49,036 nucleotides of DNA from Desulfarculus sp. (GTDB lineage Bacteria > Desulfobacterota > Desulfarculia > Desulfarculales > Desulfarculaceae), in assembly GCA_016218705.1 (NCBI GenBank), contig JACRDC010000023.1, forward strand, positions 1 to 49,036, written 5' to 3'. Both the position numbers and the translations under genes were made by a program. Below, one piece after another: positions 1 to 49,036 of this stretch (position 1 is the stretch's first letter; the number at the start of each line of letters is the position of its first letter). The notes beneath the pieces are model-generated. The model saw only the letters and a program-made list of their open reading frames with translations, ran no database searches and was not told the origin of the DNA.

Positions 1-81
1 AAGCTCACTTACCGTGCGTGCGGTGGTCAATGCCTTCTTAGCCCTCTCCAAAACCTCCCTGCCTCTGGCCCTTCTACCCAT
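1..81 (-). CDS. N-terminus of a possible HTH transposase-type protein (runs off the left edge)
   Basis: Reading leftwards from an ATG at 81, an open frame of 27 codons continues past the window edge. It is preceded by a strong GGGAGG ribosome binding site about seven bases upstream and by AT-rich DNA (about 100-140) that could hold a promoter. The visible peptide is basic, starting MGRRARGREVLERAKKAL and then TARTVSEL. From memory this resembles the leader of helix-turn-helix proteins of IS630-type transposases, which start with a short basic segment before the helix-turn-helix. Only the first 27 residues are present, so the family call is tentative. The start codon and ribosome site are clear, which makes it likely that a real gene begins here. 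Confidence 0.45.
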   Translation of the reverse strand, partial: MGRRARGREVLERAKKALTTARTVSEL

Positions 82-184
82 TTGCCCACCTCCCTTGAGA
101 TGAGCTTATTATTACATATTTGAATTAGAAATGGAATAAGCCCGTCCCCCGCGAAGAAGGGATGCCCGTGAATTGGCCTTGGCT

Positions 185-1006
185 TCAAGCCCGGAAGGGC
201 AGCCAGCGCCCCTTTTGGTGCAGCAGGCGGGTGGCCTGGTGGGCCGGGCAGGGCTGCCCGGGGTGGCCGGGGTCGGCGGGGACCTGGGCCGGGTAGTCAG
301 GGTCTGGGGGCAAAAGGATGATGCGCTGGCCCTGGCTGGCCCACAAGACCGGCATCACCGGCGCCAGGTCGTGGCGCCGCCGCCACAGGTCAGCCAGGCT
401 GGCAAAGGCGGCCAGCTCACCCAGGATGCGCACCTGGGGCGGGGCCAGTTCCACGCGCCCCTCCAGGTTCTCGGCCAGGGCCTGGCGGGGACCCAGCCAC
501 AGGCCCTCGCTGGTCTCCTGCTGGTCGCTGGCCGCCTCCTGGCCGGCGGGCATCATGGCCAGGTAGAACATGGTGTCAAAGCGCTGAGGCCGCGCAAGGG
601 GGGTGATCCAACGGGCGTAAGCGCGCAGGCCCTCCAGATGGGGCGTCAGCCCCAGGCCGGCCAGGGCCTGCTCCAGGCTGGCGCGCTGCTCTTGCAGGGC
701 CCGGCGGGCGGCCTGGCACGCCGTGGCGGCGGGCGGCGGGGCGCCGGGGCGCTCCAGCTCCGGGGCCAGGATCACCCCGGCCTCCTCCCACAGCTCGCGC
801 AGGGCGCAGCGGCCCAAGGCCCCCGGCGACCAGGGGTCGGGGCCGTCGCCGGGCTCCACCCGGCCACCGGGAAACACGAAGCGGTTGGGCATGAACTTGC
901 TTTCAGCCCGCCGGCGCAGCAAATAAAGCCCAAAGGGCTCGCCCTGGCCCCGCCTGGGGTCCAGGAGGATCACGGCCGCCGAGGGCTGGGGCTCGGGGAT
1001 GGACAT
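185..1006 (-). CDS. Nudix hydrolase, NUDT19-like
   Basis: A 273-residue Nudix protein. The start at 1006 is chosen because GGAGAAG lies just upstream and the protein then opens directly with the beta-strand region (SAAVILLDP). The phosphohydrolase core is visible as FPGGRVEPGD around residues 43-52, followed after a short insertion by ALRELWEEAGV, the REUxEExGU metal-binding half of the Nudix box. The insertion between the two halves and the long C-terminal helical region resemble the NUDT19 group, some of which hydrolyse CoA derivatives. The substrate cannot be read from sequence. The divergent NifX-type gene shares the short intergenic region. Earlier in-frame starts exist but have no ribosome site. 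Confidence 0.8.
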   Translation of the reverse strand: MSIPEPQPSAAVILLDPRRGQGEPFGLYLLRRRAESKFMPNRFVFPGGRVEPGDGPDPWSPGALGRCALRELWEEAGVILAPELERPGAPPPAATACQAARRALQEQRASLEQALAGLGLTPHLEGLRAYARWITPLARPQRFDTMFYLAMMPAGQEAASDQQETSEGLWLGPRQALAENLEGRVELAPPQVRILGELAAFASLADLWRRRHDLAPVMPVLWASQGQRIILLPPDPDYPAQVPADPGHPGQPCPAHQATRLLHQKGRWLPFRA

Positions 1007-1081
1007 GGCTTCTCCGGCTGGGGGTGGCGCCGGGCCGGCAGGCTGGGGGTGCCAAGCCGGCCCTGGGCTGGCCGGCCGGCC

Positions 1082-1109
1082 TTGACAGGCGGCAGGCCCG
1101 GGGTAAAAT
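1082..1109 (+). promoter_or_regulatory. Sigma-70-like promoter for the NifX-type gene
   Basis: TTGACA at 1082-1087 is followed after 16 bases by TAAAAT at 1104-1109. Transcription would start near 1116, leaving a leader of about 80 bases before the start codon at 1195. The assignment rests on the consensus match only. Confidence 0.6.
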
Positions 1110-1194
1110 AATAATGACCTAAAAGTACTAGTTTTTACGTGGGCAAACCGCCCACGGTCCGGCCTTTTTCGCCACCACAAGGGAGAACGCCAAA

Positions 1195-1584
1195 ATGAAA
1201 ATCGCCATCCCCAGCCAGGCCCCCGGCGGCCTGGACGCCGACCTTTCCCCCCATTTCGGCCACTGCCCGGCCTTCACCCTGCTGGAGATAAGCGAGCAGG
1301 GCATACAGGAACTGGGCGTGCTGCCCAACCAGGGGCACGCGGCAGGCGGCTGCCTGGCCCCGGTGATGATGCTCAAGCAGGCCGGCGTGCAGGCCCTGGT
1401 GGCCGGCGGCATGGGGGCGCGCCCCCTGGCCGGCTTCCAGCAAGTGGGCATCCAGGTCTATTACAACGAGGGCGCGCCCACGGTGCGCCAGGCCGCGGGT
1501 CTGGTGGCCGCCGGCCAGGCCAGGCTCTTCGGGCCGGCCCAGGTCTGCGGCGGCCACGGCGAGGGCACCTGCGGTCAGCATTAG
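1195..1584 (+). CDS. NifX/NifB-type dinitrogenase cofactor-binding family protein
   Basis: A 129-residue single-domain protein of the Nitro_FeMo-Co family (the NifX, NifY and NifB C-terminal fold). The start MKIAIPS is typical, and AAGGGAGAA lies upstream. The conserved features are LSPHFGHCPAF near residues 17-27, the AGGC segment near residues 51-54 and VAGGMGARP near residues 68-76. The C-terminus ends with a Cys/His-rich tail (CGGHGEGTCGQH) that could bind metal. In anaerobes without nitrogenase, members of this family are common as iron-sulfur or metallocluster carriers of unknown role, and no nif gene is present here. It is monocistronic, with its own promoter and a strong terminator. 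Confidence 0.85.
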   Translation: MKIAIPSQAPGGLDADLSPHFGHCPAFTLLEISEQGIQELGVLPNQGHAAGGCLAPVMMLKQAGVQALVAGGMGARPLAGFQQVGIQVYYNEGAPTVRQAAGLVAAGQARLFGPAQVCGGHGEGTCGQH

Positions 1585-1609
1585 ACCCCCAGCCAGCTTT
1601 CAGCGCCCG

Positions 1610-1645
1610 CCCGCCGGAGGATGTCCCCTCCGGCGGGTTTTCTTT
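1610..1645 (+). terminator. Rho-independent terminator of the NifX-type gene
   Basis: A perfect 11-bp stem (CCCGCCGGAGG at 1610-1620 with CCTCCGGCGGG at 1627-1637) has a six-base loop and is followed by TTTTCTTT. It lies 26 bases after the upstream stop and directly abuts the stop of the convergent gene at 1647. Confidence 0.85.
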
Positions 1646-1646
1646 C

Positions 1647-2738
1647 CTAGCGCACGCTGAAGAAGGCGGTGCCGGCCAGGTGCTGGTCAATGAAGACATC
1701 CACCCGGTAGCGCCCGGCGGGCCAGACCTGGCCGGGGCGCAGGGAGCAGGAGAACAGGCCCCAGCGGTCGCCGGGCTTGGCCCGGGCCCCGGCCTCCAGT
1801 ATCTCCTGGGGCTGGCCCTCGATGTAGGTCCACAGCGCCCGCAATTGCAGGACCTCGTTGACCTCGTGCAGCTCGAACCACAGGTAGATGCTTTCGTCCT
1901 GCGGGCTGAAGACCGAGCGCGCTCCCTGGGGCTTGCCGCCCTTGACGCCCTTGGCCATGGTGAGCTGGCTCAGCCAGGCCGTGGGCGGCGGCGGCGGGGG
2001 CTCGCTGATCTGGGTCTCCTGCATGACCGGGGCCTGCTCTTGGTACTGGCCCTGGTCCTGGCCGTAGCCAGGGGCCGGGGCCTGCTGGTACTGGCCTTGG
2101 CCTTGGTCATAGCCGGGGGCCGGCGCCTGCTGGTACTGGCCTTGGTCCTGGCCGTAGCCCTGGGCGGGGGCCTGCTGGTACTGCCCCTGGCCTTGGTCAT
2201 AGCCGGGGGCCGGCTGGGCGTACTGGCCTTGGGTCTGGTCTTGGTGCACGGGGGCCTGCTGGTACTGCCCCTGGTCCTGGCCGTAGCCCTGGGCCGGCGC
2301 CTGCTGGTACTGGCCCTGGGGGGCGGGGGCCGGCGTGGCCGCGCCTCCAGGCCCGGAGCGCTGCCACAGGGCCAGGGCCTCGGGCGACAGGGCCTGGGGG
2401 TCGGGCTGGTAGGCGGGGTCGGTCTGGCGGGCCTCGGCCAGGGTCTGCACGGCGAAGGACTCATGTCCCTGCCCCAGGTAGGTCAGCCCCAGCCAGGTCA
2501 GGGCCTCGGCCCGCTGGCGCGCGGTGAGCCCCACCTGGCCCAGGGCCTGGCGCAGGGTGTCCTGGGCTTCCTGGTAGCGGGCGGCCTGGTAGTATTCGCG
2601 TCCCTGCCGGATAAGCTCGGGGTCGGCGGTGGCCTTGACGCCCGAGGCCAGGGCCGGCGCGGCGGCCAGGAGCAAGAGCAGGCCCAGGAGCCAGACCGCG
2701 CCCCTGGGGCGGGGCGCCGATGATTGGCTGACGGACAT
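1647..2738 (-). CDS. Secreted TPR protein with Gln/Tyr/Pro-rich tandem repeats
   Basis: 363 residues, with the start at 2738 set by GGAGGGAGG upstream. A signal peptide (AVWLLGLLLLLAAAPALAS, residues 14-32) is followed by a TPR-like helical segment (about 35-115, including YYQAARYQEAQDTLRQAL). A low-complexity region of seven GQYQ-type units of 14-15 residues (about 141-235) and a PPPPPP linker then lead to a folded C-terminal domain (about 254-363) rich in aromatics and ending FFSVR. The C-terminal domain is not one I recognise. The repeats look like a flexible spacer. It lies 50 bases downstream of the PEGA gene in the same direction, so the two probably form one transcript for envelope proteins. 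Function is unknown. Confidence 0.75.
   Translation of the reverse strand: MSVSQSSAPRPRGAVWLLGLLLLLAAAPALASGVKATADPELIRQGREYYQAARYQEAQDTLRQALGQVGLTARQRAEALTWLGLTYLGQGHESFAVQTLAEARQTDPAYQPDPQALSPEALALWQRSGPGGAATPAPAPQGQYQQAPAQGYGQDQGQYQQAPVHQDQTQGQYAQPAPGYDQGQGQYQQAPAQGYGQDQGQYQQAPAPGYDQGQGQYQQAPAPGYGQDQGQYQEQAPVMQETQISEPPPPPPTAWLSQLTMAKGVKGGKPQGARSVFSPQDESIYLWFELHEVNEVLQLRALWTYIEGQPQEILEAGARAKPGDRWGLFSCSLRPGQVWPAGRYRVDVFIDQHLAGTAFFSVR
2034..2318 (-). repeat. In-frame tandem repeat, 42-45 bp period, coding GQYQQAP units
   Basis: Seven imperfect units encode GQYQQAPAQGYGQDQ-like segments, some with the variant GYDQGQ. The period is a multiple of three, so copy number can vary without a frameshift. 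Units alternate between GYGQDQ and GYDQGQ types, which suggests duplication of pairs of units. Confidence 0.85.
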
Positions 2739-2788
2739 GGGCAAACCTCCCTCCTCCCGGTCCGTGGGTCCGGGAGGCCGGCTGAAGG

Positions 2789-3847
2789 CTAGCGGGGTTG
2801 CAGGGTGAAGCTCACGGCCTGGGTCTGGTCCTGCATGAGGATCACGTCCTGATACTGGTCGTGGAAGCCCTGGCGGCTCACCCCCACCCGGTGGGGACCC
2901 AGCACCAGGTTCTCCAGGGTCAGCGGGGTGCGGCCCTGGGGCGCTCCGTCCAAAAAGACCTCGGCCCAGGGCTGGCTGTTCACCGTCAGGCCACCGCCCA
3001 GGAGGGTGAAGCTCACCTCCAGGGTGGAGCGGCCCGAGACCATGATGTCCTTGTACTGGCCGCCGCCGTGTGCGGCCACCTCCACCCGGTGGGGGCCGGC
3101 CTGCACCCACTCCAGGAACACCGGTGTCCAACCGCAGGCCTGTCCGTCAAGAAAGACCTCGGCCTGGGGGTTGCTCTGCACCGAGACGCTGCCGCCGCTG
3201 ACCAGGTCCATCTGCAGGATGGTCAAGTCCAGGTATTGCAGGCCCTCGGGGTCGCTGGGAAAGACCGCCAGGAAGCGGTGAAACTGCTCCAGGGCCTGGT
3301 CGTAGCGCTGGGCGTTGAACTCGGTGACGCCCTGCACGAAAGCCAGGCGGGCCTGGCGGCGGGCCTCGTTGACGCTGAGGTCGTGGGGGAAGGAGCCCCG
3401 CCGCTGGGGCAGCTCGGCCAGGCGGCGCTCCACCACCGTCCAGCCGGGGCGCAGTTGCAGGGTTTGGCGCCACAGGCGCTCGGCCTCCTCGAAGCGGCCG
3501 GCGGCGGCGGCGAACTCCCCCCGGTCCAAGAGGTTCATGGCCGGCGAGGCGTTGTTGTTGGGCCCTGGGCCGGTGGCGGGTCTGGCCGGGGCCGGGGCTG
3601 GGGCCGCTGGCGGGGCCTTGGCCGGGGCGGTGGCCCCCGGCAGGGTACGGCCCTGGCCCTGGGCGCCCACGAAGGCCTCGTCCTGCTCCACCGGCGCCGC
3701 GGCCGAGGCGCCGCCCTGGCCCTGGGCGCCCAGGAAGGCCTCGCTCTGGCTGGCGGCGGCCGGCGCGGCCCAGGCCAAAAGCAGGCAAAGGAGCAGGCCC
3801 CAGACCAGGCCCGCCCGCGAACGTTGTGGCGATGCTGCGTGGAACAT
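2789..3847 (-). CDS. Secreted TPR-PEGA domain protein
   Basis: 352 residues starting at 3847, where the protein opens with a short basic region and a signal peptide (LVWGLLLCLLLAWAAPAAAS). A near-duplicate motif follows (EAFLGAQGQG, then EAFVGAQGQG) and an Ala/Pro-rich linker. A TPR-like region comes next (about residues 100-195, including RGEFAAAAGRFEEAERLW). The C-terminal part holds two PEGA repeats: SNPQAEVFLDGQACGWTP, then SQPWAEVFLDGAPQGRTP, each with a GPHRV strand. PEGA domains are beta-rich modules common in surface and periplasmic proteins. The gene leads the next, also secreted, TPR protein. The ribosome site before 3847 is weak (GGGGA), so the exact start is less certain than the gene. 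Confidence 0.8.
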   Translation of the reverse strand: MFHAASPQRSRAGLVWGLLLCLLLAWAAPAAASQSEAFLGAQGQGGASAAAPVEQDEAFVGAQGQGRTLPGATAPAKAPPAAPAPAPARPATGPGPNNNASPAMNLLDRGEFAAAAGRFEEAERLWRQTLQLRPGWTVVERRLAELPQRRGSFPHDLSVNEARRQARLAFVQGVTEFNAQRYDQALEQFHRFLAVFPSDPEGLQYLDLTILQMDLVSGGSVSVQSNPQAEVFLDGQACGWTPVFLEWVQAGPHRVEVAAHGGGQYKDIMVSGRSTLEVSFTLLGGGLTVNSQPWAEVFLDGAPQGRTPLTLENLVLGPHRVGVSRQGFHDQYQDVILMQDQTQAVSFTLQPR

Positions 3848-4146
3848 GGCGTGCGTCCCCGTGAAGGTGCCTTGATGAACAGGCCCTGCCCGAGCCAGGA
3901 CCCTGGGCAACTTTAGCACGATTTTGCGGGGCTGTTTAGGCCTGGCATCACCCCGGCGGGCGCTTGGGCCTTGGGCACCAGGGCAAAATAATCCTCCCCT
4001 GGCCAGCCGAATGGGGTGCGCACCCCATTAACCCTCCGGCGGGCAATGGATTATCATAATATGAGTAGAGTTATCTGGCGCTGAAGCTCCGGGCCGCGGC
4101 ATGATGTTGAGTGCGAGCACCATCGAGACGGCGAGGGAGGACGGCC
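3848..4146. other. Divergent intergenic region with a 20-bp perfect palindrome
   Basis: No gene was found in these 299 bases between the PEGA gene and the universal stress gene. A perfect uninterrupted palindrome, AATGGGGTGC followed by its reverse complement, lies at 4010-4029 and could be a dimer operator. The stretch just after it (about 4050-4075) is AT-rich (TTATCATAATATGAG) and is the likely place for the uspA promoter. Confidence 0.5.
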
Positions 4147-5079
4147 ATGGACAAGAAGATACTGGTGGCGGTGGACGGCTCGCGGGCCTCGCTCATGGCC
4201 TTGGACTATGTGGCCGTGATGGAGGCGGCGGTGATGCCCAACCTGTGGGTGACGCTCTTTCACGTGGAGGAAACCATTCCCCACGGCCTGCGCGGCGAGA
4301 TGGAAAAGACGCCCGAGTCCTTCCGCCGCCTACGGGCCATGGAGGAACGCATCGCCCAGCGCACCAGCAAGATACTGGACACCGCCCGCCAGCGTCTGCT
4401 GGACAGCGGCCTGGACCCGGCCAAGATAGAGTGCGCCCGCCAGGGCCGGGCCATGGGCCTGGCCAAGGACATCGTATTTAGGGGAGAGCACGGCAACTAC
4501 GACGCCGTGGTGCTGGGCCGCCGGGGCCTTTCCAAGGTGCAGGAGATGTTTCTGGGCAGCGTCACCAACAAGGTGGTGCAGCACGCCGACCGGGTGCCGG
4601 TGTGGGTGGTGGGCGGACTGGTCAAGAGCTGCCGCATCCTCTGCGCCGTGGACGCCTCCGAGGGCTCCATACGCGCCGTGGACCACCTGGGCTTCATGCT
4701 CTCGGGCAACAAGGACTGCCGCGTCACCCTGTTCCACGCCGGCCCCAACCTCTCGGCGCTCAAGGCCCTGGACATGGAGCCCGGGCACACGGGGCTCCTG
4801 GCCCAGGACATCATGAAGGACGACCTGGAGCGCATGGCCCGCTTCTACGAGGAGGCCCGGCGGCTTTTGTTCCAATCGGGGCTGGAGCCCGACCAGGTGG
4901 AGATGATCAGCCGCGAGTCGGCCAGCGTTACCAAGGCCATCCTGGACCAAATGCGCCAGGGCCAGTACGGCACCGTGGTGCTGGGACGGCGCGGCGAGGG
5001 CAAGGCCTTCTGGCTGGGGCACGTCAGCGACCGCATCCTCAAGTACTGCCAGGAGGCGGCGGTGTGGGTGGTCGGCTAG
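4147..5079 (+). CDS. Tandem universal stress protein (UspA family)
   Basis: 310 residues made of two Usp domains (about 1-155 and 160-310). The start MDKKILVAVDG at 4147 follows GAGGGAGGA. The first domain has the full nucleotide-binding signature, G-2x-G-9x-GS (GRRG, then GSVTNKVV). The second domain has GRRG followed seven residues later by GHVSDRIL: the spacing is shorter and the Ser/Thr is replaced by His, so ATP binding may be limited to the first half. Tandem Usp proteins are cytoplasmic stress factors of unclear mechanism. The small gene at 5104 follows after 24 bases and is probably co-transcribed. Confidence 0.9.
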   Translation: MDKKILVAVDGSRASLMALDYVAVMEAAVMPNLWVTLFHVEETIPHGLRGEMEKTPESFRRLRAMEERIAQRTSKILDTARQRLLDSGLDPAKIECARQGRAMGLAKDIVFRGEHGNYDAVVLGRRGLSKVQEMFLGSVTNKVVQHADRVPVWVVGGLVKSCRILCAVDASEGSIRAVDHLGFMLSGNKDCRVTLFHAGPNLSALKALDMEPGHTGLLAQDIMKDDLERMARFYEEARRLLFQSGLEPDQVEMISRESASVTKAILDQMRQGQYGTVVLGRRGEGKAFWLGHVSDRILKYCQEAAVWVVG

Positions 5080-5103
5080 CCGGCCAGGGAGGGGGCAAGG
5101 ACC

Positions 5104-5394
5104 ATGGAAGGCAAAAGCCTGCGCAAGGCCGCCGTGTCGGTTATCATCTACCCGCCGGGGGCCGGCCAGCCCGCCGAGAGCTGGCCGCCAGTGATCCTCT
5201 GCGGCCCCCAGGAGGACGACGAGCCCCAGGAGGCGGACGGCCGCCAGATACTGGAACTGGTCTACGACTCCCTCAGGGTGGTGGGCATCCTGGTGGAGCG
5301 GGGCGACCTCAAGATAATCCGCGTGGAGGTGCACGAGCACCGCGACACTCCGCCCCGCCGTACCGACACCCAGGGTCAGCCCACCCTGAAATAG
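5104..5394 (+). CDS. Hypothetical 96-residue protein after uspA
   Basis: A small acidic protein of 96 residues with no family I recognise. It starts MEGKSLRKAAVSVIIYPPG at 5104, with GGGGGCAAGG upstream. It has an N-terminal beta-strand pattern, a central acidic stretch (PQEDDEPQEADG) and a second strand-helix-strand portion (LELVYDSLRVVGILVERGDLK, IIRVEVHEH). There is no signal peptide or membrane helix. The codon pattern matches that of its neighbours, and its position 24 bases behind the universal stress gene suggests co-expression. Confidence 0.65.
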   Translation: MEGKSLRKAAVSVIIYPPGAGQPAESWPPVILCGPQEDDEPQEADGRQILELVYDSLRVVGILVERGDLKIIRVEVHEHRDTPPRRTDTQGQPTLK

Positions 5395-5402
5395 CCGCCG
5401 CC

Positions 5403-5448
5403 AAAAAACAAGGGGCGCCCTCCCGGCCCGGGCCGGAGGACGCCCTTT
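5403..5448 (-). terminator. Rho-independent terminator of the HU gene
   Basis: On the minus strand a long GC-rich hairpin, with GGCGCCCC on its 3' side, is followed by TTGTTTTTT. It lies just beyond the HU stop at 5463. The stem has small bulges. It also ends the convergent uspA transcript region, so it may work weakly in both directions. Confidence 0.75.
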
Positions 5449-5462
5449 GCGCGGCGCGTAAA

Positions 5463-5759
5463 CTACTTGCTGGGATTCAGCAGGGTCTTGACCTGGGCCG
5501 CGGGCTTGAAGGTCATGCGCTTCTTGGCCGAGATCTTGATCTGCTCGCCGGTCTTGGGGTTGACACCCTTGCGAGCCTTGGCCTTCTTGAGGGAGAAGGT
5601 GCCCAGGCCCGCCACGCGCAGGGGACGGCCGGCCTTCACCTCTTTGACCACCAAGGTGACGAAGGACTCCAGCACCGCCTTGGCCGCGGTCTTGGCAATG
5701 CCCGCGTCCTTGGCCATCTGGTCTATCATCTCCAACTTGGTCATCGCTTTCTTTGCCAT
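5463..5759 (-). CDS. HU family DNA-binding protein
   Basis: A 98-residue histone-like protein. Diagnostic features are the N-terminal helices (MTKLEMIDQMAKDAGIAK), the core motif GLGTFSLKKAKARKGVNP around residues 50-67 and the beta-arm start TGEQIKI. The conserved proline that inserts into the minor groove lies in GVNPKTG. It works as a dimer that bends and compacts DNA. It has an eight-residue basic N-terminal extension compared with the shortest HU proteins. It is monocistronic, with its own terminator. Confidence 0.95.
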   Translation of the reverse strand: MAKKAMTKLEMIDQMAKDAGIAKTAAKAVLESFVTLVVKEVKAGRPLRVAGLGTFSLKKAKARKGVNPKTGEQIKISAKKRMTFKPAAQVKTLLNPSK

Positions 5760-6065
5760 TTGCCCCTCTCATTTAAGAGAACCGTTTTTTGCAATTGAAG
5801 CATCATCGGTGCTCCAAAGTCAATCGCCGCAAAGCAAATAATTCGTTTTTTGGCCCGTGGAAACCTAATTTTTCTCTTCACAACCCTGTGCCAGCCTGTT
5901 CCTGAGCGGGCTTTCGTCATCAGGGGCAGTACCGCCATTTGGGCGTGGCCAGGCCCGCCCACCTTGCGCGCCCACCCGCGACTAGCGCAGTATTTGCGCA
6001 GGGCGTTGAAAATTCCGGGCCTGGCCTTGTTGTGCCGGGTCATTGCTTGTCCAGCGGGGGTGACC
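5760..6065. other. Intergenic region between HU and the TSUP gene
   Basis: 306 bases without a convincing gene. On the minus strand it must hold the HU promoter: the first 90 bases are AT-rich, with a TTGACT (5818-5823 complement) but no clean partner at 16-18 bases. On the plus strand nothing definite precedes the TSUP start except a G-rich ribosome site. Confidence 0.4.
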
Positions 6066-6857
6066 ATGGACTACCTCATACTGTGCCTGGCGGCGCTGTT
6101 GGCCTCGGGGCTGACGTTGTTCTCGGGCTTCGGCCTGGGCACCCTCTTGCTGCCGGTCTTCGCCCTGTTCTTTCCCCTGCCGGTGGCCATCGCCGCCACG
6201 GCCCTGGTGCATCTGGCCAACAATCTCTTCAAGCTGTTCCTCATGGGCCGGCGGGCCGCCTGGCGCGTGGTGTTGGGCTTCGCGCTGCCCGCGGCCATGG
6301 CCGCCTTCCTGGGGGCCTGGCTGCTGGGCTTTCTGGCCGGCCTGCCCTCCCTGGCCAGCTATCATCTGGGCCCCCGGCTGGCCCAGGTCAGCCTGGTCAA
6401 GCTGGTCATCGGCTGCCTCATCCTGGTCTTCGCCATGCTGGAGCTGCGGCCGGCCCTGGCGGCCCGCCTGGAGGTGATGGCCAGCCACCTGTCCCTGGGC
6501 GGATTGCTTTCTGGCTTCTTCGGCGGGCTCTCCGGCCACCAGGGGGCCTTCCGTTCGGCCTTTCTGCTGCACGCCGGTCTGGACAAGGAGGCCTTCGTGG
6601 CCACCGGCGTGGTCTGCGCGGTGGCCGTGGACCTGACCCGGCTATTGGTCTACGGCCAGGACCTGCTGGGCGGCCACCTGGACCAACTGGCCCAGGCCGG
6701 CGGCCTGGCCAAGGTGGCGGCGGCCTGCCTGGCGGCCTTTTTGGGGGCCTATGTGGGCAAGCGGCTCTTGGGCAAGGTGACCATGGAGGCGGTGCGCTGG
6801 TGCGTGGCCATCATGATGGGGCTGGTGGGACTGGGCCTGGCGGCGGGCTTGATCTAA
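6066..6857 (+). CDS. TSUP (TauE/SafE) family membrane transporter
   Basis: 263 residues and about eight predicted membrane helices. The start at 6066 follows a GGGGG-containing ribosome site and leads straight into the first helix (LILCLAALLASGLTLFSGFGLGTLLLPVF). The GFGLGT motif in helix 1 and the second-half repeat GFFGGLSGHQGAFRSAFLL are typical of the family, which exports sulfite, sulfoacetate or related organosulfur anions. In a sulfite-reducing organism, export of sulfur oxyanions is plausible but not proven. It converges on, and overlaps by four bases, the molybdenum-hydroxylase FAD subunit. Confidence 0.85.
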   Translation: MDYLILCLAALLASGLTLFSGFGLGTLLLPVFALFFPLPVAIAATALVHLANNLFKLFLMGRRAAWRVVLGFALPAAMAAFLGAWLLGFLAGLPSLASYHLGPRLAQVSLVKLVIGCLILVFAMLELRPALAARLEVMASHLSLGGLLSGFFGGLSGHQGAFRSAFLLHAGLDKEAFVATGVVCAVAVDLTRLLVYGQDLLGGHLDQLAQAGGLAKVAAACLAAFLGAYVGKRLLGKVTMEAVRWCVAIMMGLVGLGLAAGLI

Positions 6858-7699
6858 TCCGCTGGCCGCGCCAGCCTCAATAGCAGGTTACCGGCCACCT
6901 GCCGGCGGTAATGGGCGCTGGCCCGCGGGTCGTCAATAGGGCTCACCTCTTGGCGGACCAGGCGCGCGGCGGCCTTCAGGCTGGCGGCGTCCAGGGGCCG
7001 GCCCAATAGGGCCTGCTCGGCCTGACGCGGCCGCACCACCGTGGGACCCACGCTGCCCAGGGCCAGACGGGCCTCACGAACCACCCCGCCGTCATCCAGG
7101 CTGATAAGCGCCGCCAGGCTCACCACGGCGATGGCCAGGGCCTGGCGCAGCCCCACCTTCTCGAAGTGGGCTAGGCTCCAATCCTGGGCCAGGGGCACCC
7201 ACGCGCCGTAAATAATCTCCCCGGCTTGTAGCGCGGTCCGCCCCGGCCCCAGGATGAAGTCGGCGATGGCCAGACGGCGGCTGCCCGTGGCCGAGCGCAG
7301 CTCCACCTGGGCCTCCAGGGCGTATAGCGGTGACAGGGTGTCTCCGGCTGGCGAGGCGGTGCCCAGGTTGCCGCCCAGGGTGCCCTGGTTGCGCACCAGG
7401 GGCGAACCCAGCACCGCCAGGGCCTGGGCCAGCAGGGGCAGGCGCCGCTGCACCAGGGAGTGCTCCAGCAGGGCGGTATGGGAGGCCCCGGCCCCCAGGA
7501 AAAGCCAGCCCGGCGCTTCATCGTGCACCAGTCCCAGCTCGGCGATGCCCTCCAGGCCGATGATGGCCGGCGGGTCCACTAGCCCCTGGCGCAGGCGCAC
7601 CAACAGGTCACTTCCGCCGGCCATGAAGGCCGCGCCGGGGTGGTCCCGCATGAGCGGCCAAAGCTCCTCCAGGCTGGCGGGTAAGAGCACCGGCCTCAT
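6854..7699 (-). CDS. Molybdenum hydroxylase FAD-binding (medium) subunit, CoxM/XdhB type
   Basis: 281 residues of the FAD_binding_5 / CO dehydrogenase flavoprotein C-terminal family. Visible features: AGGSDLLVRLRQG (about residues 27-39; FAD pyrophosphate loop), GAGASHTALLEH, LVRNQGTLGGNLGTASPAGDT (about 101-121; the canonical flavin motif) and a C-terminal domain with FEKVGLRQALAIAVVSLAA. It takes electrons from the 2Fe-2S subunit and passes them to NAD or another acceptor. Its ATG overlaps the stop of the 2Fe-2S gene (ATGA), so the two are translationally coupled. It is the last gene of the operon large subunit - FeS - FAD. Confidence 0.9.
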   Translation of the reverse strand: MRPVLLPASLEELWPLMRDHPGAAFMAGGSDLLVRLRQGLVDPPAIIGLEGIAELGLVHDEAPGWLFLGAGASHTALLEHSLVQRRLPLLAQALAVLGSPLVRNQGTLGGNLGTASPAGDTLSPLYALEAQVELRSATGSRRLAIADFILGPGRTALQAGEIIYGAWVPLAQDWSLAHFEKVGLRQALAIAVVSLAALISLDDGGVVREARLALGSVGPTVVRPRQAEQALLGRPLDAASLKAAARLVRQEVSPIDDPRASAHYRRQVAGNLLLRLARPAD

Positions 7700-8166
7700 G
7701 AGTCGTCCTCGCTCAGCCCGGCGGCCAAGCGCACGGCGTCAATGATCTTGTGGTAGCCGGTGCAGCGGCACAGGTTGCCGGCAATGGCCTGGGCTATCTC
7801 CTGGCGGCTGGGCCGGGGCTGGCGGGCCAGCAGGGCGTGGCTGGCGAGCACCATGCCCGGCGTGCAGAAGCCGCACTGCACGGCCCCGGCCCGGGCAAAG
7901 GCCTCTTGCAGGGGATGAGGGGCCTCGCCGCCGGCCAGGCCCTCGATGGTCAGCACCTCATGGCCCGCCAGTTGGGCGGCCAGCAGCAGACAGGACAGCC
8001 GGGGCACGCCGTCCAAGAGGATGGCGCAGGCCCCGCACTCGCCAGCCCCGCAGGCCTCCTTGACCCCCGTGAGCCCCAGGTCCTGGCGCAGCAGGTCCAC
8101 CACCCGGCGGTCGGGGTCGCACTCCACGCGGGTGGCCTGGCCGTTGAGGGTGAAATGGAGGATCAT
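7696..8166 (-). CDS. Molybdenum hydroxylase 2Fe-2S (small) subunit, CoxS/XdhC type
   Basis: 156 residues carrying two 2Fe-2S clusters. The plant-type cluster is CGAGECGACAILLDG with a later C (about residues 40-65), and the helical cluster is CGFCTPGM (about 100-107) with CRCTGY (about 134-139). The start at 8166 (MILHFTLNG) has GGGAGG upstream. The family relays electrons from the Mo-pterin subunit to FAD. An almost identical copy of the first codons, beginning GTGATCCTCCACTTC, lies upstream at 8295-8271, where it overlaps the stop of the large subunit. The original start was probably there and was separated from the rest of the gene by a repeat insertion; the gene now uses the second copy. 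Confidence 0.92.
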   Translation of the reverse strand: MILHFTLNGQATRVECDPDRRVVDLLRQDLGLTGVKEACGAGECGACAILLDGVPRLSCLLLAAQLAGHEVLTIEGLAGGEAPHPLQEAFARAGAVQCGFCTPGMVLASHALLARQPRPSRQEIAQAIAGNLCRCTGYHKIIDAVRLAAGLSEDDS

Positions 8167-8295
8167 GCGTCCGCCTCCCTGCCTGACCCTACTGGCCTCA
8201 ACGGGAGCCGCCGGCATAGGCCATGACGGCAGCCTGGCCCGACCCGTATCTGCCCGCCGCGGCTCGCGGCCCGTTGAGGGTGAAGTGGAGGATCA
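8141..8295. repeat. 25-bp direct repeat flanking an inserted repeat element
   Basis: Positions 8141-8165 and 8271-8295 match at 24 of 25 bases. Both encode (minus strand) the start of the 2Fe-2S subunit. The 105 bases between them contain one copy of the interspersed repeat (8200-8270). The outer copy overlaps the TGA of the large subunit; the inner copy begins the present gene. This looks like a target-site or recombinational duplication created when the element entered. Confidence 0.75.
8200..8270 (+). repeat. Interspersed repeat, copy 1 (core GACCCGTATCTGCCC)
   Basis: It begins AACGGGAGCCGCCGGC, has a variable middle, and ends CCCGACCCGTATCTGCCC then CGCCGCGGCTCGCGG. Related copies lie at 15264-15330, 15546-15618, 33890-33935 (minus) and 36331-36402 (minus). 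The GC-rich ends can pair with each other (for example CCGCGGCTCGCGG), so a transcript would fold. Confidence 0.7.
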
Positions 8296-10602
8296 CGAAC
8301 CTGCTCCCTTGCCGTCCTCTTGCAGGGCCATCAGCACCCGCTCGGGCGTGAAGGGCGCCTGGGGCAGGTGGCGGCCCAGGGCCTGGGCCAGGGCGTTGCC
8401 CACCGCCGGCAAGGGCCCGTCAATGCCGATCTCACCGCAGCCCTTGAGCCCCAAGGGGCCGGACTCCTCCCAGGAGGGCACCGCCAGACACTCTATGGGC
8501 GGCAGGTCCAGGGCCGTGGGGATGAGGTAGGTGGCCAGGTCTGTATGCTGGGGCTGGCCGGCGGGGGCGGGCAGCTCCTCCATGAGGGCGTAGCCCAGGC
8601 CCTGGGCCACGCCGCCCTGCATCTGCTGCTCCCAGACCTGGGGGTTGAGCACCTGGCCGCAGTCGGCGGCCACCAGGTAGCCGGTGACCCGCGCCAGGCC
8701 GGTCAACTCGTCCACCTCCACCCGCGCCAAATGCACCGCGTAGGAGAAGACGCCGTGGGGCAAGCCGTGCAGTTGCAGGGCCGGGTCGGCGCTGGGGCGC
8801 TCTGGCACCACCGGCGCGCGATAGCGGTGGGTGGCCGTGCGTTCCTCGGGGCTGAGCATTTTGGCCAACTGGGCCAGGGGCAGGGTGCGTCCCGAGGGGC
8901 GGTGCCTCACCGCCCCGGGCACCAGGGCCATCTCGGCCGGCGTGGCGAACAGGGCGTCGGCGGCCCGGGCCAGCAGGCGCTCCTTGAGGGCCTGGGCGGC
9001 GGGCAAGAGGGCGTTGGCAAAGGTGTAGGTGGTGCGGCTGGCCGAGGAGGAGCCCGAGGGCAGGGTGCGGTCGGTGTCGGGCAGCACCAGCTCCAGCCCT
9101 TCGGCCTCCTGGCCCAGCACCAGGCCGGCCAGTTGCAGAAAGGTGCCGGCGTTGCCCTGGCCCATGTCCACCACCCCGCAGTAGACCCTGAAGACGCCCT
9201 CGCCGGTCAACTCGACCTTGGCGTTGGCCACGTCGGGGATGACCGGGCCGTAGCCCATGCCGTGCAGCACGGCGGCCAGGCCCACTCCCCGGCGCTGGCC
9301 CGCCGGCGCCGCCGCCCGCCAGGCCGGGGCTTCCTTCCATTGGCGGTGACCAGCCACCGCCTCCAGGCATTGGGCCAGGCCGGTGGAACCGGCAAGCGTC
9401 ACGCCCACGGGGTTGACGTCGCCGCGCTTGAGGGCGTTTTGGCGGCGCAGCTCCAGGGGGTCCAGGCCCAGGCGCGTGGCCAAAAGGTCCATGGTCTGTT
9501 CCATGGCCGCCGCCACCTGGGGCACCCCGAAGCCCCGGAAGGCCCCGCCGATGGGGTTGTTGGTGTAGACGGCCTGGCCGTGCAGGTCCACGTGGGGGAT
9601 GCGGTAGGGGCCGGCGGCGTGCTCCAGGCCCAGCGTCAGCACGGCCCCGCCCAGGTGGTCGTAGGGGCCGGTGTCATAGATGATGCGCGCCTCCAGGGCC
9701 TGCAGGCGGCCCTGGTCGTCAGACCCCAGGCGGTAGCGCAGGCGGGCCGGGTGGCGCTTGCTGCTGGCCAGGATGCTCTCCTCGCGGCTGAGCCACATCT
9801 TCACCGGCCGGCCGCCGGCGTGCAGCGCGGCCAGGCCCAAGAGACTCTGCACGGTGACGCCGTCCTTGCCGCCGAAGGCCCCGCCGCAGTAGGGCGCCAC
9901 CATGCGCAGGCGCCCCGGCTCCAGGCCCAGCACCTCGGCCACCTCCAGGCGGTCGCGAAAAGGCGTCTGGGTGGAGGCCACCATGGTCAGGCGGCCGTCC
10001 TGGCCCATCTGGGCCCAGCCGTTCTCGGTCTCCAGGTAGGCGTGCTCCTGGCGGGGCAGGTCGAAGCTGGCCTCAACCACCACGGCGCAGCCCTCCAGGG
10101 CCGCCGCGCCCTGGCCGGTGGTGACGCGCCCCTCCAGGAGCAGGTTGCCCTGGGGGCGCTCCGGGTGCACCAGGGGCGCGCCGGGCAGGAGGGCCTCCTC
10201 TGGGTCCAGCACGGGGGCCAAGGGCTCCAGGTCGGTCTCAATCAGGGCCAAGGCCCGGGCCAGGGTGGCCTGATCCGAAGCCACCACCAGGGCCAGGGCG
10301 TCGCCGGAATAACGCACCTTGTCGTCCACCAGCACCGGCTGGTCCTTCTGCACCACCCCTTGGCGGTTGACGCCCGGCACGTCGGCGGCGGCGAGCACCG
10401 CCGTCACGCCCGGCAGGGCGCGGGCCGCCGCCAGATTGAGGCCGCGCAGACGGGCGTGGGGCACCCCCGCCCGCTTGACCCCGGCCCACAACAGCCCTGG
10501 CGGGTAGAAGTCGCAGGCGTACTTCTCGCGTCCGCTGGCCTTGTCCAGGGCGTCGGGCCGGGGCGGCAGGCCAAGTTGCAGATGTGGCCGGGGCCAAGTC
10601 AT
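8293..10602 (-). CDS. Molybdenum hydroxylase Mo-pterin (large) subunit, xanthine dehydrogenase/aldehyde oxidase family
   Basis: 769 residues. An N-terminal hammerhead domain (ALDKASGREKYACDF to about residue 120) precedes the Mo-cofactor domains. Family marks include PYCGGAFGGKDG (about 232-243), AFRGFGVPQ with the substrate-facing Arg, GVVDMGQGN, and the catalytic Glu in GLKGCGEIGIDGPLPAVGNAL near the C-terminus. The family hydroxylates N-heterocycles or aldehydes; FRGFG favours a purine or aromatic-heterocycle-type enzyme, but the substrate is not determined. It is the first gene of the three-gene operon and diverges from the MFS gene across 180 bases. No CoxD/F-type maturation genes are adjacent. 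Confidence 0.9.
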   Translation of the reverse strand: MTWPRPHLQLGLPPRPDALDKASGREKYACDFYPPGLLWAGVKRAGVPHARLRGLNLAAARALPGVTAVLAAADVPGVNRQGVVQKDQPVLVDDKVRYSGDALALVVASDQATLARALALIETDLEPLAPVLDPEEALLPGAPLVHPERPQGNLLLEGRVTTGQGAAALEGCAVVVEASFDLPRQEHAYLETENGWAQMGQDGRLTMVASTQTPFRDRLEVAEVLGLEPGRLRMVAPYCGGAFGGKDGVTVQSLLGLAALHAGGRPVKMWLSREESILASSKRHPARLRYRLGSDDQGRLQALEARIIYDTGPYDHLGGAVLTLGLEHAAGPYRIPHVDLHGQAVYTNNPIGGAFRGFGVPQVAAAMEQTMDLLATRLGLDPLELRRQNALKRGDVNPVGVTLAGSTGLAQCLEAVAGHRQWKEAPAWRAAAPAGQRRGVGLAAVLHGMGYGPVIPDVANAKVELTGEGVFRVYCGVVDMGQGNAGTFLQLAGLVLGQEAEGLELVLPDTDRTLPSGSSSASRTTYTFANALLPAAQALKERLLARAADALFATPAEMALVPGAVRHRPSGRTLPLAQLAKMLSPEERTATHRYRAPVVPERPSADPALQLHGLPHGVFSYAVHLARVEVDELTGLARVTGYLVAADCGQVLNPQVWEQQMQGGVAQGLGYALMEELPAPAGQPQHTDLATYLIPTALDLPPIECLAVPSWEESGPLGLKGCGEIGIDGPLPAVGNALAQALGRHLPQAPFTPERVLMALQEDGKGAGS

Positions 10603-10782
10603 AAATGCGGTCCGCCGGGGGAGGTTGGGTGGTTGCCGCTATTCTGGTGGCCGCTGGTCTGGTTTGTCAAAGCAAAAGCGCCGCCCGCGCACGCCGGCCA
10701 CGGGGGGCTTGGCAGGGCGGTCCGTCTGCGTTAGAACTAATCAGTCGCTACCCCACGGCCACCCGGCCAGAAAGCCCGCGCC

Positions 10783-11982
10783 TTGCCGCAACCCAACCCC
10801 AGCGCCAGCCCCCCGCCCCCCTTGTGGAACAAGGGCTTCGTGGTCATGTCGGTGGCGGCCTTTTTCACCTTTTGCAACATGGCGGTGTTTTTCGCCTTTG
10901 CCGGCTATCTGCGCACCCTGCCCCTTGACCCCCACTGGCACGGGGCCATCATGGGCGTCTTCGCCCTGGTGCCGCTTATCCTGCGCCCCTTTGTCAGCCC
11001 CTTCTTCACGCCGGCCAACGCCGCCCGGGCCATGGCCTGGCTGGCCCCGCTGGTGGCGGCCTGCCTGCTGGCCTACAACCTGGCCCAGGACGTCGTGAGC
11101 CTAATGATCGTGCGCGTCCTGCACGGTACGGCCTATGTGCTCTTGATGAGCGCCAACCTGGCCGGGTTTGTGGGCTATGTCCATCCCCAGCGCAGCGGCC
11201 AGGCCTTTGGCTACGTGGCGGTGATCGTGCTCCTGCCCTACGCGGTGATTCCGCCGCTCATGGGCTGGGCCGGCGAGGTGCTGGGCGGCTACCTGCACCA
11301 GCTCAATCTTGCGGCCCTTTTCATGCTTTTTATTCCGCCCCTGGTGCTCCTGGTCAAGGGCGGCGCCGGCCAGAGCGGGGCCATCCCGGCCCAACGCCCC
11401 ACCTGGCCCGAGATCAAGGGCAACCTAGGCGACCGCCGCATCATCTGCCTGCTGGGCCTGGCGCTGTTGCTCTACACCAGCTTCGCGGTGCTGTTCTTCT
11501 ACGCCCAGGGCTTTGGTCAGGCCCTGGGCCTGGCCAATCCGGGCTGGTTTTTCACCTGCTCCACCATCGCCGAGATCCTGGTGCGCGCCGTGGCGGGCGG
11601 GCTTTTCGATCGCCTGCCCAAGCCACCGCTGCTGGCCGGCGCCCTGGCCCTCTTGGTCCTGTGCTTCCTGGGCCTGGACCTGGTGGGCGGCGAGGCTTCC
11701 TTTTTTGGTCTGGGACTAATGTTCGGCCTGGGCCTGGGGGTGGCCATGCCCCTGATAAACGCCCTGGCCTTCGGCCTGTCGGCCCCCCGCCTGCGCTCCT
11801 TCAACACCAATATGGGCATGCAGATGTTCCAGGGCGGCTACTTCCTGGGGCCGCTGCTGGGTGGCCCCCTGCTGGCCCTGTGGGGCTATGCCTGGCTCTT
11901 CCCGGCCTGCGCCGGCCTGTGTCTGCTGGCCCTTTTACTGGTGCCGGGCCTGGGCCGCGGGGCTGGCCAGCCGTCGGAATAG
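10783..11982 (+). CDS. MFS transporter
   Basis: About 399 residues with 12 hydrophobic helices in two six-helix halves, separated by a loop (GGAGQSGAIPAQRPTWPEIKG) near residues 190-210. The N-terminal half starts LWNKGFVVMSVAAFFTFCNMAVFFAFAG, and a GFVGYVHPQRSGQAFGY segment near residues 126-142 fits the motif region of the superfamily. The start is uncertain: 10783 is a TTG without a good ribosome site, and the next in-frame ATG is at the start of MSVAAFF, which would cut into the first helix. The substrate is unknown. The divergent molybdenum hydroxylase could be related, since such transporters often feed the neighbouring enzyme, but that is only inference. Confidence 0.8.
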   Translation: MPQPNPSASPPPPLWNKGFVVMSVAAFFTFCNMAVFFAFAGYLRTLPLDPHWHGAIMGVFALVPLILRPFVSPFFTPANAARAMAWLAPLVAACLLAYNLAQDVVSLMIVRVLHGTAYVLLMSANLAGFVGYVHPQRSGQAFGYVAVIVLLPYAVIPPLMGWAGEVLGGYLHQLNLAALFMLFIPPLVLLVKGGAGQSGAIPAQRPTWPEIKGNLGDRRIICLLGLALLLYTSFAVLFFYAQGFGQALGLANPGWFFTCSTIAEILVRAVAGGLFDRLPKPPLLAGALALLVLCFLGLDLVGGEASFFGLGLMFGLGLGVAMPLINALAFGLSAPRLRSFNTNMGMQMFQGGYFLGPLLGGPLLALWGYAWLFPACAGLCLLALLLVPGLGRGAGQPSE

Positions 11983-12020
11983 GCTTGCCGCGCCGGCCGG
12001 TTGGCCGCAAACTTGATCTT

Positions 12021-12048
12021 GGCGCCGGGGGCTAAAACCCCAGGCGCC
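12021..12048. other. GC-rich hairpin between the MFS and ATPase genes
   Basis: GGCGCCGGGG at 12021-12030 pairs with CCCCAGGCGCC (one bulge), closing a seven-base loop (GCTAAAA). No run of T follows, so it may be a rho-assisted pause or processing site rather than a simple terminator. Confidence 0.45.
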
Positions 12049-12084
12049 GACTAGGTAACTTTCGCGGGAGGCCGGTGAACGGGC

Positions 12085-14667
12085 ATGGCGGCCAACTCGG
12101 CATACGGCCTGAACTTGGCCGGCCTGGAGGGGCTTCAGCCCCAGGAGGCCGGCCGCCGCCTGGCCCAGCACGGCCCCAACGAGTTGCCCGCCGCGCGGCC
12201 CCGGCCCCTGTGGTCCCTGGCCCTGGGGGTGCTGCGAGAACCCATGTTCCTGCTGCTGGTGGGGGCCGGGGCCATCTACCTGGCCCTGGGCGACCTCCGC
12301 GAGGCCTGCATGCTGCTGGCCTTCGTACTGGTGGTCATGGCCATCACCCTCTACCAGGAGCGCAAGACCGAGCGGGCGTTGACCGCCCTGCGCGACCTAA
12401 GCAGCCCGCGCGCCCTGGTGATCCGGGGTGGCCAGCAGGTACGCATCCCCGGCCGCGAGGTGGTCAAGGGCGATCTGCTCATCCTGAGCGAGGGTGACCG
12501 GGTGCCCGCCGACGGCGTGGTGCTGGCCTGCCTCAACCTCTGCCTTGACGAATCCCTGCTCAGCGGCGAGTCGGAGCCGGTGCGCAAGCTGCCCGGCGAG
12601 GTGGTGCTGGCCATGGCCCCGCCGGGCGGCGACGGACTGCCCTTCGTGTACTCGGGCAGCCTGGTGGTGGGCGGTCAGGGTATTTGCCAGGTGCTGGCCG
12701 TGGGCGCCGAGAGCCAACTAGGCAAGATTGGCCGCGCCCTGGCCAGCCTGCCCCAGGAGCCCACCGGCCTGGAGCGCCAGACCCGCCGCCTGGTGCGCCG
12801 CCTGGCCCTGGCCGGGGCGCTTTTGTGCGCCCTGGTGGTGGTGCTCTACGGGCTCAGCCGCCAGGACTGGCTGCACGGCTTCCTGGCCGGGCTCTCCCTG
12901 GCCATGGCCATGCTGCCCGAGGAATTCCCGGTGGTGCTGTCCATCTTTTTAGCCCTGGGGGCCTGGCGCATCTCCCAAAAAAACGTGCTGACCCGGCGTA
13001 TGCCCGCCGTGGAGAACCTGGGCGCGGCCACGGTGCTGTGCGTGGACAAGACCGGCACGCTCACCCAGAACCGCATGAGCGTGGCCAGGGTCTGGGCCGG
13101 CGGCCAGTTCTTCGACCTGGGCGCCGACGGCCAACGCCCCTTGCCCGAGGCCTTCCATCAGGTGATCGAGTTTGGCATACTGGCCAGCCAGCCCGAGGCC
13201 TTCGACCCCATGGACCAGGCCCTCCAGCGCCTGGGCGCCCAGCAGCCAGGCCTTTTGGAGCATCTGCACCACGACTGGGAGTTGGTGCGCGAGTATCCCC
13301 TGTCCCACGAGATGCTGGCCCTGTCCCACGTGTGGCGGGCCGCCGGCGACGGTCAGTACGTCATCGCCGCCAAGGGCGCGCCCGAGGCCATCGCCGACCT
13401 GTGCCACCTGAATCCGGCCCAGGCCGGGGAGATGGCGGGCCTGGTGCGGACCATGGCCCGGGAGGGCCTGCGCACCATCGCCGTGGCCGCCGCCCGCTTC
13501 GGCCAGGAGCCCCTCCCCGGCGGCCAGCACGACTTCGCCTTCAGTCTGGTGGGCCTGGTGGGGCTCATGGACCCCCTGCGCCCCGGGGTGCCGGCGGCCA
13601 TCGAGGAGTGCCGCCGGGCCGGCATCCGGGTGGTCATGATAACCGGCGATCACCCCCGCACGGCCCTGGCCATCGCCGCCCAGGCCGGCCTGCCGGAAGG
13701 CGGCCAGGTGCTCACCGGCCCCGAGTTGGAGGGCCTGGACGACCAGGCCTTGGGCGCGCGCCTGGCCCAGATCAACGTCTTCGCCCGGGTGGCCCCGGAG
13801 CAGAAGATGCGCCTGGTGCAGGCCCTCAAGGCCCGGGGCGAGGTGGTGGCCATGACCGGCGACGGGGTCAACGACGCCCCGGCCCTCAAGGCCGCCCACA
13901 TCGGGGTGGCCATGGGCGGCCGGGGCACCGACGTGGCCCGCGAGTCGGCCGGCCTGGTGCTCCTGGACGACGACTTCTCCTCCATCGTGGCGGCGGTGCG
14001 CCTGGGCCGGCGCATCTACGACAACCTGCGCAAGGCCATGTCCTACGTGCTGGCCGTGCACATGCCCATCGCCGGGTTGTCCCTGGCTCCCGTGCTCCTG
14101 GGCTGGCCCCTGATCCTGTTGCCGGCCCACATCGTCTTCCTGGAGATGATAATAGACCCGGCCTGCTCGGTGGCCTTCGAGGCCGAGCCCGAGGAGGCGG
14201 GCATCATGGACCGCCCGCCCCGCGACCCAGGCGAGCCCCTCTTCGGCGGCGGCACCGTGCTGGCCAGCCTGCTGCAAGGGCTCTTGGCCCTGGCCATGGT
14301 GCTGGGGGTGTACCTGCTGGCCAGCGGGCGCGGGGCCAGCCAGGACCAGGCCCGCGCCCTGGCCTTCACCACCCTGGTGTTGACCAACCTGGGGCTGATC
14401 CTGGCCAACCGCTCCTGGACCAGCCCGCTCCTGGCCAGCCTGAAGCGTCCCAACCCGGCCCTGTGGTGGGTGCTGGCCGGCTCGCTGGCCTTCTTGGGGC
14501 TGGTGCTGTATGTGCCCTTTTTACGCGGCCTGTTCCACTTCGAGCCCGTGGGCCTGGACGGCTTGCTGCTCTGCCTGGCCGCCGGGGTTTTCAGCGTCTT
14601 GTTTTTCGAGCTATGCAAGCTGCCGCGCCGGCTGCGCCAGGGGGGCAGGCATCATGAACGCCCCTGA
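12085..14667 (+). CDS. P-type cation-transporting ATPase (P2-like)
   Basis: 860 residues with the full P-type set. The N-terminal cation-ATPase domain (LQPQEAGRRLAQHGPNELP) is followed by helices 1-2 and by the actuator with SGESEPVRK (about residues 156-164). Helix 4 has PEEFPVV. DKTGTLTQN (about 321-329) holds the phosphorylated Asp, KGAPEAI marks the nucleotide domain, and GDGVNDAPALK (about 592-602) is the hinge. Six C-terminal helices include EMIIDPACSVAFEAE. PEEFP replaces the PEGLP of classical Ca pumps, so the ion (Ca, Mn or another) is undecided. It uses ATP to move cations across the inner membrane. The next gene overlaps its end by 14 bases. Confidence 0.92.
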   Translation: MAANSAYGLNLAGLEGLQPQEAGRRLAQHGPNELPAARPRPLWSLALGVLREPMFLLLVGAGAIYLALGDLREACMLLAFVLVVMAITLYQERKTERALTALRDLSSPRALVIRGGQQVRIPGREVVKGDLLILSEGDRVPADGVVLACLNLCLDESLLSGESEPVRKLPGEVVLAMAPPGGDGLPFVYSGSLVVGGQGICQVLAVGAESQLGKIGRALASLPQEPTGLERQTRRLVRRLALAGALLCALVVVLYGLSRQDWLHGFLAGLSLAMAMLPEEFPVVLSIFLALGAWRISQKNVLTRRMPAVENLGAATVLCVDKTGTLTQNRMSVARVWAGGQFFDLGADGQRPLPEAFHQVIEFGILASQPEAFDPMDQALQRLGAQQPGLLEHLHHDWELVREYPLSHEMLALSHVWRAAGDGQYVIAAKGAPEAIADLCHLNPAQAGEMAGLVRTMAREGLRTIAVAAARFGQEPLPGGQHDFAFSLVGLVGLMDPLRPGVPAAIEECRRAGIRVVMITGDHPRTALAIAAQAGLPEGGQVLTGPELEGLDDQALGARLAQINVFARVAPEQKMRLVQALKARGEVVAMTGDGVNDAPALKAAHIGVAMGGRGTDVARESAGLVLLDDDFSSIVAAVRLGRRIYDNLRKAMSYVLAVHMPIAGLSLAPVLLGWPLILLPAHIVFLEMIIDPACSVAFEAEPEEAGIMDRPPRDPGEPLFGGGTVLASLLQGLLALAMVLGVYLLASGRGASQDQARALAFTTLVLTNLGLILANRSWTSPLLASLKRPNPALWWVLAGSLAFLGLVLYVPFLRGLFHFEPVGLDGLLLCLAAGVFSVLFFELCKLPRRLRQGGRHHERP

Positions 14668-15043
14668 GCTTGTCTTTGTCTACGGCACCCTGCGCCGGGG
14701 CTACGTCAATCACTCCCTGCTGGGGGGCGCGAGCGCCCTGGGGCCGGCCCGCACAAGAGAGGCCTACGCCCTGTACCTGGACGACTTCCCCTACCTGGTG
14801 GAGAGCGAGCCGGTCTGCGCCATCAGCGGCGAGCTGTATGCGGTCAGCGCCAGCGGCCTGGGGCTGTTGGATCAACTGGAGGAGCACCCCTCCTGGTACG
14901 AGCGGCGCCTGAGGCCGGTGGTGGACCAGGAGGGCCAGACCCGGCAGGCCTGGATATACTTCTTCCCCCAGGCCCGGGGCCGGCTCCTGGCCTCGGGCGA
15001 CCTGGCCGAGGCCCGGGACTACACCGGTGGGCAGGCGGGTTGA
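14654..15043 (+). CDS. Gamma-glutamylcyclotransferase-like (GGCT/AIG2) protein
   Basis: 129 residues starting inside the end of the ATPase gene, with AGGGGGGCAGG upstream. The signature VYGTLRRGYVNHSLL (about residues 9-23) is the YGTLxxG substrate-binding loop. The segment LLDQLEEHPSWYERR (about 74-88) supplies the conserved acidic residue and the YxR motif. Family members release 5-oxoproline from gamma-glutamyl amines or peptides. Overlap with the cation pump gene implies co-translation, but a functional link is not obvious. Confidence 0.85.
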   Translation: MNAPELVFVYGTLRRGYVNHSLLGGASALGPARTREAYALYLDDFPYLVESEPVCAISGELYAVSASGLGLLDQLEEHPSWYERRLRPVVDQEGQTRQAWIYFFPQARGRLLASGDLAEARDYTGGQAG

Positions 15044-15051
15044 GTCTTGCG

Positions 15052-15163
15052 GTTTGTAGGTTGGGTAGAGCGTAGCGAATCCCAACATCCTCATTTGGGC
15101 CGAGACGCGGACAATGAAGATGTTGGGTAACGGGGCTTGACGCCCCCAACCCAACCTACAAAC
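15052..15163. repeat. Nested inverted repeat (GTTTGTAGGTTGGG type)
   Basis: A perfect 14-bp outer inverted repeat (GTTTGTAGGTTGGG at 15052-15065 with its complement at 15150-15163) encloses a second 9-bp one (CCCAACATC at 15081-15089 with GATGTTGGG at 15119-15127). Palindromes with this wording are frequent in environmental bacterial genomes as small non-autonomous repeats. It starts eight bases after the stop of the GGCT-like gene. Confidence 0.8.
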
Positions 15164-15183
15164 TATGGTCCTGGTGGCTAAAG

Positions 15184-15238
15184 AGCGAAGCGGGAGATTG
15201 CTTCGTCGCATCCCTACAGGGATGCTCCTCGCAATGAC
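15184..15238. repeat. Dispersed repeat GCGAAGCGGGAGATTGCTTC...CTCGCAATGAC, copy 1
   Basis: This GCGAAGCGGGAGATTGCTTC...CTCGCAATGAC repeat recurs at 39176-39283, where it is paired with an inverted copy. Inside it, ATCCCTACAGGGAT forms a small hairpin. It is a known style of short dispersed repeat in many bacteria, with no established function. Confidence 0.75.
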
Positions 15239-15263
15239 ACTTCTTTCCTAATTTGGCAGCCTC

Positions 15264-15330
15264 CCAACGATAGCCGGCGGCCCCGGCCAACTCGCCTGTC
15301 TCGCCCGACCCGTATATGCCCCGCGGCGGG
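15264..15330 (+). repeat. Interspersed repeat, copy 2 (core GACCCGTATATGCCC)
   Basis: GCCGGCGGCCCCGGCCAACT, then CCCGACCCGTATATGCCC and CGCGGCGGGCACC. It is closest to the copy at 15546-15618, with which it brackets the hairpin cassette at 15385-15543. Confidence 0.7.
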
Positions 15331-15384
15331 CACCCGGCCCCGCGGGGGGCGCGCCTGGCTCCCCTTGTCGCCCGCGACCCGCCA

Positions 15385-15543
15385 TACCAAGTTGCGATCA
15401 AACGAATAGTTTGATCACAACTTGGTATTAGGGCCATGGACGGCCCGCCGGGCGCGTAAGCGCCCGGGAGGCCGGGCAAAACCACGCTTTTGCCCGGCCG
15501 ATCAGCAATCAAAGCCATGGATGGCTTTGATTGCATATTGGTA
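15385..15543. repeat. Hairpin cassette A (four to five consecutive stem-loops)
   Basis: In order: TACCAAGTTGCGATCAAA pairing with its near-complement across a seven-base loop (15385-15427); GGGCC...GGCCC; GGGCGC-GTAA-GCGCCC; GCCGGGCAAAA pairing with TTTTGCCCGGC; and the perfect 13-bp palindrome CAATCAAAGCCAT/ATGGCTTTGATTG (15506-15533). The block starts TACCAA and ends TTGGTA. The first and the GC-rich modules recur in cassette B at 24187. No protein-coding sense is visible. Confidence 0.8.
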
Positions 15544-15545
15544 CT

Positions 15546-15618
15546 AACGGGAGCCGCCGGCCCCGGCCAACTAGCCGGCCTCACCCGACCCGTATATGCC
15601 CCGCCGGGGGCACGCCGC
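15546..15618 (+). repeat. Interspersed repeat, copy 3 (core GACCCGTATATGCCC)
   Basis: AACGGGAGCCGCCGGC starts this copy exactly as in copy 1 at 8200, and CCCGACCCGTATATGCCC follows. It runs up to the stop codon of the YitT gene at 15619. Confidence 0.7.
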
Positions 15619-16479
15619 TTACCAGTGGGGTTGGTTGCCGATACGCCGGCCCATTACCTCCTGGGTGTCGCTGACCACCAGAAAGGCTTCGGGGTCCATG
15701 GCCCTGGTCAATTGCTTTACGGCGGCCAGCTCGCGAAAGGTGACCACGGTGTAGATGATGTGCTCGGTCTGGCCGCTGAAGCCGCCCTGGCCCTCCAGGA
15801 TGGTGGCCCCCCGGTTGATCTCGTGCAGGATGCCCTCGGCGATTTCGCGCCAGCGCGCCGAAATTATGAAGACGGCCTTGCGCTGGCTCAGGCCCAGCAC
15901 CACCAGGTCCATGATGCGGGCGGTGACGGCTATGTGCACCAGGGTGTAGAGGGCACCCTCCAGGGACATGGCCAGGGCGGCTGCCGCCAGCACTGCGCCG
16001 TTGAAGATCAGCACCGTGGAGCCCAGGCTCAGGGAGAAGCGCTTGAGCATGATGACCGAGAGGATGTCGGTGCCGCCGGAGGAGCCCCAGGAGCGCAGGA
16101 TCAGCCCGGAGCCCACGCCGCCCAGGATGCCGGCCAAGAGGGCCGCCAGCATGCGGTCCTCCAGCAGGGGGGGCACGCGCACCCAGTCCACGGCGGCCGA
16201 GAAGATGACCAGGCCCAGCAGCGAGAAGACGAAGAAGCGGCGGCCCACCCAGCGCCAGGCCAGCGCGTACATGGGCAGGTTGAGCAGAAGATAGCCGGCC
16301 GACACCGGCAGCCAGGGCAGTTGGTTGTGCAAGAGCAGGGCCAGGCCGGTGAAGCCGCCGCTGACAAACCCCTGGGGGATGAGCACGCCGTTGACCGCCA
16401 CGCCCCACAGGGCGCTGCCGCCGGCCAAGAGGGCCAGGGTGGCCGATACCTGTCCCAGGCTGCGCCATTTGAGTTCCAC
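15619..16479 (-). CDS. YitT family membrane protein
   Basis: 286 residues: five or six membrane helices (about 1-185) of the YitT/DUF161 family, followed by a cytosolic DUF2179 domain (about 195-280, with HIIYTVVTFREL and DPEAFLVVSDTQEVMGRR). The family motif GSSGGTDILS sits at about residues 131-140. The function is unknown; these proteins are usually described as putative transporters with a ligand-binding tail. It lies downstream of the dsr terminator, so it is probably not part of the dsr operon. Confidence 0.9.
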   Translation of the reverse strand: MELKWRSLGQVSATLALLAGGSALWGVAVNGVLIPQGFVSGGFTGLALLLHNQLPWLPVSAGYLLLNLPMYALAWRWVGRRFFVFSLLGLVIFSAAVDWVRVPPLLEDRMLAALLAGILGGVGSGLILRSWGSSGGTDILSVIMLKRFSLSLGSTVLIFNGAVLAAAALAMSLEGALYTLVHIAVTARIMDLVVLGLSQRKAVFIISARWREIAEGILHEINRGATILEGQGGFSGQTEHIIYTVVTFRELAAVKQLTRAMDPEAFLVVSDTQEVMGRRIGNQPHW

Positions 16480-16555
16480 GCCACGCCTCCTTGGCGGCCA
16501 TGGCCGCGCTGATCCCCAATTATAGCCCCCACGGCCCGCCGGACCGCCAAAACAA

Positions 16556-16587
16556 AGGGGAGGCCCTCCGCCGGGAGGGCCTCCCCT
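16556..16587 (-). terminator. Rho-independent terminator of the dsr operon
   Basis: A perfect 14-bp stem (AGGGGAGGCCCTCC and its complement) with a four-base loop is followed on the minus strand by TTTGTTTT. It lies 22 bases beyond the dsrP stop. Confidence 0.92.
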
Positions 16588-16608
16588 GGTGTGCGAACCT
16601 GCTAATTG

Positions 16609-17790
16609 CTAGTGCGGAGCGGGCGCGGCGCCTCCCAGCTCCTCGTACTCCTTGACGGTGATGGCCACCTTGTAGAGCACGGTGAGGACCAGGGCGCCCA
16701 CGCAGTACACGCCCAGGGTGACCAGCATCTCCAGGCCGGTGGGGGCGTACTCGGTGACCTCGTGCAGGGGGTTGGGCACGAAACCGCCGGAGATCATGCC
16801 CATGCCCTTGTCAATCCAGGTGCAGATGAAGGTCAACACCGCGGCGATGCCCAAGAGCCCCTCGTTCTTGCGCCACTGGGGCACCACCAACAGGGTGATG
16901 GCCGTGAAGCCGCAGAACAGGGCCGTCCACATGAAGGGCACCAGGCCGCCGTGGCCGTGGTAGCCGAAGTAGAGGTACTTCAGGTGGGTGAGGTGGCTGG
17001 GAATCTGGCTGTAGGCCACCGTGAAGACCTCGAGGAAGAAGAAGAAGATATGGAGAATAATGCCGTAGGTGACTATCTTGGCCAGGGTCTGGATGGCCTC
17101 CTTGCCAGCGTCGAACTTGGTCAGCTTGCGCACCAGCATGGCCAGCAGGATGAGGACCGCCGGGCCGGCGGCGAAGGCGCTAGCCAAGAAGCGCGGGGCC
17201 AGGATGGCCGTGAGCCAGAAGCCTCGGCCGGGCAGGCCGGCGTAAAGGAAGGCCGTGACGGTGTGGATGGAGACCGCCCAGGGTATGGAGAGATAGATAA
17301 GAGGCTTTACCCACTTGGGCGGAGGCAGTTCCTTGCGCTCGGCGCCCAGGATGGTCCAGCCGATGACCAGGTTGAGTATCAGGTAGACGTTCAGGACGAT
17401 CATGTCCCAGAACAGCACCGAATTGGGCGTGGGGTGCAAGAGCACGTTGTTGACGCGCTGGGGCTTGCCCAGATCGGCGATGATGAACAGGATGCACATG
17501 GTCACCGCGGCGATGGCCAGGAACTCGCCCAGGATGGTGATGCGTCCGAAGGTCTTGTAGTGGTGCAGGTAGTAGGGCAGCACCAGCATCACCGCCGAGG
17601 CGGCCACGCCGACCAGGAAGGTGAAGTTGGCGATGTAGAAGCCCCAGGAAACGTCGCGGCTCATGCCCGTGATGGACAGGCCCTGCTGGTATTGCACGGA
17701 GTAGGCCCCGAAGCCCGCGCCTATGCCCACCAACAGGAGTACGAGCCAGCCCCAGTATCTCGGTTCACCTTGTAAAGCTTTCTCGAGCAT
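16609..17790 (-). CDS. dsrP: DsrP, NrfD-type membrane subunit of the DsrMKJOP complex
   Basis: 393 residues with about ten membrane helices, of the NrfD/PsrC family. The N-terminus (MLEKALQGEPRYWGWLVLLLVGIG) leads into the first helix; SWGFYIANFTFLVGVAASAVM and FPIAGLGKPQR-like DLGKPQRVNNVLLHPTP segments match quinone-interacting NrfD proteins. DsrP is thought to exchange electrons with menaquinone and hand them to or from DsrO and DsrJ on the periplasmic side. It is the last gene of the operon, with a strong terminator behind it, and lies seven bases from dsrO. Confidence 0.93.
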   Translation of the reverse strand: MLEKALQGEPRYWGWLVLLLVGIGAGFGAYSVQYQQGLSITGMSRDVSWGFYIANFTFLVGVAASAVMLVLPYYLHHYKTFGRITILGEFLAIAAVTMCILFIIADLGKPQRVNNVLLHPTPNSVLFWDMIVLNVYLILNLVIGWTILGAERKELPPPKWVKPLIYLSIPWAVSIHTVTAFLYAGLPGRGFWLTAILAPRFLASAFAAGPAVLILLAMLVRKLTKFDAGKEAIQTLAKIVTYGIILHIFFFFLEVFTVAYSQIPSHLTHLKYLYFGYHGHGGLVPFMWTALFCGFTAITLLVVPQWRKNEGLLGIAAVLTFICTWIDKGMGMISGGFVPNPLHEVTEYAPTGLEMLVTLGVYCVGALVLTVLYKVAITVKEYEELGGAAPAPH

Positions 17791-17797
17791 GGCTACC

Positions 17798-18577
17798 TCA
17801 AATCAAGTAATAGACCTGGGGGTTGGTGCCCAGGGCCGCGTTGCGGCGGATGGAGTAACGGGTGCGCAGGGCCTTGCGGGGCGCGCTGCCCGCGTCGCTC
17901 ATGTCTCCGAAGAGCATGGCGCCCTGGCTGGCCTCCACGCAGTAGGGCAGCTTGCCCACGGCCAGGCGCTCGGTGCAGAAGGTGCACTTTTCCACCACGC
18001 CCTTGGTGCGGGTGGGATAGTCCTTGTTGGGCGCCGGGTCGGGCAGGAACTTGCGGGGGTCGTGAAAGTTGAAGCTGCGCGAGCCGTAGGGGCAGGCGGC
18101 CATGCAGAAGCGGCAGCCGATGCAGCGGTGCATGTCCATCATCACGATGCCGTCGCCGCGCTTGAAGGTGGCCTTGGTGGGGCACACCCGCACGCAGGGC
18201 GGATTGTCGCAATGGTTGCACATGACCAGGAAGGGCATCTCCTTGATCTCGTCCTCCACGTACTCGGCTTCCAGGTCCGGGAAGGCGGCCTCGTAGCCAG
18301 CCTCCCAGATCCACTTGAGGCCCTGCTTGGAGTCAATCTTGGGCACGTTGTGGCTCTGGTTGCACACGCCGATGCAGGCCTGGCGCACGGCCGGGGTAAA
18401 TTTCTTAACGTCCAGGGCCATGCCCCAGCGCTTGGCCGTCAGCCCGGAGGCGGCGGGCATCTCCGCCGCGTCCAGATGCCCGGGCAAGAGCAGTTCCCAT
18501 GCCGTCTGGCCTCCCAGCCCAACCGCGGCGGAGAGCCCGGCGATCTTCAGAAAGTCTCTCCTGTTGAAGGCCATCAT
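17798..18577 (-). CDS. dsrO: DsrO, periplasmic ferredoxin-like subunit with Tat signal
   Basis: 259 residues. A twin-arginine signal (NRRDFLKIAGLSAAVGLGG) shows export in folded form. Four cysteine groups for [4Fe-4S] clusters follow: CIGVCNQSHN, CNHCDNPPCVRVCP, CIGCRFCMAACPYG and CTFCTERLAVGKLPYC. DsrO carries electrons between DsrJ and DsrP in the periplasmic module. The start at 18577 is chosen because ATGA overlaps the dsrJ stop and GGAGAG lies upstream; an adjacent ATG at 18574 is equally in frame. Confidence 0.95.
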   Translation of the reverse strand: MMAFNRRDFLKIAGLSAAVGLGGQTAWELLLPGHLDAAEMPAASGLTAKRWGMALDVKKFTPAVRQACIGVCNQSHNVPKIDSKQGLKWIWEAGYEAAFPDLEAEYVEDEIKEMPFLVMCNHCDNPPCVRVCPTKATFKRGDGIVMMDMHRCIGCRFCMAACPYGSRSFNFHDPRKFLPDPAPNKDYPTRTKGVVEKCTFCTERLAVGKLPYCVEASQGAMLFGDMSDAGSAPRKALRTRYSIRRNAALGTNPQVYYLI

Positions 18578-18957
18578 TTGCTCTCCTTCGGGTAGGTGTG
18601 GCAATCCCAGCAGAAGGGGTTGACGCCCGTGTAGTTGTGGCACTGGTCGCAGAACTTGGCCTTGTCGGTGTGGCAGCGCAGGCACTCGCTGGTCAGGCTC
18701 ATGTTGTGCTGCTTGCCGTTAAAGGCCACGAAGACGCGGTTGCCGTCGCGCACCACCGAGTCGCGCCACTCGTTCAACAGTTGCATGTGGGAGGTGCGCA
18801 TGTAGTCCTTGGGGGCCACGCACTCCTTGACGTCCTTGGGCAGCTCCACCTTGGGCTCCGGGGCGGTCTTGCCCATGGCGCTCCACAAGGGGAAGGTGAA
18901 GATGGCCAGGAATATGAGTATCCCGGCTATGATGATCGGTCTGTCTTTTATCTGCAT
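18574..18957 (-). CDS. dsrJ: DsrJ, triheme cytochrome c subunit
   Basis: 127 residues: an uncleaved N-terminal membrane anchor (IIIAGILIFLAIFTFPLW) and three CxxCH heme sites (CLRCH, CDQCH, CWDCH) in the last 40 residues. It faces the periplasm. The family is known for one heme with an unusual His/Cys ligation; a non-CxxCH cysteine (KECVAPKDYMRTSHM, about residue 46) is present and would be the candidate ligand. It is coupled to dsrK by TAATG and to dsrO by ATGA. Confidence 0.95.
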   Translation of the reverse strand: MQIKDRPIIIAGILIFLAIFTFPLWSAMGKTAPEPKVELPKDVKECVAPKDYMRTSHMQLLNEWRDSVVRDGNRVFVAFNGKQHNMSLTSECLRCHTDKAKFCDQCHNYTGVNPFCWDCHTYPKESK

Positions 18958-20636
18958 TACTCGTCACCCTCCTCTCCGCCGCCTTCCTCGTCCGGGTCGG
19001 GGAAATCAATGGGCGGCAGGCCCGCCTCCTCGCGCAGGTCGTTGATCTCCTCGCCGCGCAGGTTGGTGCTCCGGGCGTTCTCGCCTTCCATGATGAGCGC
19101 GTTGGCCACCAGCTCGCTCAGGCCGGCCACCGCCACCTCGGGCACCCAGTAGTCCATCAGGGGCTTGAGCGAGGCGCGGTCAATGGCGCAGATGTTGCCC
19201 AAGAGGTTGACGCCGTGCTTCTCGTGCACGTAGCGCACGGCGTTGGCCCGGGGCAGACCACCGCGCATGCGCTGCTCCATGTTCTCGCCGGCGTTGAGGC
19301 CCGAGCCCGAGCCGCAGCAGAAGGTCTGCTCGCGGATGGTGGTGTCGGGCATCTCCACGAAGTTGTTGCACACGCTGTTCAGCACGAAGCGGGGCTCCTC
19401 CAGGAAGCCCATGCCGCGGCTGGTGTTACAGGAGTCGTGCCAGGTGACGGTGTAGTGGTCGTTGCGGCTGGGGTCAAGCTTCAACTTGTTGTGCTTGATG
19501 CAGTCGGCGGTGAACTCGGTGACGTGCACCATCTTGGTGGACCTGGCGTTGGCGAACACCGTGCCGGTCAGCGGGTTCTTGGGCACCTCGAGGTGGTCGG
19601 CCGGGCCGTTCATGGTGTCCATGTACTGGTGCACCACCCGCCACATGTGGCCGCACTCGCCGCCCAGGATCCACTTGACCCCCAGGCGCTTGCTCTCGGC
19701 GTACATCTTGTAGTTCAGCCTCTTCATGGTCTCGTTGTTGGTGAAGAAGCCGAAGTTGCCGCCCTCGCTGGCGTAGGTGGACCAGGTGTAGTCCAGGCCC
19801 AGGTGCTCGAAGAGGATGAGGTAGCCCATGCAGGTGAAGATGCCGGGGTCGGCGAAGACGTCGCCCGAGGGGGTGACGAAGAGTATCTCGGCGCCCTTGC
19901 GGTTGAAGGTGGGCTCGATGGTGATGCCCACGTTCTCCTCGACGTCGCTGAGCAGGTACTCGATGTTCTCCTTGAAGGTGTGCGGCTTGAGCCCCAGGTG
20001 GTTGCCGATGTGGTAGCAGGCGTTGACGGGGGTGCCGATCCAGTCAATCTGCAGGCCCAGTAGGTTGATGATCTCGCGGGCGATGATGGTGATCTCGGCG
20101 GTGTCAATGCCGTAGGGGCAGAAGACCGAGCAGCGGCGGCACTCGGTGCACTGGAAGAAGTAGTAGAACCACTCCTTGATGACCTCCTCGGTGAGCTTGC
20201 GCCCGCCGGCCAGCTTGCCCAGTATCTTGCCCGCCGTCTTGAACTCGCCGCGGTAGACGCTCCTTATCAGCTCGGCGCGCAACACCGGCATGTTCTTGGG
20301 GTCGCCGGTGCCGATGAAGAAGTGGCACTTGTCGGCGCAGGCGCCGCAGCGCACGCAGATGTCCATGAAGACCTGGAAGGAGCGGAAGCGGTTGAGGCGG
20401 TCCTTGAGGCCTTCCTTGACGATGCCCTTCCAGTCGGCGGGCAGCTTCCAGTCGGGCTCGGCGGGTGCCCACTCGCGGGCGTACTTGCCGCCCATGCCCT
20501 CCAGGCTGGCGATCTTGACCGGGTGGCAGTACATGCCCGGGCGGAACTCGGGCTTGGTGTCCATCCAGTTCTCGCTGGGAGGCTGGTGCCCCAGGGTGGT
20601 GAGTATCTCTTGAGGCTTGGGTGTTTGGGTGGCCAT
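18957..20636 (-). CDS. dsrK: DsrK, HdrD-like iron-sulfur subunit
   Basis: 559 residues. Two ferredoxin-type clusters (CVRCGACADKC near residue 94, CTECRRCSVFCPYG near 160) are followed by a C-terminal heterodisulfide-reductase-like half, with HDSCNTSRGMG and the CCG motif CCGSGSGLNAGEN that holds a noncubane cluster. It is cytoplasmic and membrane-associated through DsrM, and is thought to act on the DsrC trisulfide/disulfide, linking quinol oxidation to sulfite reduction. It lies one base from dsrM. The length is typical of the family. Confidence 0.96.
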   Translation of the reverse strand: MATQTPKPQEILTTLGHQPPSENWMDTKPEFRPGMYCHPVKIASLEGMGGKYAREWAPAEPDWKLPADWKGIVKEGLKDRLNRFRSFQVFMDICVRCGACADKCHFFIGTGDPKNMPVLRAELIRSVYRGEFKTAGKILGKLAGGRKLTEEVIKEWFYYFFQCTECRRCSVFCPYGIDTAEITIIAREIINLLGLQIDWIGTPVNACYHIGNHLGLKPHTFKENIEYLLSDVEENVGITIEPTFNRKGAEILFVTPSGDVFADPGIFTCMGYLILFEHLGLDYTWSTYASEGGNFGFFTNNETMKRLNYKMYAESKRLGVKWILGGECGHMWRVVHQYMDTMNGPADHLEVPKNPLTGTVFANARSTKMVHVTEFTADCIKHNKLKLDPSRNDHYTVTWHDSCNTSRGMGFLEEPRFVLNSVCNNFVEMPDTTIREQTFCCGSGSGLNAGENMEQRMRGGLPRANAVRYVHEKHGVNLLGNICAIDRASLKPLMDYWVPEVAVAGLSELVANALIMEGENARSTNLRGEEINDLREEAGLPPIDFPDPDEEGGGEEGDE

Positions 20637-20637
20637 A

Positions 20638-21669
20638 TTATGCTTCCTTCTCCACTGGGATTCCCGCCTCGATCATCTGCTCCCGGAAGTCGTCCTCGTA
20701 CTCGGAGTAGGTGTGGAAGTGGACCTCGGGGTTCCAGGGGTTGACGTGCCTGACCTCGCGGCTGTTGTTCACCAGGTTGCGGGTGGGGCTGAGCCACACG
20801 CCGCCCAGGTGCATCAGCTTGCTGAAGGGGAAGTAGATCAACAGGGTGCAGACCAGGACGATGTGCACGTAGAACATGAAGCTGATGGGCTCGGCCGGCA
20901 GGGCGGGATGGAAGGTGGCCAGGCTCATGGTCAGTTTCTTGACGGCCACCACGTCCACCTTGAGCACGTAGCGCATGATGATGCCGGTCTTGGCGATCAA
21001 GATGATGAGCAGGAGCGGGAACCAGTCGCTGGCCAGGGAGATGTAGCGCACCTGGGGGACGACCACCCGGCGCAGGAACAGGAAGGTGGCCGCCGCCAAG
21101 AGGATCACGCCGCTCTGGGCCAACAGCGGCAGACTCACCTCCAGGCCATTGGGGCCGGGCAGGGGCAGGCCCATCTCGAAGAAGGTGTCGGCGTGCTCGA
21201 TGGCCTGGATGAGCCCGGGCACCGGCTCGAAGAAGAAGCGCATGTGCCTTAAGACCACGATCAAAAACGACCAGTGGAACAAGAGGCCGAAGAGCCACAA
21301 CCACTTGCTGGAGCCGTAGCGGACCTTGCCGCCCTCGCGGTATTCCATGCGGGTGTTGCGGAAAAGTGAGCGGAAGAGGAATATCTCCAGGAACATCCGC
21401 GCCAGGACCGCCCCGGTGGAGCAGGGGTTGTCAATTTTGTTGGTCTTGACCCAGTCGAGGCCCTTGGCCTGGCCGCAGGTGGTGGGAATCCTGAAGGGCA
21501 CGGGCGCGCTGGACCACTTCAGCACCCGGTAGGCCACGCCCAACACGAAGGTGGCCAGCGCCGCGTAGGGCAGGACCACCGCCATGAAGTAGCGCAAATC
21601 CAACGCCACCCCCGCCAACGCAACCCCAACGAGTGCCGTCACGGCAATGATGGAAAAAATGAAGCTCAT
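20638..21669 (-). CDS. dsrM: DsrM, cytochrome b (NarI-like) subunit
   Basis: 343 residues. N-terminal helices (MSFIFSIIAVTALVGVALAGVALDLRY) are followed by a NarI/HdrE-like di-heme b domain of about five helices; histidines that could be heme ligands lie in LLFHWSFLIVVLRHMRFFF (about residues 130-150) and in the helices near residues 260-285. It exchanges electrons with menaquinol and passes them to DsrK. The C-terminal tail (FREQMIEAGIPVEKEA) is cytoplasmic. It is the first gene of dsrMKJOP. Confidence 0.95.
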   Translation of the reverse strand: MSFIFSIIAVTALVGVALAGVALDLRYFMAVVLPYAALATFVLGVAYRVLKWSSAPVPFRIPTTCGQAKGLDWVKTNKIDNPCSTGAVLARMFLEIFLFRSLFRNTRMEYREGGKVRYGSSKWLWLFGLLFHWSFLIVVLRHMRFFFEPVPGLIQAIEHADTFFEMGLPLPGPNGLEVSLPLLAQSGVILLAAATFLFLRRVVVPQVRYISLASDWFPLLLIILIAKTGIIMRYVLKVDVVAVKKLTMSLATFHPALPAEPISFMFYVHIVLVCTLLIYFPFSKLMHLGGVWLSPTRNLVNNSREVRHVNPWNPEVHFHTYSEYEDDFREQMIEAGIPVEKEA

Positions 21670-21774
21670 GGAACGCTACCTCGTTTCAGGTTTGGCTGTC
21701 ATTGTCGGCATCGTTTATTTTCCTTTATATTGATGTTCATCCGCTCTTGCCCGCCGGGGCCGGGCCAGGGGCGG

Positions 21775-22317
21775 TTATTCCGGCGGCTTAAGGTCGGGCT
21801 CCTCCTGCTGGGGGATGGGCACCACCACGTCGGCCCGCCTAATTACCTGGTAATAGAGCCTTTTGACCTCTTCGCACTTGATCTCGTAGACCCGCTGGCG
21901 CACCGACATGAAGATATCGAAGGCCATCAGGAGCACCTGGTCCAGGCGCTCCTCGAAAAGCCTGAGGTCCTCGGCCATATCCTGCTTGGCCAGGTCCTTG
22001 GCCAGCTCGCGGCGCACGATGCCCTTGAGGGTGGGGATGAAGGCCAGGGCCTGGGAGGCGCTGAAGTCTTGGATGGCCCGGATGCGCACGATGCGGTCCA
22101 GGCTGGCCGCCACCTTCTCGCGGTCCATGGGGCCGATCAACTCGTTCAGGATGGCCTCGGTGTGCTCGGCCAGGGTATGGCCCACCGGGTTTTGGAACTG
22201 ATCCTTCTTGCGCTTGAGGAAGCTCGAGGACTCCTCGGGGTAGGTGGCCACCGCCTGGTCGAACCACTGGTCCGCCAGGGAGGCCTTCTTGCGCTCCAAG
22301 AGTTCTGATAACGCCAA
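21775..22317 (-). CDS. RsbRD N-terminal domain protein upstream of dsrM
   Basis: 180 residues, all helical, matching the RsbRD_N domain, a globin-like sensor fold first described in RsbR-type stressosome proteins. It opens MALSELLERKKASLADQWFDQAVATYP, which is the family signature. There is no STAS domain behind it. Similar single-domain genes are found just upstream of dsrM in other Desulfobacterota (from memory), and this gene shares the dsr promoter region, 105 bases ahead of dsrM. A regulatory or assembly role for the complex is plausible but unproven. Confidence 0.85.
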   Translation of the reverse strand: MALSELLERKKASLADQWFDQAVATYPEESSSFLKRKKDQFQNPVGHTLAEHTEAILNELIGPMDREKVAASLDRIVRIRAIQDFSASQALAFIPTLKGIVRRELAKDLAKQDMAEDLRLFEERLDQVLLMAFDIFMSVRQRVYEIKCEEVKRLYYQVIRRADVVVPIPQQEEPDLKPPE

Positions 22318-22431
22318 AATAATACGGCTCCACGCCCGCCATGGTCCCGATCCGCTGGGGCCGGCCGGGGCATTGGGAACATTTGTTCAGTACAATGAAG
22401 TAGTTAGCCTATCCGAAACCCTAGGGGCCAA

Positions 22432-22460
22432 TTGTTAGCACACCCCGCCGGGGACGTCAA
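22432..22460 (-). promoter_or_regulatory. Putative promoter of the rsbRD-N/dsrMKJOP transcript
   Basis: On the minus strand TTGACG (22455-22460) is followed after exactly 17 bases by TAACAA (22432-22437). The start would be near 22425, with a leader of about 110 bases. Confidence 0.5.
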
Positions 22461-22644
22461 GCATCTTGCGCGCCGGGGGGTGCCGGGCTTAACCAGCCGC
22501 GATCATACCAAATATCACAAGCTGGTCAAACCAAAATAACCCCCTCGCCAGCCGGTTGGGGCGAGCCCTTAACGGGAGGGTCGTGGGCAGCGGTACTGGA
22601 AGGAGTACTCACCGGGCAAACGGCCGGATGGGGCATCTTTCTTG

Positions 22645-22673
22645 TTGGGCCAATTCCCGGACCACCCTACAAT
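22645..22673 (+). promoter_or_regulatory. Putative promoter of the VOC gene
   Basis: TTGGGC at 22645-22650 and TACAAT at 22668-22673 are separated by 17 bases, 43 bases before the start codon. Confidence 0.5.
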
Positions 22674-22715
22674 AATGGCATCCGCAACGCCGCCAACCTC
22701 CCGAGGGACGAGGCC

Positions 22716-23306
22716 ATGATCAAGTTCACCGGTTTTCACCACCTGGCCCTGGCCACCGGCGACATGGACCGCACCATCCGCTTCTGGCGAGACCTGGTGG
22801 GCCTGCCCCTGGTGGCCGGGCTGGGCAAGCCCGGAGCGCGGCAGTATTTTTTCGAGTTGGCCCCGGGCAGCCTGCTGGGCTTCTTCGAGTGGCCGGGGGT
22901 GGAGCCCATCCCCGAGAAGGACCACGGCTACCCCACCCAGGGGCCTTTCGCCTTTGACCACCTGGCCCTGGGCGTGGAGAGCGAGAATGACCTGTGGGAG
23001 CTGAAGGACCGCCTGGAGGCCGCCGGCTTCTGGGTCAGCGAGCCCATGGACCACGCCTTCATCCATTCCATATATGCCTTCGACCCCAACGGCGTGGCCA
23101 TCGAGTTCGCCCACCAGGCCGGCGGCTGGGACCCCCACCACCAGCCGCGCATGGTGGACCGCCAACCCTCGGAAGTGGCCCGGGAGGGAGCCTTGCCCCA
23201 GCCCGGCCGCTGGACGGCGGTGGAGGAGCCCACCACGGCCCAAGAGCGGCGGGTCTACCCCGGTGAGGGCCTTGATTTGCTGGATAAAAAGCCCTGGCGT
23301 GGCTAG
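22716..23306 (+). CDS. VOC (glyoxalase/bleomycin resistance) family protein
   Basis: 196 residues. Two beta-alpha-beta-beta-beta units: the first with FHHLALATGDMDRTIRFWRD, the second with FDHLALGVES and DPNGVAIEFAH. These supply the usual His...Glu metal-binding pattern (His near residues 8-9, Glu in IEF near 127). The C-terminal 60 residues are a Pro/Glu-rich extension beyond the usual domain length. Members include glyoxalases, dioxygenases and epimerases; the reaction here is unknown. Its stop overlaps that of the convergent HDOD gene (CTAG). Confidence 0.85.
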   Translation: MIKFTGFHHLALATGDMDRTIRFWRDLVGLPLVAGLGKPGARQYFFELAPGSLLGFFEWPGVEPIPEKDHGYPTQGPFAFDHLALGVESENDLWELKDRLEAAGFWVSEPMDHAFIHSIYAFDPNGVAIEFAHQAGGWDPHHQPRMVDRQPSEVAREGALPQPGRWTAVEEPTTAQERRVYPGEGLDLLDKKPWRG

Positions 23307-24160
23307 CCGCCGGTGCCCTGCACCATCTGCCGCCACAGGTCGTGGATCTGTTCCCGGCCCTGGGCCACGGCCATGGCGCATTCCTTGAACTGGGCCACTT
23401 CCATGCCCAGGCCCTCCAGGGCCTTGGGGTTGAGCTTGGGCGGCTCTGGCCGGTAACCGTCGCCAAAGCCCAGCCCATGGGCTAGGTAGTCGGCGGCGTG
23501 CACGGCGCTGACCATCTGGTGATGCTCCAGGCTGGCGTGGGGGGTGTGATGGCGGCTGATGACCTGTGACAACAGCTCGGGCAGCTTCCAGTGCTCGGAC
23601 AAGAACTTGCCCACCTCGCTGTGGGAGACGCCCAACTGGTGCTCGGCCTCGCTAAAGGCCAGGCCCCCCTGGGCCAGCAGTTGCCTTAGCTTCTCCACCT
23701 CGTCGGGATAGAAGGCGGCCAGCACCACCTTGCCTATGTCGTGCAACAGGCCGGCGGTGTAGGCCACCTCGGGGTCCATGCCGCGGGTCTTCTGGGTCAA
23801 CAGCTTGGCCCCCTGGGCCACGGCCAGGGAGTGCAGCCAAAGCAACTCGGCCATCTGGCGGTCGCGGAAGACCGACGGCTTCAAGAAGCCCATGAGGCTC
23901 AGCCCCATGCACAGGTTGCGCACCTCGCTGTAGCCCACGGCCACCACCGCCCGGCGCACGGTGGTGACCTCGAACTGGAAGGCGTAGTAGGCCGAGTTGG
24001 CCATGGCCAAGAGCTTGCTGGTCAGGGCCTGGTCGTTCTTGAGCACGCGCTCGATGTCGGTGGCCGAGGAGTTGGGCTGCTCCAGCAGATCAATGATCTG
24101 GCTCAGTATGGCCGGCAGGGTGGGCAGGTTGCGGATTTTGTGTTGCAGGCCTTTAAGCAT
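23303..24160 (-). CDS. HDOD domain signalling protein
   Basis: 285 residues with an HDOD domain spanning about 10-235. Typical stretches are LPTLPAILSQIIDLLEQPNSSA, ALTSKLLAMANSAYYAF and AGLLHDIGKVVLAAF, where the HD pair (HDIGK) is retained. HDOD proteins act as signalling scaffolds related to HD phosphohydrolases, often tied to chemotaxis, two-component control or cyclic-di-GMP. Cassette B begins just behind its start (24187), so its promoter probably lies inside or beyond that repeat. Confidence 0.88.
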   Translation of the reverse strand: MLKGLQHKIRNLPTLPAILSQIIDLLEQPNSSATDIERVLKNDQALTSKLLAMANSAYYAFQFEVTTVRRAVVAVGYSEVRNLCMGLSLMGFLKPSVFRDRQMAELLWLHSLAVAQGAKLLTQKTRGMDPEVAYTAGLLHDIGKVVLAAFYPDEVEKLRQLLAQGGLAFSEAEHQLGVSHSEVGKFLSEHWKLPELLSQVISRHHTPHASLEHHQMVSAVHAADYLAHGLGFGDGYRPEPPKLNPKALEGLGMEVAQFKECAMAVAQGREQIHDLWRQMVQGTGG

Positions 24161-24186
24161 CTCGACGCTTTCATCTGGCTGATTAC

Positions 24187-24435
24187 ATCAAGTTGCGATC
24201 AAAAGAGTAGTTTGATCGCAACTTGATATGCGGGCCAAGAACCACCCCAAAAAAGCCGCGCTTTTTTGGGGACCCCGGTGGATGGCCCGCCGGGCGCGAA
24301 AGCGCCCGGGAGGCCGGGCAAAACCACGTTTTTGCCCGGCCGATAAGCAATCAACGAAGCCACTTCGCGGGCAGGGTATGACCCTGCCCTTGACCAAGGG
24401 GCGCTAAGCGCCCCCTTGGAACCCCAGCAAGCGGC
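24187..24435. repeat. Hairpin cassette B (about seven consecutive stem-loops)
   Basis: In order: a perfect 17-bp stem starting ATCAAGTTGCGATC (24187-24203 with 24211-24227, seven-base loop); CCCCAAAAAAG pairing with CTTTTTTGGGG; GGGCGC-GAAA-GCGCCC; GCCGGGCAAAA pairing with TTTTGCCCGGC; CGAAG...CTTCG; GGGCAGGGT-AT-GACCCTGCCC; and CCAAGGGGCGC pairing with GCGCCCCCTTGG. The first four modules largely match cassette A; the last three match cassette C at 48588. The 3' end forms the C-terminal codons of the small gene at 24404-24598. Confidence 0.85.
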
Positions 24436-24598
24436 ACACGCTCTGGAAGTTGGCCCGGCCCCCGAACAGGCCCAAGCCCCCGGTGTCATGGCCGCGGGCC
24501 GCGCAGCGGCCCTGCGCCACCATGCCCGCCTGGGCCGGCGTGGCCACCAGCGCCGCCGGCCACAGGCACAGCCCCAGCCAGATCGCCCTCGCGGCCAT
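24404..24598 (-). CDS. Possible small secreted protein, 64 residues
   Basis: Starting at 24598 with GGGAGG at good spacing, a 64-residue frame opens with a signal peptide (MAARAIWLGLCLWPAALV, ending ATPAQAG). The mature part of about 40 residues has two cysteines (GRCAARGHD and SVCRLLGF). The last ten codons lie in the 3' end of hairpin cassette B, so the C-terminus may have been captured from the repeat. No family is recognised. The signal peptide and the ribosome site support expression; the short length keeps the call tentative. Confidence 0.4.
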   Translation of the reverse strand: MAARAIWLGLCLWPAALVATPAQAGMVAQGRCAARGHDTGGLGLFGGRANFQSVCRLLGFQGGA

Positions 24599-24793
24599 CC
24601 TGCCCTCCCGGCCCTGGGTTGCGCCACGCCATCCCCACCCATGATGCCCCGGCGGCCTGGGCCAAAACAAGGCCGGAGGTGGCGCGGTGGCGGTATCTGC
24701 GCCTTGTGCGGCCCCGGGGTGGGTGGCATACTCAAACTAGGCGCATGATGGCCAGGCCCCACGGCCGTCCCGCTTATTTTCCCTGGAGCCCCC

Positions 24794-27700
24794 ATGTCAG
24801 CCCAGGCCACACCCACGCGTACCCCTAAGATGCCCCTGGCGGCCCTGGCCGTCCTGGCCCTGGCCATCGCGCTAACGGGCTATTTCTACCTTCAGTACCA
24901 GTTGGCCGGCGCCCGCCGGGCCGCCCGCCAGGAGATCATGGCCATCGCCGGCCTCAAGGTCAGCCAGATCACGGCCTGGCTGGGCGAGCGCCGGGGCAAC
25001 GCCGGGGCCATCGTCAGGAACCCCATCATGCGCGGGCAGGTGCGCAATTTCATGGGCGGGGGGGGCGAACCCGGCCTGGGTGAGGAGCTGCGGGCCTGGC
25101 TGGAGGGCATGCGCCTTCGCTACGGCTATGAGCAGTTGGCCTTCTACGACGCCTCGGGCAACCCGCGCCTGGGGGCGCCCTGGCCCCTGCCCACCCTGGA
25201 CACGGAGGGCCTGGCCGAGGCCCTGGTGGCCCCGGACGTCATCTTCACCGACCTGCACCAGGTGGGTCTGCCCGGCGGGGAAGGCCACCCCCCGGCCCGC
25301 CTGACCCTGTGGGCGCCCATCCCCGGCGGCCCTGGCCAGCCGGCCCTGGGGGCCATGCAACTGTTGGTTGACCCCCAAGCCATTCTGTTCCCCATGGTGC
25401 GTGGCTGGCCCACCCCCAGCCCCAGCGCCGAGGTCTTGCTGCTGCGGCGCGAGGGGCAGGATGCGGTGGTGCTGGCCGAGACGCGCCACCACCACCAGAC
25501 CGGCCATTCCCTGCGCCAGCCCCTGGAGCCTCCCGGCTGCCTGCCCATGGCCCTGGCCGTGCTGGGCGGGGAGATGCCCGAGGAGGGCGCCCCCGATCAC
25601 CGCGGCGTGCCGGTGCTGGCGGTGAGCCGGCCTGTGCCGGGCACGCCCTGGTTCCTGGTGGCCAAGGTGGACCTGGAGGAGGTCCACGGCGGCCTGCGTC
25701 AGATGGCCTGGAGCACCGGCCTGGTCATGGTGCTCCTGTTTCTGGCGGCGGCGGCCGGGCTGGGCCTGTTCTGGCGCCAGCGCGACAACCAGTGGCTGCG
25801 GCGCCAACTGGCCGTGGACAGCGAGCGCCGGGACCTGGCCCAGCGGGTCATCCAGCTCAACCAGCAGGCCAACGACATCGTCCTGTTGATGGACGAGGAT
25901 TGGCAGATCCTGGAGGCCAACCAGCGGGCCGTGGAGGCCTATGGCTATTCCCATACCGAACTCTTGGGGATGAGCGTGCGCGGCCTGCGCGCCCCGGCGG
26001 CCCGGGCGGCGTTCGACCGCCAGGTGGCCGTGGCCGACCTGCGGGCCGGCGCCGTCTACGAGACCCTGCACCAGCGCAAGGACGGCAGCCTCTTTCCGGT
26101 GGAGGTGAGCATCCGCCAGGTGGAGTTGGGAGGCGAGAGGTACCGCCAGTCCTTCATCCGCGACATCAGCGAGCGCCAAAGGGCGCAACAGGCCCTGGCC
26201 AAGAGCGAGGCCGAGCTCTCGGCCATCTTCCACGGCGCGCCGGTGATGATGATCCTGGTGGACCAGGACCGCCGGGTGGTCAAGGCCAACCGCGCCGCCC
26301 TGGAGGGCTCGGGCCGGGGCGAGGAGGGGGCCTTGGGCCTGCGCGGGGGCGAGCTGTTGCGCTGCCTGCAAGTGGCCGACCATCCCCAGGGTTGCGGCTT
26401 CGGCCCGGCCTGCCAGCAATGCCAGGTGCGCGACGCGATGCAGCACACCCTGGACACCGGTCAACCCATCCACCGCCAGGAGGTGCGGTTGGATCTGGAC
26501 AAGGGGCAAGGCCCCTTCACGGCCTGGTTCTTGATCTCCACCTCCCTTCTGCAAAACGACACCCATCCCCTGGTGCTGGTCAGCCTGGAGGACATCGGCG
26601 AGCGCAAGAGGGCCGAGGAGGAGCGCCGCGGCCACATCCATTTCCTGGAAAGCCTGGCCGCGGTGGACCAGGCCATCAAGTCCGAGAACGATCTGGAGCG
26701 GATGCTCTGGCGGGTGGTCCAGGCGGTCTTCGATAAATTCGAGTGCGACCGGGCCTGGCTCTTCTACCCCGCCGACCCCCAGGCGCCGACCTTCCGGGTG
26801 CCGGTGGAGGTCTGCCGCCCCGAGTATCCGGGCGCCGGCGCCCTGGACACCGACATGCCCATGCCCGCCGACATGGCCCAGGACCTGGCCCACATCCTGA
26901 GCTCCGAGGAGCCGTCGTTGTTTGGGCCAGGGCAAGCCAAGCCGGTGAACACCATGACCGCCGAAGGTTTCTCCGTGCAGTCCCAAATGGTGGTACCGGT
27001 CTTCCCCAAGACCGGCAAGCCCTGGGTCTTCGGCCTGCACCAGTGCTCGCACCCCCGCGTATGGACCAGCGAGGAGCGCAAGCTCTTCAGGGAGATCGGG
27101 CGCCGCCTGGAGGACGGGCTGAGCAGCCTGTTGTTCCTGCGCGGCCTGGGCGAGAGCGAGGAGCGCTTCCGGGCCACCTTCGAGCAGGCGGCGGTGGGCA
27201 TGGCCCACTGCGATCCCCAGGGCCGCTACCTTAGGGTCAACCGGCGCTTCTGCGATTTCCTGGGCTACTCTCCCGAGGAAATGCTGACCCTTTCCTTCGC
27301 CGAGGTGACCCACCCCGAAGACCGCTCCCAGGACCTGGCGCAGATCGCCCGCTTGATCGCGGGGGAGTTGGAGGTCTATTCCCGGCAGAAGCGCTACCTG
27401 AAGAAGGACGGCGCGGTGGCCTGGGCTAGGCTCACGGTTTCGGCGGTGCGCGGCGCCCAGGGCCAGGCCCTGTATCTCATCGCCGTGGTGGAGGACATCA
27501 CCGAGCAGCGCCACCTGGAGGCCCAGCTCCGCCAGGCCCAGAAGATGGAGGCCATGGGCACCCTGGCCGGGGGCATCGCCCACGACTTCAACAACATCCT
27601 GGGGGCGGTGCTGGGCTACGCCGAGATGGCCATGGACGACGCCAAGTCCCGCCGGGTGGACCCCCGGGACCTGGAGCAGGTGATCCAGGCCGCCCTGCGC

Positions 27701-28672
27701 GCCAAGAACCTGGTCAAGCAGATACTCACCTTCAGCCGCAAGAGCGAGGCCGAGCTCAAGCCCCTGGACCTCAACCAGGCCGTGGGCCAGGCCCGGGCCA
27801 TACTGGAGCGCACCCTGCCCAAGATGATAGAGATCGAGACCCGCCTGGCCCCGGACCTGGCCCCGGTCAACGGCGACCCCAACCAACTGGAGCAGGTGCT
27901 CCTGAACCTGGCCACCAACGCCCAGGACGCCATGCCCCAGGGAGGCCGCCTGGTCATCGAGACCCAGAACGTCAGCCTGGACCCGGTCTACGCCAGCCAG
28001 CACCCCGAGGTACCGCCCGGGGCTTACGCGCTGCTCATGGTTTCCGACAGCGGCCAAGGCATGGACGCCGCCACCCGCGACAAGGCCTTTGACCCCTTCT
28101 TCACCACCAAGGGGGTGGGCAAGGGCACCGGCCTGGGTCTGTCCATGGTCTACGGCATCGTAAAGGTCCACCGGGGGCACGTCTTCTGCTACAGCGAGCC
28201 GGGCCTGGGCACCACCTTCAAGATCTACCTGCCCGTCTATACCGAACAGGCCCCGCCGGGGGCCGCGCCGGAGCAGGAACTGGACGAGGAGGGCCTGCGA
28301 GGCAGCGAAACCATCCTCCTGGTGGACGACGAGGAGCCCCTGCGCCAGGTGGGCGGACGCATCCTGGAGGGCGCGGGCTACCGGGTGCTCACGGCGGCCA
28401 GCGGCGAGCAGGCCCTGGAGGTCTTCGCCGGCATGTCCCAGCCCCCCGGTCTGGTGGTCATGGACCTGGGCATGCCGGGCATGGGCGGGCAGAAGTGCCT
28501 GGAGAGGCTCTTGGCCCTGGCCCCCGGCCAGAGGGTGGTCATCGCCAGCGGCTACGCGGTGGCCGGCCAGGTCCGGCAGGCCCTGGAGGCCGGGGCCCGG
28601 GGCTATGTCTCCAAGCCCTTCCGCCGCCTGGAGCTCTTGAGCCAGGTGCGGGCGGTGCTGGACCGGGATTAG
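24794..28672 (+). CDS. Hybrid sensor histidine kinase (periplasmic sensor, PAS, PAS, GAF, PAS, HisKA, HATPase, REC)
   Basis: 1292 residues. Two membrane helices (about 13-34 and 307-327) enclose a periplasmic sensor of about 270 residues. PAS domains lie at about 352-465 and 470-605; the second contains a [10 protein letters not shown] cysteine cluster. A GAF-like domain (about 625-785) and a third PAS (about 790-912) follow. The kinase core has the phospho-acceptor His930 in [13 protein letters not shown]-box [12 protein letters not shown]1 DSGQGMD and G2 GTGLGLSM. The REC domain (about 1174-1290) has Asp1224 in [12 protein letters not shown] and Lys1274 in YVSKPF. Signal and partner are unknown and no separate response regulator is adjacent. 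GGAG precedes the start. Confidence 0.93.
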
Positions 28673-28745
28673 ATTGGCCGGCAATTACACGGCGCCAACT
28701 TGATTTCCGCCGTCTTGATTTACCGGAAAGGGGCGGGCGGGGAAG

Positions 28746-28786
28746 ATACTATTCCAACAACCATCATAATAGTATTAGGTTGTTGG
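28746..28786. repeat. Two interleaved inverted repeats (mutually exclusive hairpins)
   Basis: ATACTATT (28746-28753) pairs with AATAGTAT (28768-28775), and CCAACAACC (28754-28762) pairs with GGTTGTTGG (28778-28786). The arms alternate, so only one hairpin can form at a time. The first arms are absent from the second copy of the element at 48.7 kb, which keeps only the right half. Confidence 0.7.
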
Positions 28787-28794
28787 CTCTTGAT

Positions 28795-28828
28795 CCGGCC
28801 ATCCTCTGGCCGGCGGGTTTTGCTTTTT
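28795..28828 (+). terminator. Rho-independent terminator downstream of the histidine kinase
   Basis: CCGGCC (28795-28800) and GGCCGG (28808-28813) form a six-bp stem with a seven-base loop, followed by CGGGTTTTGCTTTTT. The equivalent place in copy 2 (48741-48779) keeps the T-run but has a mismatch in the stem. Confidence 0.6.
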
Positions 28829-28843
28829 GGCCGCCCAGGCCCC

Positions 28844-29016
28844 GTGTCCCGCTCTTAGCCCGGCCATTCTTAGGGCACCGGCAGGGGGCTGCCATGATCC
28901 ACCCGGGAAGGGATTCGGGGTCCCTGCGGCCCTGCCCACGCCAAGGCGGAGAGTCCACCCCGCGCCGGCAGCCGCATCGGCAAAGCCAGTATGGCCGGGC
29001 GGCTCTAGCGGGACAC
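28844..29016. ncRNA. Candidate structured RNA / repeat element, copy 1
   Basis: A roughly 173-nt unit is closed by GTGTCCCGCT (28844-28853) with AGCGGGACAC (29007-29016), then GCCCGGCC (28858-28865) with GGCCGGGC (28993-29000). Inside are GGCAGGG with CCCTGCC and a CCCG-10-CGGG stem-loop. A near copy lies at 48794-48968; stems are kept while the ten-base loop differs. Similarity extends outside the closing helix, from about 28763 to 29083, including an AAGAAACC...GGTTTTCTT hairpin. It is placed between the kinase terminator and the TetR promoter, so it is not in the TetR leader. It matches no RNA family I know. It could be a small RNA, a multi-copy repeat or a non-autonomous mobile element; the transcribed strand is not evident. 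Confidence 0.6.
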
Positions 29017-29125
29017 AAAAAGAAACCGCTTAGGTTTTCTTGGGCCGCTGAAACGGTAAGGGTTGTACCCAGGGGAAATACGCCGAAAAACTATACGTCT
29101 GATCTGAAATGCGTAGTAATCGTCC

Positions 29126-29154
29126 TTGACATGTCTAGACGACCGGTCTATTAT
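29126..29154 (+). promoter_or_regulatory. TetR gene promoter with embedded operator
   Basis: TTGACA (29126-29131), a 17-base spacer and TATTAT (29149-29154) form a near-consensus promoter. A perfect inverted repeat, TAGAC-GACCG-GTCTA (29136-29150), fills the spacer and overlaps the -10, the usual arrangement for autorepression by a TetR protein. Confidence 0.85.
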
Positions 29155-29183
29155 TGGGCCGTAGCCAAGCACCCCGGAGCGCC

Positions 29184-29765
29184 ATGACCACCGCCACCCG
29201 CCAACGCATCCTGGAGACCGCAGCCCAGCTCATCCACCGCCAGGGCTACAACCGCACCGGCATCCAGGAAATCTTGCAGGCCGCCGGGGTGCCCAAGGGC
29301 TCCTTCTACTTTTATTTCAAGAGCAAGGAAGACCTGGGCCTGGCGCTGATCGAGTTTTTCGGCGCCTTTTGGCGGCAGCAGGCCGAGGCTGTCCTGGACG
29401 ATGAAAGCCAGCCCCCCCTGGTCCGCCTGGAGCGCTTCTTCGCCGGGTTTCAGGAATATTTCGGCCAGCAGGGCTGCGCCGGCGGCTGCCCGGTGGGCAA
29501 CCTGGCCCAGGAGATGGGCGACCTGAGCCCGGCCTTTGGGCAAAAGCTCTGCCAGGCCATTGACTTCATGGCCAGCCGCGTGGCCCGGGTGCTGGAGCAG
29601 GCCCTGCGGGCCGGCGACCTGCCCCCCGGCAGCGACCCCGCGGCCCTGGCCTACTTCATCATCGCCAGTTGGCAGGGGGCCTTGATCCGCATGAAGGCCT
29701 GCAAGGACTTGGCACCCCTGGATAATTTTCAGCGGATGGTCTTTGGCCGCCTGCTGGCCGGCTAA
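29184..29765 (+). CDS. TetR/AcrR family transcriptional regulator
   Basis: 193 residues. The N-terminal helix-turn-helix is clear: TRQRILETAAQLIHRQGYNRTGIQEILQAAGVPKGSFYFYFKSKEDL (about residues 5-50). The C-terminal ligand domain has QGCAGGCPVGNLAQEMGD (about 100-117), with two cysteines spaced like those in YxaF/LmrA-type regulators, and could be a ligand or redox site. The promoter contains one perfect operator, and a related one precedes the next gene, so this protein probably represses itself and the TfoX-like/AhpD-like pair. Confidence 0.9.
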   Translation: MTTATRQRILETAAQLIHRQGYNRTGIQEILQAAGVPKGSFYFYFKSKEDLGLALIEFFGAFWRQQAEAVLDDESQPPLVRLERFFAGFQEYFGQQGCAGGCPVGNLAQEMGDLSPAFGQKLCQAIDFMASRVARVLEQALRAGDLPPGSDPAALAYFIIASWQGALIRMKACKDLAPLDNFQRMVFGRLLAG

Positions 29766-29782
29766 AAATTTTTGTCCGCCCA

Positions 29783-29802
29783 CTAGTAAACCGGTCTACT
29801 AG
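29783..29802 (+). promoter_or_regulatory. Second TetR-type operator before the TfoX-like gene
   Basis: CTAGTA-AACCGGTC-TACTAG is a perfect six-bp inverted repeat. It shares ACCGGTCTA with the operator at 29136-29150 and matches it at 12 of 15 aligned bases. A possible -35 (TTGTCC, 29772-29777) and -10 (TCTACT, 29795-29800) would be covered by a bound repressor. Confidence 0.75.
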
Positions 29803-29822
29803 CAGGCGACGAGGAGGGTCCC

Positions 29823-30182
29823 ATGAAGTTTCCCAAGGCCGATCCCCAACTGGCCCACTTGCTGGAAGAGTCCCTGGCCGGCCTGGAGGCCCACCCGCGT
29901 CCCATGTTCGGCTGCCCGGCCTGGTTCGCCGGCAGCCACATGTTCGCCGGGGTTTTTGGTGAATACATCAACCTGCGCCTGCCCCCCGGGCCGGAGCAGG
30001 AGGAGATCATGGCCGCCTTCCCCGGGGCCCAGGTCTTCGAGCCCTTCCCGGGCCGCCGCATGAAGGAGTATGTCAGCCTGCCCGGCCGCCAGGCGCGGGA
30101 CGGGCCGGCCTGGCGGCGGTGGCTGCGGCGGTCCTATGACTACGCGCTGTCCCTGCCGCCCAAGCCCCAGAAGGGCAAGTGA
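29823..30182 (+). CDS. TfoX/Sxy N-terminal domain protein
   Basis: 119 residues. The core HPRPMFGCPAWFAGSHMFAGVFGEYINLRLP (about residues 22-52) matches the TfoX N-terminal domain, where a Met-Phe-Gly segment begins the central beta-sheet. The later MKEYVSLPGR also fits. The C-terminal helical domain of the competence regulator TfoX is missing; only a short basic tail (PPKPQKGK) is present. Stand-alone domains like this have no proven function. GAGGAGG precedes the start, and a TetR operator sits just upstream. Confidence 0.75.
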   Translation: MKFPKADPQLAHLLEESLAGLEAHPRPMFGCPAWFAGSHMFAGVFGEYINLRLPPGPEQEEIMAAFPGAQVFEPFPGRRMKEYVSLPGRQARDGPAWRRWLRRSYDYALSLPPKPQKGK

Positions 30183-30244
30183 GCCCCCGTCCCCGGGACG
30201 GCGGGCCGAGACTGACGGTTCAACCCACTGACTAGGAGGAAACC

Positions 30245-30763
30245 ATGTTCAGACTGCAAACCATCGCCCCCGAACAGGCCACCGGCGACGTGGCCCAGGC
30301 CTACAAGGTCTTCCCGCCCCAGATCGGGGTGCCGGCGCCCCTGCAGATGCTCAGCGCCAGCCCGGCCCTGGTGTCGTTGCAGGCCGGCTTCATCAAGCAT
30401 TTCCTGGCCCACCCCAAGCTGAGCTTCCAGCTCCAGGCCCTGATCCGCTACCTCTCGGCCGCCGACCAGGGCTATGCCTTCTGCGTGGGGCTCAACGGCA
30501 ACCTGCTCAAGAGCGTGGGCCTGAGCGACGTGGACCTGGAGGCCATCCACGACGACCCCAGCCAGGCCCCCCTGGACGGCAAGGAGAAGGCCCTCTTGCT
30601 GTTGACCCAGAAGGCCCTGCGCACCCCCGAGGCCCTGGGCGACGCCGACTTCGACGGCGTGCGCGCCTTGGGCTTCAGCGACGCCGACATCATGGACGCC
30701 CTGTGGATCGGCGCGGGCATGAAGTCCATGTCCTGCCTGTTCCAGGCCCTGGTCAAGCCCTAG
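30245..30763 (+). CDS. Carboxymuconolactone decarboxylase/AhpD-like protein
   Basis: 172 residues, helical, with the AhpD-like arrangement: LQALIRYLSAADQGYAFCVGLNGNLLKSVG (about residues 61-90) and EKALLLLTQKALRTPEALGDADFDGVRALGFSDADIMDALW (about 115-155). The usual CxxC redox pair of AhpD is reduced to a single Cys (AFCVGLN), so a thiol-disulfide cycle like that of AhpD is unlikely. AGGAGG precedes the start. It lies 62 bases behind the TfoX-like gene and probably shares its TetR-controlled transcript. Confidence 0.8.
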   Translation: MFRLQTIAPEQATGDVAQAYKVFPPQIGVPAPLQMLSASPALVSLQAGFIKHFLAHPKLSFQLQALIRYLSAADQGYAFCVGLNGNLLKSVGLSDVDLEAIHDDPSQAPLDGKEKALLLLTQKALRTPEALGDADFDGVRALGFSDADIMDALWIGAGMKSMSCLFQALVKP

Positions 30764-30868
30764 GGCTGGCGGCGCGGGGGGCCGTCCCCGCCCTCCGCGC
30801 CCCAACCCATCGTGTTTTGCCTTGTATTTTGTGGTCAGCCGGGCTGGGGGCACCCGGGTTTTCCGCCC

Positions 30869-31381
30869 TCAGGCGGCGGGCGCCAAGGCCAGGGCCAGCA
30901 CCAGCTTGAGGCCCGGCACCGCCTCCTGGCCGTCCCGGGCCAGGGCCAGGGCCTGGGCGGGGGTGAAGAAGCGCCCCTCGGCGATCTCGCTGGGGTTGGG
31001 TTGGGGGGTCTGGGCGGTCTGGGCGCGGTACACGGCACTGAACTCCATGCCCGTGGCCGGCTGGGCCGCGATCTTGCCCAGCCAGGTCAGGGGCTCCTAC
31101 AGGCCCAACTCCTCCAGAAGCTCGCGCCGGGCGGCCTGGCCGTAGTCCTCGCCGGGGTCCACGTGGCCGCTGGCCGAGCTGGTCCAGCGGCCGGGAAAGG
31201 TGTCCTTGTCCGGGGAGCGGCGTTGCAGGTAGAGCCGTCCCTGGCCGTCGAAGACCAGCACGTGCACCGCGCGGTGCGGCAGGCCGTCGCGGTGGATGAG
31301 CCAGCGGGGCCGCGTCCCCTGGGGGCGGTCCTGGCCATCCACCACGGGCAGGGGCTCCTGGGGGTCCTGGGCGCTGGTCAA
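30869..31381 (-). pseudogene. Nudix hydrolase interrupted by an in-frame TAG
   Basis: Read from a TTG at 31381 (GGAGG upstream), the frame gives a Nudix protein related to the IPP-isomerase/YfcD type: RAVHVLVFDGQGRLYLQRRS, GHVDPGEDYGQAARRELLEELGL. At codon 95 (31097-31099) a TAG stops translation. The same frame then continues for 75 residues with the expected C-terminal half (EPLTWLGKIAAQPATGMEF, EIAEGRFFTPAQALA) to a TGA at 30869. The break is thus one point change, CAG to TAG being the simplest. The Nudix box itself lies before the stop, so a shortened product could be made but would lack the last strands. Many neighbours end in TAG, which argues against recoding. Confidence 0.8.
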
Positions 31382-31481
31382 GCCGCCTCCAGGGCCTGGC
31401 CCGGGCGGGCCGCGCCGGGCCGCAAGCTGCGGGGGAGCGGAAGGCCCTTGGCCTCCCGCTCCCCCTGGTTCTAGCGCCGCA

Positions 31482-31850
31482 TTAGTAGCCGTAGCCGCCC
31501 CGGCCGCCGCCACCGCCGCCGCCGCCCCGGCCACCGCCGCCGCCGCGGCCACCACCGCCGCCGCCACGGCCGCCACCGCCGCCGCCCCGGCCACCGCCGC
31601 CACCGCCCTCGCGGGGCTTGGCTTCGTTGACCGTGAGCGTGCGTCCGCCCATGTTGTAGCCGTTGAAGCGGCTGATGGCCGCCTGCCCCTCTTCGGAGGA
31701 GGGCATCTCCACGAACCCGAAGCCACGGGAAGCGCCGGAGTAGCGGTCGGTGATGACCTTGGCCTGGCTGACCTGTCCCGCCTCGCCGAACAGCTCGCGC
31801 AGGGCGTTGTCATCACAATTGTAGGGAAGATTGCCGACGTAAATGTTCAT
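31482..31850 (-). CDS. Glycine-rich RRM RNA-binding protein
   Basis: 122 residues. One RRM (about 1-80) with RNP2 IYVGNL and RNP1 RGFGFVEM, followed by a tail (about 85-122) made almost only of Gly and Arg (GGGGGGR units ending GGYGY). Bacterial proteins of this build are cold-inducible RNA chaperones in cyanobacteria and occur widely in other phyla. The tail DNA is a CCGCCG-type triplet repeat that could change length without frameshift. AGAGGG precedes the start at 31850. The leader upstream contains a strong hairpin. Confidence 0.92.
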   Translation of the reverse strand: MNIYVGNLPYNCDDNALRELFGEAGQVSQAKVITDRYSGASRGFGFVEMPSSEEGQAAISRFNGYNMGGRTLTVNEAKPREGGGGGGRGGGGGGRGGGGGGRGGGGGRGGGGGGGGRGGYGY

Positions 31851-31972
31851 GCCCTCTCGAAGTCCTTTTCTTGTCCGGTGTGCGCCACCCGCAAGACGCC
31901 CGCGGCCTTGCGGCAACCCCAGGGTCCCCAGCAAGGGGTGCCCGAAAAAACCTGCCGGCTGGTCAATGCCTT

Positions 31973-31996
31973 GCGGGAAGTGGCCCCACTTCCCGC
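31973..31996 (-). promoter_or_regulatory. Hairpin in the likely 5' leader of the RRM gene
   Basis: GCGGGAAGT and ACTTCCCGC form a perfect nine-bp stem with loop GGCCCC, 120 bases upstream of the RRM start. Cold-inducible RNA-binding genes often have long structured leaders, so a role in expression is possible; no promoter was located with confidence. Confidence 0.4.
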
Positions 31997-32188
31997 CGCC
32001 TTCACGGGCCTTTCGCGCCGCCTTGCGGAACTCCTGATGGTCTAGTGTAGCACAAACACCAATTCGCAAGTGGGGGTTTTATGGCCGGCTTGGCCGTTGG
32101 CCATGACTTGCCTGTGGCCGCCGCCTGTGGCAACCTGGGCTAGGTGAGGACCGGCGGCGGGGATGTCCGGCGGCGAAAGGCAGGCAGC

Positions 32189-32974
32189 GTGGCATATCGC
32201 TATATCAGACTGGAGCGGCAAGGGCCGGTGGCCGTCCTGACCATGGACAACCCAGCCACGGCCAACGCCATGGACGAGGACCTGGGCCCGGAGCTGGTGG
32301 CGGCCCTGGAGGGCCTGGCCCTGGACAGGCAGGCCAGGGCGGTGGTGCTCACCGGGGCCGGCCCCATCTTCTCGGGCGGGGGCAACATCGTCAAGGCCCA
32401 ACAATACCTGGAGGATCACCCCGGGTCCGGGGCCTCGCCGGTCTTCGAGGGCTACACCAAATGGGTCAGCCGGGCGGTGATCGCGCTCACCAGCATGCCC
32501 CAGCCGGTGGTGGCGGCGGTGGGCGGCGCGGCCTCGGGGGCCGGCCTGGCCTGGATCCTGGCCTGCGACCTGGCGGTGGCAGTGCCGGGGGCCAGGCTGG
32601 TGCCGGGGTTTTTGGCCGTGGGCCTGGTGCCGGCCGCCGGCACCACCCTGGGCCTGGGCCGGCTGGTGGGGCTGGCCCGGGCCAGCGAGATGCTTATGCT
32701 TAACCGGGTGCTCTCGGCCAGCCAGGCCCTGGCCCTGGGCCTGCTGCACCGGGTGGTGGAGCCCGATGAGTTGATGCCCGTGGCCCTGGAGCTGGCCGGG
32801 CGCCTGGCCCAGGGACCGCGCCAGGCCCTGGCCGCCAGCAAGGCCCTCTTGAACCGGGCCGGCCGGGCGGGGCTACCCGGCCAGTTGGAGGACGAGCGCC
32901 GGGCGGTGATGATGGCCGCGGACCAGCCCGACTTCGCACACCTGGCCGGGCGCTTCGTGCGCAAGGAGCCTTGA
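32189..32974 (+). CDS. Enoyl-CoA hydratase/isomerase family protein
   Basis: 261 residues from a GTG at 32189 with AAAGG upstream. Crotonase features: PVAVLTMDNPATANAMDEDL, the first oxyanion segment FSGGGNIVKAQQYL (about residues 66-79) and the second, VGGAASGAGLAWILACDLAVA (about 112-132). Where hydratases carry the first catalytic Glu (usual QPEI), this protein has VPGFLAVG; the second Glu position is kept (RASEML). A single Glu is more usual in enoyl-CoA isomerases and other crotonase activities, so a hydratase role is doubtful. Confidence 0.88.
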   Translation: MAYRYIRLERQGPVAVLTMDNPATANAMDEDLGPELVAALEGLALDRQARAVVLTGAGPIFSGGGNIVKAQQYLEDHPGSGASPVFEGYTKWVSRAVIALTSMPQPVVAAVGGAASGAGLAWILACDLAVAVPGARLVPGFLAVGLVPAAGTTLGLGRLVGLARASEMLMLNRVLSASQALALGLLHRVVEPDELMPVALELAGRLAQGPRQALAASKALLNRAGRAGLPGQLEDERRAVMMAADQPDFAHLAGRFVRKEP

Positions 32975-33056
32975 GGCCCAGGTAAGGGCCGTTGTATGGC
33001 GATAACCTGGTTTTCCCCCCCGCCCCAGCCGGGGGCAGAAAAAACGGAGGCAAGGC

Positions 33057-33722
33057 GTGGAGTTCAAGGACGTGATGCAGGCCCGTTATTCCTGCCGGCG
33101 CTTTTTACCTACTCCGGTGGCCGAGGATACCGTGCGCGAGCTGGTGGCCCTGGCCCAGCGGGTGCCCAGTTGGGGTAACACCCAGCCCTGGCGGGTGCAC
33201 GCCGCTGGCGGGCAGACCGCCCTGGCCATCCGCCAGGGACTGGTGGCGGCCCTCACCGGCGGCCAGGCCGAGGAGCCCGAGGTGCCCATGCCGCCCTCCT
33301 TCGAGGGGGCGCTGATGGAGCGCTACCGGGGCCTGGGCATCGAGCTGTTCAAGGTGTTGGGCATCGGACGCGAGGACAAGGACAAGCGCTCAGCCCACTA
33401 CGCCAATAACTTCAACGCCTTCGGCGCGCCGGCCCTGGTCTTCGTCACCGTGCCCGCCGGCCAGACCCCCTACGTGGTGCTGGATGCCGGGGCCTTCACC
33501 GCCGCCCTGTGCCTGGCCGCCAGCGAGCGCGGCCTGGCCACCTGCGTGCTGGCCGCCCTGGCCCGCTACCCCCAGGTGGTGCGCCGGCATTTGCCCCTGG
33601 CCGCCGGCGAGCGGCTGGTGATCGGCGTGGCCCTGGGATATCCCGACACCCAGGCCCCGGTGAACGGCTTCCGCAGCTCGCGGGCCGGTCTGGCCGAGGT
33701 GCTGACCCTCACGGGGTTCTGA
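33057..33722 (+). CDS. Nitroreductase family protein
   Basis: 221 residues from a GTG with CGGAGG six bases upstream. The FMN-binding start MQARYSCRRFLPTPV (the usual RRSxRxF with Cys in place of one residue), WGNTQPWRVHA and the C-terminal DAGAFTAALCLAASERGLATCVL and IGVALGYPD mark the NfsA/FRP-like fold. It reduces nitro compounds, quinones or flavins with NAD(P)H; the natural substrate is unknown. It follows the crotonase gene by 82 bases. Confidence 0.9.
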   Translation: MEFKDVMQARYSCRRFLPTPVAEDTVRELVALAQRVPSWGNTQPWRVHAAGGQTALAIRQGLVAALTGGQAEEPEVPMPPSFEGALMERYRGLGIELFKVLGIGREDKDKRSAHYANNFNAFGAPALVFVTVPAGQTPYVVLDAGAFTAALCLAASERGLATCVLAALARYPQVVRRHLPLAAGERLVIGVALGYPDTQAPVNGFRSSRAGLAEVLTLTGF

Positions 33723-34002
33723 CAACCAGGCGGACACCAAGCCGTTGGTGGCCGGCGTGCGGGAGCCGGCCCAGGTGGGTGCGCATCGGCGGCCACTACG
33801 TCAATCTGCCCGCCGCCCAACAGGCCCTGGTCTACAAGCTCCAGAACGCTCTGGAGGCCAGGCTGCGCGGCGAGGGTGGGGAGCGCTGAGGCCGGGGGCC
33901 GCCGCGGGCAAGGACGGGTCGGGCGGCGCTCCCGCACTGGCCATGGCCGGGGCCTACCTGGAGTTGTACCGGGAAATCGGAAGGCGAATGGAAAGTACGT
34001 AG
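33723..34002 (+). pseudogene. Possible gene remnants and interspersed repeat copy 4
   Basis: Short coding-like fragments lie in different frames. One reads WVRIGGHYVNLPAAQQALVY to a TGA at 33889. Another reads ALAMAGAYLELYREIG to a TAG at 34002; its ending resembles the tail of some glycosyltransferases. Neither has a proper start. Between them, at 33890-33935 (minus orientation), lies a short copy of the GACCCGT...TGCCC repeat. The region borders the low-GC gene, so it may be the scar of an insertion or deletion. Confidence 0.35.
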
Positions 34003-34053
34003 GAAGTAGTGGCTGAAGGTATCAAACAAGCGTTTCAGGTGAAACATACCACC

Positions 34054-34082
34054 TTAACAACCACCGGATACTAGATTATAAT
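34054..34082 (+). promoter_or_regulatory. Near-consensus sigma-70 promoter of the low-GC gene
   Basis: TTAACA (34054-34059), 17 bases, then a perfect TATAAT (34077-34082). The start of transcription would be near 34089, about 34 bases before the ATG at 34123. Confidence 0.8.
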
Positions 34083-34122
34083 GGAAAGCTTGAAACCAGA
34101 AACATAAACCGGCTTAGTGATT

Positions 34123-34806
34123 ATGCCAAGAACTCGCACGATATATGTCGATGTACAAAGACTAATTAATTCTGGCGATCACGCTTCGTTAATTGTGCGT
34201 TTGATGATGGCAAGCAATGATTTAGCTCTTGCCAATATATGTCTATCTCATTGTAAAAACAACCCATCAAGCCCAAGCAAACAGACACAATGGGGGGCGG
34301 AATTATATTTCGTCAGGCTCCAATGTGGGCACCTAAATGAAGGATTAAAGCTGATCCAAGAAATACAAGGAATTGACTACTTAAAGGATAGAATTGATCG
34401 TTGCTCTCAGTATGCACAAGCTTCTTATGCTAAGCTGATTAACTGCACTAAGGGTGGCAACGAGTGGAGTGAATTTAATCAATATGTAGAGCGGATTAGG
34501 CATAAGGTAACTTTTCATTACGCCAATAAAGAGGTCAGCAAGAGCCTTTCATCACTGGCCAGCAAGCCAACCGCAACTATTCCCAATATTAACGCTGGTG
34601 ATCATATTACACTTGGGCGTTTTGGGCTAGCAGATGACATTGTAGACAATATTGTTTGTCGCCAGATTTGGAAAATACCGGAATCGGCCAATTTGCAGGA
34701 AGAAGCAAACAAGCGCGCCGACTTTGGTTCAAAACTTTGCCTAGCATTTCTAGGCTTTAGTAGCGAGTTTATAACAAATTATATCCTTGAGCATGCTGCC
34801 AAATAA
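34123..34806 (+). CDS. Low-GC hypothetical protein of unknown origin
   Basis: 227 residues from the ATG at 34123; a GTG two codons earlier is also possible, and neither has a clear ribosome site. Base use is strikingly AT-rich against its surroundings, with many AAT, ATA, TTA and AAA codons. The protein is largely helical (SGDHASLIVRLMMASNDLALANICL, near the start), with five cysteines and no signal peptide or membrane helix. No domain is recognised. It stands alone with its own strong promoter, between gene remnants and a weak hairpin terminator. It is almost certainly acquired by transfer; function unknown. Confidence 0.75.
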   Translation: MPRTRTIYVDVQRLINSGDHASLIVRLMMASNDLALANICLSHCKNNPSSPSKQTQWGAELYFVRLQCGHLNEGLKLIQEIQGIDYLKDRIDRCSQYAQASYAKLINCTKGGNEWSEFNQYVERIRHKVTFHYANKEVSKSLSSLASKPTATIPNINAGDHITLGRFGLADDIVDNIVCRQIWKIPESANLQEEANKRADFGSKLCLAFLGFSSEFITNYILEHAAK

Positions 34807-34824
34807 AGGCCTTTGCCTTTTGTG
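34805..34824 (+). terminator. Weak terminator after the low-GC gene
   Basis: AAAGGC and GCCTTT form a six-bp stem with a four-base loop, followed by TGTG. The stem starts at the stop codon itself. Confidence 0.4.
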
Positions 34825-34897
34825 TGGGATTGGCATCGAAACTAATGTGACATATAGCCTGCCCAGCCACTATGTGCGCGGTTCTGCTACGCCCCCT

Positions 34898-35491
34898 CTA
34901 CGGCCCCACGATCTTGAAGGACGTCACCACGGTGTGGGACTTGCCCCCCAAAAGGTCGCGCAGGGTGGTCTCCACGCGGTAGTCGCCAGGCGGCAGGCCC
35001 GAGAGGCTGTAGGTGAAGGACAGGGGGAAGCGGTCGGGGAACTGCTGGGACTGGCCGCCGAAGCGCCCGAAGTCCCGCCGTCCGCCCACCACCCGGCCCC
35101 AGGCGTCAATGAGGTTGAAGTCCGAGGTGAGGTTGTAGGTGTAGGTGCCCTCCTTGGGCTCAAAGCGCACCTTGAAGCCCACCGGCTCCATGTACAGGAT
35201 CATGGGCTCGCTCTGGCGGTACTGGTTGTCCACCCGGGGCAGGTACTGGCCGTAGCCCGCCGGCGGCGCGGCCAGGAGGTGCACCTCCAGCACCCCGAAG
35301 GGCAGGCGCTCCCAGACCAGCGCCGTGGCCTTGCGCAGGGCCTTGAGGCTGGCCGCCGGGTCGCGGGCCTCGGCGGCCTTCTTGGCCTCCTTGAAGGCCT
35401 GGTCCAGGTCGTCGGCCTTGGCCAGGCCCGGAGCGGCCAGGGCCAAAACCAGGGCCAGTACCCAGGCCAATACCCATCGCTTTTTGCTCAT
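34898..35491 (-). CDS. Hypothetical periplasmic protein
   Basis: 197 residues with a signal peptide (VLAWVLALVLALAAPGLAKA). A short helical segment (DDLDQAFKEAKKAAEARDPAASLKALRKA, about residues 27-55) precedes a beta-rich domain with aromatic and charged strands (MILYMEPVGFKVRF, TYTYNLTSDFNLIDAWGRV) and a final FSLSGLPPGDYRVE-like, immunoglobulin-type ending. No family is recognised with confidence. Its ATG overlaps the stop of the glycosyltransferase (ATGA), so both are on one transcript, which hints at a cell-envelope role. Confidence 0.7.
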   Translation of the reverse strand: MSKKRWVLAWVLALVLALAAPGLAKADDLDQAFKEAKKAAEARDPAASLKALRKATALVWERLPFGVLEVHLLAAPPAGYGQYLPRVDNQYRQSEPMILYMEPVGFKVRFEPKEGTYTYNLTSDFNLIDAWGRVVGGRRDFGRFGGQSQQFPDRFPLSFTYSLSGLPPGDYRVETTLRDLLGGKSHTVVTSFKIVGP

Positions 35492-36261
35492 GGCCGGTCC
35501 TCGATGCCCCGGGCCAGCTCGCGCAGGCGGGCGTACTTTACCAGGGTGTAGAGGGCCTCCAGGCGGGCGGCCAGGTAGCCCTCGAAGCCGTCCAGAAAGC
35601 CCAGGCGCAACAGGTAGCGGTTCACAAAGGCCCAGGCCGCGTGCCCCCAGGCCGAAAGCCCCGTGGCCCGCCGGCCCGCCGCCTGCATCTGGCGGGCGGC
35701 CTGGGCGCTGTAGCGCTCCAGACGGCTGAGGTACTGTCCCACGCTGTGGTAGGAGTAATGCTCCACCTTGCCGGGCATGAGGCCCACGGTGCCCTCCACC
35801 ACCAGGCGCTCGTGTACCTCGCGGCTCTGCCAGCGGCCCGCCCCCCGGCGAAAGAGGCGCAGATGGCGCTCCTGGCCATAGCCGCCGTGGGCCAGGTGCC
35901 GGCCGAAGAAAAACACCTTGAAGCCCAGCTCGAAGCCGGCTTCCCGGGGCTCCGGCCCCTGCTTGAGGGCCAAGAGGGCCTGGCGCAGCTCGGCGTCGGG
36001 GCGCTCGTCGGCGTCCAGGAAGAGTATCCAGTCGCCGGTGCAGAGATCGGCGGCGGCGTTGCGCTGGCCGGTGTAACCGCTCCAGGGGCGCTCAAGCACC
36101 ACGGCCCCGGCCTGGCGCAGGACCTCCAGGGTGGCGTCGCTGGAGCCCGAGTCCACGGCCACGACCTGGTCGGCCACGCCGGCCACGGCGGCCAGCCAGG
36201 CCGGCAGGTTGGCCTCTTCGTTCTGGCAGATCAGGGCCACGGAGAGGGTGGGCATGGGCAT
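35488..36261 (-). CDS. Family 2 glycosyltransferase (KdtX/WaaE-like)
   Basis: 257 residues. The GT-A core starts TLSVALICQNEEANLPAWLAAV, followed by AVDSGSSDAT, the acceptor-side WSGYTGQRNAAAD and the DxD-type FLDADERPD (about residues 80-88). The C-terminal half has LRLFRRG, HERLVVEG and a GYLAARLEALYTLVKYARL helix typical of the lipopolysaccharide core glucosyltransferases KdtX/WaaE. It probably adds a sugar to an envelope glycolipid at the inner face of the membrane. Co-transcribed with the following periplasmic protein. Confidence 0.88.
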   Translation of the reverse strand: MPMPTLSVALICQNEEANLPAWLAAVAGVADQVVAVDSGSSDATLEVLRQAGAVVLERPWSGYTGQRNAAADLCTGDWILFLDADERPDAELRQALLALKQGPEPREAGFELGFKVFFFGRHLAHGGYGQERHLRLFRRGAGRWQSREVHERLVVEGTVGLMPGKVEHYSYHSVGQYLSRLERYSAQAARQMQAAGRRATGLSAWGHAAWAFVNRYLLRLGFLDGFEGYLAARLEALYTLVKYARLRELARGIEDRP

Positions 36262-36330
36262 ATCCTGGCCAAGGTGAGGGACGCCAGCCCCAGACTACCA
36301 CAGAGATGACACCGCGCGTACCGCCAGGCG

Positions 36331-36402
36331 GGCGGCGAGCCGCCGCGGGCGTAAACGGGTCGGGTGGGGCCGCGCCAGGAACCAGACCTGGCGGCTCCCG
36401 CC
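36331..36402 (-). repeat. Interspersed repeat, copy 5 (core GACCCGTTTACGCCC)
   Basis: On the minus strand GGCGGGAGCCGCC, a central CCAGG...CCTGG hairpin, then CCCACCCGACCCGTTTACGCCC and CGGCGGCTCGCCGCC. It fills most of the gap between the glycosyltransferase start (36261) and the stop of the deaminase gene (36439). Confidence 0.65.
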
Positions 36403-36438
36403 GGCGCCAGTTGGGTCATGGCAGAGGGCAGCTTGCTA

Positions 36439-37755
36439 TCAGGCCCCCGGCCCCGCCACCTGGCGGGCCAGGCCGCGCACCCGGGCCATGACCTCGCGCA
36501 AATCGAAGGTCAGCACCTGGCGGTCGGCCACCACCTGGCGGCCGGCCACCAGCACATGGCGCACGTCGGCCCCCCGGCATTGGTTGACCAGGGCCGAGGC
36601 TGGGTCGTACATAGGCGTCAGGTGGGGGGCTAAGGCCTGCAAGACCACCAGGTCGGCAGCGAAACCCGGGGCCAGGCGGCCCACCACGCCCTCCAGGCCC
36701 AGGCAGCGGGCCGAGCCGGTGAGGGCCAGGTCCAGGGTCTGCACCGCCGAGAGCGCCGTGGGGTCCATGGTGTCCAGCTTGGCGGCCCGGCTGGCGAAGC
36801 CCAGCTCCCCGATCATCGAGAGATCATTGTTGCTGGCCGCGCCGTCGGTGCCCAGGCCCACGGTGACGCCGGCGGCCAGCAGGCCGGGGATGTCGCAGGT
36901 GCCCGAGGCCAGCTTCATCTCAGACTCCTGGCAGGCGATGATCCCCACCCCCGCCCGGGCCAACAGCGCCGCCTCCTCGGCGTCCAGCCAGACCCCGTGC
37001 ACGCCGGCCTTGAGGCTTTCCAGGATGCCCAGGTTGGCCAGGTGCTGGGCCGGGTCGGCCCCGAAGCGCTGGCGCATGGTGTAGATCTCGTGCACGGTCT
37101 CCGACAGGTGCGTGAACCAGGGCACGCCATGCTCGGCGGCCAGGCGGCTGGTCTCTTGCAGGGTGGCCGGCGAGCAGGTGTAGCAGGAGTGGGCAAAGAG
37201 CCCGGCGCTCACCAGGGGCCAGCGCCCCTGGCAGTACTCCAGAAAGTCCCGGCAGACCGCGAACTTCTGGCCGGGGTCGGGCACGCCGGGGGCCGGGAAG
37301 TCCAGGACGCCCTGGCAGACGATGGCCCGCATGCCCACCTGGCCATAGGCCCGGGCCGCGGCGGTCATGCAGAAGTAGGCGTCGCAGACCGTGGTGGTGC
37401 CACTGAGCAGCATCTCGCCAGCGGCCAAGAGGGTGCAAAGCTCCACCATCTCGGGGTTGACCCACTTGGCCTCGGCGGGAAAGATGTGCTGGTGCAGCCA
37501 GGCCTCCAGGGGCAGGTCATCGGCCAGGCCCCGGAACAGGGTCATGGCCCCGTGGGTGTGGCCGTTGACCAGCCCGGGCAGTATCAGGCCGCCCTGGCTG
37601 TCCAGCACCTTGGCCGGCGGCGCGGGCGGCTGGTAGCCATCCGCCGAGCCGGCGTAGGTGACCAGGCCGTCCTTGACCGCCACGGCGCCCTGGGACCAGC
37701 TTAGCCCCACCCCGGCCCACAGGGGGCCACCCTTGACCAGCAGGTCATCGGCCAT
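36439..37755 (-). CDS. Amidohydrolase, MTA/SAH deaminase family (second paralogue)
   Basis: 438 residues of the amidohydrolase superfamily. The metal site is NGHTHGAMTLFRG near residue 65; HLSETVHE and GTDGAASNNDLSM supply the later His and Asp. LPLEAWLHQHIFPAE is characteristic of the 5-methylthioadenosine/S-adenosylhomocysteine deaminase (MtaD) group. Members convert the adenine ring to hypoxanthine, giving methylthioinosine or S-inosylhomocysteine with release of ammonia; some act on other rings. It starts on the stop of the first paralogue (TAATG) and must be co-translated. Two related enzymes side by side suggests split substrate use. Confidence 0.88.
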   Translation of the reverse strand: MADDLLVKGGPLWAGVGLSWSQGAVAVKDGLVTYAGSADGYQPPAPPAKVLDSQGGLILPGLVNGHTHGAMTLFRGLADDLPLEAWLHQHIFPAEAKWVNPEMVELCTLLAAGEMLLSGTTTVCDAYFCMTAAARAYGQVGMRAIVCQGVLDFPAPGVPDPGQKFAVCRDFLEYCQGRWPLVSAGLFAHSCYTCSPATLQETSRLAAEHGVPWFTHLSETVHEIYTMRQRFGADPAQHLANLGILESLKAGVHGVWLDAEEAALLARAGVGIIACQESEMKLASGTCDIPGLLAAGVTVGLGTDGAASNNDLSMIGELGFASRAAKLDTMDPTALSAVQTLDLALTGSARCLGLEGVVGRLAPGFAADLVVLQALAPHLTPMYDPASALVNQCRGADVRHVLVAGRQVVADRQVLTFDLREVMARVRGLARQVAGPGA

Positions 37756-39113
37756 TACAGCACCTCCCGGCCGGTGAGCAGCCGGGCCTGTTCCCGTGCC
37801 TTGGCCAGCACCTCGTCCTCGTCCATGGTCAACAGCCGGCGGTCTTCCATGAGCACCTGGCCGTGGCAGACGCTGTGCAGCACGTCGGCGCCGCTGGCCG
37901 CGTAGACCAGGTGGCTGTAGGGGTTGTACAGGGGGGTCAGGTGGGGCTGGTCCATGTCCATCACGATGACGTCGGCCAGGGCGCCCTGGCGCAGCACCCC
38001 CAGGCCGGGCTGGCCGAAGACCTGGCCGCCCCGGCGGGTGGCCAGCTCCAGCACCGTGCGGGCCTGGGGCACCTGGGGGTTGAGCACCGCCGCCTTGTGC
38101 ACCTTGGCGCAGGAGTCCATCTCGCCGAACATGTCCAGGTCGTTGTTGCTGGCGCAGCCGTCGGTGCCCAGGGACAGCTTGAGGCCGCACTTGAGCATGC
38201 GCCCCAGGTTGGCCAGGCCCGAGGCCAGCTTCATGTTGGACTCGGGCAGGAGCGAAATACGGCAATCGGCCTGGGCCAGGCGCTCGATCTCGTCGGCGTT
38301 GAAGTCCACGGCGTGGTCTATCCACAGGCGCTGGTTGACCAGGCCCAGGCTGGCGGCGTGGGCCAGGGGGCGCGCGCCGTGGCGCTCCACGATGGTGTTG
38401 GTCTCGTGCAGGGTCTCGGACATGTGGATGTTCAGGTCGCAGTCCAGGTCCTGGGCCATCTGGCCGGCCCGCTCCAAGAGGCTGGGCGAGCAGGTGTACA
38501 GGGCGTGGGGCATGATGGCGCCCTTGATGCGGGGGTGGTCCTGGTACTGGCGCACCAGGTCCTGGCTCACCGCGAAGCCGTTTTCCAAAGGCCCGTAGCT
38601 GGGGGAGTCGAAGTCGTAGATCACCTCGCCGATGACGGCGCGCAGGCCGGCCTGATCCACAGCCCGGGCCACGTCGTGGGCAAAGAGATACATGTCGCAG
38701 AAGCAGGTGGTGCCGCCCCTTATCATCTCGGCGCAGGCCAGCATGCTGCCCCAGTACACGGCTTCTGGGGTCAGGTTGCGCTCGGCGGGGAAGATGTGCT
38801 CGGTAAGCCACTGCTCCAGGGGCAAGTCGTCGGCCAGCCCGCGCATGAGGGTCATGGCGGCGTGGGTGTGGCCGTTGATGAGCCCAGGCAGGATGAGCCC
38901 GCCCCGGGCGTCCAGCAGCCGCGCCCCGGGGCAAGCGGGCATCTGGCCCCGGGGGCCGCAATAGGTTATGCGGCCGCCATGGATGAGCAAGGCCCCGTCC
39001 TCGATGATGGCGCCGGGCTCATCCATGGTCAGGATGGTGCCGTTGTGTATGCAGAGTTCTGGCAAGGGAAGGTGCTCCAAGGGTTTAACGGGGGCCTTTT
39101 CCACGGCTCCCAT
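37755..39113 (-). CDS. Amidohydrolase, MTA/SAH deaminase family (first paralogue)
   Basis: 452 residues from 39113, chosen because AAAGAGG lies at good spacing; an ATG at 39161 would add 16 residues. Superfamily marks: INGHTHAAMTLMRGLADDLPLEQWL, HMSETLHETNTI, and GTDGCASNNDLDMF. The layout matches the downstream paralogue throughout, including the PAERNL / PAEAKW region, which shows tandem duplication. It is expected to deaminate 5-methylthioadenosine, S-adenosylhomocysteine or adenosine. The purine nucleoside phosphorylase 700 bases upstream on the same strand would take the deaminated nucleoside. Confidence 0.88.
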   Translation of the reverse strand: MGAVEKAPVKPLEHLPLPELCIHNGTILTMDEPGAIIEDGALLIHGGRITYCGPRGQMPACPGARLLDARGGLILPGLINGHTHAAMTLMRGLADDLPLEQWLTEHIFPAERNLTPEAVYWGSMLACAEMIRGGTTCFCDMYLFAHDVARAVDQAGLRAVIGEVIYDFDSPSYGPLENGFAVSQDLVRQYQDHPRIKGAIMPHALYTCSPSLLERAGQMAQDLDCDLNIHMSETLHETNTIVERHGARPLAHAASLGLVNQRLWIDHAVDFNADEIERLAQADCRISLLPESNMKLASGLANLGRMLKCGLKLSLGTDGCASNNDLDMFGEMDSCAKVHKAAVLNPQVPQARTVLELATRRGGQVFGQPGLGVLRQGALADVIVMDMDQPHLTPLYNPYSHLVYAASGADVLHSVCHGQVLMEDRRLLTMDEDEVLAKAREQARLLTGREVL

Positions 39114-39175
39114 GGAAAACCTCTTTAGCCTGGTTGCGGTCTCCCAGGGGTGCTTACCCATATCAAGAAAATACG

Positions 39176-39283
39176 GTCATGGCGAGCCCGGCGAGGCGAT
39201 CTCCCGCTTCGCTCTTTTGTGGCGCGGAATTGGTTGAGAACGAAACGGGAGATTGCTTCGTCGCTAACGCTCCTCGCAATGAC
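39176..39283. repeat. Inverted pair of the GGGAGATTGCTTCGTCGC repeat
   Basis: GTCATGGCGAG...GGCGATCTCCCG (39176-39205) faces CGGGAGATTGCTTCGTCGC...CTCGCAATGAC (39246-39283), so the two halves can pair. The right half matches the single copy at 15184-15238. It lies upstream of the deaminase pair. Confidence 0.75.
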
Positions 39284-39381
39284 AACTATTCCTTATGATT
39301 AGCCTCGCGGCGGGAGCCATGGGCGCCCAGCCATGACAACAGTCAAGCCCGGCCCCTATACGCCCGCCCAAGCACCGGCCC

Positions 39382-39732
39382 CTACCCCGCCGCTGGCAGA
39401 TTGCGGAACATGAAGAAGGCCGCCCCGGCCAGGCACAGGCTGGCCCACAGGTAGTCCAGGGTCAGCTCCTGCTTCATGTAGAAGACGCAGAAGCCGGCGA
39501 AGACGATCATGCTCAGGACCTCCTGCATGATCTTGAGCTGGGGCAGGGTGAAGTAGGCCGTGCCCATACGGTTGGCCGGCACCTGTAGGCAATACTCAAA
39601 GAAGGCCACGCCCCAACTGATGGCGATCACCGCCATGAGCGGCATGGCCCGCAGGTCCTTGAGGTGCCCGTACCAGGCGTAGGTCATGAAGACGTTGGAG
39701 ATGACCAGGAGCACTATGGGCCAGAAACGCAT
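39382..39732 (-). CDS. DUF486 (DMT-related) small membrane protein
   Basis: 116 residues and four membrane helices. WPIVLLVISNVFMTYAWYGHLK at the start, and AISWGVAFFEYCLQVPANRMG and FSMIVFAGFCVFY-like segments later, are typical of DUF486, a half-size relative of drug/metabolite transporters. Such proteins probably work as dimers; the substrate is unknown. It is located between the phosphorylase and deaminase genes on the same strand, so co-transcription with PNP is possible (72-base gap). Confidence 0.85.
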   Translation of the reverse strand: MRFWPIVLLVISNVFMTYAWYGHLKDLRAMPLMAVIAISWGVAFFEYCLQVPANRMGTAYFTLPQLKIMQEVLSMIVFAGFCVFYMKQELTLDYLWASLCLAGAAFFMFRNLPAAG

Positions 39733-39804
39733 GCTGGTACCTCTGGTTGTCTCGTGGATGGAGCCGGGCCTGGGGGCCTTTGTACCACCAGGGCCGCGCC
39801 CCGG

Positions 39805-40638
39805 CTACTGGCCTTGCATCCCCGCTAGCACCCCGGCGATGATGGCCTCCAGGCCGGCGCCGGCCTTGCTGGCGTTCTCGATGACCAGCTCGATGGGCGC
39901 CGGCTGCATGTCCTCGGGGATGTTGACGTTGCTGATGGCGGCGCACGCCAGCACCTTTAGCCCCCGGTGGCGGGCGGCGATCACCTCCAGCACCGTGGAC
40001 ATGCCCACGGCGTCGGCCCCCAGGATGCGCAGCATGCGCGTCTCGGCCGGGGTCTCCATGGAGGGCCCGCGCAGCCCCACGTAAACGCCCTCATACAGGG
40101 TTATTTTCTGGTCTTGCGCCGCCCGGCGGGCCAGGGCCAGGAGGCCGGGGTCGTAGGGCTGGCTCATGTCTGGGAAGCGCTCGCCCCAGGCGTCGAAATT
40201 GGGGCCGGTGAGCGGGTTCTGGCCGGTGAGGTTGATGTGGTCCTTGATGAGCATCACCCGTCCGGCTTGCATGGCCGGGTCCAGGCCGCCGGCGGCGCAG
40301 GTGAAGACCATGGCCTCCACCCCCAGCTCGGCCAAGAGGCGCACCCCGCGCACCACCTCCAGGGGCGAGTAGCCCTCGTAGAGGTGAAAACGCCCGGCCA
40401 GGGCGGCCACCGCCACCCCCCCCAGGCTGCCCAGCACCAGCTCGCCCTGGTGGCTCTGGACCGTGGAGACGGGCAGGCCGGGTATCTCGGCGTAGGGCAC
40501 CCGGGCCTTCACCTGGATTTTACTGGCCAAGCCCGACAGGCCCGTGCCCAGGGTCAGGCCCACCCGGGGCCGGAAACCGGCCGGCATGCGCCCTTGTACC
40601 GCCGCCGCCGCCTGGCGCAGCCTCTCTGGCTCTTGCAT
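39805..40638 (-). CDS. Purine nucleoside phosphorylase (PNP/MTAP class II)
   Basis: 277 residues of the trimeric PNP family. Phosphate loop LGTGLSGL (about residues 29-36), SHQGELVLG, GRFHLYEGYS, TCAAGGLDP and the purine/ribose site GPSMETPAETRML with GADAVGMSTVLEVI are all present. VGMSTVLEVI with the preceding Ala/Thr favours inosine/guanosine-type PNP over MTA phosphorylase. It splits (deoxy)ribonucleosides with phosphate to free base and sugar-1-phosphate. It sits upstream of two deaminases, which fits a deamination-then-phosphorolysis purine salvage route. Confidence 0.92.
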   Translation of the reverse strand: MQEPERLRQAAAAVQGRMPAGFRPRVGLTLGTGLSGLASKIQVKARVPYAEIPGLPVSTVQSHQGELVLGSLGGVAVAALAGRFHLYEGYSPLEVVRGVRLLAELGVEAMVFTCAAGGLDPAMQAGRVMLIKDHINLTGQNPLTGPNFDAWGERFPDMSQPYDPGLLALARRAAQDQKITLYEGVYVGLRGPSMETPAETRMLRILGADAVGMSTVLEVIAARHRGLKVLACAAISNVNIPEDMQPAPIELVIENASKAGAGLEAIIAGVLAGMQGQ

Positions 40639-40686
40639 GACATCCCCTCGTGATTACTGCCTTTTAAGCTAAATACCCGGGCAGAT

Positions 40687-40716
40687 AGGTTAATCGGGTC
40701 CGAGCCGGCAAGTCAA
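40687..40716 (-). promoter_or_regulatory. Putative PNP promoter
   Basis: TTGACT (40711-40716 on the minus strand), 18 bases, TAACCT (40687-40692), about 50 bases before the PNP start. Confidence 0.45.
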
Positions 40717-40724
40717 ACAATTTT

Positions 40725-40759
40725 TTTGGTGCGATAAGTCGCTGCGATAACGCACCAAA
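40725..40759. promoter_or_regulatory. Inverted repeat between divergent promoters
   Basis: TTTGGTGCG (40725-40733) and CGCACCAAA (40751-40759) form nine-bp arms around a 17-base centre that itself contains direct copies of GCGATAA. It lies just upstream of the -35 of both the PNP and the transglycosylase promoters, so it could be an operator; it has no T-run suitable for a terminator. Confidence 0.4.
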
Positions 40760-40794
40760 TCATCAATGCACATGCGCCCTGGCGATCAGCCTTC

Positions 40795-40822
40795 TTGACA
40801 GGTCGCATCCTGCCTATATATT
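40795..40822 (+). promoter_or_regulatory. Promoter of the lytic transglycosylase gene
   Basis: TTGACA (40795-40800), 16 bases, TATATT (40817-40822), 24 bases before the ATG. Confidence 0.6.
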
Positions 40823-40845
40823 TCTGGGCGAGGTCCTGACCAATT

Positions 40846-41514
40846 ATGGCCGAACCCCATCGCCTACATACCCGTCTGGCATCCCTGCTGACCCTCTTCG
40901 GGGTGCTTGCCTTGGCCGCCGGGCTGCTTCTGGCAGCCAGTTGCCTGCACGGCCAGCCTGTGTCCTCGGACCGTCCCGCCGACTGGGTGGCCGAAGTCAA
41001 GACCGCCCCCCCGCGCCTGGCCCCCCAACGTCCCTGGCAGGAGCCCCCCCTGGCCGAAGCCCCCCGGCACCCCTGGCGGGAAGCCGACCTGGCCGAGGCC
41101 CCCCGGCGCTACTGGCCGGTGGTGCGCCGCCTGAGCGAGCGTGAAGGCATGGACCCGGCCCTGGTCATGGCCGTGGTGCACGTGGAGAGCGGCTTCGATA
41201 CCAACGCCGAGAGCCAAAAAGGGGCCAAGGGCCTGATGCAGATCGCCCCGGCCACCGCCGAGGAGCTGGGCCTTAACAACCCCGCCGACCCCGAGGCCAA
41301 TTTGCGGGCCGGCATCCGCTACCTCTCCAGCCTCAAGAAGACCTTCCAGGACGACATGGTGCTGGCCCTGGCCGCCTACAACGCCGGACCGGGCAAGGTG
41401 CAGCGGGCCGGCGGCGCGGTGCCGGACATCGAGGAGACCCGGGACTTCGTCTCCCAAGTGCTGGCCCAGGCCGACATCTACCGCGGCCAGATCACCACCC
41501 TGATGGGGCACTGA
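40846..41514 (+). CDS. SLT-domain lytic transglycosylase
   Basis: 222 residues. An N-terminal hydrophobic segment (LLTLFGVLALAAGLLLAASC) anchors or exports it; the Cys gives a poor lipobox, so lipoprotein status is unsure. A Pro-rich linker with duplicated LAEAPR units (about residues 60-85) precedes the SLT domain: HVESGFDTNAES (catalytic Glu near residue 108), KGLMQIAPATAEELGL, LALAAYNAGPGKV. It cleaves peptidoglycan with formation of 1,6-anhydro-muramyl ends, probably in the periplasm. Confidence 0.92.
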   Translation: MAEPHRLHTRLASLLTLFGVLALAAGLLLAASCLHGQPVSSDRPADWVAEVKTAPPRLAPQRPWQEPPLAEAPRHPWREADLAEAPRRYWPVVRRLSEREGMDPALVMAVVHVESGFDTNAESQKGAKGLMQIAPATAEELGLNNPADPEANLRAGIRYLSSLKKTFQDDMVLALAAYNAGPGKVQRAGGAVPDIEETRDFVSQVLAQADIYRGQITTLMGH

Positions 41515-41651
41515 GCGGCCACGGCCGGGCCAGCCCCCTCCCAAGCGCCCGCCGGCGGGTCCACCCGACATGCCCACGACCATAACCGCGATGACGCCGC
41601 CTAGCGCCAAGAGGGCCTGGCCCTGGACTGGCGGTCTTGGCGCCTGAAAAC

Positions 41652-41727
41652 ACGGGCGGGGATAAACCACGCCCCTACATCAAGAAGATCGTTCTTCAAT
41701 GTAGGAGCGGGGTTTATCCCCGCCCGT
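41652..41727. repeat. REP-like palindrome, GCGGGGATAAACC type
   Basis: Arms 41652-41680 and 41699-41727 are complementary at 27 of 29 positions, and the centre (AAGAA...TTCTT) extends the stem. The wording, GGGCGGGGATAAACC with CCTACAT, is that of a very common dispersed bacterial palindrome. A second short hairpin, GGCGGGGC-AAT-GCCCCGCC, follows at about 41813-41831. Confidence 0.85.
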
Positions 41728-41838
41728 ATGGCTCAGCCCGAAGGTCCGGCGGCAATTCCACGTCAGCGGCAAGACCAGCCAGGGGCGCGCGCCACCCGGC
41801 TAGTGACGCCCGGCGGGGCAATGCCCCGCCAGCGGCGA

Positions 41839-41931
41839 CTACTTGCGGCGCTGGTGACGCGTGCGCTTAAGCAGCTTGCGGTGCTTGTGGCGGCGGATCT
41901 TCTTGCGGCGCTTCTTGATTACGCTGCCCAT
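41839..41931 (-). CDS. COX24/AURKAIP1-domain 30-residue ribosomal protein
   Basis: A 30-residue, extremely basic protein, starting MGSVIKKRRKKIRRHKHRK and ending RTRHQRRK before a TAG. This is the full length of the AURKAIP1/COX24-domain small protein found in many bacteria, related to the small-subunit protein bS22/mS38 type. It is expected to bind the 30S ribosomal subunit. The ATG lies at 41931, downstream of AT-rich leader DNA. Confidence 0.9.
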   Translation of the reverse strand: MGSVIKKRRKKIRRHKHRKLLKRTRHQRRK

Positions 41932-42233
41932 CTATAACCTCGGCAAAAATTTGTAGGGTACGAAGACGCTCTTATACCCGATGATCCGCCCCAGGGCAAG
42001 GGGAATCAGGCCGAAAAGACTTGGGGGGCCTGGTACCTGAGCAACTTTGCCCTGTTGCGGCCCCCCATGGCTGACCCGGCCGCCTCCCGCCGCGGCCGAT
42101 GGCTCGCCGGGCGGCAACGCGGGCGGGGCCGGGCGTCGCCAGCGCGCCATGCATATACTAGGACGTGGGTAGATTATCCAGGTTTGGCTATTTGCCGGGG
42201 TCAAATAGCCAAAATCGGCCCAAAATGGAAAAA
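41932..42233. other. Intergenic region with a 12-bp perfect hairpin
   Basis: About 300 bases between the small ribosomal protein gene and fic, without a gene. TTTGGCTATTTG (42183-42194) and CAAATAGCCAAA (42202-42213) form a perfect 12-bp stem with a seven-base loop, 20 bases beyond the fic stop, and may act as the fic transcript end although the T-run is short. The leader of the small ribosomal gene must begin in this stretch. Confidence 0.5.
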
Positions 42234-43421
42234 CTAGCCGCGGGTGGGTGATTGGTCGGCCCTGGAGGCTCGCAGAATGTCCCGGGCCACATAGAGCCTA
42301 TCATAGCCTGACTCACCCCTTGGGGTCAGAATACCCAAGGTTACGAGGCGATTGATATAACGGCTAGCGGTCTGGTAGGAAACCTGCAGGGTGTCCCTGG
42401 CCTGGGACACACTCATGATGGGCTCCCGGAAAAGCTGGTCCGCCAAGCCCAGGACGCCTGCTGGCACCCGCTGGCCCACCAATTGCGCGCGCCAATGGGC
42501 CTGCAAATCCATCAGTCGCGTGGATAGGTCTAGGGCCTCCTGGGCCTGGCGGGCCACGCCGCTCAGGAAAAATTCCACCCATGGCCTCCATTGGCCCTTT
42601 TGGCTGACACCCGACAACAGATCGTAGTAGCGCTGACGATGGCGCTCGAAAAAGGCGCTGAGGTAGAGCAGCGGCAGCGGCAGCAGCTTCCAGTTGACCA
42701 TCAGCAGTATTGTCAGCAGGCGGCCGATGCGGCCGTTGCCGTCTATGAAGGGATGTATGGCCTCGAACTGGAAGTGAATCAGGGCCAGGCGCACCAGGGA
42801 CGGCAGGTGGTTTTCCTGGTGAAGGTACTTTTCCAACTCATCCAGGGCCGTCAGCATCTCCGGCACCGGCGGGGGCACATAGATGGCGTCCTTGAACTGC
42901 TCCCCACCCACCCAGTTCTGGACCCTGCGGAAGTTGCCTGGGTCCGAGTGGTCGCCTCGCACCCCCTCAAGCAGGATTTGGTGTAGTTCCCGCATCAGGC
43001 GCAGGCTCATGGGCAGCGAGTCCAGACGCTCCAGGCCGTATTCCATGGCCGTGACGTAGTTCATCACCTCTTGGATGTCTCCTGGAGGGTGGGCAGGGGA
43101 CATGCCCGGCAGAACGCCCTGTCTGCCCTGGAAAAAGTAGAGGTCCTCCACCTCGGCCCGGGTGCCCTCGATGCGCGAGGACAGCACGGCTTCGTTATAT
43201 ACAAAAGGGTTGATGAGCAAATAGGGGTTGGGCAGGTTGCGGGCCAGGCCGGCCAACTCACCCAGGGCGCGGTCAGCCTTGGACAGCGCATTGACCAGGG
43301 GCAGGTCCATTTCCAGGGCCGGCGGCAGGGCCTTGGGCACATAGGCCCATCCGGCGTGGTCGCCGACGGTTGCCCGCACGAAGCGTCCCGTGTCATGATC
43401 TTGTGGCCGTTGATCTGGCAT
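42234..43421 (-). CDS. Fic family protein with N-terminal inhibitory helix and C-terminal winged helix
   Basis: 395 residues. The Fic core has the catalytic loop HPFIDGNGRIGRLL (His223), which transfers AMP or another nucleotide group to target proteins. An upstream inhibitory helix SSRIEG (Ser81-Gly86) matches the (S/T)xxxE(G/N) motif of class II Fic proteins, whose Glu blocks productive ATP binding. The last 100 residues form a winged-helix-like domain (VSQARDTLQVSYQTASRYINRLVTLGIL) that probably binds DNA. No separate antitoxin is adjacent. Such proteins are widespread; targets are unknown. Confidence 0.92.
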   Translation of the reverse strand: MPDQRPQDHDTGRFVRATVGDHAGWAYVPKALPPALEMDLPLVNALSKADRALGELAGLARNLPNPYLLINPFVYNEAVLSSRIEGTRAEVEDLYFFQGRQGVLPGMSPAHPPGDIQEVMNYVTAMEYGLERLDSLPMSLRLMRELHQILLEGVRGDHSDPGNFRRVQNWVGGEQFKDAIYVPPPVPEMLTALDELEKYLHQENHLPSLVRLALIHFQFEAIHPFIDGNGRIGRLLTILLMVNWKLLPLPLLYLSAFFERHRQRYYDLLSGVSQKGQWRPWVEFFLSGVARQAQEALDLSTRLMDLQAHWRAQLVGQRVPAGVLGLADQLFREPIMSVSQARDTLQVSYQTASRYINRLVTLGILTPRGESGYDRLYVARDILRASRADQSPTRG

Positions 43422-43481
43422 GCCTAAAGTCTACCCATTCAATTGCCGTCCAGGCAACGTAATTGCCCCGGGTATACAGGC

Positions 43482-43913
43482 TCACCCAGGCAGGCGGGTG
43501 GTGTGGCGCATCTCAATCCCCGGCGTCTGGGAAAGCTCCTTGTAGCGCTGGCGATAGGCCAACAGCTCCGGCCCCTCCTGGGCGGGCACCAGGAATACCA
43601 GGTGCTCCACCCCCGGGGCCGGGGCCTGCTCAGGCGCGGTGAGCAGTTGCACCGTGGCGGCGTTGGGGTTGTGGGGCTGGCTGACGATCAAGACCGGCTC
43701 GCTCTCCTGGTCCGGGCCGCCGGCCAGGGCGTGGGGCACGAAGGAGGCCGGGTCCACGGTCCACAGCAGGCGGTCCAGTTCCTGGGCCTGGTGCTCGTCT
43801 ACGGCCAGTATCAGCACCCCATGTCCCTGGGCCTGGTGCCAGGCCGCCAGGCGGGCCAAGGCCTGCTCCCGGCTCACCCCCGCCTGCTTGAGGTTGACGA
43901 ACTCGGCGATCAC
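43482..43913 (-). CDS. holC: DNA polymerase III chi subunit-like protein (HolC)
   Basis: 143 residues. The central ALDRLLWT-type motif (QELDRLLWTVDPASFVPHALAGG, about residues 44-67) and the following PVLIV strand are the hallmark of HolC chi, which bridges the clamp-loader to single-strand binding protein. The N-terminus (EFVNLKQAGVSREQALARLAAW) and the C-terminus (QRYKELSQTPGIEMRHTTR) also fit, apart from a Pro/Ala-rich stretch near residues 92-105. It stands alone, between fic and the HDOD pair. Confidence 0.75.
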   Translation of the reverse strand: MIAEFVNLKQAGVSREQALARLAAWHQAQGHGVLILAVDEHQAQELDRLLWTVDPASFVPHALAGGPDQESEPVLIVSQPHNPNAATVQLLTAPEQAPAPGVEHLVFLVPAQEGPELLAYRQRYKELSQTPGIEMRHTTRLPG

Positions 43914-44092
43914 TCCGCTGCCGTCCTTTCTCTCCTGGACCCGCCCCGCCGGCCCTCAACGAGGGGCCGACCGCAATATAGCACAGGCCCTCCTGGCCCC
44001 CAAGCGGCCAGCGCCCTTGTGGCCGGGCCGGCGCTTTGCTAGGATTTAGGTAAGCCTGGGCCGCCAGAGTCGCCCGGCGGGGAAGGAGCCCC

Positions 44093-44506
44093 ATGATCCG
44101 CTTGCCCGTACAGGACTTGCAGGAAGGCCAGGTGCTGGCCCAGGACGTGGCCCGCCAGGACGGCATGGTGCTCATGCCCAAGGGCAAGACCGTCACCCCC
44201 GAGGTCAAGAGCCTGCTCTTGCGCATGGAGGTGGAGGACGTGGTGGTGGAGGGCGACCACTTCGCCTCCGAGGAAGAGCGCCAGGCCTTCTTGGCCGAGA
44301 TGGAAACAGAGCTGTTCAAACGCTTCTCGCGGGTGGAGAGCGACCCGGTGCTAATGGGCCTGCGCGAGATGTACCGCCGCCGCCTGCACCAGGGCTGCTA
44401 CCCCCGTCCCCGGCTCCAGCCCCCGCCCCCGCCCCCGCCCGAGCCCGTGGAGGAATACCAGGGGCCACCGGTCATCTACTCCAAGAAAGACAGGAAAAAG
44501 CCGTGA
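44093..44506 (+). CDS. HD-GYP/HDOD-associated N-terminal domain protein
   Basis: 137 residues. Residues 1-60 (LPVQDLQEGQVLAQDVARQDGMVLMPKGKTVTPEVKSLLLRM) match the short beta-domain that precedes HD-GYP and related signalling domains (DUF3391-like). Residues 60-105 are helical and charged; residues 105-125 are a run of Pro (PPPPPPPEPVEE) before a basic tail. The gene overlaps the HDOD gene by four bases (GTGA), so this looks like a split version of an otherwise fused regulator. The exact function is unknown. Confidence 0.7.
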   Translation: MIRLPVQDLQEGQVLAQDVARQDGMVLMPKGKTVTPEVKSLLLRMEVEDVVVEGDHFASEEERQAFLAEMETELFKRFSRVESDPVLMGLREMYRRRLHQGCYPRPRLQPPPPPPPEPVEEYQGPPVIYSKKDRKKP

Positions 44507-45342
44507 GCGACCAGCGGGCCGAGGCCCGCAAAAAGATACAACTGCTCAAGAACCTGCCCACCCTGCCAGGCATGATCGAGCAGATCAGCCGGGCCGTGGA
44601 TTCCAAGCGCTTCACGGTGGCCGATATCGGCAACCTCATCAGCCGCGACCAGGTGCTCTCGGCCAAGGTGCTCAAACTGGCCAACAGCGCCTTTTTCGGC
44701 TTTTCGCGCAAGGTGGGCTCCCTGACCCAGGCCCTGATGCTGCTGGGCTTCGACGTGGTCAAGGGGCTGATTCTCACCTCCAGCGTCTTCGACATGATGA
44801 AGGACCGCGACCAGGGCCTGTGGGAGCACTCCATGGGCGTGGCCACGGCCTCCAGCCTCATCGCCCAGCAGGTGGACCTGCCCGACGCCGAGGAGGCCAG
44901 CCTGGCCGGGCTGCTGCACGACCTGGGCAAGGTGGTGCTGCGCGCCCAGATGACCGAGGACATGCAGTCCATCGTGGAGCTGGTGGAGGTGGAGGGCATG
45001 AGCATCCGTCAGGCCGAGCATGAGGTGCTGGGCTTTGACCACAGCCATATCGGCATGTGGCTGGCCGAGAGCTGGAAGCTGCCCGAGGAGCTGATGGACC
45101 CCATCCGCTGGCACCACCAGCCCGAGGGCGCCCGCAAGGCCCCCCTGCTCACCGCCGTGGTGCACCTGGCCGACATCATGGTGCGGGGCTACGGCCACGG
45201 CGACGGCGGCGACCCCTGGGTGCCCGAGCTGGACCGGGGGGCGCTCAGGCTCTTGAACCTTACCCCCCAGAAGCTGGAACGGGTGGTGGACGGCATCTGC
45301 GAAAAGCTGGTGAACAGCGGCGCCGACATGCCCCCCCACTGA
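44503..45342 (+). CDS. HDOD domain signalling protein (second in the window)
   Basis: 279 residues from a GTG overlapping the previous stop. HDOD features: KNLPTLPGMIEQISRAVDSKRFTVADIGNLI, LSAKVLKLANSAFFGF, AGLLHDLGKVVL (HD retained) and DHSHIGMWLAESWKLPEEL. It is distinct from the HDOD gene at 23303. Together with the preceding small protein it probably forms a two-component scaffold comparable with fused DUF3391-HD proteins that respond to cyclic-di-GMP, though no catalytic residues of GYP type are present. Confidence 0.88.
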   Translation: MSDQRAEARKKIQLLKNLPTLPGMIEQISRAVDSKRFTVADIGNLISRDQVLSAKVLKLANSAFFGFSRKVGSLTQALMLLGFDVVKGLILTSSVFDMMKDRDQGLWEHSMGVATASSLIAQQVDLPDAEEASLAGLLHDLGKVVLRAQMTEDMQSIVELVEVEGMSIRQAEHEVLGFDHSHIGMWLAESWKLPEELMDPIRWHHQPEGARKAPLLTAVVHLADIMVRGYGHGDGGDPWVPELDRGALRLLNLTPQKLERVVDGICEKLVNSGADMPPH

Positions 45343-45396
45343 GGGCCTGATGCGCCAACCCTGCCACACCACGGCATAATCGGCATTAGGCCTGCC

Positions 45397-45425
45397 TTGA
45401 CAGCCCCCGGGAGGGGACTTAGTAT
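45397..45425 (+). promoter_or_regulatory. Promoter of the cbpA-type gene
   Basis: TTGACA (45397-45402), exactly 17 bases, TAGTAT (45420-45425). A start near 45432 leaves a leader of about 70 bases. The match is to the vegetative sigma factor rather than to a heat-shock type. Confidence 0.75.
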
Positions 45426-45500
45426 TTAGCAACCGGGTGGATTTAGGTCCCAGGTCAACCGTTCACTCATCTTTCTAAGGAATAGAGGTCCCCCAGCACT

Positions 45501-46460
45501 ATGGCCAAGGATTACTACCAGGTCCTGGGCGTGGAGAAGACAGCCAGCCCCGAGGACATCAAGAAGGCCTACCGCAAGCTGGCGCTGAAATACCACCCCG
45601 ACCGCAACAAGGACGACAAGAACGCCGAGGAGAAGTTCAAGGAGGTGGGCGAGGCCTACGCCGTCTTGAGCGACCCCGAGAAGCGCAAGCAATACGACAC
45701 CTTCGGCAGCCAGGGCTTCAGCCAGCGCTTCAGCCAGGAAGACATCTACCGCGGCTCCGACCTAAACGACGTGCTGCGCGAGATGGGCCTGGGCGGCGAT
45801 TTCTTCTCGCGCATCTTCGGCGGCGGGCGCGGCGGCCCCCAGGGCTTCCGCACCTACAGCTTCCACGGCGGCGGCCCCCGGCCCGAGGCCGGCGGCGGCT
45901 TCGACTTCGGCCAGGCCTATGGCGAGCACCCCGGCCCCCAGCGGGGCACCGACCTGATCTACGAGCTGCCGGTGAGCCTGGAGGAGGTCTTCCACGGGGC
46001 CACCAAGATGGTCTCCTACCGCCGGGGCGGCCAGGTGGAGCGGGTGAGCGTCAAGGTGCCGGCCGGCATCCCCACCGGCAAAAAGCTCAGGCTGGCCGGC
46101 AAGGGCGAGCCAGGCCCCGCCGGCGACGGAGACCTCTTCATCCGGGTGCGGGTGCTGGACCACCCCACCTTTGCCCGCGACGGCGACGACCTGGAGGTGA
46201 GCAAGACCGTCAGCTTCACCCAGGCCGCCCTGGGCGGCAATCTGGAGGTGAGCACCCTGGAGGGCGGCACGCTCACGGTCAAGCTGCCCAAGGGCACCCA
46301 AAACGGGGCGCGCCTGCGCCTCAAAAGCCAGGGCCTGCCCAAGTTCCACGGTGGCGGGACGCGCGGCGACCTCTACGTCAAGGTCAACATCACGGTGCCC
46401 AGCAAGCTCTCCAAGCGCCAAAAGGAGCTTCTGGAGGAGCTGGCCCAGGAGGGGCTGTGA
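45501..46460 (+). CDS. DnaJ-class co-chaperone, CbpA type
   Basis: 319 residues. J domain (1-68) with the HPD tripeptide in [12 protein letters not shown], a Gly/Phe-rich linker ([20 protein letters not shown], about residues 108-127) and two C-terminal substrate-binding domains (about 150-310). The zinc-finger CxxCxGxG repeats of DnaJ are absent, which makes it the CbpA/DnaJ-B type. It stimulates DnaK ATPase. The stop overlaps the GTG of the TPM gene (GTGA). Confidence 0.92.
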
Positions 46461-47107
46461 ACTCCAGGCCGGGCCGGGGCCGCCTGGGGTGGCTGGCCGG
46501 CCTGGCCCTCTGGCCCATGCTCGCGCTGGGCGTTGGCCCGGCCCTGGCCCAGGAGTGGCCCCGGCCCAGCGGGCACCTGGGCGACCACGCCCAGGTGGTG
46601 GAGCCCGCCTACCGGCCCAAAATCGAGGCCGCCGCCCGGGAGCTGGTGCAAAAGACCGGCGTGACCGTGCTGATCGCCACCCTGCCCTCCCTGGACAATG
46701 AGCCCATAGAGCAGGCGGCCCCGCGCCTGCACCAGGCCTGGGACATCGGCCACAAGGGCGCCCTGGTCCTGGTGGCCGTGGACCAGCGCCGGGTGCGCAT
46801 CGAGCTGGGCCAGGGCCTGGCGGCCAGCCTGGGCCCGGCCCGCGCCGGCCAGGTGCGCGACAAGGTCCTGGTGCCCCACCTGCGCGAGGGGCGCCACGGC
46901 CAGGGACTTTACGAGGGGCTCGTGGCCCTGGCCTACCTGACCGCCCAGGAGGCCGGGGTGGAACTGGAGGGCCTGCCCCGGGTCAAGGCCTTGGCCAAGC
47001 ACGATTACCCCCATGGCTCCTGGTATTTGTGGGGGACGGCCCTGGTGCTCCTCCTGGTCTACGCCCTGGCCAAGGCCAGACGCCTGGCCAGGGGCCGCAA
47101 GGCTTGA
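46457..47107 (+). CDS. TPM domain membrane-anchored protein (YgcG-like)
   Basis: 216 residues. A signal peptide ([21 protein letters not shown]), a TPM domain (about 40-160; [28 protein letters not shown], then [25 protein letters not shown]) and a C-terminal membrane helix ([18 protein letters not shown]) with a basic tail. TPM domains are periplasmic or extracytoplasmic folds seen in phosphatase-like and photosystem-repair proteins; biochemical function is largely open. Coupled to the upstream CbpA gene by GTGA. Confidence 0.88.
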
Positions 47108-47258
47108 CGCCAACGCCCCCCGGGCCGCCCAGACGGCCCTCTCCCGCCCATCTCCCGGTAAAATTGCCTGGACCGCCGTCCCCGCCTTGGTTAGTATTGG
47201 CCAGTCCGCCCGCAACGGACGTGGTATCTTATTTCCCTTGGCCAGCGGGAGGGCAGCC

Positions 47259-47951
47259 GTGCACGTTGACGACCAAACCATGATCCTGCGCATGGTCCTG
47301 GCGGCCGGCCTAGGCCTCTTGGTGGGCTTTGAGCGCGAGCGCCACGGCCGGGCCGCCGGCCTGCGCACCTACATGCTGGTGGCCATGGCCGGCGCCCTGT
47401 TGATGAGCCTCTCCCTGCACCTGGCCCAGATGTTCGAGGCCGCGGGCACCGCCAGTTCCTTCCGGCTGGACCCGGGACGCATCCCCTCCTACGCCATCGC
47501 CGGCATGGGCTTTTTGGGGGCCGGGGCCATCATCCAGGGCTCGCTCAGCGCCCGGGGGGTGACCACGGCGGCGGCCATGTGGACCTGCACGGGGGTGGGC
47601 CTGGCCGTGGGCGCCGGCCTGTACTGGCCGTCCCTGGTGGCCGTGGGCCTGGTGCTGGTGGCCCTGAACCTGCTCAGGCCCCTGGCCCGGCTCATCCCCC
47701 ACGAGCAGTACGTCATCCTCACCGTGGAGTCCACCGACACCGGGGTGCGCCAACTGTTGCGCGAGCTTCTGCACAGCTACGGCATCAAGATACTCTTCGC
47801 CGGCCGCGAGCGCTGCCTGATGAGCGGCACGGTCAAGCACAAGTACTCCCTGCTGGTGCCCTCGGGCCAGCAATGGAACGAGATGCTGTTGCAGTTGGAG
47901 GCCATGCCAGGGGTGACCTGCTACTCCTGGCTGGAGGACAAGGTGCCATGA
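47259..47951 (+). CDS. MgtC/SapB family membrane protein
   Basis: 230 residues. The start is set at a GTG (47259) by GGGAGG upstream; an ATG lies seven codons later. Five N-terminal helices carry the MgtC marks LLVGFERERHGRAAGLRTYML and GMGFLGAGAIIQGSLSARGVTTAAAMW. The C-terminal 75 residues form an ACT-like cytosolic domain (QYVILTVESTDTGVRQLLREL). MgtC proteins act in low-magnesium survival and membrane energetics. Its stop overlaps the start of the cytochrome gene (ATGA). Confidence 0.92.
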   Translation: MHVDDQTMILRMVLAAGLGLLVGFERERHGRAAGLRTYMLVAMAGALLMSLSLHLAQMFEAAGTASSFRLDPGRIPSYAIAGMGFLGAGAIIQGSLSARGVTTAAAMWTCTGVGLAVGAGLYWPSLVAVGLVLVALNLLRPLARLIPHEQYVILTVESTDTGVRQLLRELLHSYGIKILFAGRERCLMSGTVKHKYSLLVPSGQQWNEMLLQLEAMPGVTCYSWLEDKVP

Positions 47952-48484
47952 GGCTCGCGCCCGGCCATTGGCGGCTGCTGGCCCTGGTATTGGCCCTGGC
48001 CCTGGGCCTGGCCGGCGCCGGGGTGGCTGATGCCAATGGCCGCAAGCACCGGAACAAGAAGGAGCACGCCGCCCGCTGGGCACCCAACCCGCTCCACGCC
48101 CAGGCCTGCGGCCAGTGCCACATGGTCTATCCTCCCTGCCTGCTGCCGGCGGCCTCCTGGACCAAACTCCTGGAGGGCCGGGGCAACCACTTCGGCGAGA
48201 GCCTGTCTCTGAACGACGCTGAGTTGCGGGAGATCAAGGCCTTCCTGGAAACCAACGCCGCCGACCGCGCCGGCGGCAAGCGCTCCCGCAAGATCATGTC
48301 CGGCCTGGGCTCCTCCACCCCCCTGCGCCCCAGCGAGGTGCCCTACCTGCGTCACAAGCACCACGATATCGCCGAGGCGGTCTTCGCCCGCCCGGCGGTG
48401 GGCGGCCGGGGCAACTGCAAGGCCTGCCACCCCGGGGCCGAGCAGGGCGACTACGACGAGCACCGCGCCAGCATCCCCCGCTGA
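47948..48484 (+). CDS. Diheme cytochrome c (DHC family)
   Basis: 178 residues. A signal peptide (LLALVLALALGLAGAGVADA) precedes two CxxCH sites: CGQCHMVYPPCLLPAASW (about residues 56-73) and CKACHPGAEQGDYDEHRASIP near the end. The first motif and the NHFGE segment behind it are typical of the DHC family of periplasmic diheme cytochromes. It is translationally coupled to MgtC. The redox partner is unknown. Confidence 0.9.
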   Translation: MRLAPGHWRLLALVLALALGLAGAGVADANGRKHRNKKEHAARWAPNPLHAQACGQCHMVYPPCLLPAASWTKLLEGRGNHFGESLSLNDAELREIKAFLETNAADRAGGKRSRKIMSGLGSSTPLRPSEVPYLRHKHHDIAEAVFARPAVGGRGNCKACHPGAEQGDYDEHRASIPR

Positions 48485-48587
48485 TTTATTAAATCACATT
48501 TCGTTTATCCATCTTTTGCCTCGGGGCGCTTGGCCCAGGCAACCAGGCCCGCCAGCCCACACAAGGGTCTTCATACCAATTTTATGA

Positions 48588-48676
48588 CAATCAACGAAGC
48601 CACTTCGCGGGCAGGGTATGACCCTGCCCTTGACCAAGGGGCTGCCACGCGCCCCCTTGGAACCCCAGCAATCGGC
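48588..48676. repeat. Hairpin cassette C (three stem-loops)
   Basis: CGAAG...CTTCG, GGGCAGGGT-AT-GACCCTGCCC and CCAAGGGG...CCCCCTTGG, followed by AACCCCAGCAA. It matches the right-hand modules of cassette B (24348-24435) almost base for base except in the last loop (TGCCACGCG against CGCTAAGCG), where the stem is kept. TACCAA at 48574 precedes it, as in cassette A. The structured RNA copy 2 starts about 45 bases later. Confidence 0.85.
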
Positions 48677-48793
48677 AACCCTGGGGCAAGCACCAAGGTA
48701 TAAAAGCATCTAATCATACAGTATTAGGTTGTTGCTCCTTGATCTGGGCATCCTCTGGCCGGTGGGTTTTGCTTTTTTGGCCGCCCAAGCCCC

Positions 48794-48968
48794 GTGTCCC
48801 GCTCTTAGCCCGGCCATTCCTAGGGCACCGGCAGGGGGCTGCTATGATCCAACCCGGCAAAGAATACGGGATACCTGCGGCCCCTGCCCACGCCGGGGCG
48901 GAGAGTCCACCCCGCGCCGGCACCCGCATCGGCAAAGCCAGTATGGCCGGGCGGCTCTAGCGGGACAC
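48794..48968. ncRNA. Candidate structured RNA / repeat element, copy 2
   Basis: The second copy of the element at 28844-29016. Closing helices GTGTCCCGCT/AGCGGGACAC (48794-48803 with 48959-48968) and GCCCGGCC/GGCCGGGC (48808-48815 with 48945-48952) are identical. The internal GGCAGGGG/CCCCTGCC is one pair longer. The CCCG-10-CGGG stem is kept, but its loop reads GCAAAGAATA instead of GGAAGGGATT. CGGGG...CCCCG around GAGAGTCCA is stronger than in copy 1. Similarity begins near AGTATTAGGTTGTTG (48719) and continues to the window edge, so the unit is about 300 nt and may be cut by the edge. Confidence 0.6.
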
Positions 48969-49036
48969 AAAAAGAAACCGCTTAGGCTTTCTTGGGCCGC
49001 CTATACCGTAAGGCCTGTACCCAGAGGAAACCTGAC

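Follow-up and report, generated by a model that had tools for sequence, protein, structure and literature searches.

The MITE family presented below, with its nested and reshuffled hairpin interior, varies on a known kind and can be compared with RUP and BOX (PMC2229807, PMC3049150). RUP, from Streptococcus pneumoniae, is about 107 bp long and occurs in about 108 copies. Its ends resemble those of IS630-Spn1, and its mobilisation in trans has been proposed (PMC2229807, PMC3049150). The BOX elements of streptococci (boxA-boxB(n)-boxC) consist of modules that are present, absent or repeated and that fold on themselves; such small repeats also insert into each other (PMC3049150). In Geobacter uraniireducens, the Chunjie MITE has about 38 complete copies of 178-235 bp and varies in length, according to the portion of its description considered here (PMC10969869). 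Finally, ribosome stalling has been reported for REPs that lie no more than 15 nt from a stop codon (PMC12306157).

The MITE described here is like RUP in size, copy number, IS630-family-like ends and the proposed mobilisation in trans. However, RUP is simple and inserts at TA, whereas this MITE duplicates TNA and has a variable string of hairpins as its interior. BOX, compared by description and not by sequence, is also a composite small repeat with variable modules. In contrast, the loops of hairpins here enclose further hairpins, which can point either way, and one of the modules is found solo behind stop codons as well. Chunjie is likewise a MITE of a delta-type bacterium with length variation, but that portion of its source mentions no modular hairpin cassettes (PMC10969869; compared by description only). 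The REP and BIME sequences of enterobacteria are palindrome mosaics near gene ends, and their stop-proximal position resembles that of the hairpin X presented below. Nevertheless, they differ from a MITE with terminal inverted repeats and target duplications, and from X with its conserved frame, variable stems and tandem units of about 40 bp. The small dispersed repeats of cyanobacteria are very small and insert in one another; their nested tiny hairpins are similar by general description only.

The window, the whole stretch of 49,036 nucleotides analysed, is contig C102 of the MAG G000 (4.21 Mb, 126 contigs). Because a 20-mer specific to the element is also present in a public groundwater MAG named Desulfarculus sp., we assume that the host is Desulfarculus-like and belongs to Desulfarculaceae (Thermodesulfobacteriota). 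Within G000, 1.55 Mb around known copies were read as sequence, and about 60% of the genome was searched by pattern only. The congeneric comparison set was G000-G003, and G006 belongs to another genus of the same family. Four other Thermodesulfobacteriota (G068, G097, G169, G330) were the source of an IS630-family element. We consider it very probable that the cassettes belong to a MITE with IS630-type ends, whose hairpin interior varies and is reshuffled by whole units, with the element C joined to it in copy B and the hairpin X probably acquired.

The three loci of the window and their repeat families

Hairpin cassettes at three loci, A, B and C, had been noticed from the letters alone. The segments and their stems were confirmed at the following coordinates, and A and B, when folded as RNA, proved much more stable than 200 dinucleotide shuffles (z = -11.8 for each).

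15385-15543, + strand: copy A, the MITE in its full base form, 159 bp, TACCAA...TTGGTA, H1-H2-H3-H4-H5, no X; the commonest size class
15384-15428, + strand: A, left-terminal palindrome H1, arms 15384-15403 and 15409-15428
15470-15499, + strand: A, hairpin H4, GGCCGGGCAAAA...TTTTGCCCGGCC
15504-15543, + strand: A, hairpin H5 (AGCAATCAAAGCCAT/ATGGCTTTGATTGC) and right terminal repeat ATATTGGTA
24186-24435, + strand: copy B of the MITE, with an X cassette in H2, no right terminal repeat, and a C unit joined on at the right
24187-24227, + strand: B, H1, 17-bp arms 100% complementary
24230-24290, + strand: B, H2 outer stem GCGGGCCA/TGGCCCGC, X1 within the loop
24243-24277, + strand: B, X1 cassette, CACCCC-AAAAAAGCCGCGCTTTTTT-GGGGACCCCG
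24288-24311, + strand: B, hairpin H3, CCGGGCGC/GCGCCCGG
24312-24341, + strand: B, hairpin H4, 12-bp arms
24347-24434, + strand: B, start of H5 (GCAATCA) running into one C unit of about 80 bp, 95.6% identical to window C over 90 bp
28763-29078, + strand: second copy (core) of repeat R, 90.3% identity over 319 bp
48575-49036, + strand: R, a second MITE-like repeat, interrupted by C near its left end and cut by the contig end; ends TACCAATTTAATG... and ...GAAATGCGTA in other copies
48588-48705, + strand: C, a separate hairpin element, stems GGGCAGGGT/ACCCTGCCC and CCAAGGGG/CCCCTTGG, AATCA on either side

The left part of B has H1, H2, H3, H4 and the start of H5 in common with A. Its right 85-90 bp or so match C, and A and C have only short pieces in common, which agrees with the sharing first perceived. 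The hairpin X1 (CACCCC-AAAAAAGCcgcGCTTTTTT-GGGGACCCCG) is present in B and absent from A, and the left tip of B is mutated (CATCAAG instead of TACCAAG). A, B and C do not represent one repeat in three versions: A is complete, B is without its right end, and C is another repeat family.

A and B both belong to a non-autonomous DNA transposon of high copy number (MITE), whose interior is a string of small palindromes. G000 holds about 118 left ends and about 117 right ends, that is, about 120 copies. The H1 arm pattern had 236 genome-wide matches against 4 in the control. In G000, the right-end pattern had 117 matches against 0, and the H1-H2 junction pattern 118 against 0 for a reversed-pattern control, so the family is no chance resemblance. 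The copies measure 78-324 bp, are dispersed and have no coding capacity, as a MITE should. Terminal inverted repeats are present (TACCAAGTTGCGATC / GATTGCATATTGGTA), and the 18-bp ends of copy A are 83% complementary.

The base form of 159 bp, bounded by TNA on both sides, accounts for 24 of the 72 complete copies. It comprises H1 (TACCAAGTTGCGATCAAAC gagta GTTTGATCGCAACTTGGTAT), H2 (GCGGGCCATGGATGGCCCGC), H3 (CGGGCGCGaaaGCGCCCGG), H4 (GAGGCCGGGCAAAAccacgTTTTTGCCCGGCC) and H5 (GATCAGCAATCAAAGCCATGGATGGCTTTGATTGC), followed by the right terminal repeat. Longer forms carry X1 (AAAAAAGC.GCTTTTTT) or X2 (AAGCAAAC.GTTTGCTT) in the H2 loop, or X3 (ACAAAGC.GCTTTGT) in the H4 loop, in the orientation opposite to X1 and X2. 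Some copies have both loops filled. H5 exists in versions a and b, the H2 interior is inverted in copy C18, and the H1 loop is inverted in 3 of the 67 copies scored. The short forms, of 78-80 and 121 bp, are consistent with deletions that joined short repeats common to H2 and H5 or to H2 and H4; in those of 78-80 bp, the junction lies at the GCCATGGATGGC core common to H2 and H5.

Solo end palindromes of about 45-48 bp (H5- or H1-type), with TACC...GGTA ends, were also observed at C13:24767-24814, C35:1254-1301, C84:404-433 and C6:12215. Their TNA flanks match at C84 and not at C13, C35 and C6. They may be minimal elements or leftovers.

The C hairpin has five matches in G000, and C loci were located at 48588-48705 of the window, C118:21412-21540 and C119:277-483. 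In the window and at C118:21248, C begins after AATCA and stops before AATCA. At C118:21248 it lies within the H5 of a complete MITE whose TCA flanks match. The C of the window splits the left end of R (for comparison, other R copies have GACAATCATACAGTATTAGG), and C119 has two C units one after the other. B shares its H5-C junction with C118:21248, yet it has a single C unit and lacks a right end. Most simply, C would have inserted at AATCA in H5 of B and the right part would then have been lost; recombination at GCAATCAA could also have produced the junction. C itself could be an IS200/IS605-type palindrome element or a MITE that duplicates 5 bp. R is a foldback repeat of about 440 bp, found at more than 30 further places in the stretches of G000 that were read. 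Several of its copies have matching TNA flanks, and it is also a target of the first MITE. Searches of a plasmid collection and of viral contigs gave no match.

Target duplications and IS630-family ends

The 3-bp TNA flanks are identical in 57 of the 72 complete copies (TTA 19, TAA 17, TCA 13, TGA 8), against a mean of 16 and a maximum of 30 in 2000 permutations. The flanks of copy A differ (CCA/CTA), so its target duplication has decayed. Insertions of the MITE into copies of R provide both filled and empty sites. In copy L004, CCATTCTTA is followed by TACC...GGTA and then TTAGGGCACC, and other R copies read CCATTCTTAGGGCACC.

A repeat found in G068, G097 and others has 24-bp ends (TACCAAGTTGC(C/A)ATCTAA(C/T)GAGTA) and lies before or after a frame whose product matches IS630 transposases. 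The ends TACCAAGTTGCCATCTAACGAGTA (G068) and TACCAAGTTGCAATCTAATGAGTA (G097) equal the MITE's left end TACCAAGTTGCGATCAAACGAGTA in 21-22 of 24 bases. This identity includes the gagta that seems to be a mere loop of H1. The proteins of the G068 and G097 elements match the NCBIfam IS630 family (E 1.6e-30) and Pfam DDE_3. The element and its TNA flanks were seen in G068, G097, G169 and G330 (L175, L204, L216, L220, L200, L199). When, in G097, the sequence to the left of L204 is joined to that on the right of L220 (a contig start) and one TCA is removed, a frame is restored that matches a paralogue nearby (NQPVNPA). This restored frame suggests that the two contig ends belong to one insertion.

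The usual target duplication of the IS630 family is TA. The MITE and the related element have TNA, of 3 bp, so we file the MITE as IS630-like in its ends and not as a typical IS630 element. A partner of the IS4/IS5 type (DDE_Tnp_1) was suspected because of the TNA duplication. It was rejected, as G000 has no such transposase gene. Profile matches revealed no DDE_3 gene in the assembled G000 either. The search for an autonomous copy, with paired ends and matching TNA, in the 1.55 Mb of G000 gave no convincing candidate, and the best pairs were known MITE ends. A degenerate DDE_3 match in the congener G002 was set aside, being without matching ends nearby.

Short-read MAGs often lose multi-copy IS genes, and the missing transposase therefore weighs little against a partner of this family. 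As the gene is absent from the MAG itself, mobilisation in trans is what we infer from elements in other genomes: an IS630-family transposase would act, or have acted, at the MITE ends, cutting and inserting at TNA.

Hairpin X behind stop codons and the pairing of stems

X also occurs outside the MITE. The frame CACCCC-N19-GGGGACCCCG, searched with no pairing required, is found at 85 places in G000 with at most one mismatch (control 3), and G001, G003 and G006 have 42 exact occurrences (control 0). There are many different stems, and almost every inner stretch can pair with itself. Solo arrays consist of 1-5 tandem units of about 40 bp and begin 0-5 nt after a same-strand, in-frame stop. In G000, 10 of 15 arrays lie behind frames of at least 150 codons, or 11 of 15 when C26 is included, where an imperfect first unit stands 3 bases past a TAG. 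In G003 the figure is 8 of 12, with two more arrays behind shorter frames. Only 0.9% of random strand positions satisfy the 150-codon threshold. These array counts are to be read knowing that the arrays were partly spotted by eye before counting and their limits set by hand.

Arrays were located at L251, L262, L253, L245, L235 and L248 of G003, and at L268, L273, L276, L278 and contigs C10, C15 and C122 of G000. The stop codon before them is mostly TAG. Four genes carry arrays in both G000 and G003, with proteins 96-99% identical, and one of them also in G001 (95%). In one of these four genes (C15 in G000, L235 in G003), the first-unit stems differ (AAAAAATC/GATTTTTT versus AAAAATCC/GGATTTTT), yet both pair. 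In G006, X is single or in tandem, mostly within an H2-like stem. Another hairpin element (AGAGGAGAAAGCCAT...ATGGCTTTCTCC) was seen with an X unit in its loop, at L243, L254 and L255 of G003 and at L266 and L271 of G000.

Outside the MITE, X is thus a hairpin family of its own, located immediately after stop codons, and it was probably acquired by the MITE. X is probably older than its use by the MITE. By analogy with REPs within 15 nt of stops (PMC12306157), the likely role of solo X would be to influence the end of translation or the ends of mRNA. A further proposal is tentative, and we rate it below an even chance: X might be a new class of 3'-UTR hairpin in Desulfarculaceae. It would have a fixed CACCCC...GGGGACCCCG frame, a stem that varies freely but can almost always pair with itself, and tandem units of about 40 bp that begin 0-5 nt past the stop. 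It would act at the end of translation or transcription, and a transposon would have taken such units into its loops and would now spread them through the genome. No Rfam family fits X.

The stems stay paired across species. Among 18 diverse cores from G000-G003, 95.9% of the cells are paired, and pairing falls to 30-50% when the partner is slid by 1-3 columns. Both sides changed in 12 pairs, compared with 5.7 in shuffles (0 of 500 as high); the rows are related, so no probability is attached to this count. It shows that the stems are maintained, by selection or by template switching within palindromes.

The conserved pairing could mean that the hairpins are kept for a role in RNA (processing, stability or termination) and are not mere passengers of a transposon. 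The position of X units on the coding strand, 0-5 nt 3' of stop codons, speaks for such a role. However, the orientation of the MITE among tandem gene pairs is balanced, with 11 opposite and 10 same (by a rough greedy ORF call, crude at high GC). Rfam gave nothing above the gathering score of any family, and loose thresholds produced only hits far below the cut-off, which we take as chance. Moreover, template switching during replication can also keep palindromes perfect. We regard an RNA role as somewhat unlikely.

Mixing of modules among copies

The sequence-only reading held that module order is constant while single modules are gained or absent, and that loops vary while stems pair. This was borne out genome-wide. 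Among the 72 complete copies, the X state (none, X1 or X2) and H5 version (a or b) occur in all six combinations. X3 was seen with all three X states, but with H5a only. Scoring distinguished 44 haplotypes in these 72 copies, with unscored states counted as states. The four-gamete test in part used single-base loop states, which can recur by mutation. Modules reassort, and the combinations hold in copies with matched target-site duplications (TSD) too. The mixing speaks for copies that exchange modules or that gain and lose them repeatedly, with assembly chimerism as the main caveat. The idea of a modular array assembled by recombination is retained in part: modules reassort among copies, but in B the MITE is fused to C, which is unrelated to it, and this is no exchange of modules within a single family.

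Several steps might have produced this variation. X would have been gained by insertion or template switching within palindromes, and modules would have been lost via deletion at short repeats. Reshuffling between copies would have taken place by recombination or gene conversion.

Apparent mixing would mainly be an artefact if short reads had joined different copies within the repeat. G000 is a metagenome assembly, and many of its contigs begin or finish within a MITE copy. Nevertheless, the duplications on the two sides agree in 79% of the complete copies, where random joins would give about 22%. All six X-by-H5 combinations are present within the 57 TSD-matched copies, and related MAGs likewise hold X-bearing and X-less copies. 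Matching of the TSD limits chimerism, although some of the shuffling inside copies may stem from it. With these results, we judge a mainly artefactual origin improbable.

A comparison with REP elements, and a search for a linked RAYT, had also been suggested. The palindromes, the high copy number, the mosaic make-up and the existence of a Y1_Tnp match in G000 would suit REP/BIME-like arrays mobilised by a RAYT (Y1 transposase). However, this match, the only one in the genome, is a broken fragment made up of two short stretches, one of which contains a stop, and no intact RAYT was found in G000. The MITE has terminal inverted repeats and 3-bp target duplications, has no linked Y1 transposase, and its ends match an IS630-family element instead. 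Single-strand HUH transposition (IS200/IS605, RAYT) is not known to make target duplications. The TNA duplications thus refute mobilisation by a RAYT for the MITE family, where we give it hardly any credence; it is possible for C alone.

The least credible alternative, a single fixed full-length element of which A, B and C are truncations, was checked against copies genome-wide and is refuted for the family as a whole: although the 78-80-bp forms are deletions, A has its own ends and is complete, the units X1, X2 and X3 and both H5 versions occur in many combinations among complete TSD-matched copies, and C is a separate element.

The MITE with IS630-type ends and a reshuffled interior points to a group of IS630-type elements that duplicates TNA and not TA. 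Its many copies also form a large natural collection in which one can follow, copy by copy, how single hairpins of a small mobile element are gained, lost, flipped and exchanged, with the TSD as a check on each copy. The solo X arrays, in turn, make it possible to test directly the idea, put forward for the REP of E. coli, that a hairpin immediately after a stop codon controls translation or the ends of mRNA.
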